The notes under the pieces: model-generated | What the model was told of the DNA's origin: nothing | Databases searched by the model: none | What the model saw: the letters and a program-made list of their open reading frames with translations, nothing else | In this document: one piece after another, positions 1 to 64,000 of the stretch | Layout: every line of letters begins with the position of its first letter | Position numbering within the stretch: position 1 is the first letter of the stretch | Assembly (NCBI RefSeq): GCF_011386835.1 | Contig: NC_088800.1 | Location: forward strand, 88,031,481-88,095,480 | From: Chrysemys picta bellii | Lineage: Eukaryota; Chordata; Testudines; Emydidae | Length of the DNA stretch: 64,000 bases | Reading direction: 5' to 3' | Program-made: the position numbers and the translations under genes

Positions 1-680
1 AGTTTAATGTAGTTTCTAGTTTTAAAGTTTAATGAGTGTGTCCACACCTTGGGGCTGCTTCTTGGCTCTGCACCAGAGTCAGATCTTTGAATGTCATAGG
101 CTCAGTGGAATGTGTTCTGCAAACATTCTCGAACATGCTATCTCCGTGTGCTTGCAATAGTTAGTGAACCAATACTCAGAGTAGAGGGTGCAGGGTGCAC
201 TGCAGGGATCCTACACTCAATCAAGGAGCACAGCTGAGACTACACAGGGTATCTTAGGGTTAAAAGAATTTTTTAAAACTTTGTGCCAATTTGCCAAGAC
301 ATAAAATAAGGGTGACTGGTATGGAGCATTGGCTATTGATGATCAATCTGCCATCGACATTTAGATCTTCCCTGGCTGGACTCCGGCCAATGGGAACTAC
401 ACTAACAGTGTGTGAAGTGCCAGTGTGACTAAGCTAGCTGACCAAGTTTCTGTGTTTCTTAAGTTCTGAGCAGAGCAAAGGACCAGGGGGTAAAAGGGAA
501 AAAATGGCTCAAACCTGCAGCTGTCATGTCCCGACACATGGGAGCTCTGAGATGGACTGCACCTCTATGCAGGGACAGGGGATCTACCTGGGCAATTTCC
601 AGAGTTGCATGAAAGTGCTGGTATGTGGGGTAGAATCTGGCCTGGGTTAGTAGCAATGGGGAAAGGTGTAAGGACCCAGC
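1..680. other. Unassigned sequence, probably IL9R intron
   Basis: No exon, RNA gene or recognisable repeat could be supported here. Because it lies upstream of an IL9R internal exon it is probably intronic. I looked for the expected transmembrane exon of IL9R and did not find a convincing hydrophobic frame bounded by splice signals. Confidence 0.5.
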
Positions 681-688
681 ACTAGAAC

Positions 689-1382
689 GGGGCGGGAAAA
701 CTTTTTGGCCTGAGAGCCGCATCGGGTTTTGTAAATTGTATGGAGGTCTGGTTAGGGGAGGAGGTTGTGGCCCAGCCCCCACCTCCTATCTGCCCCCCCC
801 TCCCGACTCCTGCCCCATCCAACCCCCCCCTGTTCCCTGATGCCCCCGCCCGGGACTCCTGCCCCATCCAACCACCCTTTCTCCCTGTCCCCTGACTGCC
901 CCCTGCTGCCCCATCCAACCCCCCTCCTTCCTGACTGCCCCCCCCCGGGACCCCGCTCTGCCCCCATTCAACCCCCTATTCCCCCCCAACCCCTATCCAC
1001 ACCCCCGCCCCCTGACCACCACCCCGAACTCCCCTGCCCCCTATCCATCCCACCCCCTGCTTCCTGCCCCCTTACTACACCACCTGGATCACCGGTGGCT
1101 GGCAGCGCTAAAGCCGCACCGCCCAGCTGGAGCCCGGCCACGCTGTCACTACGCAGCACAGAGACCGGGTCAGGCCAGGCTCTGCAGCTGCGTTGCCCCA
1201 GGAGCTCACAGCCCTGCCGCCCAGAGCATTGCGCCAGTGGCGGAGAGAACTGAGGCTGCAGGGGAGGGAGGACAGCAGGGGAAGGATCAGGGGCTAGCCT
1301 CCCGGGCCAGGAGCTCAGGGGCTGGATAGGACGGTCCCGCGGGCTGGATGTGGCCCACAGGCCGTAGTTTGCCCACCTCTGG
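689..1382. mobile_element. Non-autonomous hAT-like DNA transposon
   Basis: The 694-bp element is flanked by a perfect 8-bp direct repeat, ACTAGAAC, at 681-688 and 1383-1390. Its ends are imperfect inverted repeats: a start resembling GGCGGGAAAACTTTTTGGCC and an end whose complement reads GGTGGGCAAACTACGGCC. The interior is C-rich and low in complexity, which creates long spurious open frames on both strands. An 8-bp duplication with ends of this kind is typical of the hAT superfamily. No transposase is encoded. Confidence 0.85.
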
Positions 1383-1390
1383 ACTAGAAC

Positions 1391-2367
1391 CTAGGTCTAA
1401 AGAACCTGGGGCAGCTGCTATTCCTACAGTGCCACCAGGAGGCCCTGTAGGGGCACAGCAAGGGAGCTCTGTGGAGAGTAGGTGCCACAGGAAGTATCGC
1501 CACGAGACCTAGAGAGACAGTTCTCTGCTGCCCTCTGATTGGCCAAGTGCCCCTACTTAACCCCAGGGTTTCCCCCAGGAACTTGTCTGGGGTGCCACAC
1601 AGACTTTGGCTTGCTGTAATGCCAGACTTTGCCTCATCTTCTGGTCTCTGAGTCCAGTCTGACACTGACCCCGATTCCTGCCTCTTGATTTTAACCTGGT
1701 ACTGCCTCCGATCTTTGACCCCCGCCTGACTCTGGTCCTGACTCTTTTTTACGGGGCCTGGCCTTGCGATTACTCCAACTCCGGCCTGATGACTCCCATC
1801 CTGTGTGGGCAGATCTCAGCCCAGCTGTGACCGCTAGGAAGACCTCCTACACCCCAGTCCTTTAAAAAAAGGCTTTTCAGATGGCGAAAGGAATAGTGCA
1901 GGGTTACGCACTCTCAATTTAATAAGACTAGTACTTCTGTAAGATGCTTCATTCCTGGAAAGGTTCTGGGGTGATTTAGATCAAACAGTTGCTGTAAAAT
2001 GCCCTGCCGGCTGTATTCATACAAAGGGGAGCAGTTCAGACAATTCTCTAATACTGTTACACTGCAACATATATTAAGACTCAGAAACCTTGAAGGAGTC
2101 TGAACTGAGGACTTGCAAACATACATTTTATCCATCTGGACTACAGTTGTCTCCAGATAGTCTGCATTGTTGATATTAAATGCACCCACATAGCTGTGTA
2201 GCCATGCACAGACAGATGGCAGGAGCTATATGAAATGGGCCTTTCCGGGAGTCTTTCCAGAAGAAAGTTAAGTGATTTGGTTTAATCTTTCGCAGTGTGC
2301 TGCAGGGTTGAGATAGAAGGTGGAATATTTATCTAGATTTGATAGCAGTGTCATTCTTTCTCCACAG
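1391..2367. other. Intronic sequence with possible LTR-like remnant
   Basis: The stretch at about 1400-1860 is rich in CTGACTC/CCTGACTC-like pyrimidine motifs of the sort seen in reptile gypsy-type LTRs, but I could not define its ends or a target duplication. The remainder up to the splice acceptor at 2362-2367 holds nothing I recognise. Confidence 0.35.
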
Positions 2368-2452
2368 GGCAAAGAACATCTTCTGCCTGAACGTTCCCAC
2401 ACCAGCTGCTTTCTTCCAGCCTCTCTACACCTTGCACAATGGGAATTTTAAG
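2368..2452 (+). CDS. IL9R: IL9R penultimate coding exon (box 1 region)
   Basis: This 85-nt exon lies between an acceptor (tccacag) and a donor (gtaaca). The first base completes a codon from the preceding exon, and the following 28 codons read through NVPTPAAFFQPLYTLHNGNF to a final Lys. The sequence matches the juxtamembrane box-1 segment of interleukin-9 receptor, where human has a closely similar NVPSPAMFFQPLY stretch (recalled, not searched). In the family, the proline-rich box 1 just inside the membrane binds the Janus kinase JAK1. The exon ends in phase 0, which joins in frame to the Asp-Trp start of the exon at 3548. The transmembrane and extracellular exons should lie upstream and are not seen in this window. 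Confidence 0.9.
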
Positions 2453-3547
2453 GTAACAGCAAATTCTCTTTCTTCTTCATGATCCTTCTCCTCAATGAGG
2501 GAAGGTGGTTTGTGGATTCTCATCACTGCTTCCACTAACTGGCTTCACCAGACCCATTCCAGCACAGGGCTTTAGTCTGCCTGGAAGTTCCTCATTCTCC
2601 ACTCGAACACCTGCCTCCATATTCCTCCTGCTCCATCACCAACCTCCTCTCCTCCTAGGAACAAAGCCCTCCCATCCTGAGCATCTTCCTGTCACTGCCT
2701 CCCTTCCTTTATACCACCACCATCAGCCCTTGCCCAATCCCCACTGGACCTTCCAGATCACACCCACAACTGCTGCTATCAGGCTCTTCCTTGCCTAGCC
2801 AAAGAACTGCAGGAGAATCAGTCAGACCAGACTATCTGGGGACAGCCCACCCACACTGTCCTATTAAATCCAGCTGCTCCTACCCCATGCACTGAGGGGG
2901 CGACAGCAGGGAGGGTCATTGCCCCTTTATGGTCAGAAGTACAGGATCCTTTTCCTTTTACCTGAAATCAGTTCCCCTGGGCCAGCATCAGCCTTGTCTC
3001 CTTCCTCCATTCTCTCTCCATCTCTGCCTGTGCTGGGGGCTGGCTGGTTTTGGCTGAGCCTTGTTGCTACCCCATAGGATGTCAAGTCCCTTGTCCCCCT
3101 ACTTTGAGGTCTTCTGGGTAAATTAGCACTTACTCTGACTGCCTAAAGTTACAACAGGGTCCAGCGCCTGGCAAGTGCAAAGTCAAAGCCTGGGAGCATT
3201 GCCCATCTCAGTAGTGCAGTTGCCTTTTTCCTTATCCCCTCCCTGCTTCCCTTGCAACATACCAACTGGCGATGCTCCCTGTGCCCCAGGGAGCCAAGAT
3301 AGCAGAGGCTGCTCAGGGTATGGCTCAGGAGTGAAAGCTTGAAGGTCATCAAAACTTCCATCAGAGAAAGCAGGGGCCTTATTCTCCACTCCATTACTTG
3401 AGGTTCACTCAGTGGAGTTGCACTGATGTAGAACTGAATCCTGCCCCTGGTCTGCACTGCCAAAGCCTATGGAAAGCAATAGTTCAAGAATTCCTTTGCA
3501 AATTCTGCTTCTCTCCAGTAAATAGTATTTACCATTCCTTGCTTCAG
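2453..3547. other. IL9R: IL9R last intron
   Basis: This intron of about 1.1 kb runs from a gtaaca donor to a ttgcttcag acceptor. The open frames inside it on either strand have no recognisable similarity. No clear repeat was identified. Confidence 0.8.
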
Positions 3548-4075
3548 GACTGGATTGGACCTAATGAGACATGTGGCCAGCTCAGAAGAGATGAGGCTAA
3601 CAACCCAAGCAAAGTGACTGGGGATGGAGTTCCTGGTCTAGGTGCTCATGATATCATTTCCCAGCTCTCCTTCAAGTCACTGGCAAAGACCGAAATGATT
3701 CCTCAGGAGGACCTTTGTGGCCCTGCCTCCAGGCCCGACCAGCAGTACCTCCGGAGCAGGTATGTGAGTGCGGAAGAGGTGGAAGCCAGGCTGCCATCAT
3801 TGTTCCTACAAAACCACACTGATGATGCAGGTGCCCTGGACTTCTCTGAAACAAGCAAAACCAACCTTGGCAGCCCAGACGTGAGTGGGAACCATCCCCC
3901 ATACTTACAGGACGGTCAGGGTGACTCCTTTATGCCACCGGAGTCTCTGGAGCTGGAAAGTTTGTCCTTCTGTAGTAATGACTATTGCACCTTGTGTGGC
4001 AGTGACTCCACAGGTGGCCCAATTCCTGCTGAACTGCTGCAGCTCACCGAGAAGGAGGGTCAGGTCAAGCATTAG
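3548..4075 (+). CDS. IL9R: IL9R terminal exon, cytoplasmic tail
   Basis: This exon encodes the last 175 residues of the interleukin-9 receptor and a TAG stop at 4073-4075. It begins DWIGPNE after the acceptor at 3547, aligning with the start of the human terminal exon. The open frame extends upstream of the acceptor to 3398, but that part is intron. Cytokine receptor tails are poorly conserved. The recognisable landmarks are a Pro-Tyr-Leu segment near exon residue 119, an acidic/serine stretch, and an Asn-Asp-Tyr-Cys segment near residue 146 followed by GGPIPAELL, which matches the human NNYC and GPIPA region. Tyrosines at exon residues 67, 72, 119 and 146 are possible phosphorylation sites. 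None has Gln at +3, the YxxQ STAT3 consensus present in the human tail. The product acts at the plasma membrane of haematopoietic cells with the common gamma chain and signals through JAK1/JAK3 and STATs. The short basic C-terminus differs from mammals. Confidence 0.88.
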   Translation, partial: DWIGPNETCGQLRRDEANNPSKVTGDGVPGLGAHDIISQLSFKSLAKTEMIPQEDLCGPASRPDQQYLRSRYVSAEEVEARLPSLFLQNHTDDAGALDFSETSKTNLGSPDVSGNHPPYLQDGQGDSFMPPESLELESLSFCSNDYCTLCGSDSTGGPIPAELLQLTEKEGQVKH

Positions 4076-4910
4076 AAGGATGGGAATGACAGACTCTCAC
4101 TGAAAGCTGCTGCATGTCCAAGTCACCAGGTCCACCACATCCACCAGCTGGCCCATCTGAACCCCTTGTGCAGTTACAGGCTCTGTTAACTTTGAGCCAG
4201 ATCTGGCGATCCTTTCTTAAAAGCAAGTTCTGTCCAGTGCCTGCGCCGTGCGCCCAGAGAGGGCAGGCACAAGCAGCCCCCTTCCCTTGCTGCCCCCCCT
4301 CGGTGCAGGAGCTGAGCACAATCATGGTTTCTGTGACCAGGTGAGCCAGGTCTGTGCCAACCTAGCAACACGCCAGGCTCCCCAAGAGAGGCTGGACCAT
4401 GCGTTTCCCCCACACCAGCCATGGAGCTGACTAGTAGCAGAACTCCTCCTGCACCCTCTGGAGGGATGTAGCAAAAGGCACACCCTCCCTTTGTGCCTCC
4501 CTGAGGTCCAGTGGTTCCCAGATATCCCCTGGGGCAGAGCAGCGCTGCCCTGCCCCCAAAGCACCTCCCTAACTGCAGCTCTTACTAATCAACCCCCCAG
4601 TGACTTCATATTCTGTACCCCAGACAGAGCTCCTGCTGTGCTGTGATCAGGGTGAAGTCAGACACTAACCACAAACCCTGCACCAGGCTTACACACATTT
4701 CAAATATGGTGTCACTCTTAGAACACATACGATGCTTGATGGAAAACAATGCTCTTCCAGTGATGGACACTAGTGAGATGCTGCATTTTCTGTTCATTTT
4801 AAACTGCACCTGAGTTCACAGGCATGTCTGGGTCGGGTCCAATACTTTAATGTCTTTAAATACTGTGTATTGCTGTTTACGAGCCTGGTAACTTTCTAGC
4901 TTACATTAAA
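4076..4910 (+). other. IL9R: IL9R 3' UTR with likely poly(A) signal
   Basis: This is non-coding sequence after the IL9R stop. An ATTAAA hexamer at 4905-4910, preceded by AT-rich sequence, is the best candidate polyadenylation signal. Open frames here on both strands overlap each other and have no similarity I recognise. The true transcript end is inferred and not observed. Confidence 0.5.
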
Positions 4911-5489
4911 CTTAGCTTATCACTTGAAAAGATTTATTTCAAAACACACTATGAGCTGCTGGGCTGATTCACCATCTGGGGAGGGTGGAATCACACCCCA
5001 AACAATGGGGCTCAGGCTTTTCTTAGGTAATCCCATTATCCAGGCACTGCTGCTAAACAAGGAGTCTGCTTTGGGAGACCTTCGTTTTGCAGGGAAAAGT
5101 AGCCCTGGAGTCCAGACTCCATAGCCCATTTACTCCTTGGTGCCTTTTCTGAGACAGCTACCGATGGTGCCAACTGGCGCCTGTTTTTTAATGCTCTAAT
5201 CAGGAGGCCTTTCTAAAACCTGTCTCAGATTAGGAGATTAGTATGGCCCATGGGCCTCCTGCTGTCAGTTAGATTTTTTAATCTTAATTTTAAATAGCAC
5301 AAGGGGGCCCAGGAGTGCCTTTTACAGCTCACAGCTGTTCATCGTCCAAGGAGAGGGTGGGAATTTGATGCAGTCCTCATGCTCTGTTTTTATCATTTCT
5401 CCAAACTCAGAACTGGTAGGTAAGGTCCCATGGGAAGAAAAGCTAAGGGATAAAGGAGTTCAGGGGTACTGGCAGCGTCTCAAGGAGAC
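4911..5489. other. Intergenic sequence, nothing recognised
   Basis: No gene, RNA or clear repeat is seen between the presumed IL9R poly(A) site and a CR1 fragment. Confidence 0.5.
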
Positions 5490-5876
5490 AATATTAAAGG
5501 TACAATAGCTAACTACCCAATGTGAAGGAAGGTTAGGAATAGTAAGAGGCCAATATGGCTCCATCAGGAGCACTTTAATGAACTGAAAATCAGAAGGAAA
5601 TCCCACAAAAGTGAAAACATGCACAAATTGCTAAGGAGGAGGACAAAAGAACAGCACACACACGTGGGAACAAAATCAGAAAGGCAAAGGCACAAATGAG
5701 TTACACCTAGCAAGGAACATAAAAGGCAATAAGAAGGGGTTCTTTAAACTCATTAGGCACAAGAGAAACTAGGAGGTGTATATATAGGGTGTATCTATTG
5801 GGATTCCACAGGGGTCAGTCCTGAGTCTGGTACTATTCACTATTTTAATTAATGACTTAGATAATGGGGTGGAGAA
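5490..5876 (+). mobile_element. CR1 LINE fragment (reverse transcriptase)
   Basis: Around 5800-5876 the forward strand encodes GIPQGSVLSLVLFTILINDL, the RT motif just before the catalytic YADD/FADD block in CR1 elements. The upstream part is a lysine-rich stretch of the same ORF. The fragment stops abruptly before the catalytic box, where other repeats begin. Confidence 0.7.
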
Positions 5877-5880
5877 TCAT

Positions 5881-5935
5881 TCAATTGTCAGACTGGAAGG
5901 GACCTCGAGAGATCTCTAGTCCAGTACATGCTCTC
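5881..5935 (-). mobile_element. CR1 3'-end fragment
   Basis: A short stretch reads CTGGAAGGGACCTCGAGAG and then CTCTAGTCCAG. This is the characteristic CR1 3' UTR signature of reptiles, seen here as the complement of the element. It lies at the junction between the CR1 fragment and the truncated Gmr1-like element. Confidence 0.45.
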
Positions 5936-6310
5936 ACACCTTGTGGGGTGCTGGGTTGTGCCATAGGTCTGGTTGCTAGACCATAATCCTGGGAAAAGAG
6001 GTGTATGAAGCAACAGTAATACCCAGCCAACTCGAGGAAAGATTTGATTTGCTGCTTTGTGATGGGCAGTGGCATTCTACCAGGGCCTTTCCTTAGTTAT
6101 CAATGGTTTGATCCTCCCCTTCCTCAGTACATAGCCCAGGTACTTCATCTCTGTGCAACTAAGCCAGCAGTTGGTCATGAGCCTCACAGCCCTAAGGGAC
6201 TGGAGTATCACTTGGACACCTTAGAGATGGGGTAGACCGATTCATCATCAAGGCACGCAGCAGCATATGCTCAGTGGGGCAGAAGCGTCTGAAATGTCAC
6301 AGGAGTGCCA
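5936..6310 (-). pseudogene. Reverse transcriptase fragment of Gmr1-like element
   Basis: The complement encodes AYAAACLDDES at about 6240-6272, which corresponds to the AYAAAYLDD catalytic box of gypsy-type RTs with Tyr changed to Cys. Further on it encodes MKYLGYVLRKGRIKP and then PITKQQIKSFLELAGYY, the conserved segment just after the RT palm. Frameshifts separate these blocks. Only about 130 bp separate it from the integrase C-terminus, so most of the RT fingers region has been deleted. The fragment ends at 5936 with no RNase H. Confidence 0.8.
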
Positions 6311-6439
6311 TGGAGCCTAAATGGAAGGGTCCGGAAGTGGTACAGACCCGAGAGCATGGCACATGCAGTTAACTCCTTGGACTCAGATGCTAAGGGGATC
6401 TAACCCTAACCCTGGTCACTTGCCCACCAATCAAACCTC

Positions 6440-7390
6440 ATGGACCACCTCTCTGACTCCTGTGAACATCTCAAAAGGCCCTTGCCACTTTGCCAGCAGT
6501 TTGCTATCTGCAGCGGGGAGCAGCAGGAGACCCCTATCCCCTATTGGGATAGTGTTCTACTGGACACTTCTATTCTACTGTTGTTCTTGGGTGTGCTGTG
6601 CTACTCACAGGTTCTCCCTGACAAAGCCCCTACCAAATCCAGTCTCTCTCTCTCTCTCTCTTATTCACCTTGAGACCATACTGGATCACTTTCTGGCTAG
6701 TGATGCCTTGTTCCTGCCAAGAATCCTGTAAAAGATCCAATATCCCCCGGGGTTGTTGGCCATCCAGCAATTTATAGGGTGAAAAGCCTATGGAGGATTG
6801 TAGAACCTCCCAGATTGCAAACAACAAATACAGTAGCATTTTGTCCCAATTCCAGGCTTTCCTAGTTACGAATTTTCACAACAGCTGCCTTAGTGTGCGG
6901 TGAAACCACTCCACTAGATCATCTATCTGTGGGCATTAGACAAGAGATTTTTACTAAGAGAGTTTTAAGGAGAGCCCAAACCTCTCGTATTAACTGGAAT
7001 GTGAAGGCTGTGCCCTGATCCATCAGGATAACCCATGGAAAGCCCACTCTAACGAATACTTCCATTAATTTGGTTATTGTCTGTGATGTTGCTGAGTGCA
7101 GGGCTACAGCTTCGGGTACCGAGTGGCATAATCTTCAATCATCAAAATAAATAGATACCTGCTTGAGCTTGGTTCCAGGGGCCCTACGAGGTCTTCCCCA
7201 ATCCTATCAAAAGGGGTGCTCACCAAAGGAAGTGGCCTAAGGAGGTCCTGTGGTCCAGCTGGGGGCCCATCAGTCAGCATTCCAGACAGGATTCACAATA
7301 ATCTTTGATGTCAGGATAAACTGTGGGCCAAAAGAACTGGACCATTATCTTCTCTTGGATTTGCTCCACTCCCAAGTGACAGACCATGGC
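6440..7390 (-). pseudogene. Integrase of Gmr1-like element
   Basis: The complement reads LGVEQIQEKIMVQFFWPT followed by CESCLEC at about 7270-7378, the C-terminal half of the integrase HHCC zinc domain. The core is broken by stops but retains LVEWFHRTLRQLL near 6890-6930, containing the catalytic Glu region. YLLFAIWEVLQSSIGFSPYK follows near 6770-6835. The C-terminal SKLLAKWQGPFE near 6480-6520 is the GPY/F module typical of Ty3/gypsy integrases. In the living element it would insert cDNA into the genome. Here it is non-functional. Confidence 0.85.
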
Positions 7391-7759
7391 ATATAATGGG
7401 TAATTTTTAACACCTGGTTTTGATACAACTTGGGGTCCAAGAGTTGGGTTTGGCAGGCTCTGGTTTGTTTATCCTGGACCACTCGCACCCAGAAATCCCT
7501 TTTCACTCCGAATGGGGGTAGTGAGTGTTCTGGGCAGGATTAACCAGCACTTCATTTCTTCCAGCTAACCAGCCAGATAGTGGCCTGAAAACTGGTCCTC
7601 CCTCTGTCTCGGGATGAAGTTTGGACCCTGTGTAAGACCAGTGGGTTGACCCAAGGGGGAGGCCGTTCATATGGCCATTCCTCAGGAGGCTCCAAACTAC
7701 ACTGCACTGTGTCCCTTTCCCAGTCTCTTTTCACAGACCCTTTGGGCCTTGAGTGCCTC

Positions 7760-8180
7760 CCTTCAGACCCGACATTGTTCCTGGCATGACTTTGCTTTGG
7801 GACCAACTAGTTCAGAGTTGGAAGAGGGGAAAACTTCTTTCGGCCTAACTTTTCCTTGGGTCTCTAAATTGAGTGCCAACCTCGCCTTCCTGGCCACCCT
7901 CAGAAGGCTGGTTACAAGTCCCCAGTCCTGGCTCAATACAACTGGGTAAGCAGGTGTCAGGCCTGTAATTGACATTTCCCCCTCTCAACACCCCCACTGT
8001 TAATCTGACTTTAGCCAGAGGGTAGGGCAGATTGTCCCCATGAATACATACTACATATATCCATTTGGCCCCTTTTAGAGCTTGGGAGCTATCGATTTCT
8101 CTTGTATAATGTCTACGTTGAACCTGAGTCAATCAGGTCCAGCACCACAGTCCCCGCCATTGTAACTGGGACTACGTAGG
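7760..8180 (-). pseudogene. Aspartic protease region of Gmr1-like element
   Basis: The complement encodes MAGTVVLDLIDSGST, with the Asp-Ser-Gly active-site triad at 8122-8130. A frameshift follows, then GDNLPYPLAKVRLTVG and TPAYPVVLSQDWG in other frames. This matches the retropepsin fold order of gypsy-like elements. The domain lies between gag and integrase, as expected. Confidence 0.7.
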
Positions 8181-8189
8181 CCTTCAGCC

Positions 8190-9190
8190 CAAGGTTTTTA
8201 AGCAACAGTCGTGGGCAGAGTTGCATTGTATATTGGGCAATCTTTGTACCATTTGCCTTCCTGCCCACAAATAAAACCAATTAGGGACCTCCCTTTCTTC
8301 TCAGCTGGGACTCCGTCAGCTGGCCCACAGCCACATCCAGGTTCCAATCCCAGGGAGTACCGGGGGTGCACCCTATGGCCCAATGCAGCCCTTCCTAAGG
8401 GGTCTCTTGGAGCTTGAGCCCCCTTCCCTATTGGAGCTGAGCCATGGACATTCGAGTTCCCCAGTTTGCCCGGAGGCTCACACGCTATTTCAGCCTCCAG
8501 AAAATTCACTATGAGGTGTACTGACTCCTCCAGGTGAGACACTTAGTGGCAGCAGACCCACTCCTTGGATCTCACTGGGAGAATTTGGTAAAATTGTTCT
8601 GACGTCACAAATTGCACAGTTTCCAGTGGAGAACAAGCCTCTGGTTTCAGCCAGTGAGAACAAAAATCTCAAAGTCATGGGGCTACAGCCCTTGGCCAGG
8701 ACTCTAGAGTGAATGGTTCACATTGGAATAACTGGCAACAGCCCTCTTTACTAAGTCCCAGGCGGTTTAGTACGTGGTTTTGAGTGTCCCATAGTCCTTT
8801 GCCCCCTCTACCCCTAGGGCACGATACTTAGCCTGGGCCTCTCCTGGCAGATAAGGGCCACTAAGATCGCACCCTTCGACCCGGAGCCACCGGTATACCC
8901 CAGACACTTGCTCTAAAGTCTCTAGGAAGGCCTCAAGAGCATTTCTGGCCCCATTTTGGAGAAGACTCCTCTATCACCCATAGTTAACTGCAGCACCCCC
9001 ACCTCCCTGAGGGCTCCGATTCTCTGAGATTAATAGATGAAGCATAAACTGCTGCCATTCCTCCTGCTACTTTTGTTGTAACTAGAGCTGCTGCTGGGTC
9101 AGAATCTGCTGTTGCTGCTGTTGTGGTGGTGGTTCTCTTGCTGCTATTGTAGCTGCTGTTGTTCTCCCATCCATTTCAACATGGCTTCAG
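8190..9190 (-). pseudogene. gag relic with SCAN-like segment and zinc knuckle
   Basis: From about 9190 downward the minus strand starts with MAPEAMLKWMGEQQQ and a Gln-rich tract (the CTG-rich part of the + strand near 9060-9170). A helical segment at about 8500-8670 reads HWLKPEACSPLE, VTSEQFYQILP and HLEESVHLIVNFLEAE. This has the spacing of a SCAN domain: WL-P-, then EQF--ILP, then a final helix. A cysteine motif, ICGQEGKWYKDCP, near 8230-8275 corresponds to a CCHC knuckle that has lost its first Cys and its His. Several stops interrupt the frame. SCAN domains of zinc-finger proteins are reported to derive from gag of Gmr1-like elements. Confidence 0.7.
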
Positions 9191-9232
9191 GAGCCATGCT
9201 TTTTCTAGGCAGTGATAGACTTTGCTCGCTGG

Positions 9233-9679
9233 TGTAATAATTTGGTGGGGCTGTCGACTGGCTTGGTAACAAAACAGTCAGCCACACCCAACTCTGGTTT
9301 AGCCTTCAGCAGAGGCTCTTTTATTCCTCTACCACACAAAGGCAAGAAATATAGACAAGTAACAAAAAACAATAGTTGTAACCTGGACTGGTACTGCAGG
9401 GTGCTCTACCCACAGTGGCTCAAGGGTCACGGCCCTTTCTTAGCCTCAGGGGGACCACAGGACCTACCTGCCCTGTTGCAGCCTTTCACTACCACCGCTG
9501 CTCAGAAAAGTGTTAGTTTGTCTCTCCTGCCTCCCCGCTTATACAGCTGAATCCTTCCTTATATTCTCCAGCTGAGAATCAGAACCACTCATTAGCTACT
9601 GCTTAGCTGTATTAGCTGGTTCCCAACACATACTTGCTGGGCTTCTCAGGCCCTTGAAGGGGCAGACTGCCCTGCTACA
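9233..9679 (-). repeat. 5' LTR of the Gmr1-like element
   Basis: On the minus strand this 447-bp segment starts TGTAGCAGGGCAG and ends TTATTACA. It contains a TATAAG box (complement of 9539-9544) and an AATAAA signal (complement of about 9317-9322), in promoter-to-poly(A) order. Gag begins directly downstream. The matching 3' LTR is absent because the element is truncated. The terminal TTATTACA is shared with the solo LTR ending at 21102. Confidence 0.7.
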
Positions 9680-12508
9680 GTTATGGAGCAGACAGCAGCA
9701 GAATTTCTACATCATCTGCCTTTTTGGAGCAAAGGAGGTGTTGAAGATGACCCCAGTTTACAGGACTGAGTGGCAGACAGGTTGGTGATGTTGTCAGCAG
9801 TGACACAGAATGGGATGAGCATAATGGAATCCAGAGTAAGGGCGCACACACACACACACACACACAGTTCCTCAGAAAAAGAAAAATGCCAGGAACAAGG
9901 ACAGGCCACTAATGTATTTGCACAAGGGCCTGGCTCAGGGATCTGAGGGGAAACAAGAGGCTGAACCCAGAATGGAAAACTGCTGTGGTTCTTTTACAAA
10001 TTAGCCTGAAAATGGCATTTACAGTGTTGTCTGCTACAAAGTGCTGAAATGCCAGGCAACCAGTGGGACTATCAGCACAGAAGGTCTATTTTTTAAAATA
10101 TGTGTGAATAATTCTTCTTGTGATTTGCAGTGATATCCAGCATCAAACGCTGAGATTCTGGGAAACAAAATGGATAATATTCTCGCTCGGACATGGGCAT
10201 GGACACACACACACGTGTGTGCACACACACTCCACAGACCTGAAGAAAAATCCCAGCAGATTTTACCAACATTTCCCATGTATTGTCCCTCATTTCAGCC
10301 CAGTGTAATCCCCCAAATCTCTATTAACGATGTCACTTCAGTTAAAGCTCTTTGGCAACAGGATCAAGATGACTTTTAACAGGTGCTATTGTGAAATAGC
10401 ACTCTCTACAGTACTGTGCAGCAGCGAGAAAAGCTGCCTTGGTATCTCTACCAAATAATGTTCTGTTTAGTCATCTGTTTATTCATTTCAGGGGAGGGTG
10501 ATCAGAAGATTAGTCTCTGCACATTTGTCTGCAATGTAAGTAATGTGACACAAATGCAAACTAATTTTAAAAGAAATAAAAACCTGTTCCTTACATTGGG
10601 ATAGAGGGGTTCAGCCCAGACTAAATCCTCTGATTTAGAGGTTGGATTCTCTTTACAACATGGCTTCTATCAATTATCTATTAACTCAAAGCACAATTTG
10701 TTTTAAGTGTCAAAGGTGGGTGCATGACTAGAACACAGAGCTGGAGCTGCAGAGCACACGAGCCATTGCCTGGCAAACTCCACCTCAAAGCAGCAGAAGC
10801 CCAGCCTGCAATAATGACTATTCTGTTTTCTCTGTTGTTGCTATTAGCTGGTGGCTGAAGACACAGCCCATTCAGGCAGTGCTACCGGCTAACGAAAGTA
10901 CCAGTTGTTCCATGGTTTAGTAAGGACACAGGATGACAGTCATTCTGGAAACAGAAAAGGTTTAATTTTTGGTGAAACTGATGAGCGTAAAAGTTAAAGA
11001 CAGAGAATGCTGGTAACAGTCAGACAAGTGGGTAAGTGCTGGACAAGCTCCTCCTATGCAACTCTGCCAGTGAGCCTCAGTTCCAACCCCCATCTCCCCT
11101 GCCACTCATGTTCCAAGATCTCTACAATTCTGCCCGGGCAACTAAATAATCCTGGCCTGCAGAAGCCCTCTTCTCCACCCCTCAGTATTCCAACTTTGCT
11201 GAACTCTGCAGCTTTTGCAATGTACCTCAGACTTGACCTGCAGTACCCTATGCTGTTCTAGTTCTAGGCCGCCACATTGCTCACTCCCCTCCCACTCGAC
11301 CCCACTACCCCGTTCCAGGCAGTAAAATCACCAGCGGTTAAAAATAGCCAATCTAATCTTCAGTAATTAAATCTAATCTAAAGATCTGTTCCTGCCAGAG
11401 TTTCTACAGCATTTCTGAAGAGATAAGCACAAATCAAATACAGAGATCTCAGCTATTAATTTTGAAAGTGCAAACCATGATATCTGATGATATGCAGATT
11501 CCCATACTAGCAGCAGTTAACAAACGATCTCCTCCCGCTAGCAAAGAGGGTGAATGCAGACTTTCTTAACAATAGGGCAGCCAGGGTTAAAGCTGCAACA
11601 CCAGCCCCCAGCATTTTGTATTGTTTTCTTGTTGGTGGTCATACACAGGATAATGGTGTTAATTAGGAAAATTCCCAAGGCCCCCAGTCTCAAAGCTGCA
11701 GAAAGATAATTCTAGGGTCTCCTGCTTTAGCGGTTCCCCCTAGATTCCGCCTCAGGGTGCTCACGGGAGCTGATCACACAGAGATAATTCCCATGGCAGA
11801 TTCCTCATGACGAACCCAAGGGTGGGGCATACACAGACAATTCCTGGGGACTAGGGCACTTTAAAACCTTGCCCTGGACTCCCCACTAGGACTCTAGGGG
11901 CTGTGGTGCACAGTTTTAATGCCTTTATACTGCTTCAGTGCGCCCCAATGAATTATGGAAAGATAAAGTAGGGAGAGGCAGGCTGACTATCGACACATAC
12001 CAGAGTTCACATGGGGTGAGGGAGTGTAGCAGCTGCTCTGTCACCATCTCCTCCCACCCACTGGCTTTCTGGAACTACCTACCACACTCTGAAAGAGGAA
12101 ATGTGCAGGCCCAGCTCTCTTCCCTGCCTCTTAGCTGCTGCATTGCAGACCTTCTTCTTTCCTTACACCCATAAGGCCTAGCTTCTTGAGCTGCCTCCCC
12201 AGTTGCTTATACTCTCCTCAGAGCAAATGCTCCTGTGGCCATATCTGCTATGTTGGTTACAAAATCTGCCCAAGACCCAGCCCACTCTACCCATGAAATA
12301 CAGAAGCCACCCTGGAGATTGGGAAATAGAGAACTTGGACAAGAAGGGACAGACCTCTAGAGGGACAAGAAGGGGAGACAGAGAGCAAGGGGAATGTGTG
12401 GGGCAGTGGGGATGCCCAGAAATTCTCTCTGTCTCAGTCATGGCTAATGTCTTCTGCAGATAAAGTGGCCATCTGATGCAGAATGGACACAGAAGCCAGG
12501 GATCTGAG
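9680..12508. other. Intergenic, no gene recognised
   Basis: This is nearly 3 kb without a supportable gene. It contains a (CA)n run at about 9846-9867 and an alternating CA/GT purine-pyrimidine stretch at about 10202-10230. The short open frames overlapping these are low-complexity artefacts. Confidence 0.5.
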
Positions 12509-12835
12509 TAGGAACAGCTTTAGGGCGATTCACCCGATTCCCCCGAATCGGGCCCCGCATCCCTAAGAGGGCCCCGCGCCCCTAAGAGGGCCTTGCAACG
12601 TTCCTAAGGATCCTCTTCCGACATGCCGCCGAAGGCACCAGCAGCCAATCGAGCTGCCACTGAAGACAGTGGCAGAACTTCAGCGGCAGCTCGATTGCTG
12701 CCACGGAAGAAGGGCCCTCCGCCGCCGTGCCGCCGAAGGCACCGGCAGCCAATTGAGCTGCCGCTGAAATCCCGCCGCTGTCTTCAGCGGCAGCTCTTTT
12801 GAATTGGGCCCCGCAGTGCCTAAAGCCGGCCCTGC
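12509..12835. mobile_element. GC-rich hAT-like MITE
   Basis: ATCTGAG occurs at 12502-12508 and again at 12836-12842, consistent with a slightly decayed 8-bp target duplication. The element ends in TAAAGCCGGCCCTG and is built of repeated blocks with CGCCGAAGGCACC and GCAGCTCGATTG-type motifs in both orientations, so it can fold strongly. No coding capacity is present. Confidence 0.6.
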
Positions 12836-13068
12836 ATCTGAGATTCCCCTAACTTACCCCCATAGAACTCATAAGAACGTAAGAATGGCCGTACTGGGTC
12901 AGACCAAAGGTCCATCTAGCCCAGTATCCTGTCTACCAACAGTGGCCAATGTCAGATGCCCCAGAGGGAGTGAACCTAACAGGTAATGATCAAGTGATCT
13001 CTCTCCTGCCATCCATCTCCACCCTCTGACAAACAGAGGCTAGGGACACCATTCCTTACCCATCCTGG

Positions 13069-15968
13069 CTAATAGCCATTAATGGACTTAACTGCCATGA
13101 ATTTATCCAGTTCTCTTTTAAACGCTGTTATAGTCCTAGCCTTCACAACCTCCTCAGGCAAGGAGTTCCACAGATTGACTGTGCACTGTGTGAAGAAGAA
13201 CTTCCTTTTATTTGTTTTAAACCTGCTGCCCATTAATTTCATTTGGTGGCCCCTAGTTCTTGTATTATGGGAACAAGTAAATAACTTTTCCTTATCTACT
13301 TTCTCCACATCACTCATGATTTTATAGATGTCTATCATATCCCCGCTTAGTCTCCTCTTTTCCAAGCTGAAAAGTCCTAGCCTCTTTAATCTCTCCTCAG
13401 ATGGGACCCGTTCCAAACCCCTAATCATTTTAGTTGCCCTTTTCTGAACCTTTTCTAATGCCAGTCTATCTTTTTTGAGATGAGGAGACCACATCTGTAT
13501 GCAATATTCAAGATGTGGGCGTACCATCGATTATATAAGGGCAATAAGATACTCTCCATCTTATTCTCTATCCCCTTTTTAATGATTCCTAACATTCTGT
13601 TTGCTTTTTTTACCGCTGCTGCACACTGCATGGACGTCTTCAGAGAACTATCCACGATGACTACAAAATCTTTTTCCTGATTCATTGTAGTTAAATTAGC
13701 CCCCATCATATTGTATGCATAGTTGGGGTTATTTTTTCCAATGTGCATTACTTTACATTTATCCACATTAAATTTCATTTGCCATTTTGTTGCCCAATCA
13801 CTTAGTTTTGTGAGATCTTTTTGAAGTTCTTCACAGTCTGCTTTGGTCTTAACTATCTTGAGCAGTTTAGTATCATCTGCAAACTTTGCCACCTCACTTT
13901 TTACCCCTCTCTCCAGAACATTTATGAATAAGTTGAATAGGATTGGTCCTAGGACTGACCCTTGGGGAACACCACTAGTTACCCCTCTTCATTCTGAGAA
14001 TTTACCATTTATTCCTACCCTTTGTTCCCTGTCTTTTAACCAGTTCTCAATCCACGAAAGGACCTTCCCTTTTATCCCATGACAACTTAATTTACGTAAG
14101 AGCCTTTGGTGAGGGACCTTGTCAAAGGCTTTCTGGAAATCAAAGTACACTATGTCCACTGGATCCCCCTTGTCCACATGTTTGTTGACCCCTTCAAAGA
14201 ACTCTAATAGATTAGTAAGACATGATTTCCCTTTACAGAAACCATGTTGACTTTTGCCCAACAATTTATGTTCTTCTATGTGTCTGACAATTTTATTCTT
14301 AACTATTGTTTTGACTAATTTGCCCGGTACTGATGTTAGACTTACTGATATGTAATTGATGGGATCCCCTCTAGAGCCCATTTTAAATATTGGCGTTACA
14401 TTAGCTATCTTCCAGTCATTGGTTACAGAAGCCGATTTAAAGGACAGGTTACAAACAATAGTTAATAGTTTCGCAACTTCACATTTGATTTTTTTCAGAA
14501 CTCTTGGGTGAATGCCATCTGCTCCCGGTGACTTGTTCCTGTTAAGTTTATCAATTAATTCCAAAATGTCCTCTAGTGACACTTCAATCTGTGACAATTC
14601 CTCAGATTTGTCACCTACAAAAGCCGGCTCAGGTTTGGGAATCTCCCTAACATCCTCAGCCGTGAAGACTGAAGCAAAGAATCCATTTAGTTTCTCTGCA
14701 ATGACTTTATCATCTTTAAGCGCTCCTTTTGTATCTCGATCATCCAGGGGCCCCACTGGTTGTTTAGCAGGCTTCCTGCTTCTGATGTGCTTAAAAAACA
14801 TTTTGTTATTACCTTTGGAGTTTTTGGCTGGCCATTCTTCAAACTCCTCTTTGGCTTTCCTTATTACATTTTTACACTTAATTTGGCAGTGTTTATGCTC
14901 CTTTCTATTTACCTCACTAGGATCTGACTTCCACTTTTTAAAATATGCCTTTTTATCTCTCACTGCTTCTTTTACATGGTTGTTAAGCCACAGTGGCTCT
15001 TTTTTAGTTCTTTTACTGTGTTTTTTAATTTGGAGTATACATTGAAGTTGGGCCTTTATTATAGTGTCTTTGAAAAGCGTCCATGCAGCTTGCAGGGATT
15101 TCACTTTAGTCACTGTACCTTTTAATTTCTGTTTAACTAACTCCCTCATTTTTGCATAGTTCCCCTTTCTGAAATTAAATGCCACAGTGTTGGGCTGTTG
15201 AGATGTTCTTCCCACCACAGGGATGTTAAATGTTATTATATTATGGTCACTATTTCCAAGCGGTCCTGTTATAGTTACCTCTTGGACCAGCTCCTGCGCT
15301 CCACTCAGGACTAAATCGAGAGTTGCCTCTCCCCTTGTGGGTTCCCATACCAGCTGCTCCAAGAAGCAGTCATTTAAAGTATCAAGAAATTTTGTCTCTG
15401 CATTTCATCCTGAGGTGACATGTTCCCAGTCATTATGGGGATAATTGAAATCCCCCACTATTATTGAGTTCTTAATTTTGATAGCCTCTCTAATTTCCCT
15501 TAGCATTTCATCGTCCCTATCACTGTCCTGGTCAGGTGGTCAATAATAGATCCCTAATGTTATATTCTTATTAGAGCATGAAATTTCTATCAATAGAGAT
15601 TCTATGGAACATGTGGAGTCACTTAAGATTTTTACTTCATTTGATTCTACATTTTCTTTCACATATATTGCCATTCCCCCTCCCGCACGACCTGTTCTGT
15701 CCTTCCGATACATTTTGTACTCCGGAATGATTGTGTCCCATTGATTGTCCTCAGTCCACCAGGTTTCTGTGATGCCTATTATATCAATATCCTCTTTTAT
15801 CACAAGGCACTTTAGTTCACCCATCTTATTATTTAGACTTCTAGCATTTGTGTACAAGCACTTTAAAAACTTGTCACTATTTATTTGTCTGCCCTTTTCT
15901 GATATGTCCAATTCTTTTTTATGTGAATGTTTCTCGTCTGATCTGGCTCTTACATTATCCTCTTCCAT
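13069..15968 (-). pseudogene. CR1 ORF2 (endonuclease and reverse transcriptase), disabled
   Basis: From the Met at 15968 the frame encodes an APE-like endonuclease with NARSLNNK, GITETWW and, after stops, GDFNYP and LGNSDH. It continues into an RT with VTPIFKMGSRGD, QHGFCKGKSC, YFDFQKAFDKVPH, SGVPQGSVLGPILF and the catalytic FADD. The conserved CR1 C-terminus ends [13 protein letters not shown] at 13069. One frame is interrupted by TGA codons at 15540-15542, near 15411 and at 13989-13991. The first two neighbours look like decayed Arg or Trp codons. A frameshift near 13520 moves the C-terminus to another frame. The product would nick DNA and reverse-transcribe CR1 RNA. This copy cannot make it. 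Confidence 0.92.
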
Positions 15969-16232
15969 CCTCTCCTCCTGACTAAAACCTAGAGAATATC
16001 AATAGACTCTCCTCTAAGAGAAGTCTCTGTCCGATCCACGTGCTCCTTTGCACAGTCGGCTTTCCCCCATCTTCTAGTTTAAAAACTGCTCTGCAACCTT
16101 TTTAATGTTAAGTACCAGCAGTCTGGTTCCACTTTGGTTTAGGTGGAGCCCTTCTTTCCTGTATAGGCCCCCCATCCCAAAAGTTTCCCCAGTTCCTAAT
16201 GAATGTAAACCCCTCGTCTCTACAACATCATC

Positions 16233-16997
16233 TCAGCCACGCAGCTTCAGACTCCGAAGCTCTGCCTGCCTACCTGGCCCTGCATGTGGAACTGGGAGCA
16301 TTTCTGAGAATGCCACCATAGAGGTCCTGGATTTCAGTCTCTTCTCTAGCAGCCTAAATGTGGCATCCAGGACATCTCTCCTACCCTTCCCTATGTCATT
16401 GGTACCTACATGTACCAAGACCACCGGCTCCTCCCCAGCACTACACATAAGTCTGTCTAGATGCCTCGAGAGATCTGCAATCTTCGCACCAGGCAGGCAA
16501 GTCACGATACAGTTCTCCCGGTCATTACAAACCCAGCTATCTACATTTCTAATGATCGAATCTCCCATTACTAACACCTGCCTTTTCCTAGTGACTGGAG
16601 TTCCCTCCCCCAGAGAGGTAACCTCAGTGTGAGAGGCAACCCCAACACCATCTGGAAGGAGGGTCCCAACTATGGGAAGGTTTCCCTCTGCTCCCGTTGA
16701 CTGCTCTGCTTACCTGGGCCTTTCATCCTCCTCAACAGCACAGGGGCTGTCTGACCGGAGGTGGGACAATTCTACAGTGTCCCGGAAAGCCTCATCAACA
16801 TACCTCTCTGCCTCCCTTAGCTCCTCCAGTTCCGCTACCCTGGCCTCCAAAGTCCGTACGTGGTCTCTGAGGGCCAGGAGCTCCTTGCATCAAATGCACA
16901 CATACGTCACCCGCACACAGGGCAGGTAATCATACATGCTGCACTCAGCGCAATAAACTGGATAGCCCCCACTCTGCTGCTGGGCTTCTGCCTGCAT
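16233..16997 (-). pseudogene. CR1 ORF1 with SGNH-hydrolase-like domain
   Basis: The start Met at 16997 begins MQAEAQ, as in the copy at 59464. The N-terminal half is a cysteine-containing segment and a coiled coil, disrupted here. The C-terminal half is open and reads MLVMGDSIIRNVDSW, then VLVHVGTNDIGKG. These are the block I Gly-Asp-Ser and block III Gly-x-Asn-Asp signatures of SGNH/GDSL esterases, found in ORF1 of several CR1-group elements. The frame ends at 16233. The ORF1 product is thought to bind the element RNA. The role of the esterase domain is not established. Confidence 0.85.
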
Positions 16998-17024
16998 TCT
17001 CTCCTACAGCTACCTAAGTTAATG

Positions 17025-17815
17025 TAGGGTTACCATATTTCAACAATCAAAAAAGAGGACGGGAGGGGCCCCGCCCTAGCCCCGCCCCCGTCCTGCCCTA
17101 GCCCCACCCCTGCCCCTTCCACTCCCTCCCACTTCCCACCCCCTCAGAACCCCCAACCCTCCCCCCCCCACTCCTTGTCCCCGTGATTGCCCCCTCCTGG
17201 GACCCCTGCCCCTAACTGCCCCCCAGGACTCCACCCCCTACCTAAGCCTTCCTGCTCCTTGTCCCCTGACTTCCCCCTCCTGAGACCTTCCCCACATCCT
17301 AACTGGCCCCCTAGGACCCTACCCCCTACCTGTCCCCTGACTGCCCCAACCCTTATCCACACCCCCACCCCCTGACAGCCCCCCCCCAGAACTCCTGACC
17401 CATCTAAACTCCTCTGCTCCCTGTCCTCTGACTGCCCCCTCCTGGGACCCCTGCTCCTAACTGCCCTTAAGAGCCGAGCTGCCCGAGCCAGCGCTACCGG
17501 CTTCGGGCAGCCCCCCCTGCCTCCGGACCCCGAGCCGCCGGAGCAGAGCAGCTGGAGCCGGGTAGGAGAAGTGCCTGGCCGGCGGCTCGGGGTCCGGAGG
17601 CAGCGGGGGCTGCCCAAAGCCGGTAGCGCTGGCTCGGGCAGCTTGGCTCCAAAAGTCTGAGAGGGGAGGAGCGTAGCAGAGCCGCCACGGGAGAGGAAGT
17701 GCCCGGCCGGCATTTTCCCGGACATGTTTGGCTTTTTGGCAATTCCCCCCGGACGGGGGTTTGATTGCTGAAAAGCCAGACATGTCCGGGAAAAACCGGA
17801 CGTATGGTAACCCTA
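17025..17815. mobile_element. Non-autonomous hAT-like element nested in CR1
   Basis: This 791-bp insert has perfect 13-bp terminal inverted repeats, TAGGGTTACCATA and TATGGTAACCCTA. A perfect 8-bp target duplication, AGTTAATG, lies at 17017-17024 and 17816-17823. The intact counterpart of the target, CATTAACT in the other orientation, is present in the CR1 5' UTR near 59450. The interior is C-rich with many CCCCTG blocks and contains a GC-rich palindrome (arms about 17465-17540 and 17577-17650). No transposase is encoded. Confidence 0.93.
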
Positions 17816-17913
17816 AGTTAATGAAAGGGTTTTGTTTAAATCAAGAAGTTTTGAATGTAGTTTAGTTTACAGGTTTTAAAGAACGGCAAGTGAACCTTGC
17901 CCCCTTCCAAACT

Positions 17914-18253
17914 CCCTTGCGAAACTCCCGGTTAGCAGCCCTGGTCGCTTGCTCACTGCTTTATAAAGCCCTGGCCTTCTTGATAGCCCCACCCACTGAC
18001 TAAGGCTCAGCCAATTAACAGAGGCTTCTAGCTTTCAAACCTTATTTTGAAGCTCACAGCTTCCAACTGCCAGCCATAGCACATGGTCCTTCAAACAACC
18101 AACCAAACAGACAGACAAACACAAGCTCAGCACACAGCAAGTAACCCACAAACACACACTACAGACACCCACTTACCCTAAGTGTGCTGTATTTGCTCCT
18201 CCTTCACCTGGAGAATGCCCTTGCAAAACTCCCTGTTAGCAGCCCTGGTCACA
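17914..18253 (-). repeat. Repeated block in the CR1 5' UTR, period about 304 bp
   Basis: A block of about 35 bp, CCCTTGC(G/A)AAACTCCC followed by (G/T)GTTAGCAGCCCTGGTC-like sequence, occurs at 17914-17946 and again at 18218-18251. This suggests the CR1 5' UTR is made of at least one and a part tandem monomers. A TTTATAAAG palindrome lies between them near 17962. Confidence 0.55.
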
Positions 18254-18477
18254 GTGTTGCTTTATTCCTGAATCTCATTAGTTTGATTTTTTTCCTAAAG
18301 CTCCAGACCCAATCATGTGACTATGTGAAAATCTCAAAACAAAAAACAAAAAAACCCCACCACCAAGGCAAAGACCCAGAATGTGTTACTTTTAAAAAAT
18401 CTCATGAGGGTTTTTTTGGGGTGGGAGGGTAGACTCATGAATGTTTAATACTTGGGGTTGGCACAAGAATTGACACA

Positions 18478-18990
18478 CAGAGCCGTGGGTCATAAATTCA
18501 TAGATTCGTAAGGCTAGAAGGAACCATTATGATCATCTAGTCTGACCTCCTGCATAGCACAGACCGGAGAATTTTATCCAACGAGTCCTGCATCATGCCA
18601 TATTGTGTGGTTGAACAATAGCATATCTTTTAAAAAGATATCCAGTCTTAGTTTAAAGGGTTCAAGTGACAGCGAATCTACCACATTCATTGGTAAATTG
18701 TTCCAATGTTTAATTACCCTCTCTGTTAAAATGAAGCGCTTGGAGTGGGTGCCCTTGCTTGACCACAGAGTGAGAACACAGGTGCAGTTTCTCTGAACTG
18801 TGACAAGCATTATCTATCATAACTGGATATTATTGTTATCCATATAAATATCAAATCCTTCTTTTACTTTTGCTAAGTTCTTGGCCACAACAACATCCTG
18901 TGGCAACAAGTGCCACAATCTAACTACACAAAGCTCTTCCTTTTATAAGTTTTGAACTTACCAACTTCAAAAGAATTGAATGTCTGTTTA
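18478..18990 (-). mobile_element. CR1 3'-end fragments
   Basis: The segment at 18490-18560 is the CR1 3' UTR signature (CATAGATTCGTAAGGCTAG and GATCATCTAGTCTGACC). Beyond it the minus strand encodes an ORF2 C-terminus, RVIKHWNNLPMNVVDS. A second, diverged CR1-like piece follows at about 18815-18990. It resembles the segment near 26000-26110. Confidence 0.75.
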
Positions 18991-19273
18991 TTCCTGAATT
19001 ATGAGAAGTTTCCAATCAACTTTACTTACACCATTCATTAATGTATATCATTTGTATACTCTTTGGGGAGATCTGTATGAAGGAGGACCTCACTGCAGCG
19101 ATGGAAAGAGCCATCGCTTGTGCATGGTTCTGGAAAAACATCTAGTTTGTGACAAGGACATGAGAAGAAGAATTTGTATACTTTAATGGTGTGTCTTATT
19201 CACCTCCTTTCTAAGTTAAAAATCTAAATTCTTTGAATTTCTCTAGATGAGAGTTTTTCCAAGCCCCTAAATA

Positions 19274-19535
19274 CACCTCTAACCCAATATAAGGCTGTCC
19301 TCGGGAGCCAAAAAATCTTACCGTGTTATAGGTGAAACCACGTTATATCGAACTTGCTTTGATCCGCCAGTGTGCGCACCCTGCCTCCCCCCCCCCCCCC
19401 GGGAGCACTGCTTTACCGTGTTATATCCAAATTTGTGTTAGATTGGGTCATGTTATATCGGGGTAGAGGTGTTTCACCTATAACACGGTAAGATTTTTTG
19501 GCTCCCGAGGACAGCGTTATATCGGGGTAGATGTG
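19274..19535. mobile_element. Palindromic TA-flanked MITE, mariner-like
   Basis: The two ends are long inverted repeats of about 60 bp sharing CTGTCCTCGGGAGCC, AAAAAATCTTACCG and GTTATATCG-type motifs. Each end is flanked by TA (19272-19273 and 19536-19537). A C13-14 run lies in the middle near 19387. TA flanks and long inverted repeats fit a non-autonomous Tc1/mariner element, although the superfamily is inferred. Confidence 0.75.
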
Positions 19536-19749
19536 TACCTCATCTTTATTACCAATGAAGAACAGGTCCAGGATAGGTATTATAATCTTCTTCTCTGGCA
19601 ATACTAAAAATTAAACTGATCATCTTTGCCCTCCCTAGGTATTCACAGGTCCTGAGGAAACTTCTGAAGCCTGTCCCAGCATGCACTGGGCTTACTATAA
19701 AACATGCGATCAATTATTTGTGAGAAATCTCTTTGAGCTCAAGTTGAGG

Positions 19750-19860
19750 ATATAGGTTCATAGATTCCAAGGCCAGAAGGGACCATTGGGACCATCGAGT
19801 CTGAGTACATCAGATCCTGTTAAAATAAGACTTTTAGACATTTAAAAAAAGTAAATTGCC
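19750..19860 (-). mobile_element. CR1 3'-end fragment
   Basis: The sequence TTCATAGATTCCAAGGCCAG followed by AAGGGACCATTGGGACCATC is the standard CR1 3' UTR signature, seen as the complement. Nothing else is recognised between it and the LTR at 20281. Confidence 0.65.
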
Positions 19861-20280
19861 TACCATTTCCTTTTTCCTGGTTCAAATATATAATTTTGGT
19901 TAAATGCATTGTATGCTCCTTTCGAACTGAATAAACCTGCACATGCAAGGCTCCCACAGAAAAGTGATCCTGGCCGTGCCTTGGTATGATGTGGAGTACA
20001 GTTCTTAATGGAGAATACTAAACTCAGAACTCACAAGTGCAGGTAGCTTCATGAAGTACTTGGGCCTCTTCATTTCCACAGACACACACATTTCACACTG
20101 ACTTCAATGGGACTTGTGCATGGTCCTGTGGAAAATATCTGGGCTCTTGTTTGTAACATGGGCTGTCTATGAATTTCCACTGGACTTTTCTCAGTTTGTC
20201 ACAACCAAGGCTTTCCCATTATCATAGCATAGTTGTTTGAATTTTAAATCAGTGTAATAAAACTTCATTTTCTTTGGCTA

Positions 20281-21102
20281 TGTCAGAGGGTACCTAGCCC
20301 TCTGAAGGGGTCAGAGCCCAGCCTACCTGTGACAGGCTCCATAAGGGGGAACAAGACAACTCAGGTTCACCTGGGGCTACTTAACTCACTGAATTAGGCA
20401 GGGGAGCACCTGGGCAAGGAAAAAAGGCAGCAACTTGCAGTGGGGCCTGGCTAGGAGAACACAAGCTCCTAGGGAAAGGAACAGTCCCCAGAGTGCAGAA
20501 AGAGAAAGGTCTTACAGAAATGGTTTCTCAGAGGATTGCTGGTGAAGGGGGCTCACCAGCAAAGGAAACTCAGGAAGAATGATCCTGTGTGGGAGGACCT
20601 CCAAAAAGAAGGGACTATGAATGCTAAGTCTCAGAGAAACCTGGCTCCCATGAAAGACTTTGTCAGGTGAGAACAGATGCCTTAGGTCAAAGGAATCATG
20701 CTGTCCTGAGGAACAGTCCTTTTGGTTTGGCCTCTGTGGGGGACCTTGACCCAAGAGGAGAGACCATTCCCCAGCTAGTGCCAAGAGGCCCCCGACTCCC
20801 AAAGAGGGTTCTGGGTCATGAAGGCCTCACAGGCAAAGGGCTTTTGATATAACTGGTGTTGATGGACTAAGGTTGACGCAGGCCCTCCTCCCTCCAGCTA
20901 GAGAGAGACATTGTGGGGAGGCCTATTTCTGTGATGTTCTGCCTTTGGGCTGAATAATCTAATGCCCAGAAGGGGTGCTGTTCAATATACAAGCCTCAGG
21001 GGATTTATTAAACCCGTATTCATGGAAACTAAGGCACAGCTACAATGGTGATGCTACATTGGGCTGCCAAGAGGTACTCCAGGGGTGAGGGCCCTTATTA
21101 CA
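20281..21102 (+). repeat. Solo LTR of a gypsy-type element
   Basis: The 822-bp segment starts TGTCAGAGGG and ends CTTATTACA. It is flanked by a perfect 5-bp duplication, GGCTA, at 20276-20280 and 21103-21107. There is no internal coding sequence, so it is a product of LTR-LTR recombination. The TG...TTATTACA ends match those of the Gmr1-like LTR at 9233-9679, suggesting related families. The open frames inside it are not genes. Confidence 0.8.
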
Positions 21103-21107
21103 GGCTA

Positions 21108-22293
21108 TAATAGCCAGACACTTGATTTTTGCCTCTGCACTCCCTTTTGTAGTATTTTTTTCTAGCTATTAGTCCTGGAGGCTTGAGAGGAAGCATAGAT
21201 TTAGCATAGCTCTGAGTAAACAGACTGCATTCCACAATTCCACTATCTCTTACTATAATTCACATTCAAAAGATGGTTCCATTTCTTGATGGCACATTAT
21301 TGCCCTCTGCTGGAAGAGCCCCATTTTCATAGATTTAAAGAGCAGAAGAGACCATTAAGATTACACAGGCTCTTGTTAAAAAATATTGTGTTCTATCTAA
21401 TCTATCATCTTGGTATCTAAATGTTTGTCATCTACTACTGGTACACACTGAAAAAAAATAGGGTGGAATTAATCTTTAAAGAGAGAAGTCATTCACTCAT
21501 TAGGGTCCAGGATATACAGTTCTAAAATATCCATAAACTAGTATGGAAATAAAAGGCAATATTTTTGTCTTACCCTCCATCAGTTAATACATTATTTGTT
21601 CCAGGGAAAGCTATTCCAGGTATAAATAAGAACAACCTAAGTTTGTATGATATGAATAGTCCCAACACTGCAGAGAAGTAAGATGCCCTTTTTTGCAAGC
21701 ATTAATAGAAATATTATACTTCTCATCAGAGGGTTGGATACATTTAAGCCCAGGTTAATGCTCAGGACTCTGTTTGGACCGTAGCAATATGTTTTGAATG
21801 CTGCATCGATTATCCTGATGGGATCTCTCTGTGAACATGACCGGAGAGAGTGAAAAGGGGAAGGCCATGCCTGGGAAATGTTTGTTTTGATCCTGTCTAG
21901 TTTGCTTTACAAGTGCAAAAATAGTCTCTCAGGTTGTTAACCATAAATTCATAGGTTATTTGCAGGGCTGCTGTCTTTGTGAACTGGGTTCACACATCTT
22001 TTGTTGATTATAATATTGTCAGGATAGGAATTGGCTTCCTTTTTTAATTCTCATGTATATCACTTCAGCTCCTTTTTTATTCTATGAAGGTGCCTTGGGG
22101 GTCGCAAGCCTGATATTTAAAAAAAACAAATCAAGAAGAGCAGCAGAGAGACCATTTTATTAATATGGTTTTCAAAATGTTTTTGCCAGTGGGTGCTTTT
22201 GAAGAGATGCGTGTGTGGCGGGGAAGGCTATTTTCAGCATATTCATATACTTCTTTCATATTCTAGTTATTGAATGTGTCTACCATTGGTATC
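21108..22293. other. Intergenic, no gene recognised
   Basis: There is a faint CR1 3'-like trace near 21325-21430. Otherwise nothing could be supported. Confidence 0.45.
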
Positions 22294-22306
22294 TTTACTA
22301 TTTTAA

Positions 22307-22452
22307 AAAGCAACAGAGAGTCCTGTGGCACCTTTAAGACTAACAGATGTATTGGAGCATAAGCTTTCGTGGGTGAATGCCCACTTCGTCGGAGGACAGG
22401 ACTTTCTGTTGCTTTTTACAGATCCAGACTAACATGGCTACCCCTCTGATAC
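22307..22452 (-). mobile_element. Fold-back short retroposon, copy 1
   Basis: The copy is flanked by a perfect 13-bp duplication, TTTACTATTTTAA (22294-22306, 22453-22465). It ends with CAGACTAACATGGCTACC and CTCTGATAC, the conserved 3' end of the family. Its 5' part is inverted: AAAAAGCAACAGAGAGTCCT at the left pairs with the GGACTTTCTGTTGCTTTTT segment at the right. Confidence 0.8.
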
Positions 22453-22719
22453 TTTACTATTTTAATAATTCAATTGTTCTGAATTACATTATCATGAATT
22501 ACAGTATATTAAGATCATTGCAATCACCTACAAACTGTCTTCACTAATGTCTCAGTTTAAAGACATTGTCTCACTGTAGCTTTCTGGATGAAACTGTCAG
22601 CAATTTTATTTACATCTAGGTTCCCTGGTATTATTTTGATGCACATAAAGGACAGCTAAATTATTCAGTTGGATCTGTCCCGTTGATGACTAGAGATAAT
22701 TTTTAAGTCCTCTGAAGGA

Positions 22720-23230
22720 GGAGAATGTGCATTCCACAGTTCAGAATGATACAGGCACAGTGAGAAGGGTTCTTATGAATTTGCAGTACTCTGGAAACAG
22801 TGCTTCCAGAGTATTGCAAATGACTCCAGGATATTTTTCTTGATGGGTAACAGCTAACTTAGGCACCATCATTTTGTATGTATTGTTGAGACTATATTTT
22901 GCCATGTGCATTACTTTGCATTTAACATCGAATTTCATTTGCCATTTTGTTGCCAAGTCACCCAGTTTTGTGGGAGACTGCAAAGTGTTACAAAGGGATG
23001 TTTTGGACTAATCTTGAATCATTTGTATCATCTTGTAATTTTGTATCATCTGCAAACTTTGCCACCTCACTGTTTACCCCTTTTTGCAGATCATTTATGA
23101 ATATGTTGAACAGCACTGATCAAGACCAGTACAAGCCCCTCGGGGACACCTCTATTTACTTTTCTCCATCCTGAAAATGGATCATTTATTCCTACCTTTG
23201 TTTCCTATCTTTTAATGGGAGTACCTGGGA
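22720..23230 (-). mobile_element. CR1 fragment, minus strand
   Basis: The complement encodes LATKWQMKFDVKCKVMHMAK, a CR1 RT segment. The + strand includes TGCAAACTTTGCCACCTCAC, the complement of the FADD region. It is 5' and 3' incomplete. Confidence 0.75.
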
Positions 23231-23469
23231 ATGCTTTCAGGATCATCTAAGGCTCCTTAATTTAATTACAAGACTTTTGTTATCTTAATCACCCTTCCTC
23301 TGTTTTATAAACAAACTCCCTGTCCCAAGGGCAGAAGTTGTTAGCAGCACAGAACTTATCACATTCCACACTCAAGCTCTGACTCCTGGGTGCTGAACAC
23401 CCACTAATTTTTTTTTCTGTAGATGCTTGAGCCCCAGAGCACCCATGGAGTCGGCACCTATGGTTCCAA

Positions 23470-24525
23470 AGGAACTCAAATATGAAATTACAGAACTACT
23501 AACTATGGTATGTAACCTATTGCTTTCAGCGTAGGCAACAGATGACTGGAGGATAGCTAATATAACACCAATTTTTTAAAAAGGCTCCAGAGATCATCCT
23601 GCTGATTACTAGTGGTAAGCCTAACTTCGGTACTAGGCAAATAGTCTAGTTTCAACCTAAGGAACAGAATTACCAGACACAGAGATGAAGAAGATATGTT
23701 GCCGAAGAGTCAACAAGACTTTTGTAAAGGGAAATCATGCCTTGCCAACCTATTAGAATTCTTTGAAGGGGGTCAACATGCATGTGGACAAGGGTTATCC
23801 AGTCCATATAGTGTATATGGACTCTTAGAAAGCTTTTGACAAGGTCCTTCACCAAAGGCTCTTAAGCAAAGTAGGCAGTCATAGTATAAGAGGGAAGGGT
23901 CCTCTCATGGATCAGTAACTGATGAAAACATAGGAAACAAAGGGCAGGATTAAATGGTAAATTTTCACGTTGGAAAGAGGTAAATAGAAGTGTCCCCCAA
24001 GTATCTGTATTGGGACCAGGGCTGTTCAACATATTCATAAATGATCCGGAAAAAGGTAAAGTCTATAAAATCGTGAATGATGAGGCAAAAATGAATAGGG
24101 AAGTGCTATTTATCCCTTCACATAACCCAAAAAGCTATGCCAATGAAATTAATAGACAGCAAGCATAAAATCAACGAGGAAATCTTCACACAATGCGCAG
24201 TCAGCCTGTGGAACTGGTTTCCAGGGAATGTTGTGAAGGCCAAAAGTATAAAAAAGGTTAAAAAAAACAATTAGATAAGTTCATGGAGGCTAGGTCCATC
24301 AAAGATTATTAGCCAAGATGGTCAGTGATGTGACCCAATGCTCTGGGTGTCCCTAAACCTCTGACTGCCAGAAACTGGGACTGGATGACAGGGGGTAGAT
24401 CATTTGAAAATTGCCCGGTTCTGTTCATTCCATGTGAAACATCTGGCTTTGGCCACTGTCGGAAGACCACATACTGGTCTAGATGGACCATTGATCTGAC
24501 TCAGCATGGCCATTCTTCTAATCTT
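23470..24525 (+). mobile_element. CR1 fragment, plus strand with 3' end
   Basis: The forward strand encodes degenerate DDWRIANITPIF, then the SQQDF-CKGNHALPTY region, and later the C-terminal part. It ends in the CR1 3' UTR (ACTGGTCTAGATGGACCATT, then CATGGCCATTCTTCTAATC). It sits head-to-head with the minus-strand CR1 piece at 22720-23230. Confidence 0.75.
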
Positions 24526-24573
24526 AAATCCAAGTCAGTCTCACTTTAAGGATACGGAAAGAAATAGGTAGAC

Positions 24574-24977
24574 CCCTGCACAGATACAAAATTTATATAT
24601 GAAGTGGATATCCATGGAACTGCAGGTCTCTACCGGGAACCGTAGCGGTGAAAGCAGTAGTATGTCAGGCCACTACTCCCAGCGCCCCATGCGGCCAGCT
24701 TCTCTGGCGTGGCTGTGCTGCTCCCAGCTTCGCCCACTGGGGTGGGCACCAGGCTCACTGGCAGCTGTTCCTGGTTGCGCTAGTGCATGTAAGCGGCTTG
24801 CATGCTCCTGAACAGGAAATGTAGACTGTTGCATGGAAGGGACTCCTTGGTGGGGAGCTCCTGTGAACAGCAGCCCAACATGCTGCTACTTTCGCCATTG
24901 CAGTACTTGGTGGAGCCCTGCAGCTCCTTGGATATCCGCTTTATATCCACAGGTATAAATTTTGTATCTGCGCAGGG
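24574..24977. mobile_element. MITE with about 60-bp terminal inverted repeats
   Basis: The left end (CCCTGCACAGATACAAAATT, then GGATATCCATGGAACTGCAG) pairs with the complement of the right end (CCCTGCGCAGATACAAAATT, then GGATATCCAAGGAGCTGCAG). No clear target duplication was found, so the superfamily is unassigned, although hAT is likely from general look. There is no coding capacity. Confidence 0.75.
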
Positions 24978-25217
24978 CTCTAGGTGTGGGTGAGGGCAGA
25001 ATTTGGTGGTTTCATTATTAGTGATGTTATCAGGCTGATTTACAAATCTCAGATTGAGTGCAGGCCTGATAGTTGGAAAAGTGTGTACATAAAAATTGAA
25101 CTGTAGAATCAGGGCTGTCCTTTCAAATGTTCACAGTAAAATATTTTCTGCTGAGTAGAATCACACTTGAAAGTTGTAAAACAAACATGAGTAAAGAAAT
25201 TAAGTTATGCTCGAATG

Positions 25218-25441
25218 CAATGGTTCTCAAACTTTTGTACTGGTGGCCCCTTTCACATAGCAAGCCTCTGAGTGCGACACCCCCCCCGTATAAATTAAAA
25301 GCACTTTTTAATATATTTAACACTATTATAAATACTGGAGGCAAAGCGGGGTTTGGGGTGGAGGCTGACAGCTTGTGGCCTCCCCATGTAATAACCTTGT
25401 GACCCCCTCAGGGGTCCTGATCCCCAGTTTGAGAACCCCTG
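25218..25441. mobile_element. hAT-like MITE
   Basis: The ends CAATGGTTCTCAAACTTTTG and CAGTTTGAGAACCCCTG are inverted repeats. The flanks CTCGAATG (25210-25217) and CTCTAATG (25442-25449) differ at one base, consistent with an aged 8-bp duplication. Confidence 0.8.
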
Positions 25442-25696
25442 CTCTAATGCAACCATAGGTGATTGCAATGTCTGGGAACTGAATTCCCACCAATGCACGG
25501 TATCTAGCCGTCAGCAAGAAGGGGTGGCAATCTCAGGGCCACAAGAGGATAGGTATGAAATTTGTATTATGGGAGAAACTATGGTAATTCCAGTATTAAA
25601 CCTCTCAATATACTCAGGGTGTCTACATGTGTCCAGAAACCTGAGCAGATTCAGACAGTGAAAATAAACACACAGGAATTAACTATACTGAATCAG

Positions 25697-25816
25697 GAAT
25701 ACTTGGTTTTAGCCCATGAAAGCTTATGTCCAAATACATTTGTTAGTCTCTAAGGTGCCACAAGTACTCCTCGTTCTTTTTGCTGATACAGACTAACATG
25801 GCTACCACTCTGAAAC
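25697..25816 (+). mobile_element. Fold-back short retroposon family, simple copy 2
   Basis: This copy is not inverted. It reads GCCCATGAAAGCTTATGTCC, then AGGTGCCACAAGTACTCC, then ACAGACTAACATGGCTACCA and ends CTCTGAAAC. It is flanked by a perfect 14-bp duplication, CTATACTGAATCAG (25683-25696, 25817-25830). It was inserted at the 3' end of a CR1 copy. Confidence 0.85.
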
Positions 25817-25830
25817 CTATACTGAATCAG

Positions 25831-26400
25831 ACTATGCTCCATCTACCTCAGTATCCTCTCTCTCTCAGACCGTGGCCAGAATAGACAGATGCTTCATAGG
25901 AAGGTGCAAAAAAACCTCCTAATTCCTAGTATGTAAAATGATCTCTAAAACTTGAAGCATGAAGTTTAATATTTCTTCAAAAAGTTATGTTAGCAACCGT
26001 TATAACTGGATATTCTTGTTGTTCATATAAATGTCCAAATCCTTTTTGAATCTTGCTAAGTATTTGGCCTCAACAATATCATGTAGCAATGATTTCTATA
26101 AGTGTAACTGCATCCTGAGGGGGAAAATATTTCCATTTATTGGTTTTGAATTTGCCACTTTTTAATTTCATTGACTGTCACCTTGGTCACCAGGGAAAAC
26201 AGAAGTTCCCAATATACCTTCTCCTTACCATTAATTATTTTATATACTTTTATCAGGTCCCTACTTATTCATCTTGTTTCTAAAACACTCTCAATCTTTT
26301 CAGTCTCTCTTCATAGGAAAGATTTTCCAGGCATTTGATCATTCTCATGGCCCTGCTCTGAATCCCCTCTAATTCTGCATTATTAATATTAAAGTGCTCA
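25831..26400 (-). mobile_element. CR1 3' region, minus strand
   Basis: The segment contains the complement of the CR1 3' UTR (CAGTATCCTCTCTCTCTCAG and AATAGACAGATGCTTCATAG) and of the diverged ORF2 C-terminus up to about 26400. Between 26400 and 26780 nothing is recognised. Confidence 0.65.
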
Positions 26401-26779
26401 TTCAATGACAGCATTCAATAGTGGACTGAAGGATAGGGGGGTGGGTAAAGATAGCTTGATTCCATCTTTGCAGCTGATTGTGGAGCTGGCTGGAGGCTTG
26501 TTTGGCAGCTCTTGTTATTGACAGCTCTAGTTTAGTTCTGGGTATGGATGGTTCCAAGAAGCAGCTGGAAATAACAAGTGTATACAGCGGTTTTAGCAAT
26601 GCCATCTTTCCCCTGGCCATTGCGGGAGCTGCAAAGAAGGTAGTGAAGAGACTGTGCATCAGTTCTGTACCTGGGGATTCCTCAGCTCTGTGGGAGTTAC
26701 AAAGCAGCCATATCAGTTGCCTTTGTAGTCCTCTTCCTCATTAGAGATGCAAAGAGTCTGTAACACACAAGGCAAGGCT

Positions 26780-27290
26780 CAGAAAACCAGTGGGCCTCTT
26801 GGTGGGCACAGCCCCTGAGGTGCCAGTGGTGTGCGAGGGGTAGCACAGCCTGAAGCGTGTTGGGCACAGCCTCTGAGGTGGCCCTGGCAAGCAAGGCTTG
26901 GCACAACCCGTGTGTGCTGGGTGCAGCCCTAAGGAGCCCCTGGCGTGCGAGGGTTGGCGCAGCCCTATGAGCATGCAGGGCAAAGCCTCTGAGGTGCCCC
27001 CAGCACGTGAGGGCTAGCACAGCCTACGAACCCCTGATGTAGGCCCGGTGCATGCTGGGCCCAGCCCCAAGTGGCCCCTGGCGCATGAGGACTGGCACAG
27101 TCCCAGTGCATGCTGGGCCCAGCCCCAAGTGGCCCCTGGCGCATGAGGACTGGCACAGTCCCAGTGCATGCTGGGCCCAACTCCCAGCGCAGCCCCGGAA
27201 AGCGCCTGGCCGGCACCTGCTGGGTCCAGCCCCGAGGAGCCCCCAGACCAAGGGTTGGCGCAGCCCCAGTGCATACTGGGCAGACAGGCT
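26780..27290. repeat. GC-rich minisatellite with about 58-bp units
   Basis: Two exact consecutive copies of a 58-bp unit begin at 27049 and 27107, and a third starts at 27165 before diverging. Upstream to about 26780 there are further degenerate units with GGGCACAGCC, CCCCTGGCG and GCGAGGG blocks at similar spacing. The array ends next to the PDPK1 CpG-rich promoter. The long open frames crossing it on both strands reflect the repeat and are not genes. Confidence 0.8.
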
Positions 27291-27299
27291 GTGCGTGGG

Positions 27300-27902
27300 G
27301 GAAGGTGCGCCGGGGGGACGTTGTACGTGGAGACCAGGTGCATTGTGGGTGGAGCTGGTCCCTGCGGGACAGGTGAACGGCGGGTGGCGATCGGCAGGCT
27401 GGGCTGAGGAAATAGGACAGGTGCATCATGGGTAGCCGCGCGGTGGGAGTCTGGGCTGAGGAGCCAATAGGTGTGCGACTAGGCCGGGCTGCTTCCCATG
27501 ATCCTTTACTGGCTCGGAGCCAACCCGGAAGTTGGTGTGAGAGGCGGCCGGAGCCCAGCGCTGCTCAGGGCAGGAGCGGAGCGGATCCTAAGGCCAGACG
27601 AGGGCAGTGGCGTCGCCGTTTTAACTGAGCATGCGCAGAGCGTGCGCTCCCGTTTATTCGCCGCAAGGAGCGGAATCGGCAAAAAGTAGAGTCTGACACT
27701 ACACCTGGGCCTGCCCGTGAGTAGCAGGTGATTGAGCCAATGGGAGTATGGAAGCGCGGAAGTCCCGCCCTTGCCAGAGGAGGGGGCACTGTTGTGGGTG
27801 ACGTCACGGGCGGAGGATGCGGGTGCCCCATTGGCTCGGGTTCCGCCGCCGTGAGCTGGGCTCTTAAAGGGCGACTCGAGGGGAGGCCGGGCGGGCGGGC
27901 CC
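27300..27902 (+). promoter_or_regulatory. PDPK1: PDPK1 CpG-island promoter and 5' UTR region
   Basis: The region is GC- and CpG-rich and has no TATA box, as expected for a widely expressed gene. Visible sites are a perfect CRE palindrome TGACGTCA at 27799-27806, CCAAT on the + strand at 27737-27741, an inverted CCAAT (ATTGG) at 27830-27834, and GC boxes (GGGCGGGCGGGC) just before the ATG. Upstream, TGCAT-N2-TGGG elements recur at 27270, 27339 and 27422. The transcription start is not visible, but these spacings suggest it lies between about 27.8 and 27.88 kb. Open frames here are composition artefacts. Confidence 0.75.
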
Positions 27903-27926
27903 ATGGCCAGCACCAGCAGCCACCTC
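27903..27926 (+). CDS. PDPK1: PDPK1 first coding exon (8 codons)
   Basis: The sequence GGGCCCATGG gives a good Kozak start. The frame reads MASTSSHL and is followed immediately by a gtgagt donor in phase 0. Human PDPK1 begins MARTTSQL (recalled), with the exon boundary at the same place, before YDAVPIQ. The matching exon 2 in this window starts YDAVPIQ at 62729. The exon is too short to be found by ORF length. The short N-terminus has no catalytic role and is followed by a disordered linker. The intron that follows is about 34.8 kb and is filled with transposons. Confidence 0.9.
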
Positions 27927-28535
27927 GTGAGTACGAGGCGTGCCGGTCCCCGTGCGCAGGGCCTGCGTCGGGCTCGGCCGCTGCTGCGGCCCGCGGGTGC
28001 CCTCTGGGAGGAGGGACTAGGCCGCAACGCCAGGGCCCGCGGGGCTGGCCGGCCCCAGGCCGCGAGGTGCGGGCGGCCCTTCCGCGCGTCGTGATGCGCC
28101 CCAGCAAGGCGCTTCGAAGTTCTTCCGCGGTCTCGGTGCGGTTCGCCCCTCACGGCGGCCCCTACGCGGACCGTGCGAGAGGCTCTGAGGGACGCGGTGG
28201 GGCTTGGCGGGACCCGACCGGGGCGGTGGGGCTGTGCAGGACGACACCCCCCCCCCTCGCCCTCCCGGTCAGGACTAGACTCATAGACTAGCTGTGGGGG
28301 GAGCTCTGGGTATGATGGGCTCTACGTGTGACCCCCCCTTTCACAGTCGGGACCAGGGCAAGGGGAGCTCTGGGCGAGATGGGCTCTGCAGGGACCCCCC
28401 CAAAGTGGAACCAAAGAGGAATTGAGTGCATTGGGCACTGTGGGAACTCCGCTCGTCAGGAGTGGTGTGTGGGGGGGTCTGGGTGCGATTGGATCTGCGG
28501 GAATCTCCCACTCGGGCAGTGCATGGTGTGAAACA

Positions 28536-29115
28536 GTGGCTCTCAACCTTTCCAGACTACTGTACCCTTTTCAGGAGTCTGATTTGTCTGGTGTACCCCC
28601 AAGTTTCATCTCACTTAAAAACTACTTGCTTACAAAATCAGACATAAAAATACAAATATGTCACAGAACACTATTACTGAAAAATGCTGACTTTCTCATT
28701 TTTACTATATAATTATAAAATCAATCAATTTGAATATAAATATTGTACTTGCATTTCAGCGTATAGTATATAGAGCAGTATAAATAGTCCATCGTCTGTA
28801 TGAAATTTTATTTTGTACTGACTTTGCTAGGGCTTTTTATGTACCCTGCTGTAAAACTAGGCAGATAACTAGACAAGTTGCTGTGGGGGAGGGAAAGCTC
28901 AGTGGTTTGAGCATTGGCCTGCTAAACCCAGGGTTGTGAGTTCAGTCCTTGAGGGGGCCACTTAGGGATCTGGGGCAAAATCAGTACTTGGTCCTGCTAG
29001 TGAATGCAGGGGGCTGGACTCGATGACCTTTCAGGGGTCCCTTCCAGTTATATGAGATATATAATATATGGAGATATACCTACCCCCGGAAGACCTCTGC
29101 ATACCCCTGGTTGAT
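28536..29115. mobile_element. Decayed hAT-like element, host of a SINE
   Basis: The left end CAGTGGCTCTCAACCTTTCC and the right end CCCCTGGTTGATAAATAGTG are weak inverted repeats of the kind common in turtle hAT MITEs. The target duplication is not clear. A tRNA-derived SINE lies inside it. Confidence 0.55.
28885..29065 (+). mobile_element. tRNA-derived SINE with CR1-like tail (cryptodiran type)
   Basis: The head contains a pol III A box (AGCTCAGTGGTTTGAGCA) and a B box (GAGTTCAGTCCTTG) at tRNA spacing. A unique body follows, then a tail GGACTCGATGACCTTTCAGG and TCCCTTCCAGTTATATGA that resembles the CR1 LINE 3' end. In the known turtle SINEs this tail lets CR1 reverse transcriptase mobilise them. 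It supports assignment of the host to cryptodiran turtles. Confidence 0.85.
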
Positions 29116-29119
29116 AAAT

Positions 29120-30468
29120 AGTGATATAAAATACTTGTAATTGCCTTAATTACTGCACAGTTTTGTACACTAAAGTGTTTTTTTTTTTCATTGTACAGAG
29201 TGAACCTGATTAAGATGGTCACTAGGTTAGGAAACTAAAATTTCCACTTTCATTCAGGGAAGATGAAAAGCCCATCTTCTATTAATCATCTGGGTCCTCT
29301 AGTGTACAACATATGCCCCCAAACTGAGCTTGTCTCCATGATTATAATTCTGACGGTGAAAGGAAAACAACTGCTTCTTTGGGCTTGTGTTTTGGAGAGC
29401 AAAGATTGAACCATGCTGTTGAAAGTAGACTTCTAGTTTCATTACGCTTGGGGGGGGGGGGGGGGATTGTGGTTATTTTTAATGGAATCTTCCACTGAAA
29501 GGATATTAGAACTCTCTTGCCCTGGAAGGGACCACCTGTTACTCTGTAACCTGCTTTCCCCTCCCCCCCCCTTCAAATAATAGCCAGTGGTAGTGAGGGA
29601 GAGGGTCCTCACAGGTGATTGTACTAAAATAAGCCTTTCAGATATAGCTGCTGACTTGCATTCTGATTGTGAGCACTGATTGATAGAAGGGAAGTAGCTG
29701 ACTGAAGTGTCCCTTATAGTTTGCATTCATGGGATATGTAGCAAACAAAGTTTATTATAGTGCAGTTTTTAAGATTTAATAACTATCAACCTTTGTTGCT
29801 CAGAGATGTGAAAAAAACACCCTTAAAACCCTCAGGGTAGGGGTGATGGCCCAGCCCCATTCCACAACATATCCTCTGCTCCTGTCTCCCTGCTTCTGTG
29901 TGTTACATTCAGCTTTTAGATTTTATACACAGTGACTTTTATAAACTTAATCAGTCCAGTAGGAGGTGATGGGGGATGAGAGAGGAAGTGGGGATTCAGC
30001 CAGGAAGGGTTTTTGGGGAAGGATGAAGTGGAAGGGAGAGGAACTCAAGCTTTACTTTTCTCCATGCTGTCCCCACATGGTATCTTCTCACCTCCACATT
30101 TCCCTTCCACTCCAGAGTGGTCCCCCAGCACAACTCCTCTCTGGAACACAGATGGTTTGTCAGTGTAGCTCCTCTTTGGGCCCCTCTCAGCTGAAGCCAC
30201 ACTTCCACTTACATCCCTGTTCCCAATCCATGCTAATTCCCGTCTTCAGTGAAAATGACATTTCTACTTCCCCCCCAAAGATGTCTTTTTATTTATTTTA
30301 TTTTGTAATTGTTTCTTAGGGAATCAAATTGACATTAAGAGAAGACTAATGTCATGAATGAATCTGTAAATTTCTGCAGGCTAACCTTCGTGTAACTTTC
30401 AGGTTATGCCAAATAAGGGAAAATAACAGTTTAATTTTAAGTTCAAAAGTGCCCTGCATGTGAGATGT
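29120..30468. other. PDPK1 intron 1, no gene recognised
   Basis: This intron sequence contains a G16 run at 29450-29465. Nothing else could be assigned. Confidence 0.5.
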
Positions 30469-30481
30469 TATCAAAGTTTGT

Positions 30482-30601
30482 TTCAGAGTAGCAGCTGTGT
30501 TAGTCTGTATCCGCAAAAAGAACAGGAGTACTTGTGGCACCTTAGAGACTAATGCTCTAATAAATTTGTTAGTCTCTAAGGTGCCACAAGTACTCCTGTT
30601 C
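30482..30601 (-). mobile_element. Fold-back short retroposon, copy 3
   Basis: It is flanked by a perfect 13-bp duplication, TATCAAAGTTTGT (30469-30481, 30602-30614). It starts TTCAGAGTAGCAGC (complement of the conserved 3' end), then AACAGGAGTACTTGTGGCAC and so on. It then turns back on itself: the right part GTGCCACAAGTACTCCTGTT is the complement of the left, with arms of about 45 nt. Confidence 0.88.
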
Positions 30602-30619
30602 TATCAAAGTTTGTGTGAG

Positions 30620-31650
30620 AGAAATGTGGCATTTGTGGAAAGGGTGGTTGTTTAGCTATAGAAACCTAAAGAAATGTGAGGAAAACAGGATAACTTTTTA
30701 GAGGACTATTTTAAAGCATTTCCCCTACAAAAGAAATAATTTGTTTGGGAAACAACCTCTTCCCCACCTCCTAAAAATAAAATAAAATTGTCCTCTGAAG
30801 ACTTATAGTGCTGATGTTGGAGAATGAATTAAATTATTAAAATGTGAAAGATATTTTAGTCATGCTTTAAATACCAATCTCAATACAACCTTAACTGCGG
30901 TTACTGACAAATAAATGGGATGTCTATTAATAATCAGTAATTAGTAGCTGAAAGCCTGTTCTGTTGCACAAGTGTGATTTGTAAAACCATGTTTATAAAA
31001 AAAAATATATATATATGGGACCGTAACAGGCTGCAAACCCCATTGGTGACTGATCCTGGTAATATTCTGATCAAACAGCTCTCAACCATGCTTGTAGCTG
31101 TTTCCATCACTTTGCACTGACTCAGACATTCTAGGCTTCAGAGTAGTGCTTCAGTTGTTGTGTGAATAGTTGTGTTGATTTGTGTTTTGACAAGTTATGT
31201 TGGGAGATTTGTGCAGATGGTGGGTGTGGCCATTGGGCCAAGTAACCCACCATCTGTTCAGTATTCCTCAAACAACCCATGAAATTGGTCCATGGAGATT
31301 AGCTGTAGAGTAAGGGTGGTGATCAGTGGTCTAGTACTGGTGACATGGGATACATGCATGGCTATATACCACACAGGTGTAATTAGTAAAGTCAGAATGT
31401 CTGAGAATTTAAAAATTGGCTATCAGACCAATAATCCCATTGATGATTCAACATGGTGATATTCTGAACAGTGAGCCCTCAACCATGCTTGTAGCTGTTT
31501 CTATCGCTTCACATCAACTTTACAGATGTAACTGGCTTCTGAGTGACACACACAATGATAATCCTGGAATCTTTTTTTTATACATGTAAACAAACTGAAA
31601 AAAACTGATTTGGGTTAATTTCGTGTTAAACTATGCCAGCAAAAGCACTT
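30620..31650. repeat. Two diverged direct copies of an unnamed segment
   Basis: A block centred on CTCAACCATGCTTGTAGCTG, followed by TTTC(C/T)ATC(A/G)CTT, occurs at about 31079 and 31478. Both copies are preceded by CCCATTG-TGA-TGAT and GTAATATTCTGA or GTGATATTCTGA-like sequence. It is either a local duplication or two copies of an interspersed repeat. The rest of the stretch has no recognised feature. Confidence 0.45.
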
Positions 31651-31664
31651 TTATGTCTATATAA

Positions 31665-32024
31665 CTGGGGTGGCCAAACAGCTGCATGTGGCTCATGAGC
31701 CACACTTTACAGTTAAAATGTGGCTCGCAGAACCCCCCATCACTAGTCTCCTCCTACCAGATGGGGAGAGAGGGCGGTGGCTAGGGGCTTCTGCCCTGTG
31801 GAGGGCTGGTGGGTCTAGTAGCTTCAGCCCTGCAGGAGTCACTTGCCGGGGTTTGGGACTTCAGTCCCGCTCTTGCTGAAGCCCCAAGCATCGGCAGGTG
31901 CCTACCACGAGGCCAACACCCAGCCGCAGGGTAGAAGCCCTGAGCTCTGGAAGGTGTTCCTGGCTCTCAGCTTCTGAAGATTATCATATGTGGCTCAGAG
32001 AATCTGTAAATTTGGCTGCCACTG
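31665..32024. mobile_element. hAT-like element nested in an older MITE
   Basis: The 360-bp element is flanked by a perfect 8-bp duplication, CTATATAA (31657-31664, 32025-32032). Its ends are CTGGGGTGGCCAAAC and TTTGGCTGCCACTG. The flanking DNA (31630-31664 and 32033-32100, with CTAGTGTAGACTAAGC at the right) looks like a split copy of the TGTCTACACTA MITE family. Confidence 0.8.
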
Positions 32025-32109
32025 CTATATAATCTGCATCTACATTAGAAGTGTTTATTAGTATAGCCATACTGGCAATTTTTTTCTAGTGTAGACTAAG
32101 CTCTTGTAA

Positions 32110-33880
32110 TGTACATATAAAACTTTTCAGAAAAATGTGAGTTTTTTTTGTTTTGTTTTTTTGAGTTCATAGTATCTGTTTTAAAATCCCTTGCACTTCA
32201 TTTATCAGTAGACAGCTTTGTCTGTATCACTGACACCTAGGCTGTCAACTTCTTGATTGGTAAAAGATTTAGAGAAAACTGATCCCAAACCAGGGTAGGG
32301 TTAAAAGATGGAGTAAAATCATGAACACTGTTTTCAACATTCTATGTTTACAAGGTCAAATAAGTAGTTTAATATGGCTAGGTACATACCCATATGTGTT
32401 AGAAATAACTGGTCAGAGAGTAGTGATACAGACAGTTGGGTGTGGTGTAGCTTTCAAACTAAATGTGCATGCGCAGCATGGTGGGTGGTTGTTTTTTAAG
32501 CAAACCCTATTCTTGAGTGGATATGGATATTACAAGAAATAACACATTTTCACATAGTTTTTGTAACTGTGACTGGATCACTGTGCTTGTTCCTCACTCA
32601 ACTCTGTATACGAGACATTGATAAAGTATCCAAAGGAAGTAACAAAAATGGCGTCCTTGGGTATTAGGGGAGAGATTGCAGGAACTAGATAGTTATGTAC
32701 AACTTGGAAGATGTTAGCTCTGTCTAAATACTTAAGTAAATGTAGCACCCTCTTTATTAAACCCACTTAAGGTAATCAAAGATTTTAAATTTGTATTTTT
32801 TTCACCTTAACTCAGAACTTTCTTGGAAGGACTCTCTGAATGACTCTAGAACTCATAGGTTTATGATGTCAGAAAAAACATGCAAGTGAGACCTGATTTA
32901 AATGTGAAGTGATTGTTTTTATATACAGACTGTTTAACACAAACACTTAGAAGAAAAGCCCTCTGTTAAGGAGCTTATTCACAGGTGTCCTCCAAAAAGT
33001 ACTAGAGTAGAACCAGGGAAGTTAAGTTTTGGTATTTCTGATATTTTGAAAGTTTAAAAACAGGAAACACTTTTTGAGGTGGGAAACTTTTTGCTATCTT
33101 AAACATAAAAAGCAAAAACAGCACAACCAATTTTGTTTACCTTCACATTCTCCTCTAGATATCTTTTAGGCAAGTAAGCATACCTGAAAAAGTTGAGACC
33201 CAATAATTGGATATTTGCAAAAGAACTGGATAAAACGGCTAAGGGCATAATGTAGAGAAATGTTGAAGCTTGTGCTAAAGCCCATTTGTCTTACTGACCA
33301 ATGGATGCTGTAAGCAATAAATGGCTTTGGTGGGGGACTCAGTGCTGAAGCAAGGCTGAGACTTGCAGCATGGTTAAAAGCCTAATATACTTATTTAACA
33401 GTGTTTTCATATATTCTTTATGGTTACGGAATTGCAAGGATTAACTTGCTTATCACATTCTTTTCAAAAGATTTTATTAAATTTGGTATAATGTGACAGC
33501 AATAGTTTAGATCTGTCACAGTTATTTTGGTTCTTTTCTGGTCTGCGTTGGATTGGATCAGTTTATAAAAGATCTAGATGAACCAGAGTGAAAGAAATGT
33601 TAGTGAGTTATTTACATATCTAGATAATTGGGTTAGAGGCTGAATACAGGTGTTTGGAGATTCCTGTGGCTTCCTACTTTAGATCAGTTTGATGGTTATT
33701 AAATAATAAAACAGGCCCTTTAAACATTGGCTCTGGCCCCTGAAGGTTCTGGAAACTGAAGTTCTTTGCTTAGTAATGGAAGAGGTTAGAGGATAAGTAG
33801 TTGGTATACATCTTCCTACAAGTTCCCTCATTAGCATAAATCTTTACCTGAACTTGAAGCTGGAATCTTAGAAATTACAT
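32110..33880. other. PDPK1 intron 1, no gene recognised
   Basis: AT-rich intronic sequence. No exon, RNA gene or definable repeat could be supported. Confidence 0.5.
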
Positions 33881-33885
33881 ACCAA

Positions 33886-33952
33886 GTATCAGTGGGGTAG
33901 CCATGTTAGTCTGTATCCACAAAACCAACAAGGAGTCCTCGTTGTTTTTTGG
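33886..33952 (-). mobile_element. Fold-back short retroposon family, fragment
   Basis: The segment AGTGGGGTAGCCATGTTAGT then CTGTATCCACAAAACCAAC and AAGGAGTCCTC is the complement of the conserved 3' end of the short retroposon family. It is truncated and I found no clear duplication. Confidence 0.6.
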
Positions 33953-34617
33953 AAAATAGCATAGCTAGCTGTAACGTGGTTCAGTTCAGAAATATGCAGT
34001 TGTACTGTATGGTTTGGGTTTCATGACTTAAATGTTGTACTCTCTTGATAAAGAACTAAGTTAATTTTGGTAGGAACAAAACATCAGTCTTTAAAAATCA
34101 GTTTCTTCTAATCTGGCACCACAAGTGCTAATAGGCAGTAATCCTAATTATATGGATATTGCCTGGCATCACTGAAAACTTACCTTTAACTCTGAATTTC
34201 CTGTTATAATGCTGGTTTTTGGAATAATTATGATACCTTGTGATGTGTTTTATCCAATATTACTGATAAGTATATTCAGCCTTAACTTCATATTAACATA
34301 GTTTTTAATCTAGTATTGGGCATACTATACAAAACCTATTCCATTAGCTATATGGATGCTGAAAGATTTAGAGATAGAAAAACTAAAATAAAATGAAGAT
34401 CCAGATTTCTAAGTAAAACAGTGATGTTCAAATTTCTGTGATGGTGAATGGATTTCATTTAAGTGCTTTTTAATACCTTTGCTTTCCCCCATTTTCCTAC
34501 AAAGCTCCCAGTTAATTTAATAATAGCGGTGTCTGTTGGAAGTGTCTGCTTCAGATTTCCTATTTTCATTGATATTTCTAATCTTCAGGATTAAAGTGCA
34601 ATAGCGTCAGTGCATTA

Positions 34618-34860
34618 GTAACTTAGCGTAGACATAGTCTAAGAATACCGCTTACGTTGATATAACTTGCGTCACTCGGGGGTGTGAACAAGCCATAAGT
34701 TACACCAACCTAAGAGCGCTGTCCACACCAGCAATCTCCACTCATTGTAGGTAGATTAATTAAATTGACAGGAGAACTCTCTCCCGTCAGCTTAGAGCGG
34801 CGCAGCTGTGTCAATACAACTGCACCATTTTAAGCTCTCTAGTGTAGTCATAGCCTTAGT
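34618..34860. mobile_element. MITE of the TGTCTACACTA family
   Basis: The ends GTAGACATAGTCTAAG and CTCTAGTGTAGTCATAGCC are diverged inverted repeats. The interior shares GACAGGAGAACTCTCTCCCG with the copies at 46.6 and 49.7 kb. It is non-coding. Confidence 0.75.
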
Positions 34861-34929
34861 GGAACATGCTCTGGTCACTCTAAATTATGCTAATTTTATC
34901 CCTATATTTTGATAGGGATTGTGTGGGCT

Positions 34930-35512
34930 TGTGGCAAAGTGATTTACCACCTGGTGTGCTGCCTTGCAGGGTTTTTTCTTTGTAGTCCTGTGACCGGGTC
35001 CACTGGTGATACCTGTCGCCTTGTGACTTGTCCCTACAGCTGGGTCAGCTTTGGTCTCACCCCTTTTGGAGTGAATCAGGGTTTTCACCCACTAGTCCCA
35101 GGACATCATGCAGGCTGACAGCCCTGGTCCAAGGCCAAAATAGTCCTTGTGGACCCTTCTATCTTGGGTCTTCTCATTAGTCTTCCTGGTGAGGTTATAG
35201 GGGAACCCAGTCTCTCCCTCTACCCTTGGTTCCAGCTCAGAGACTTGTGGAAGAAGTGGATAAGGTGTCTCTGGTCAGACCTCTTGGTTCTTCTTTGGGC
35301 TCTTCCTGTGTTGGCCCACCTTCCCCATCACGGGGCTTGGATGACTGCTTTGTTCCTTTCTGGGAGCGAAGGATAAGAGGCCTGTCTGCCTCCCTAGCCT
35401 GCGCCTTCTGAGCTGAGCTTCTCCCATTTGAAGGCTCCTCCTCCAAGATTGGTATGGCAGGTGCAGCAGGGTGCGGCTGCCTGAATCCATAGCTACTCTT
35501 TAACATATCACA
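34930..35512 (-). repeat. Probable solo LTR, minus strand
   Basis: The complement starts TGTGATATGTT at 35512 and ends in TGCCACA at 34930. Flanks GGGCT (34925-34929) and GGGCC (35513-35517) could be a 5-bp duplication with one change. The body is GC-richer than its surroundings and has pyrimidine-rich LTR-like composition. No coding sequence is present. Confidence 0.5.
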
Positions 35513-35514
35513 GG

Positions 35515-37385
35515 GCCCCAACCCCACAAACACTTCTGTGTGTGCTTAACTTTGGAGCATGTAAGTAGTTTCAGTGAAATTGATGGGACTGCTCACGCGT
35601 CTAAAGTTAAGCATAATCTGCAGTGCTTTGCTGGGCTGGTGACTGTGAGAATCCATTTTTGCCAGTTGCCTATTGTGGCGTTCTGTACAAATAAAATTTT
35701 GAATTTTATTTAATTAACGTCCTTGGAGGATCTCTGTAGCTTGTTTACAGATTGGCTGAAGGATGACCATTCCATTTTATGACAACTTCCAAGGTTTCAA
35801 AATTTTGTTTTCCTAATACGTTGGAACAAAACCAAAACCTTTTGAGATAATTCCACTTCATGAGCCTGTGTTGAGATAGCAGTTTTTAGATCAAAAAGCT
35901 CAAGTTTTTTTCTCTCCCATCAAAAGTGACCAGACACCCTTGGATTTCAAAAACTTTCCCAATGAAAACTTTGTTGAAACAGATATCTCTGCAGGTAGAG
36001 ATAAAATTAATCTAAATGTTCACCTAAATTAATGTTATAACCAGCTCTGTTCACACTTCTGTTAGCTTCCATTGTGTTGGGAAGTAAGTTCTTGAGTTCT
36101 TAAATCACTGCCATATGGAATTAAAAAAACATTGGTGTACCATCAGCTGATGTGGGACTTGACAAGACCAGTCAAACACAACTCTATCTTACATAAATAC
36201 AAACATTCATATCATTTTCTGTAACCAGAGGCCACTTGCATACTGTTTTATATGCTTGGTACAGAGTTCATATCTCAAGCATATCAGAATGGATTTTGAA
36301 TGTATTTACTACAGCTTGAGGAACTATTAAATAACTGAACTTGAACCTTCATTAAACTTATATCTGAAAACTAGGGTCAGTTAATTCATTAACATTTCTT
36401 GTATGTTGCTTATGAAATAGAATGATGAAGTTAAGGGCAAATAGTTAATTGTGTAGGCTAATAGAGTTTGGTAAGCCAAAATGCCTTGTTCTGTGAAATG
36501 CTTGTCAATTTTATATTGTCGTCTTTCTATATTAATAATTTGTCAGAAATTCCCGAAGGCAGAAAATCAAGTAGTGCCTTCATTTTTAAACTTGACTGCT
36601 GGTAATAAGATAAAGATTGACTGACTGCTCGATTAGACCAAATTCACATCTGAAAAAAAGACTCTGCTTTGAAAGAATGTCTTCATGTTGCCTTCTAGCT
36701 GGATCCCTGAGAGATGTTTTATCCATCAATTTTTGAGCCCTTTACTACACATAAAGACAGATGGCTGCTGTATAAGTCTACCTTCCCTTTTAAGAAAAAT
36801 CCTAGTTTGTCAAAATGCACTACTCAATGTATCAGTTGTTCAGATATTATTTCCTCTCCTAAAGCTATAGATGCTGACAAGGTGTCCTTCATTAGGAATT
36901 TGTTCACCAATCGTCTGAAATAACCAGAGTTTGCTGAACTTTAGGGCATTTCCACTCATCCCTGCTTTAAGAGATGGGGAGACTGTGAGGGGTCTGTGAG
37001 ACTGGAACTTAGAGGCTTACATTATATTTTAAAATTTTGCAGCTACCAGTGTGTGTTGTATCCATTCAAATGTATAACTGAATATTTTGAGAGTCAAGAG
37101 TGCCCAGGGCCTGGAACAGATGATTATTTAGGTAACAGTTCAAACCTAAATAAAGCATTGCTGCAGTTTAGCCTAATCACTTATGGTTTTGTGATATTTC
37201 TCAGATGTTTAGGTTTACTCATAATCCCAGGACTTCCAGTTCTGCAGTTGTTAATGACATTGGATGGAGTAGAATAATAATAATAGAGAAATGGGTCTTA
37301 TTTAGGTAGCAGTTTGACTGACTGAATTGTTTGTCTACTCCCGAATGAGAATGCTAGTGTCAACATATCAGTGTAACCCATATTA
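35515..37385. other. PDPK1 intron 1, no gene recognised
   Basis: A weak old SINE-like motif (TGATGGGACTGCTCACGC and TAAAGTTAAGCAT) is present at about 35530-35640. Nothing else could be assigned. Confidence 0.4.
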
Positions 37386-37994
37386 AAGTAATAAAAAACT
37401 GGTTAACTGATAGATCTCGAAGACCTTGTACATGAAGAATTATCATCGAAAGGGGGTGTTTTTAGTGGGCTCCTTCAGGCATCTGTTCTTGGCTATTCAA
37501 GGTGCTCAACGATGTTCAAATGCTATTCAGTAGTGTTGATGCAATATACTTTGCCTTCTGTAAGGCATTTGTCTTGGTACTGCATGACACTTTGATTAAA
37601 TAAACTAGAATGATACAACATTGACATGGCATGCTGTCTCAAAATGTAATTGTAAATGGGGAATTATTATTGGGTGGATATGTTGCTAGTGGGGTCCCAC
37701 AGAGAGAGGTTTTTGGCCCTACACTATTTATTTAGCAGTTTTTATCAATGACCTGGAAGAAAACACAGAATCATCACTGATAAAGTTTGCAAATTACCCA
37801 AAGATTGAGGGAGTGATAAATAATGAAGAGGACACATCACAGATACAGAGTAATCAGGATCACCTGGTAAGCCGGATCCGAGGAAACAATATACATTTTA
37901 ATACAGCTGAATGTATACAACTAGGAACAAAGATTGTAGGCTGTATGGATAGGATGGGGAACTCTGTACTGGGTGCCGTTTCTCTGAAAAAGAA

Positions 37995-38592
37995 TTGTGG
38001 ACCATGGTGGAAAATCAGCAGCACAAATCAGCGCTTATCTTGGGGGAGGGGGAGCTCCCTGGCTCCCACGGGCATGTCCCCACAGCTCCTCAGTTGAGGG
38101 GAAATGGGGCTCCGCATGCTGCCTGCCCCTGCAGTTCCAATTGACTGTGGTTCCTGGCCAATGGGAGCTGCAGAGCTGGCGCTCGTGGCAGGAGCAGTGC
38201 GCGGAGCCCCCCTAGCCACCCCTCCCCCTAGGACCTGCACAGACATGCCAGTCGGAGCTGGGTAGGGAGCCTGCCAACCCTCCCCTCTGCCACCACCAGC
38301 AGAGATCCTGGGCCATGTGCCGCCGCCTGCACACCCACCACCAGTGCCAGCGGGGGTCCCAGGCCGTGTGCCTCCTCTCAGCACCGGCCACCCCTTCCAG
38401 CACTTGTGGCGTCCCTGGATTTCTTTCCCCCCCCCCCAAGCACCCTGGCCCAAGTTTTAGTTGGGGATATGTAGTAAACGTCATGGACAGATCTCAGACC
38501 GTGAATTTTTGTTTACTGCTCGTGACCTGTCCGTGACTTTTACTTAAAAATACCCGTGATTAAAATGTTGCCTTAATCATGGTCCACAAGTA
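37995..38592. mobile_element. GC-rich DNA element nested in CR1
   Basis: The ends TTGTGGACCATG and CATGGTCCACAA are inverted repeats of 12 bp. The interior is GC-rich, with a C11 run near 38429 and a tail region GTGACCTGTCCGTGACTTTT. CR1 sequence continues on both sides. The exact ends and duplication are uncertain. Overlapping open frames on both strands are compositional. Confidence 0.55.
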
Positions 38593-38886
38593 CTTGCATG
38601 GAGAAGAGAGATGATAGACAGCTCTCTGTAGAAAGAGCCACAAAGAGATGCAGTAGTCAGATGCTGAAGCTTCACAAATTCAAACTAGAAACACTCAGGG
38701 TAACTATACACTGGAACAACTTATTTAGGGATGTGATGGATTCTCCATTACTTGCTGTCTGTACATAAAGACTAGAATTCTTTATAAAAGAGATGCTATA
38801 GCTCAAACAGAAATCATAGTCTCTTGATGCAAGAATCACTGGGTGAGGTTCTGTAGCCTGTATTGTGAAGGAGCTCAGACTAGATC

Positions 38887-39169
38887 AGGGTAGGCAACCT
38901 ATGGCACGAGCTGATTTTCAGTGGCACTCACATTTCCTGGCCACTGGTCTGGGGGGCTCTGTATTTTAATTTAATTTTAAATGAAGTTTCTTAACCATTT
39001 AAAAAACCTTATTTACTTTACATACAACAATAGTTTAGTTATATATTATAGACTTGTAGAAAGAGCTCTTCTAAAAACGTTAACATGTATTACTGGCACA
39101 CGAAATCTTAAATTAGAGTGAATAAATGAAGACTCAGCACACCACTTCTGAAAGGTTGCCAACCCCTGG
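38887..39169. mobile_element. hAT-like MITE in a CR1 3' UTR
   Basis: The ends AGGGTAGGCAACCTATGG and AAAGGTTGCCAACCCCTGG are inverted repeats. The flanks ACTAGATC (38879-38886) and ACTAGATG (39170-39177) are the target duplication with one change. The pre-insertion CR1 sequence is recognisable on both sides. Confidence 0.85.
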
Positions 39170-39219
39170 ACTAGATGATCATAATGGTCCCCTTCTGGCC
39201 TGAATACTCTATGAAACAA

Positions 39220-40221
39220 TGCTTTTTGTAGTGAGAAAGCTAAGTGGCAACATTTTTGTACAATTACTATTGGATTAGAAACTTCTCTATTGACTTACTA
39301 TAGTCCTCTTTTGTTTAAATGGGGAAGTCACTCTCTTGCTTTCACCTGGCTCAACTACATTGATTATGCTGTAGTGTGGCCAACTCATCACTAATTGGAG
39401 TGTCCCTTAGAAATCTTATCCCTCTTCTTAAGGATAGGTTTCCAAGATTGAACTGCTCAAGTTAATGCTTAATGAACTTGTAGTATCATAATAATAAATT
39501 CACCTTTATTGTTTTTGATTAGCTATTCTGTAAAATGCCACCCAACTATTAAATTCCCTAGTTTTTGAGCACTAAAGGGTGTTTGTTTAGTGGACAGGTT
39601 TAAAATGTTGTTAGTAAACTAAACTGTGTAAGGCAAGAAAGATTTATCAGAGAACCAACTCACACTACCCATCCTGCTCTAGGTGTGTATGGTGCACTGT
39701 GGCTACACATGTTCAGTGTTGCAGGACCTGTTGGTTGTTGCCCCTATCCTACAAGGCCTGGCAGGGCTCTGCTCTGTGGTTTTCATTTGTATTTGTTCAC
39801 AATCTTAGTTTGTTCCAGCAGATGCGTAGGCTAGTTCTGCTCCTTCGAGCACGTGCCTGAATCCTGATGCAAGACACAGGATTCATTCTGCTTCACCTCA
39901 CATGCTTAGGTCTCCACAGCATGCTAACTGAGGGGTAAATAATCACAGGATTAGACAAACCATGGTAGTCTAACCTGCAAGAGAATGACCACACATGCTG
40001 TACTGTGCTGTGACTCCCTGTATCCTCATTGGTGCTTTATCTGGCTCTGACAAGCAGTACAGGTAGATAGTGAGATAGTACACAAGAATTGGTGCCAAGG
40101 AGGCTTATGGGAAAGGATTGGAGGACCATTGCATCTCAACTATTGTGATTGTTCATGGCTGCACGTTTTCACTGCTGTTACCTCAGGATAACAGTACACA
40201 TTAATAGCTATTACAGGGTTT
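39220..40221. other. PDPK1 intron 1, no gene recognised
   Basis: No exon or repeat could be supported. Confidence 0.5.
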
Positions 40222-40229
40222 GCCTTATA

Positions 40230-40672
40230 CAGGGGTGGCCAACCTTTGGCTCCAGAGCCACATGCGGCTTTTCAGAAGTTAATATGCGACTCCTTATATA
40301 GGCACCGACACCAGGACTGGAGCTACAGGTGCCAACTTTCCAATGTGCTGGGGAGGTGCTCATTGCTCAACCCCTGGCTCTGTCACAGGCCCTGCCCCAC
40401 TCCACCCCTTCCCACCCCCTCCCCTGAACCTGCCATGCCCTCGCTCCTCCTCCCTCCCACCCAGAGCCTCCTGCATGCCACGAAATGGCTGATCTGGAGG
40501 TGTAGGGCGGGAGGGAGGGGGAGGCACTGATCTGCGGGGCTGCCAGTGGGTGGGTGGGTGGCGGGCGAGCTGATGGGGGGGGGGGGGGGGCTGCTGATGT
40601 ATTACTGTGGCTCTTTGACAATGTACACTGGTAAATTCTGGTTCTTTCTCAGGCCAAGGTTGGCCACCCTTG
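40230..40672. mobile_element. hAT-like non-autonomous element
   Basis: The ends CAGGGGTGGCCAACCTTTGG and CCAAGGTTGGCCACCCTTG are close inverted repeats. The flanks GCCTTATA (40222-40229) and GCTTTATA (40673-40680) are an 8-bp duplication with one change. The interior includes a G-run of about 17 near 40574. Confidence 0.88.
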
Positions 40673-40680
40673 GCTTTATA

Positions 40681-42340
40681 GCTCATGGTGTGCTGCCTGT
40701 CTCACCATGTGGCACTGATAGTCATGTGAATGTGTGAACATGGAATGTGTTAAGGGGACAACCCACAGCTGAGCTAGAGTTAATTCTGCCGTGATGGCAG
40801 CTGCACTAGCAGGGCTTGTTATGGTAGTCACTAGAGTCCCTGCCAATCACTGTCAGACTCTGGACCTGGATGCCTGGACTGATAACAAGCACCACCACCA
40901 TTGAGTGGCTCTGCTCCAGGAGGTAAGGAACATGGCTTGGTTTAGTTATTTTTAGTTACTATTGCCATACGTTTTTTTTTCTGTTTTGTATTTAAAGTAA
41001 GTTTTCTTTTCTTGGATTTCCCCACTAAGTGTCAGATGGGAGTGGTCTGGGTCCATATACGTGGGGAGGACATCCATCTTGAGCCCTGGTGAGTGGCTTA
41101 ACAAATCCTTTCTTCTTCTGGAACATATTGGGATCCCCAAGGGCTGTATTGCTCCACTGTGTAGGGTGTGGTGATAGGGAGGTATTGAATCGCCTTATGG
41201 AGGTATGTGTATTTGCATTGCGGTCATGGGGACCAAGAGGGTAGCCTTGCTGTGCCGCTATTAATTGATCCCTTTCTGTGTTCTCTTTCAGATATAAGTA
41301 GTGTAGAAGATGATTCTGAGGAAGCTTTTGGATTTTTGTGGCAACTCCCAGTGAAGTCCGTGTGCTTTGGGAAGGAGTTGTCTGTGTTTGTCTGTAACCT
41401 TAGATCTTTCACCTTTTGTATTTTGCAAGTGAATACCTGTGGGATGAAAAAGTTAGAATGTTTAACTTATAAATAATGATAATAAAGTTTTTTTTTTTCA
41501 CTTCATTTGCATCCACTGGGTGTAGGGATTAGTGTGTGGAGGATGGAAGTGACCAGATAGAATGGAGAACAGCAAAAGTACCTCTCAGGCCTACCCTCAC
41601 TAGGAGTTTGGGGGCTTTGGAGCATTTGATTTCAGTTGAATATTACTTTAGCTATTGCTGAGCCTATAATCTGATAGGTTAGTGTCTTAACACATGACAG
41701 AACCAATGATCTGATCTGTCACAGCTGCCACTGAAATAGCATGCAGGAGCATTGTGGGATTGTACTGGGAGGACTATGTGGTTTTTGTTGTTTTTTTTTT
41801 TGTTTTTGATTTTTCAGTATAGGATTATTTTGGTATATTTTATCTCACTCTAAGTGCCTTTATCATGCATTAAACTCAGTTATGTAATAAAAAACAGACA
41901 GAAAATAACTAATCAACAAAAACAAATACCCCTCCTCATCCTGAAATGGTAGGCCTTATCAGACCTCTCCCTTCCAAAGTGCCCGGGCAAATAGATGTGG
42001 CCCTACATTGTGCCCTGACAGTCAACAGATTAATTTGGACAAAGCAGAGGAGGAAATCTCCAAAGTTTGAGTACCCCTTATGGAGAAAGATCTACCAGCA
42101 GCTTCTTTTTTTTTTTGTATTGAGAAGACTTCAGCTCAAGTACGTCTGCTGGTGTTGTGATGAAAACATGGCAGAGGGAGAAGGGCAGTCTCAAGTAGGC
42201 AAATCCCAAAACGTTTAGGATTTAATAGGTCCAAAACAGCACCTTAAACTCCACCTGGAAATGAAAAGGCAGCCAATACAGATGTTTCTGGGTTCATTTA
42301 ACAAATTCATATATTCTGTGTCCAAAAAGGACAAATCATT
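40681..42340. other. PDPK1 intron 1, no gene recognised
   Basis: An open frame at 41207-41476 has no similarity I recognise. It is followed by an AATAAA-like motif near 41480, which I regard as chance in AT-rich intron. Confidence 0.45.
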
Positions 42341-42344
42341 TTTT

Positions 42345-43340
42345 ATTCTGACCTCCTGCATAACACAGGCCATAAAATTACATCAGTAAATCCTGTATCA
42401 AATAGTGATCTGTGGTTTAACGAAAGCATAATCCTGTTGTGCCTTTGTTATATTGGAGCCCTGTACTATCAAATATATTCTTGAGAAGGTACATTGATTG
42501 TGATATATAACCGTCTATTTGATAAACACAATAGATTGATCTCATGCCTCTTTGTAAGATATATTTTCCAATTTTCATATCTTTCTTGTGGTTTTGCTCT
42601 AAACCTTCTGTAGTTTACCTCCTTTTGGAAGTCAGCGCCAGTATTCCAGGAGTGATGTCCACAGTGCTATATAGAGTAGCAGTAAATTTACCTTCTCCTA
42701 CTTGATGATCCTCTGGTCATACATTCAGGGATCTCACTAATCCACTTAGTCAGCCATGTTTCCACCATGACCCTTCAATTCTTTTCAGAGACGTGGGTTT
42801 GCAGGGTACAGTCCCTACATTTTTTGTAATTGACATACATTCTCTGTTCCTAGATATAGGACTTTACTTTTGGCTGTATTAAACCATGAACTTGCACCAG
42901 TTTACCAACCAATCCAGATTGCTCTATATAAGTGACCTACCCATATCGTTATTAGCCATTTCACCGATCTTTATCCACAATGATACTTTCTGCCAGTCAC
43001 TGATAAAACTTTGATAGCTTTTGGTTGAGAATGAATCCCTGTGGGAGTCTGCTAGTAACATCTCCATTTGATTTCCCTTTGAGATTTTAGCTATCTTATC
43101 TATTTAGTAATTGCTATATTGATTGATGTTAACTCTAATTAGAATGTCGTGCAGTAGTAAGTCAAATGCCTTGTAGATGTAACTGCATTGACAAAATGTA
43201 GACCTTTAATAACCAGATTTGTAATACCAAAAAATGATGTCCAGTTCATTTGACAGGACCTGTTTCTCATAAAACTTGTTGATTGGCATTCCAGTCCCAT
43301 CCTGGAATATAGTTATTGAATTTCATGTTGGCTGTTGCAT
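42345..43340 (-). mobile_element. Old CR1 copy, minus strand
   Basis: It begins with the complement of the CR1 3' UTR (TCTGACCTCCTGCATAACAC). It continues through strongly decayed ORF2, including complements of the RT region near 43080-43300 (GAATGAATCCCTGTGGGAG corresponds to the GVPQGS segment neighbourhood). Confidence 0.65.
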
Positions 43341-43648
43341 CATTTTGGTGTAGCCCCATGGGAAGCGTCACTGCAATAGTCTAATCCTAAGATGATGGAC
43401 ACTGATTATGATAGCAAAGGCCACCTTTGAAGGAGACTCCTCCTGGTCCGATGGGGAGGGAGTGGGAAAAAGCTTCGTGTTCATTGTTGCTATACGATTG
43501 TTTAACACCGATCGGGACTCAGTAATAGCAACAGATTGTGAACACTGTTAACAAATGGTAGGCACCCTTTCCCTCCCTGCTGCCCACCATTGCAGCTGCT
43601 AGGCTATAGTTTGCTGTCTCCATTGGCCCTGTAAGCTGGGGGATGACT

Positions 43649-44082
43649 GGACACTTGTCCACATTAGTCTTTTTTTCTAAAATTTCTCACTTTTGCAATT
43701 GCTGGTACAGCTTTGGTGGTAGCATAGGTCTGAATTCTAGTTCAGATAAGTTGCCATTGGCCACCAACACTCGTTACAATGTCATTTAGACCTTATGTGA
43801 GCCAGGTTAGACAATAGTAGTAAAAACACTGGCAGTCCCAAAAGGCCTGCCTACAATATTGCTCCTGCTATCGTTACCGCTGGTAGAGCTTCACCAGTGA
43901 AATTTGGTGAGAAATTTGGCACAGGGAAAGGCTAATGCAGACACAGCCACAGTAGTTGGACTTGCTTTGAACAAGGCTGCATTAATGCAAGCACTTGTGT
44001 ATGAACATGTGTTGCATACCAGATGTGACTGAGGATTTCAGATGTATTGGTGTGGCCAGAATGCTCTAGTGTAGACGAGTCC
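43649..44082. mobile_element. Possible MITE
   Basis: The left GGACACTTGTCCACATTAGT and the complement of the right end, GGACTCGTCTACACTAGAGC, are similar over about 20 bp. The interior has an inverted pair of TGGTAGAGCTTCACCAGTGA-like blocks. There is no clear target duplication. Confidence 0.45.
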
Positions 44083-46234
44083 AATAAAGAGATGCATAAT
44101 TAGTTAGTTTTGCTCTCCTAGGAATTGGTCTTTCTCTTCCAGTTCCCCTTTTATTTGAATTGTCAGATTCCAGCAGCTACGGTATTAACCGTTCATATAA
44201 CCTATAGGTGTAAAAGGAATGACAGGACAACACCTAGTGAGTCTTTAATTTGCATCCAAATAAGCTGTGGTGCTTTTCCTATTTGAGGTATTATTTCTGT
44301 TCAGCAATTGTTAGGGGTTAGTGCATGGAAGATGAAACAGAACCATGTAAACACACGTTCCATACTGGATTTAAAAGAAAAATTGAAGGAAGCCTGTTAA
44401 TAGTGATTTATGAGAATGACACTGTCGTATACATTTGACATGTTGCCCACTAACTTCCCTTGCCTCCCAAATAGTTCCATTATTTTGAACTTTATTAGCT
44501 TCCAAACATATAGTATATTGTATTGATGAACAAACCATTTCTCCTATTGAGCAGTAGTTCAAAAAACCTACCTTTTAAACATAGGAAAACGATTCAGTAA
44601 TAGTGGTGATCAGTATGTGATACTCTGTGAACAAGACCAAATTTTAAAAAGGAGATTTAGAATAACTAAAGTGTTGTCAAGCCTCTGACATGGAGTACTT
44701 TGGCACTGGTTATATCAGCACTGTTGACTCTAGCTGCCTCCACCCTGGCTCCACTGTTGACCTCTCAGCACTGTACAGTACCAATGACATATATGGTATT
44801 AACAGATCTGAGAGTCTCACAGGAGCCAGAATCACACTCTACCACTGACTCAAGTAGTACTGGGCCTATCTCTCACCTATTACTGAATACCTTCCCACCC
44901 CACCCCGCCTTCAGCAATTCACTGCCCCACCAATTGACATAACATTGTTTTTGATGACTTCTGATGATAGTGTGGGGCACTTGTGCATTTATTCCTTAAG
45001 GATGTTTCTTCTGGTATTATCTGCCTTAGACAAAGAATCCAGAGACTTCCAGGGGCAGATTTTATGCAGACTAGTGCTTTGGGCAGACCATGGTTCCTTA
45101 CGCCAGGGCTACTAGGCTCTTACCCAACTATGCCAGCATGGTTTTATTGGGGTTCAGAAGCCTCTTTTGGACAGAAGTGCTCCTGACAGGCCTTGGCCCC
45201 ATACGGGCTCTCGCTCTACAGCATCAATTACCCAGTTTGCACCTGGTGACTTACCCAAGAAAATGCCACCTCACTGTGGATTTATTTCCTTGTCATCCTT
45301 TGAGGCTATTGTTCTGTCTATTACAACTAGATAACTTTAAGGAGTATCAGGACCTGCTTAAGAGTCTTGGACTCTTAACAGATTTTCTTGGAAGAGATCC
45401 AGGAACCTATCCTCAGGCTAGTTGACATCTTACAATCTCTCAGATCTGGCAAAATAGCGTTTTGTTAACAAGGCTATTATAGATCCAAGCAAAAGTTATT
45501 TGGCAGACCCCAGGCCCAGCAGCCTCTCTCTCCCAGAAGGTGGACAAGAAATACCAGGTTCCCTCAAGGGAGGCTAAATTCTTTTATATGCATCCTGTAC
45601 CACTTTTGTTAGTAGTGATGGCAGCTAATGAAAAGTTGTCAGCAAAATAAGACCACACCAAAGGAACTTGAGCCTAAATGATTGGATATATTTGGCTGTA
45701 AATCGTATTCATTGCCTAGTTTGGAGTTTAGATCAAGTTCAAGATCAGTGGTTGCAATGGGGTGATGAGAAGCTCTCTCAACTTCAGGGTTCTGACTTCC
45801 TCAAGAGGCTCAATCCATTGTACAGGACTTGCCATTTAAAAGGTCAGTGTTATTTAGTTCTAAGACAAATTATGCTCTTTTTACATTGAAGGATTCTGGA
45901 GCTACTCTTGGTCCTCAGTTTTGGACCCTATTATGATGGAATATTCTGTCCAGTTCCATACTGTCCACCCTACTTCCCTCTTTCTTGTCAGGGACCAATC
46001 TCACAATAACCTATAACACCAAGAAGTGTTTGTCATTTCATTCCTCAATACCAATGGAAAGGGTTCTACAGAAAATACTACTTGAAGGGAGGGGGGGAAG
46101 ATAAAGGATGGTAGACCTCCTTGTGCATAAGAAGGCTCAACACATTCATATGCAAGTTGAAGTTCAGAGACTATCTAGACAGACATCGAATTGTGCGAAA
46201 GCCTGTTATGAAGTGGCCAAAGTGGACCTCCAGT

Positions 46235-46400
46235 TTCTCTCAGAGCTTATTCCATGAGAGCTCAAGGAGCCTCAGCAGCACTGAGAAATGTTTCCATAGT
46301 AGACATATGTAAAGTAGCCCCCTGGAGATCTATTCACACACATACAAAGCATTTTGGTTTCCATGAAGCTTCCAGATCAGATGCTGCATTCAGGGAAGGA
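46235..46400 (+). pseudogene. Tyrosine recombinase C-terminal fragment (DIRS)
   Basis: The frame reads SMRAQGASAALRNVSIVDIC and then HTHTKHFGFHEASRSDAAF. This aligns with the HxxR-to-Tyr end of DIRS recombinases, where the usual start is His-Ser-x-Arg and the catalytic tyrosine follows Arg/Lys-His. Here the His position is Tyr and the residue after Lys-His is Phe, so the catalytic residues appear lost. The alignment is from memory. Confidence 0.7.
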
Positions 46401-46527
46401 TATGTTGAAAATGTCTCCCAGCTCCCACCTCCATTACACTGCTTGGAAGTCACCATACATGGAATATGCAGATGGACAGTCTCTCAAAAGAGAGGAAAGT
46501 TACTTAATTGTACAGTAACTGGCCTCT

Positions 46528-46737
46528 CTGAGGCCATGTCTACACTACCACTCTCCTGAGCGACATAAGTTACGCTGTTATAAGTGGTAGTGTGCACAGT
46601 GCTATGTCCCACTGATGTAGCTACTGCTACTCGTTGGGCGTGGATTAATTGTTGATGGGAGAGCTCTCTCCTGTCGGCATAGAGTGGCATCAGTACAGCT
46701 GTGCTGCTGTAAGCTCTCTAGTGTAGACATGCCTGAG
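46528..46737. mobile_element. TGTCTACACTA-family MITE nested in DIRS 3' region
   Basis: The ends CTGAGGCCATGTCTACACTA and TAGTGTAGACATGCCTGAG are inverted repeats. The interior includes GGGAGAGCTCTCTCCTGTCG. The DIRS end sequence continues on the right with GATGTGTTGTCCATATGCAC. Confidence 0.8.
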
Positions 46738-46990
46738 ATGTGTTGTCCATATGCACATTCCACAACCTGCCTTCCATCCCCCTCTACCTCAGCGTCCTAC
46801 CAAAACTTTGTGGTGGGGAGGAAACTAAGTGGTGGTTGGCACCCTCTGCCCTCTTATTTCTTTGTAGGGTGAGGACATTTAGGTTGCACGAGCAGCCAAA
46901 AGGGACACTGGGGTCCAAAAAACTCATCTGGGGTGCATGCACCCCCTAAATTAAATATGCATGTAGACAATACATCTTGAAGAAATCTAG

Positions 46991-47237
46991 GTTTCAGAGT
47001 AGCAGCTGTGTTAGTCTGTATCCTCAAAAAGAACAGGAGTACTTGTGGCACCTTGGAGACTAACAAATTTATTAGAGCATAAGCTTTCGTGGGCTACAAC
47101 CCACTTCTTCGGATGCATATAGAGTGAAACTCTATATTCACTCTATATGCATCCGAAGAAGTGGGTTGTAGCCCACAAAAGCTTAAGCTCTAATAAATTT
47201 GTTAGTCTCTAAGGTGCCACAAGTACTCCTGTTCTTT
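46991..47237 (-). mobile_element. Fold-back short retroposon, near-perfect palindrome, copy 4
   Basis: It is flanked by a perfect 14-bp duplication, TTGAAGAAATCTAG (46977-46990, 47238-47251). After the conserved end (GTTTCAGAGTAGCAGCTGTG) the sequence from about 47025 to 47128 is repeated as its complement from about 47137 to 47237. This makes a hairpin of roughly 100-bp arms with a loop of only about 8 nt. Confidence 0.92.
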
Positions 47238-47284
47238 TTGAAGAAATCTAGTTACTGTACAGTTAAGTAACTTTCCTTGCTTTT

Positions 47285-49295
47285 TATAGTTCTTGGTTAA
47301 CATTTGGAAGGTGGCTTACAACTATAATGAACAGACACCTACTTAGTAAAGACAGGTTGTATTCTGCAGAAGTTGATGGGCCTCACACAAATGCCACCTA
47401 TTGCCATGAACGAGTAGAGCTTTCTTCAAGCCCTCGGATACGGGTAAGGCACAGCCTGCACCTCCTGAAAAACAGACATGGTATAGTCTCTGTAGTCTAG
47501 AAAACATCTGTGTTTATCATTCCTTTTCATAATGCTACTGCTTTAGTGAACAAAGAATGTCTCCTAGCTGTAGTTATATTTTGTGTTGAATGTTTATCTC
47601 AAAAAGTGGACTTGTTTAACTGGGCAGGGGGTGGAGGTGAGGAGAGAATTCCTGTACTTTGTGGAATACCAAATTGGTGAATTGTTGTTTTAAAATCCAC
47701 GTTTTGGAATGGAACCTTTTACACCAAAACATGTGGCTGAGTGCAGATTGGATTCCATTCCAAAGAGCCTTCCTACTTAAATCCAGAAAATTGTTTTGAA
47801 CCCTGTTGAAATGGGGCATTTTCAGTGAAACCTGTGAAATAGAAAATCTCCGCTTCTGTAAGAATGCAAAATCAATTTTAAGCTTCAAAGGGAAAGATTG
47901 TGATATCAAATTTGTGAGGTGTGCGTACTGTCTGACTTTTGCTTCACAGTAAGTTTTATGCACTGTTTTGCTAACTGTCTTTGAGGAACTCTACCCACTG
48001 AGTTTAAAACAATGTTTAAACTTAGAGCAATGTTTGTTTATAGAAAAACGATAATTTCCCAATGCAGTGCAGCCAGGTTTTAATTTCAGAAAGGTTCGGC
48101 AATACTTTCATATTGCCTGCACTGCATTCTCTGCTTGGTTGCACAGCCACAAGCATCTACAGCAAACATATGACAAACTAATGGCAGTATGTCACTGACA
48201 GGAAAGCCAGCTTGAGAATAGTCTGTGCTCACAGTTACGATTTTTGGGAATTGGATATCAAAGTAGCTAAAATGATCTAGCAGTTTTTCTGATTATTTTT
48301 CCTATCTAGATTACAAAAGTCAGGCTTCAGTAGGCTTTTCTTGTCTCTGTTCCTTTGAGTGCTATATTTGGCTATTACTTTGTTTTGGCATTAGGATATC
48401 TCTTTGTGACCATATTTGGCATTTAAATATTGAAACCTTCCTTCTGGTGGGAAGAGACAACAAGGCAGGGCCTGGATTAAAAAACAAAACCTGTCAAACA
48501 TGGATGGGAATGTACAACTCCGCTCCTGCTGTTCTCCTCTTTTTGTGACACCTGTGTAGCAAATACCTTTTGAAAAAAAAATACCACTGAAAAGTGGGGG
48601 GTTCCATGAATATCTTAAAAAGATAAAATAGTCACTCCATAGCCACCAAATGTAGAAATTTGTTCCGTGTGTAAATTTTCATTACCGTTTTTACACTTCA
48701 TTTAATTTTTCCTTGTATGTTTCATTGTAGTTTAGAAAATTAATCTGTGTGATTTACAAGCTTCAATTTATGTTTAGTGCACAGCTGTACAAGGCTACTG
48801 TTTGTTCAAAGTATACAACACTATTTCATTCACAAGATGGGCTGATTTCTCTAAGGCTCTAGTAGTTTGAAGTAAGCTTAAAGTTCAGGTTAATTCATAG
48901 GAGATACCACTTTAACATTTTGATCCACAGGTATTCGGGGATTCTTAAAGTAGAGCCCTGAAAAGACTGCATTCTTGAGTTGAATTCCTTCTGGTTACAT
49001 GTCTGAGTCTGTGCAGTTGTAGATATCATTGAGGGCATGTATCAGTCAGGCTAATGATTCATTTGACAAGTTAAGAGCTGCTATCTCTGGAATGAGTGCT
49101 CAAGCATTGGGAGGCTAAAGGGTTTCAAGTTTTGGGGAAAATTCAGGGTTGCTTTGGTGATCTGCAGCGTAAAGAAGGGATCTTTAGAGTTAAACTGGGT
49201 AAAATTACTGTTTGTGAAGAGTGTGACTACATTAATGGTCCTTAAACCAATTTCCCAGCTTTTTGTTTCTTTTTAATTAAACAATCACTCTTCGT
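47285..49295. other. PDPK1 intron 1, no gene recognised
   Basis: About 2 kb in which I see no exon, RNA gene or definable repeat. Confidence 0.5.
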
Positions 49296-49298
49296 CTT

Positions 49299-49793
49299 AG
49301 GCTATGTCTACACTGTGGATCTTACATTGGTACAACTGTACCACTGCAGCTGTGTCGCTGTAAGGTCTCCTGTGTAGCCACTCTATGCCAATGGGAGAGA
49401 GCTCTCCTGCCAGCATAATTAAACCACCCCCAACGAGCGGTGGTAGCTGTTGATGGGAGAGTGTCTCCCTCTGACATAGCGCTTCTCCACACTGGTCTTT
49501 TGTCAATGAAACTTTTGTAAGTCAGGGATGTGTTGTTTTTTTCCCACACCCCTGACCGACAAAAGTGCTAGTGTAGACATAGCCTCAGGTGAATATTCAC
49601 CCCCTAAGTGACATAAGTTACACCCGTCATAAGCGCTAGTGTGCACAGTGCTATGTTGGTGGGAGAACTGCAACCGCCGATCGTTGAAGGTGGATTAATT
49701 ATGTTGACAGGAGAGCTCTCTCCCATTTTTAGTGGCTACATGTGACATCTTACACTGGTGCAGCTGTAAGCACTCTAGTGTAGACATAGCCTT
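49299..49793. mobile_element. Two adjoining TGTCTACACTA-family MITEs
   Basis: The first (about 49299-49585) begins TAGGCTATGTCTACACTG and ends CTAGTGTAGACATAGCCTCAG. The second (about 49586-49793) has the right end CTCTAGTGTAGACATAGCCTTAG in separate parts, and an interior GACAGGAGAGCTCTCTCCCA shared with the copies at 34.8 and 46.7 kb, but its left end is incomplete. Non-coding. Confidence 0.75.
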
Positions 49794-49855
49794 AGAAGTT
49801 CAGGCTACATATTTTTAAGGACATGGGGATTGTAAATAAGATGTTTGGGGACGGG

Positions 49856-52402
49856 TAACACTGCTCTACAGCCAAAATGCTTCTGAAATAAATATAGTCA
49901 AACTTTACTAATTCTGGGTCACTGAGAACGAAAATGATGCTTAAAATTGTTGATTGGCTCTAGTTTTCAAGATATGCTATTGGGTCAGTATATACGACCC
50001 TTGACTTGGGAATGGCGGAGGATAAGTGAGTTATAAAGGGAAGGGATCTCAATTTAAACCAGAAATGACTAAAATACATCTTTGACTGGATCTATGAATA
50101 AATCTATGACTGGGTTTGGATAGTACTTGCTTTTTAGGCAAAACAATGAATGATGCAATCTGAAGCTAGTATTGCGTCATACATTATATGAATTGCATCA
50201 TGTTATTCCTAGAAGTCATGGATGATGCAGTCATAATGAAGCTTACATCACTCTGCTGAACAAATTGCCCTATATCAGCTCTAGAAATCATACAGTGTCG
50301 TGCTCTCTTATTTGTCAGTGTTTGATTTTGCAAAGGGACACATTTCTGTTTAGCCAAAGTGAGCAGAGATGCCTCGTACTTGTGTGAACAATGCAGATAA
50401 CTTCTGCTATGTTTGTGGTGAAGTGACTTTTGCATCACAAAAGCACAGTATAACCACTATGGTTAAGAAAGCCTATCACCTTTCTTTTGGCTGCAAAATT
50501 GGAGATCAGGACAAGAGGTGGGCCCTACACATATGCTGCAACACTTGTGCAACAAATCTTCGCCAGTGGTTGAACAGGAAAAGGAAATCTGTGCCTTTTG
50601 CAGTGCCAATGATTTGGAGAGAGCCAACAGATCATACCAGCAATTGTTACTTCTGCATGGTGCCTCCAGTTGGGAAAGGTGTGTCAAAGAAGAAAAAGTG
50701 GACTGTGCATTATCCAAACATTCCATCAGCTATACACCCAGTACCCCACGGAGAAGGACTGCCGGTTCCTGATGCACCAGAATCATTCTCACTTGAGTCA
50801 GACGAGGAAGAGGATGAAACTTCTGGTCCTGAACCATCAATGTCACAGGGCCCACATTTTCTCCCATCCTCCTCCTCTGAATTACACCTCATAACACAAG
50901 GTGAACTGAATGACCTTGTCAGGGATTTGGAACTACCCAAGAGTAAGGCAGAGCTGTTGGGCTCCAGACTACAGCAGTGGAATCTCCTGGCAGGTGATGT
51001 TAGGGTTTCCATGTTCCATGACTGTCAAAAGGATCTTGTCCCATTCTTCTTCATGGAAGGTGATCTTGTAGCCTGCAACAACATCGACGGTGTGATGGCA
51101 GCCCTCAACATCGTTCACGATCCAGATGAGTGGAGACTGTTCATTGATTCATCGAAGACGAGTCTTAAAGCTGTTTTACTGCATAATGGCAATGTTTTGC
51201 CATCAATTCCAGTTGGTCATGCAGTCCATATGGAGGAAACCTATGACAACATGAAACAACTTTTGAGGTGCATAAACTATGACCAACATCAGTGGCAGCT
51301 TTGTGGCGATTTGAAGGTTGTTGCTCTCTTGCTTGGTCTGCCGACTGGATACACAAAGTACTGCTGTTTTCTCTGCGAATGGGATAGTTGTGCAAGAGAT
51401 TCCCACTACATCAAGAAAGATTGGCCACTCCGACAGTCATTAGAGCCTGGGAGGAAAAGTGTTCAGCATCCACCACTTGTTGAATCACGGAAGATTTTGT
51501 TACCACCCTTACAAATCAAGCTGTGTCTGATGAAGAACTTTGTCAAGGCCATTGACAAAACACAAGCAGCTTTCAAGTACCTCCATGGAAATTTTCCATG
51601 GTTAAGTGATGCTAAGATAAAGGAAGGTTTCTTTGTTGGTCCTCAGATTCGTGAACTTCTTCGAGATGATGCATTTGACCATGCACTGCGTGGCAAGGAA
51701 AGGACGGCATGGAAAGCCTTCCAGTTAGTGGCAATAAATTTTCTCGGAAACAACAAGGCAGACAACTACAGGTTGTTGGTGGAAAACCTCCTCAAGGCAT
51801 ACAAAAGCCTTGGTTGCATCATGTCACTAAAGATACATTTTTTGCACTCTCATCTAGATTTTTTTTCCCACCGAACTGCGGAGCGACGAGCATGGCGAGC
51901 GATTTCACCAGGACATTGCAACAATGGAGAAACGCTATCAGGGCAAATGGACCCCATCAATGCTTGCAGACTATTGCTGGACAGTGACAAGAGATGCTCC
52001 ATTTAATGAATACAAGAGACAAGCCAAGAAGCGCCAAGTAGACACTGAATAGGACTAAACTATGTACATAATAGTTTTTTGCCTTTTTGTTTCATAATAA
52101 ATTTTATTTACATAACCCTTTTTGCTGATTTTTAAAGTGTTACATAAACAGGACAGGTGAAATATTATCATGTAAAGCAACCATAAACACCTGAAAAGAC
52201 TTAGGTTTACAATTTATGATTAAAACTCTACTATCTACACAATATACATAGACATAAAATGTAAAAACTTAAGTATCTTAGAAACAGTAGCCAATCAGTT
52301 GTTTTAATTGTCATATTTGAATTCAGCACATCAAAATACATAATAAATAGCACATTTTATCTCTGAAGCAGACAACTTCTCAAAAATTGTAGACCAGTGT
52401 AA
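49856..52402 (+). mobile_element. Candidate autonomous DNA transposon of unrecognised family
   Basis: One large gene (50369-52052) is bracketed by diverged inverted repeats of about 120 bp. The left end, TAACACTGCTCTACAG then TGATGCTTAAAATTGTTGATTGGCTCTAGTTT in parts (49856-49985), pairs with the complement of the right end, TTACACTGGTCTACA then TTAAAACAACTGATTGGCTA (52270-52402). Both share ACACTG-TCTACA at the tip and TGATTGGCT-GTTT-AAGATA further in. An AATAAA signal at 52096-52101 follows the gene. I could not fix a target duplication. The gene shows little decay, in contrast to the LINEs nearby, so insertion looks recent. Confidence 0.7.
50369..52052 (+). pseudogene. Transposase-like zinc-binding protein, one frameshift
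   Basis: The open frame runs 545 codons from the ATG at 50369. A run of eight T at 51859-51866 appears to carry one extra base. In the other frame the sequence continues SDEHGERFHQDI and onward to a TAG at 52050-52052, giving an original protein of roughly 560 residues. The N-terminus has Cys pairs CYVC (13-16), CCNTC (56-60) and CYFC (93-96), suggesting zinc binding. Residues 136-170 are acidic and serine-rich. Possible catalytic acidic residues are Asp260 (RLFIDSSK), Asp314 (QLCGDLKV) and a Glu in DEHGERFHQD after the frameshift. A CCFLC...H cluster at 332-347 lies between the second and third. This layout resembles an RNase-H-fold DDE transposase with an inserted zinc site. I do not recognise a named family and the role is inferred from the inverted repeats around it. 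Confidence 0.65.
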
Positions 52403-52404
52403 TT

Positions 52405-52740
52405 GAAGTGGGGTGTTTTTTTGTTTTTGTGTTTGTTTTTTTGTTGTCCCAATTATTTGATTTGCTGGCCCTGTGATGTTCTATGGAGATCAGATACTGT
52501 GATGATGGTGCAGGGGCATGTAAGTACTTAGATGTGGGGGACTCACGAATCACTTTTGAGCCTGACTTTTTATTACCTAGCATATGGTAATACTTGTGCA
52601 CTTATTGGGCCAGATCCCACGGGCATGGTGATAAAACATATTGGCAATAGTGGTGGAGCACATTACGTCTAAACGTGTGCACACTGTTGTTTTTTTTGTT
52701 AGCCATGCGATTGTGAAACATCTAATTTCCTTCGTTGATA
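52405..52740. other. PDPK1 intron 1, nothing recognised
   Basis: A short AT-rich spacer between the candidate transposon and a CR1 fragment. Confidence 0.45.
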
Positions 52741-52744
52741 GGGT

Positions 52745-53842
52745 AACTGGCTTAGTGGGTGGGGGAAGCAATAGATTTCATTGATCTTAACTTTAGTAAG
52801 GCTTTTGATACTGTCCTGCATGATACTTTCATAAACAAACTAGAGAAATATGGTCTAGATGAAATGGGGGCACAACTGGTTGAAAAAACATATTTCAAAA
52901 GTAGTTATCAACAGTTTGCTGTCAAACTGGGAAGGACATATCAAGTGGTGTCCCAAAGGGGTTTTTCCTTTGTCCAATACTAGTCAATATTTTTGTTAAT
53001 GACTTGGAAAATGGAGTGTAGAGTGTGCTTGCAAAATTTGCAGATGACTTCAAGCTGGGAAGGATTGCAAGCACTTTAGAGGACAAGATTAGAATTCAAA
53101 ATGATCTTGATAAATTGGACAATTGGTCTGAATTCAGTACGATGAAAATTAATAAAGATACGTGCAAAATACTATCTTAAGAAAAAATCAACTGCACAAA
53201 TACAAAATAACTGGCTAGGCAGCGTTACCACAATAAAAGCCCTAGGGGTTATAGTGGATCCCAAATTGAAACTGAGTCAAAAGAATGACACTGTTGTGTG
53301 AAAAAGGCAAATGTCATTTTGGGATGTATTAACGGGCATGTCCTGTGTAAGACATGGTCAGTAATTGCTCCACTTACTTTTGAGGGCTCAGCTGGAGTGG
53401 TGTCCAGTTTTGGACACCACACTTAAAGATTTGGACAAACTGGAGAGAGTCCAGAGGAGAGCAACAAAAATAAGAGGATTAGAAAACCTGACCTGTGAGG
53501 AAAGGTTGAAAGAATTGGGCATGTTTAGTCTAGAGAAAAGAAGCCATGGGTGAAGGGCAGTACACAGCATAGTCTTCAAATATGCAAAAGGTTCTTATAA
53601 AGAGGATGGTGACAGGATGTCAGTCATCAATTATTCTCCACACCTACCAAGTCTGGGACAAGAATTATTTGGCTTAATTTGCAGCAAGGGAGGTTTAGGT
53701 TAGCTACAAGGGAAAATGTTCTCCCATAGTTATCCCTGTCATTGGGAGATTTCTAAGAACAGGTTAGACAGACATCTGTCAGGGTTGGTCTACGTGCCCT
53801 CTTGAGGTCCATTTCATCCCTATACTTTCATGATTCTGTGAT
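52745..53842 (+). mobile_element. CR1 fragment, plus strand with 3' end
   Basis: It encodes IDFIDLNFSKAFDTVLHDTF (the RT motif with the first catalytic Asp region), then degenerate FADDFKLG, then [14 protein letters not shown] and [15 protein letters not shown], the conserved CR1 C-terminus. It ends in CCCTATACTTTCATGATTCTGTG, the tail motif with ATTCTGTGATT. Several stops and frameshifts are present. Confidence 0.85.
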
Positions 53843-53866
53843 TTAGCTGTTGTTGCAGCATAAAGT

Positions 53867-54031
53867 TACATTCCTACAATAATTAGATTGCAAACCTAGA
53901 GGTTGTACAAAACTCAGACCAAATAAAATTTCTAAGACCACCTGTCTAGCACCAAGGTGTTCAGAATACTGTACCTTCTCCAGACATGACTGGAGAGAAT
54001 TCCCAGAGTCAGAGGAATTACAGCAAAGCAT
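53867..54031. repeat. Left copy of a 165-bp inverted repeat pair
   Basis: The complement of this segment matches 57057-57221 closely: both contain TGTAATTCCTCTGACTCTGG, TGGAGAAGGTACAGT, CTTAGAAATTTTA and ATCTAATTATTGTAGGAA. The pair flanks a LINE relic. I do not recognise the family. Confidence 0.75.
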
Positions 54032-54114
54032 TATCGCCATGCACAGGTAAGTGAGTGTCTATTGTAAAATTTAATTTAAATGAGCATCTATAGGATACTG
54101 CTGTTCTGGAGACA

Positions 54115-56560
54115 GTGGGATTGGTGTTCAATAGAGTGCCACCAACTGACCTTGTAGTTTCTACTGGAGGACTTCAATGCTCATGTGGGGAATGATGGAG
54201 ATACCTGGAGGGGATTGATTGGGAGGAATGGCCTCCCTGGTCTGTGCTAGTCATGGATTGTGCATAACTAATACCATGTTCAAACACAAGGTTGCTCATA
54301 AATCTACTTGGTACCAGAGCACCTTGGGCTGAAGATCAATGATCGACTTCATAGTTGTCTCGTCAGACCCAAGGCCATATGCTCTGGAAAGTCAGGTGGA
54401 GAGAGGCAGAACTGGTAACCTGATTGGTGGTGAGTTGGATCCAATGCATGGGACGCCAGCTGGATAGACAGGAGGCCCAAATGATCAGTGCGAGTCTTCT
54501 GGGAACATCAGGTAGAGGACCCTGTGGTGAAAGACTTCAATTCTCACCTCTGAAAGAAATTCTCCTGCATTCTGGGTGAGATCTTGGACATTGAATCTGA
54601 GTGGACCATGTTCAGGGCCTCAATCATTGAGGCAGCCACAAAAAGCTGTGGCCTGAAGGCAGTTGGTCCCTGTCATGGTGGCAACCCTAGTATCTGCTGG
54701 TGGACTCCAGTGGTGAGGGAAGCTGTCAAGGCAGTGAAGGAGGCCTTCTGAGCAATGCTCGTGAACTGGACGCCTGATACAGCTCAGAGGTACCTGCTGG
54801 CTAAGAGAGCTGTGGTTGTTGAAATGAAAGCCCAGGCTTGGGAGAAGTTTGGCGAGACCATGGAGAATGACTATCAGACAGTCTCAAATGTGTTCTGGTA
54901 AAACATATGTTGCCTTAGGAGGCTCAGCGGGATGTTGCCCAGGCCGTACTCAGAAAGGTGGTGAAACGCTGACCTCGACTGAGGAGATTGCCGAGAGGTG
55001 GAAGGAACACTTTGAGGAACTCCTCAACCTGATGGACACGTCCCGCTTCCAGGAGGCAGCACTGGAAACCTCCATGAGACCGGATCTGGTTCTGCTGCTG
55101 AGGTCAATAGGGTGGTAAATGGAGGGGTGGACAAGATTTGCCTGGAGATGTTGAAACCACTGGACAATGTTGGGGTGTGGTGGTTAACGCGCATCTTCAA
55201 TGTTGCATGGAAGGTGGGTGCAGTACCTCTGGACTGGCAAACCAGGGTGGTGGTCCCAATCTTTTAAGAAAGGAGACTGACGGATGTGTTCCAACTATAG
55301 GGGGATCACACTCCTCAGCCTCCCCAGCAAAGCCTATGCCAAGGTGCTGGAGAGGAGGTTACGCCTGTTAGTTGAACCTCAGATTCAGGAGGGACAATGC
55401 AGATTCCATCCTGGCAGTTGAACGATGGACCATTTGCTCTCTCATAGATACTTGAGGGGTTGTGGGACTTTGCTAATCCAGTCTATTTTTGTTTTGTAGA
55501 CCTGGAGAAGGCATATGACCATGTTCCCCGAGATGTCTTGTGGGAAGTGCTGTGGGAGTATGAGGTGCCGGTGCCACTTTTGTGTCCTATCTGGTCCCTC
55601 TATTCTCGGAGTGAGAGTTGTGTTTGTATTCTTGGTATTAAATAGAGTTTGTTCAAGGTGCGCATTGGACTCCACCAAAGATGTATCTTGTCCCCACTCC
55701 TGTTCATGATTTTCATGGACTGGATATCAAGGCACAGCTGAGCTGTGGAGTGCATCCAGTATGGGGACTCTCTGCTGTTTGCAGATGATGATGTCCTTGC
55801 TTCTTCAGACTGATTTCCAACATGCTCTCTAACGTTTCACTGCAGTGTGTGAAGCGGCTGGGACGAGAATCAGCACTTCCAAATCAGAGGTCGTGGTCTT
55901 TGCTCGGAAGAAAATGGACTGCTCTCTCCAGGTGATGGGGGAGCAGCTGCCCTTAGTGGATAAGTTCAAGTATCTAGGGATCTTGTTCACGAGTGATGGC
56001 AAGTGGGAACATGAGATCAACTGACAGATTGGCGCAACTGTGATGCGGGTGCTGTACCAATCCATGGTGGTGAAGCAGGACCTGAGTTCTCTGGTGAAGC
56101 TTTCTGTTTACAGGTAACTTTATGTCCCATCCTCTCCTATGATCGTGAACTTTGAGTAATGACCGAAAGGACGAGATTGTGGGTACAAGTGGCACAAATG
56201 AGGTTTCTCTGCAGAGTGGCTGGGCTTACTATTCAAGATAGGGTGAGGAGCTTGGCTATATGGGAGGGCCTCGGAGTAGAGCCGCTACTCCTCCGGATCA
56301 AGAGGAGCCGGTTGAGGTGGTTCGGGCACCTGATAAGGATGCCCCCAGGAGGCTTCCATTAGAACTTATACTGGGCATGTCCCAGTGGGTGGAGGCTCCG
56401 AGGCCGACCCATGACACACTGAAGGGATTATATCTCCGGGCTGGCCTGGGAACACTGCAGGGAATCCACCAGGAGGAGCTGGAACCTGTTGTAGCGGAAA
56501 AGGAGGTCTGGTCCTCCCTACTCGCTATGCTGCTGCCATGACTCTTACGCGGAAAAGCGA
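54115..56560 (+). mobile_element. Non-CR1 LINE relic (Rex/RTE-like)
   Basis: From left to right the + strand encodes an endonuclease end ([14 protein letters not shown], read across frames), STEEIAERWKEHFEELLN, FVDLEKAYDHVPRDVLWEVL, an RT LLFADDD-like box near 55775-55795, and RDRVRSLAIWEGLGVEPLLL with RLRWFGHLIRMPPGG at the C-terminus. This domain set and C-terminus are those of a fish and reptile LINE group distinct from CR1. I am not sure whether it belongs to Rex1 or an RTE-type clade. Many stops and frameshifts show it is old. Confidence 0.75.
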
Positions 56561-56579
56561 TATAAAGGAAAAAAAAGAC

Positions 56580-57050
56580 CACCAGTCAAGCTGGAAAGTA
56601 ACGTTTTATGCAATATACATTCCACAAATGTCCAATAGTTTTCTTAGATTTTAGTGAGATCTACACACTCAGCCAGGTTTGAAGGAAATTTTTTTGAGTA
56701 GCTTTCACGTTTTAAACATTTTAAAATCCTGCAGGTAAGTGGAGGGTCCCTTAAACAGTGTTCTTATGAAGAAAAAGGTACAAACAGTTTTTAGGCAGGG
56801 TGTCTCTTTGCCGTGCCCTGAAAATGCTTGAGAAAGTGGTTTTTCACATCAGTCTCACTTGAAGAACTACTGTCTGTTAAAAAGTGCGTTACAGTGTCAG
56901 AACTGAAAATCTTTTAGATGCTAGGCAACCCTTCATAATCCCACCGGTTTTCATATCATCATCTTGATAATCCAGTCCTCTCTTTCTCTCAAATTTTGGA
57001 TTTGAAGCTACATTAACTGTATTGATTCCTATTCCTATTCAGATGGTAAA
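56580..57050. other. PDPK1 intron 1, nothing recognised
   Basis: No feature supported between the LINE relic and the right copy of the inverted repeat. Confidence 0.4.
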
Positions 57051-57056
57051 TAAAAA

Positions 57057-57221
57057 CTGCTGTAATTCCTCTGACTCTGGCAATTCTCTCCAGCCATGTT
57101 TGGAGAAGGTACAGTGTTCTTGAACACCTTGGCGTTAGATGGGTTGTCTTAGAAATTTTACTTGATCTGAGCTTTGTATAACCTCTTGGTTTGCCATCTA
57201 ATTATTGTAGGAAGGTAACTT
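57057..57221. repeat. Right copy of a 165-bp inverted repeat pair
   Basis: It is the inverted counterpart of 53867-54031, clearly similar along its whole length with scattered substitutions and small indels. It lies just left of a fold-back retroposon. Confidence 0.75.
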
Positions 57222-57280
57222 TACGCTCTTTACAGCTAAGAAATACCATACTAATTAACACAAATTACCTGTATGGTATA

Positions 57281-57454
57281 AAGAAGAACAGGAGTACTTG
57301 TGGCACCTTAAGGCCTAACAAATTTATGCATCCGAAGAAGTGGGCTGTAGTCCACGAAAGCTTATGCTCTAATAAATTTGTTAGTCTCTAAGGTGCCACA
57401 AGTACTCCTGTTCTTCTTTTTGCGGATACAGACTAACACGGCTGCTACTCTGAA
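57281..57454 (+). mobile_element. Fold-back short retroposon, copy 5
   Basis: It is flanked by a perfect 14-bp duplication, ACCTGTATGGTATA (57267-57280, 57455-57468). The right part ends ACAGACTAACACGGCTGCTA and CTCTGAA, the conserved 3' end. The first 45 or so bases are an inverted copy of the block near 57375-57420. Confidence 0.9.
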
Positions 57455-57469
57455 ACCTGTATGGTATAG

Positions 57470-58340
57470 TTCATGTGCAGAAAATAGAGAACCATATTGG
57501 CTTCATATGACTATTTGTTCTGCTCTACTGAAACAAGATTTAAACGTGGGAAACACACTCTGCATTATTAATGTTTTTTGTAATTTAGAAGCTGGCAGCT
57601 GAACATATGCTGTAAATACTTGATAAGTACAACAGTCATGTCTAATACAATCCCTTTTTCTCATCCATCACTAGGTTGACTGTCTCATATGCTTCTGTGC
57701 TGCCATCAACAAATTTGATATTTGAAATTTGAATATTTCATTCAGTTCATACTACAAACCTCTCCTGAGCTTTCACATTGTCTTCTGCTTGCACAGTTGT
57801 ACTCCTTCAGTGGGCAGTAAGCATTCTGCTCCTTTGGTTAGGACAGAATACTTGGAGTTGGGATTCTTGGTTCTGTTCCCAGCTCTCTTTGCTGTCTTCA
57901 AGAAAATTACTCTAGATTTAGATCAGAGTAAAAAGAGCAGTGCAGTTCAGCAGAGTTACTTCAGACTACATCAGTATAAGAGAGTAGAATTTGGCACTTT
58001 GTGTGCTTGGGAAAATCACTTAGGGAAACTGTGGTGCAGAATTTATCTCCTTAGTTGAGGACAGTTTTTTTTGAAGATTAATGTTTATAAAGAACTTGGA
58101 GGTCCACCAACAGGTGCTGTTTGTAATAGCAGAAGGTATAAAATGGAGGACTTGCCTGGATAGAGGTGTCGGGTCATCAGCCTGTGGGGAAAATAACAAT
58201 GTTGGGTGTCAGTGACAATGCAGTAATTTTCTCTTTAGACTTTAAAAATAGATTGGCAGCCCTCTTTGGGAATGTTTAGTGTTTGTGATTGCCATTGTAC
58301 TGGGATGAGTGGATGAGAATGTGTCTGAGATGTATGTAAT
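57470..58340. other. PDPK1 intron 1, no gene recognised
   Basis: The open frame at 57729-58058 has no similarity that I recognise and lacks splice-site support. Confidence 0.4.
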
Positions 58341-58344
58341 GGAT

Positions 58345-59335
58345 GGCACCTGTTAATAAATGTAAACTAAATTGTTTGCCTCTTAATACTGTTTTGGGAG
58401 TCAAACAGGGCTATGTTATTGATCCAACACTCTTCTCCGTTTACGTTGCCGTGATCCTGATTCTCATCCGCGACCACCTTCCTGAAGGAATCGGGATTGA
58501 GTATCGTATGGATGGTCAAATCCTCAATCTCTGACATCGCCAAACAAAATAGATCACAATAATTGGCATCACTGACCTTCAGTATGCAGATGACTGTGTC
58601 ATTCTGGCATGTATGGAGGCTGATCTCCAAAGTACCCTAAATCTTTTTGCAGATGCCTGTCACAGCCTGGGTCTCTCTCTCAACATTGGGAAAACTAAGA
58701 TACTATACCAGCTCTCACCTGCACAAACTGCTTTTTGTACTCCACAAATCACCATCAGTGGAGAACTCCTGGAAAATGTGGACCATTTTCCATACCTTCA
58801 CAGCCACCTCTCCCAAACAGCCAGCATAGAGACAGAAACTGAATACAGGATCCGCTGTGCCAGCACATCCTGTGGAAGACTACTCAAACAAGCCTTCAAT
58901 GATAGGGATCTGCAAACAGGCACCAAGATCTTGGTTTACAAGGCAGTTGTCATCCCCACCATTCTCTATGAATGTGACACCTGGGTAATCTATAGACAAC
59001 ATCTCAAATGACTGGAGTGGTTCCAACAGAGCTGCCTCAGGAGGATTCTCAGGATCAGCTGGGAAGACCAACACACTAACATCCGCGTTTTCTCTGCAGC
59101 CAGCATCAACAGTATAGAAGCACAGGTCATAAAACACAAACTTTGCTGGGCTGGCCATTGTGTATGTATGCCTGATGCTTGCCTCCCAAAGCAGGTACTC
59201 TTCTATCCATTAAGTTTAGGGAAGAAGGGTTCTCGGAAGGCAGTGGAAGTGCTTCAAAGACATACTGAAATTACGCCTTTAAAAGGGAGGCATCAATCCA
59301 GCAAACTGGGAGGACAAACGGGCTGCTAACAGGGA
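58345..59335 (+). mobile_element. Second non-CR1 LINE relic, RT C-terminal half
   Basis: The + strand encodes GVKQGYVIDPTLFSVYVAV (the GVRQGC-x-P motif), then across a stop LQYADDCVILACMEADLQ with the catalytic YADD at about 58577-58605. It continues GLSLNIGKTKILYQLSP, VDHFPYLHSHLSQ, KILVYKAVVIPTILYECDTW and QLRWAGH-like sequence near 59145. The C-terminus resembles widespread invertebrate and vertebrate LINEs outside CR1. Clade is not assigned. It is 5'-truncated. Confidence 0.75.
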
Positions 59336-59344
59336 GTTTCACAA

Positions 59345-60003
59345 GGGAGTTTGGAAGGGGAGTGGGAAGGGAGTTGGGGGTCCCTTTATTCCCCTTAAAA
59401 CCTATAAACTAAACTACATTCAAAACTTCTTGCTTAAACAACCCTTTCATTAACTAGAAGACAATGCAGGCAGAAGCCCAGCTGGAGAGTGGGGGCTATC
59501 CAGTTTATTGTGCTGAGTGCAGCATGTATGATTACCTGCCCTGTGGGCAGGTGGCGTATGTGTGCATTTGGTGCAGGCTCCTGGCCCTCAGAGACCACGT
59601 ACGGACTTTGGAGGCCAGGGTGGCGGAACTGGAGGAGCTAAGGGAGGCAGAGAGGTATGATGAAGATGCTTTCCGGGACACTGTAGAATTGTCCCACCTC
59701 CGGTCAGATAACCTCTTTGCTGTTGAGGAGGATGAAAGGCCCAGGGAAGCAGAGCAGTCAACGGGAGCAGAGGGAAACCTTCCCATAGTTGGGACCCTCC
59801 TTCCAGGTGGTGCTGGGGTTGCCTCTTGCACTGAGGTTACCTCTCTGGGGGAGGGAACTCCAGTTGCTAGGAAAAGGCAGGTGTTAGTAATGGGAGATTC
59901 GATCATTAGAAATGTAGATAGCTGGGTTTGTGATGACCGGGAGAACTGTATGGTGACTTGCCTGCCTGGTGCGAAGGTTGCGGATCTCTCGAGGCATCTA
60001 GTT
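59345..60003 (+). mobile_element. CR1 5' UTR and ORF1, 3'-truncated copy
   Basis: The 5' UTR (CTTAAAACCTATAAACTAAAC and ACCCTTTCATTAACT) matches the complement of the CR1 at 12.9-18.3 kb. ORF1 from 59464 is open for 182 codons: a Cys-rich N-terminus (CAECSMYDYLPCGQ and CIWC), a coiled coil (RTLEARVAELEELREAERY) and the start of the SGNH-like domain (VLVMGDSIIRNVDSWV). The match ends abruptly at about 60003, inside the domain. The last residues of the open frame and what follows are unrelated sequence. Confidence 0.85.
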
Positions 60004-60005
60004 CT

Positions 60006-60730
60006 GCTGTAAAGGATTCTGCAGAGCCAGCCAGCCCACCCTCCCCACCCCCGTTTTCTGATGCACTCGGTATAATTCTGTTTCAGCTTGTGGTCTTAGA
60101 CTGTAATCCTGTAATAGCAGAGGACCAGTTTTGCTCTTCTATTGTTCAGAGTTGTATAGTAACGAAACATTTGAAATTTGGCCTGAACTTCTCTAACAAG
60201 TTCATGGACAATTTAAAAATAAAGCTGGTTGATGTCTTCCTTGTGAACATCTAAGGCTTAGCAGAGTTTAATGCAGAGCCTGCTCTGACATGCCAGTTCT
60301 CCCTGCCCACTCTGACAGGTCCAGGCTGAGGTAAGTTGTAGAAGTCTGATTGGAACTTTGAAGTAGAAATACTCAAAACAAAATGTGCCTTATGGTCCTG
60401 GACAGAAGAAAGCCGTGATATTATACACCCATGGTTATGTGACTTTTAGTGTCTCTACTGCTTGGTTAGTTTTTGGAATTTGCAGAAATTACTAGCGTTT
60501 TTTCCTTTGAGAAGACAATTGCAGTAAAGATGAGATCTAGCCCCTTCCTCATATAATTTAACTCTATAAGGTATGAATTCCAGTGTTGGTGGTGGAGAGT
60601 GTCATGCAAGAGGGTAAAGAGGTGTGTTGATAAAATAAAAATGCTGATAATTAATAAACCAAAATTTCATTTGGCAAGCTTTAAATGGGACTCTAGTCAT
60701 CAATCTCTCTCATCTCTTAGACAATTTAAA
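60006..60730. other. PDPK1 intron 1, nothing recognised
   Basis: No feature could be supported. Confidence 0.4.
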
Positions 60731-60737
60731 GTGACCT

Positions 60738-60890
60738 ATATAAATATTGGAGACAAGGTGGGTGAAGTAGTATCTTTTATTGGACTAACTTCTATTGGTG
60801 GAAGAGACAAGCTTACACAGAGCTCTTCTTCAGGTCAAAATGTTTCTCTAATATCCTCAGACCAACATGGCTACAACACCATTGCATATA
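60738..60890 (+). mobile_element. Short retroposon related to the fold-back family
   Basis: The segment runs from TATAAATATTGGAGACAAGG through GAGCTCTTCTTCAGGTC to AGACCAACATGGCTACAACA. The last part resembles the conserved 3' end ACAGACTAACATGGCTACCA of the other copies. No inverted arm is present. Confidence 0.55.
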
Positions 60891-60899
60891 AAAGAAATA

Positions 60900-62728
60900 G
60901 AGCATTTAAACTAAGTAAAGGTTATTATAAAACTAAACTTGATGGTTTGAGTCTGTTGGCCAGAGCAAAGCTAGGAGATGTGTGAACTCTTGTAAGAAAT
61001 GAATGAAACTGTTTTGAATGGTGAGTAGCAGGCATACTAATTATTTCAGGAAAAATTGGATGATTCCAATGATGAGTTTAAAGGGTTATTGTTTTATGCT
61101 TGAGCTGTCAGTTGCCTTTTTGGAAGTCTGAAGGGAAACTTTCACTGATGCTTCTCTCACCCAGAGTGGTAATGTGGTTGTGGGGGGTGTGTGTGTGTGT
61201 GTAATGCTGTCCTCTGGCAAAAAGACACAAACACACATGCAAGAGCGCAAGTATAACTGCTTGAAAAGGTACTTTTTTTTTAATTTAGTTTTTATTTTTT
61301 TTAAAGTTCCATTTACTTCAGTGCAGCTGCTCAGTTGAGTAAAGTTACATAAGTGTTTGCAGGGTCTGGCCCTAATTACAGAGTAGGATCAAAAGACTTA
61401 AGCACAGAGAAGGAATGAAGAAGTAGTAAGGCACAGGAGGAAGACAATAAGATTATGTGTTTACATGGAAGGTTAACATTCATGGCTTGGTAACCAGGGC
61501 TTTTTGGGTTTAGTTACCTGTAAAGCCTGTATACCAGCTCAATAACTACTAGGTGGTGGTTAGAAACTACTTATTGAAGTATTGGTATCATAACTTCAGT
61601 GTGAAGAATGCAACAAAGTGTATAACTAAAAGCCACCAAGTTATATTTAAATTCTGTTATATTTCAGTCCAGTTTTGTTGGTTCTTTGGAATAAAAAGAC
61701 AGTGGATTTTTTTCATCTTTATAGTTGCTTGTTAAGTAAATACCTGGATGTATCAACCTTGCTTTCAAATTTAATTTCTGAAATGAATTGAAAAATATAG
61801 ACTCTCCAAGGCTTTCAGATCAGTGTGTCATGATATCACTACAGGGCAGAGTTAGTTTCTGCTAAAGGACAAACGGTCAGCCACAAAGAATGAGTTGGGT
61901 CTAAAAGACAATTCATCCTTTACATTTTTATTTTTTAAGTCTTCACAAGATTTCAGTGAATCCTTAACTATGTGGGAAATTTGAAGAGTCTGACGGCTCA
62001 GTTAAGGTTGTTTGGGCAGGATTGCATAGATTCTGATTTTGCCCAAAGTGCCAAAAACAAACTTTTTTTTAAAAAGGAAAAAGTAGGAGGGGAGGAAAAG
62101 AGAAAAACTGAAGGAAATTTGCTCGCAAATACAAACTCTGCCTTGGTGTCACTGGCAGATCTTAAATTCTCTTAATCAGCCCATTCACACTTAGCTCTGT
62201 GTCTGTGTATTGGGACTAGAGGTGAAGAATAATCTTCCCTTAAAGTATGATTTGTATAAAATGAGTGCGGATAGAATATCTGCATCTTCATTCCTTTTAT
62301 ATACATCTTTGTATTAAAGTACCAATTCATTGGGCCACACTTCCAGTAGCTCTGTCCCAGCCTATACTTATTCTCAGTCTCCTACACACCACCCCCACTT
62401 CCTATGCTCTACACTAGTTTGTTTTGACTGCTTCCTTTGCTCATTCCTGGCTCCTGCTTCCTTCCGTGCAGCCCTCTACACTTCAGATAGTCTCTTGATA
62501 AATATTTACACTCCTGAAGACCCACCAGTTCTGTGAAGCATTGCAGATCTGTTTTTGTTGTGCACAGCAGTGTATTGTACCTTCTTGTAAGTTTATACTA
62601 TAGTTCTTCAGGGAAAGGACTCTGCTATATGGCATACTTACACTTTGTACATTGTCATGCATTTATGCTGTTTAGCCCCTCCGATTATACATTTAGCTAA
62701 ATGAATATGTTGAACCCTCTCTTTTCAG
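60900..62728. other. PDPK1: PDPK1 intron 1, 3' part
   Basis: Contains a (GT)n run near 61184-61201 and AT-rich sequence. It ends in the acceptor CCTCTCTTTTCAG at 62716-62728 in front of PDPK1 exon 2. No other exon was seen. Confidence 0.6.
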
Positions 62729-62998
62729 TATGATGCTGTTCCAATCCAGTCGAGTGTGGTTATATGTTCCTGCCCATCCCCATCAATGGTGAGGAACCAG
62801 ACAGATTCCAGCACTCCATCTGTCATTACCACCTGTGGCAGCAGAAAGGGGTCTAACATGGAGGGAACTGCAGCTGAATCAAGGTCAAGTTCAAACTCCC
62901 TACAGCAACATTCAGGACAACAGCCTCCAGAGCCTCGAAAAAAACGACGTGAGAATTTCAAATTTGGGAAGATTCTGGGTGAAGGATCTTTCTCAACA
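62729..62998 (+). CDS. PDPK1: PDPK1 exon 2 (N-terminal linker and start of kinase domain)
   Basis: The 270-nt exon encodes 90 residues in phase 0, from YDAVPIQSSVV to GKILGEGSFST, between a ttttcag acceptor and a gtgagt donor. It continues MASTSSHL from exon 1. Landmarks are CSCPSPSMVR, shared with human, a Ser/Thr/Gln-rich variable linker (exon residues 24-69) that differs from mammals, a basic KKRRENFKFG, and the glycine-rich nucleotide-binding loop GEGSFS. The exon boundary after the loop Ser-Thr is the same as in human (recalled). PDPK1 is the AGC kinase that phosphorylates the activation loops of AKT, S6K, SGK and PKC. Its PH domain, encoded outside the window, binds PIP3 at the plasma membrane. 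The Lys/Glu pair, catalytic loop and PIF pocket are also downstream. The open frame continues past the donor into intron by chance. Confidence 0.95.
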
Positions 62999-63055
62999 GT
63001 GAGTAATACAGCTATTTTTCAGCTCCTTGCTAAATTGGTTCAACAAACACATAAC

Positions 63056-64000
63056 CACAGAGTCATAGAAAGAAAGGGGTGGAAGGGACCTCAAGAGGTC
63101 ATCTAGTCCACCCCCCACACTGAGGCAGGACCAACTATACTTAGACCATCCCCAACAGGTGTTTGTCTAACCTCTTCTTAAAAACATGAGTGAGATTCTA
63201 CCACCAACTCTGGTAACATATTCCACTACTTATAGTTAGTTTAGATATTGGGAAATACTTTCTAATTGTCCCTTGCTGCAGATGACACTGATTATTTATT
63301 TCTTGTCCTACCATCATGGACATGGAGAACAGTTGATCACTGTTCTCTTTATAACAACCCTTAACCTATTTGAAGACTGCTATCAGGTCCCTCACAACTC
63401 TTCTTTTCTCAAGATTCAAACATACAGTGTTTTTTTTGTTTTGTTTTTTTTTAAACTTTCCACAAAGGTCAGGTTTTGTAAATCTCTTACCATTTTTGTT
63501 GCTCTCCTTGGCATGCTCTCCAGTTTGTCCACATCTTTCTTAAAACATGGCATCCAAACCTGGACAGATTCCTCTAGCCGAGGCCTCACCGTTCCCATGC
63601 AGAATGAGTGTTACTTCCCATGTCTTACATATAAAACTCATGTTAATACACCCCAGAATATTAGCTTTTTTTCACAACTGCTTCACATTATTGGCTTATG
63701 TTCCATTTGTGTTCTGCTATATACCCTCAGATCCTTTTCTGCAGTACTACTGGTTAGTCAGTTATTCCCCATTTTGTATTTATACATTTACTTTTTCCTT
63801 CTAAAGTGTAGTACTTTGTACTTGTCCTTACTGAGTTTCATCTTGTTGATTTCAGACCAATTCTCCAGTTTGTCAAGATCATTTTGAATTCTAATCCTGT
63901 TCTTTAAAGTCCTTATTATGACCCCTTCCTGCTTGGTGTCAGTCACAAATTTTATAAACTTAATCTCCTCTTCATTATCCAAGTCATCATTAAAAATGTT
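63056..64000 (-). mobile_element. CR1 copy in PDPK1 intron 2, runs off the window
   Basis: It starts with the complement of the CR1 3' UTR (GAGTCATAGAAAGAAAGG and GGAAGGGACCTCAAGAGGTC). On the minus strand it encodes VRPRLEESVQVWMPCFKKDV with RRATKMVRDLQNLTF, then NDLDKLENWSEINKMKLSKD, RT C-terminal motifs of CR1. The element continues beyond 64000. Confidence 0.85.

Follow-up and report, generated by a model that had tools for sequence, protein, structure and literature searches.

The window, i.e., the whole stretch of 64,000 nucleotides of painted turtle DNA that was analysed, carries a full-length, mutated DNA transposon that we assign to the Chapaev3 group with a probability of roughly 93%. 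Its transposase is predicted to fold like RAG1 and Transib, and the element was likely cut at its CAC ends and pasted into A-TWA-T. The assignment is made by anatomy against published descriptions and not by sequence alignment, the element being Merrow-like and not proven Merrow. A sequence-only reading of this DNA had held that the gene matches no transposase family; that claim is not supported, as the anatomy identifies a member of an already described group.

Anatomy of the element and its transposase

The 2.5-kb element codes for a single gene, that of the transposase. The span first proposed, 49856..52402, located the element correctly and also took in the two TAA duplications that flank it, the exact limits being 49859-52399. 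The features are the following:

49859..52399, + strand: Chapaev3-type DNA transposon, 2,541 bp, CACTG...CAGTG (the 30 best copies, window copy among them, align essentially end to end; copy counts)
49856..49858, + strand: left target-site duplication TAA, equal to 52400-52402
52400..52402, + strand: right target-site duplication TAA, equal to 49856-49858
49859..49974, + strand: left imperfect terminal inverted repeat, tip CACTGCTCTACA, with a TGATTGGCT block (alignment to the right end, shuffles)
52274..52399, - strand: right imperfect terminal inverted repeat, tip CACTGGTCTACA as read on the - strand (alignment to the left end, shuffles)
50369..51871, + strand: first part of the transposase frame, as far as the frameshift (ATG at 50369; 545 codons when read on to the in-frame stop; open reading frame, homologue search)
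50369..50788, + strand: N-terminal zinc-type domain, residues 1-140 (conserved Cys/His in the 109-row alignment)
51146..51148, + strand: first catalytic Asp, D260 (109/109 rows; within the first predicted core strand, 255-261)
51308..51310, + strand: second catalytic Asp, D314 (109/109 rows)
51365..51376, + strand: C(2)C motif, C333-C336 (109/109 rows)
51512..51514, + strand: position of the LH-motif His, Gln in the window copy (His in 108/109 rows, the sole Gln row being the window copy)
51836..51853, + strand: H(4)H motif, H490 and H495 (109/109 rows)
51858..52052, + strand: remaining transposase in another frame, SDEHGERFHQD... to TAG at 52050-52052 (words shared with the C-terminus of relatives P0001 and P0002)
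51897..51899, + strand: Glu in the second frame, corresponding to E512 of relatives and likely the third acid of the catalytic triad (108/109 rows, 1 gap)
52096..52101, + strand: AATAAA, putative poly(A) signal, read directly off the sequence

Most of what the sequence-only reading had described is indeed present: the 545-codon open frame, the DEHGERFHQD word in the second frame, the inverted ends and the putative poly(A) signal, while its three or more Cys-x2-Cys pairs are four (residues 13/16, 57/60, 93/96 and 333/336). When the two ends are aligned, 85 of 134 columns are identical, a score reached by none of 1,000 dinucleotide shuffles, and the same holds (0/1,000) after removal of the 13-bp tip, in which a single base separates the ACACTG and TCTACA blocks. 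A laxer alignment of the 300-bp ends gave a narrow margin (114.4 vs 110.9 in 300 shuffles), and the ends are not among the 6 inverted pairs returned by a seed-based repeat finder. The 5' untranslated part contains ATGATGCA three times, at 50150-50157 (+), 50194-50201 (-) and 50222-50229 (+), as possible transposase binding sites.

A short way left of the element lies a 52-nt inverted repeat that is 83% complementary (49400-49451 and 49666-49717). The left flank next to it resembles 46631-46738 as well as parts of 34742-34859, and this looks like another repeat family. An open stretch with FIDLNFSKAFDTV lies at 52756-52983, which we take to resemble a LINE reverse transcriptase.

In the transposase, D260, D314 and E512 likely form a DDE catalytic triad with E512 as third acid, E509 (107/109 rows) being the alternative. 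The N-terminal residues C13/C16, C57/C60, C93/C96, H89 and H127 are kept in 107-109 of the 109 rows, and this domain is probably, by description, the published 'Chapa' domain. The window copy, which carries the frameshift and a Gln in place of the LH His, is itself non-functional. The autonomous cut-and-paste element that had been proposed stands as a type of transposon and not for this copy.

According to the accessible text of Zhang and others (2014; PMC4079192), Chapaev3 elements have CAC/GTG tips, duplicate TWA on insertion between an A and a T, and encode transposases with C(2)C, LH and H(4)H motifs, in most cases in an unbroken frame. The present element has the same hallmarks of Chapaev3 (CMC), namely 5'-CAC...GTG-3' termini, the TWA duplication, the three motifs and a conserved D-D-E. 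In other partly accessible sources, Chapaev is grouped by the same motifs with EnSpm, Mirage, Transib and RAG1 (PMC12730594), PF06918 is equated with Chapaev (PMC3985635), and Chapaev3 lies outside Transib and TransibSU in a tree (PMC4411706, figure legend).

Sequence searches could be taken to suggest a new transposase superfamily, as the transposase gave no convincing match in Pfam, NCBIfam or the PDB. In particular, Pfam returned 0 families for the window protein, a negative outcome of the HMM check that had been proposed, and the best E-values against PDB sequences were 0.45 for the protein, 1.9 for the profile and 0.58 for the N-terminus, with no match for the moth relative P0111. Of the 7,993 candidates scored in the homologue search, 2,034 are relatives at E <= 1e-3. 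The 120 listed are all free of Pfam domains, and those with a name go by 'uncharacterized' or 'hypothetical'. PF06918 (DUF1280) is missing both from the 14 families listed for 28 members and from the 25 (of 30) families shown for 80 members. Yet the element agrees with published Chapaev3 in its tips, its TWA duplication and its size, and the protein does so in the three motifs and its length of 562 residues; a new superfamily is very improbable. The transposase escapes routine annotation. No relatives were found among 100 stretches of viral contigs that matched a pattern, 0 of 108 Foldseek matches to viral models fell under E 0.001, and a literature search by protein motifs gave no related description among its top matches.

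Comparison of predicted structures assigns to the catalytic core an RNase H-like fold matching RAG1 and Transib, as the check for such a fold had anticipated. Against this match, other HzTransib entries score only 11.4-12.1. Models of reverse-transcriptase RNase H matched 4 and 3 of 80 members, and these weak matches (best E 0.0059) are in line with the predicted fold. The RAG1 importin-binding model matched 3 of 80 members (best E 0.23) and 0 of 28, which alone is no evidence. The shared fold could point to a Transib or RAG-like transposon proper. Transib target duplications are 5 bp long, however, against 3 bp here; the 2.5 kb hold one coding gene with no RAG2-like partner, and identity to the RAG and Transib chains among the matches listed is 12-14%. 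This origin is likewise much less credible than membership in Chapaev3.

The N-terminal domain, modelled alone, reaches a mean pLDDT of 85, and the six entries listed for it are ZADs. Profile comparison by hhalign with the ZNF276 ZAD gave a probability of 0.22 and a score of 11.3, under the mean of 60 Cys-fixed shuffles (13.1; maximum 25.2). The zf-AD family matched a single one of 28 members, at an E-value of 0.0017, and 3 of 80, at 0.37 for the best, and is absent from the families listed for the N-terminus of the window protein; a ZAD fold is a lead only. A zf-AD search of the turtle genome returned 8 matches, 3 over the cut-off and 0 at listed loci of the element. ZAD domains over the Pfam cut-off are found at L059:1480-1767, whose relatives include a ZNF276 record, and in L060, within a 415-residue open frame.

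Copies, insertion sites and age

The turtle genome holds about 4,000 copies, and the element is thus no isolated occurrence. A whole-genome DNA search (2.37 Gb) gave 3,809 first-look candidates, the 40 scored all being 96-100% matches, with 100% for the window copy itself. Patterns with at most 2 mismatches were counted genome-wide for the left end (2,087+2,042 = 4,129), the right end (1,970+2,077 = 4,047) and a catalytic-core word (1,910+1,844 = 3,754), as independent tallies that are unpaired copy by copy and miss diverged copies; the reversed-pattern control was 0 each time. Thirty copies were fetched (L009-L038, L009 being the window copy), all of which align across essentially the whole element. 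The first 100 exact left ends listed on contig 1 were paired with exact right ends up to 6 kb away. This succeeded for 61, with a spacing of 2,450-2,650 bp in 45, a shorter one in 6 and a longer one in 10; the other 39 lack an exact right end in that range because of mutation, truncation or insertion. For 20 of these left ends fetched with flanks, a sample of perfect left ends only and hence biased toward young copies, the right end was found in 16 (14 at about 2.5 kb, 2 internally deleted) and in the fetched stretch of none of the other 4. Spacing and positional copies together indicate that full-length copies dominate. What looks like a clean burst has left mostly full-length copies and few internally deleted ones, in contrast to the MITE-rich outcome that DNA transposons often give.

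Copy ends and target duplications, which the sequence-only reading had put forward for checking, are well defined. Among the 30 best copies the CAGTG end is present in 30 and the CAC start in 28 (L013 and L030 start with AAC). A 3-bp duplication flanks 26 of these 30 and 12 of the 16 positional copies, two sets that share no copy, and no matching one is found in 4 of each; when the right flanks were shuffled among the 30 copies in 2,000 rounds, 11.4 duplications arose on average and never more than 20. The duplication is TWA (TTA or TAA) in 24/30 and 11/16, respectively, the exceptions being TAT (L011), CTA (L013) and ATA (L044). An A precedes the left duplication in 22 of the 30 best copies and a T follows the right one in 25, the window copy having G instead of A; insertion between A and T is a strong preference with exceptions. 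Joined flanks of 5 of the 30 match, across the junction, a repeat without the element, as expected of empty sites: L012 (79% identical) and L033 (73%) are gap-free at the junction and both lead to one repeat family of the window (13217-13601), L021 (90%) has a 7-bp gap there, and L015 and L038 match only briefly. L029 and L033 have in common the 12 bases left of the insertion, while their right sides differ. A hAT element was rejected on the 3-bp length, its target duplication being 8 bp, and the CACTA element Spongebob, by the accessible text of PMC4298943, is different.

The copies diverge little from their majority sequence, on average by 1.36% in the 30 best (range 0.94-1.65%) and by 1.55% in the 14 positional ones (range 1.26-1.77%), which bears out the recent arrival proposed earlier; the star-like pattern suggests one burst. 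The human substitution rate is near 2.2e-9 per year. The turtle rate is about one third of the human one in the accessible text of PMC4054807, and 1.55% would correspond to some 20 million years, as an order of magnitude only. Open frames of 562-563 codons persist in 8 of the 30 best copies and of 564 codons in 2 of the 14 positional ones. Across 44 copies, substitution rates at the three codon positions (0.0143, 0.0136, 0.0126) and in non-coding parts (0.0135) are near-equal. The copies therefore seem to have evolved neutrally, and nothing points to selection after they inserted.

These rates also bear on the possibility that a host has domesticated the transposase as a gene of its own, a reading that could draw on public gene models built on relatives in Chrysemys and lamprey. 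Against it stand the copies, dispersed in their thousands and bearing ends and target duplications, which also speak against a syntenic, intron-bearing orthologue, and the about equal codon-position rates; for the window copy it is refuted, and in general it is the least probable of the alternatives considered. The gene models LOC133349820 (lamprey, P0005) and LOC101953070 (painted turtle, P0011) are built on the transposase and are probably not host genes.

Lamprey relatives and probable horizontal transfer

The nearest named relative is a Chrysemys protein (89% over 74%), and the nearest named non-turtle relative among the matches listed is a lamprey protein (80% over 94%). In a 59-row tree built by a quick method, the lamprey protein, the window copy, the Chrysemys protein and two unnamed rows form a clade with SH-aLRT 99, while a frog protein falls in a separate one. 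By host descent the frog is closer to the turtle, yet it is the lamprey that groups with it, and horizontal transfer is therefore favoured. In addition, the lamprey gene model has a frameshifted part in which 30 of 34 residues are identical to the window read in another frame, so that the resemblance extends to the DNA itself. Losses among old paralogous lineages could produce the same tree, and less easily the DNA similarity. Thus, the horizontal acquisition once suggested is plausible, and transfer into turtles is the probable explanation of the lamprey link. Among the matches listed by literature searches with most subscription journals and Repbase Reports outside their scope, none describes this family from turtles, and a survey of vertebrate transfers (PMC7070016) mentions neither 'Chapaev' nor 'turtle' in its main text.

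Proposed mechanism and known systems

A transposase dimer would grip the inverted ends via its N-terminal zinc domain together with the helices that precede the core, and would make double-strand breaks at the element ends, possibly via flank hairpins, through which RAG1, Transib and hAT cut. Insertion would follow with a 3-bp stagger, and a single brief burst, following a likely horizontal arrival, would have produced the copies, with neutral decay since. A bolder picture is speculative, with the odds against it: thousands of recent, mostly full-length copies, some of which may still move, with a single protein on the RAG1 plan in which an N-terminal zinc domain (three C-x2-C pairs, ZAD-type fold) lies ahead of a RAG1-fold DDE core. 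If true, the V(D)J recombinase as it was before RAG2 joined it could be studied in a living vertebrate. Independently of this picture, open-frame copies offer a natural test bed for DNA cutting by RAG1-type transposases.

The closest known system is Merrow, which Repbase names Chapaev3-1_PM and which occurs in lampreys and fishes; in the accessible text of PMC4079192, it resembles the element in its 562-residue transposase, its size (2,451-2,455 bp), Chapaev3 tips, duplication and motifs. However, its transposase is encoded as 78+484 residues in two exons, whereas the frame of the element runs uninterrupted across codon 78 to a total of 562 in intact copies; Merrow also has >254 copies in the sea lamprey as compared to about 4,000 in the turtle genome. 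Garfield (Chapaev3; insects and a bracovirus), in the same accessible text, shares by description the group hallmarks and, with 556 residues, has the length of P0111, which is 56% identical to the window protein, although at 2,289 bp (about 2.29 kb) it is shorter than the element. Transib and RAG1 differ from the element in duplication length, in the RAG2-like partner that it lacks and in sequence (12-14% identity). Finally, hAT-6_XT of turtles, as presented in the accessible part of PMC11008031, is likewise a recent turtle DNA transposon judged to be horizontal, but it belongs to the hAT superfamily and makes 8-bp duplications.
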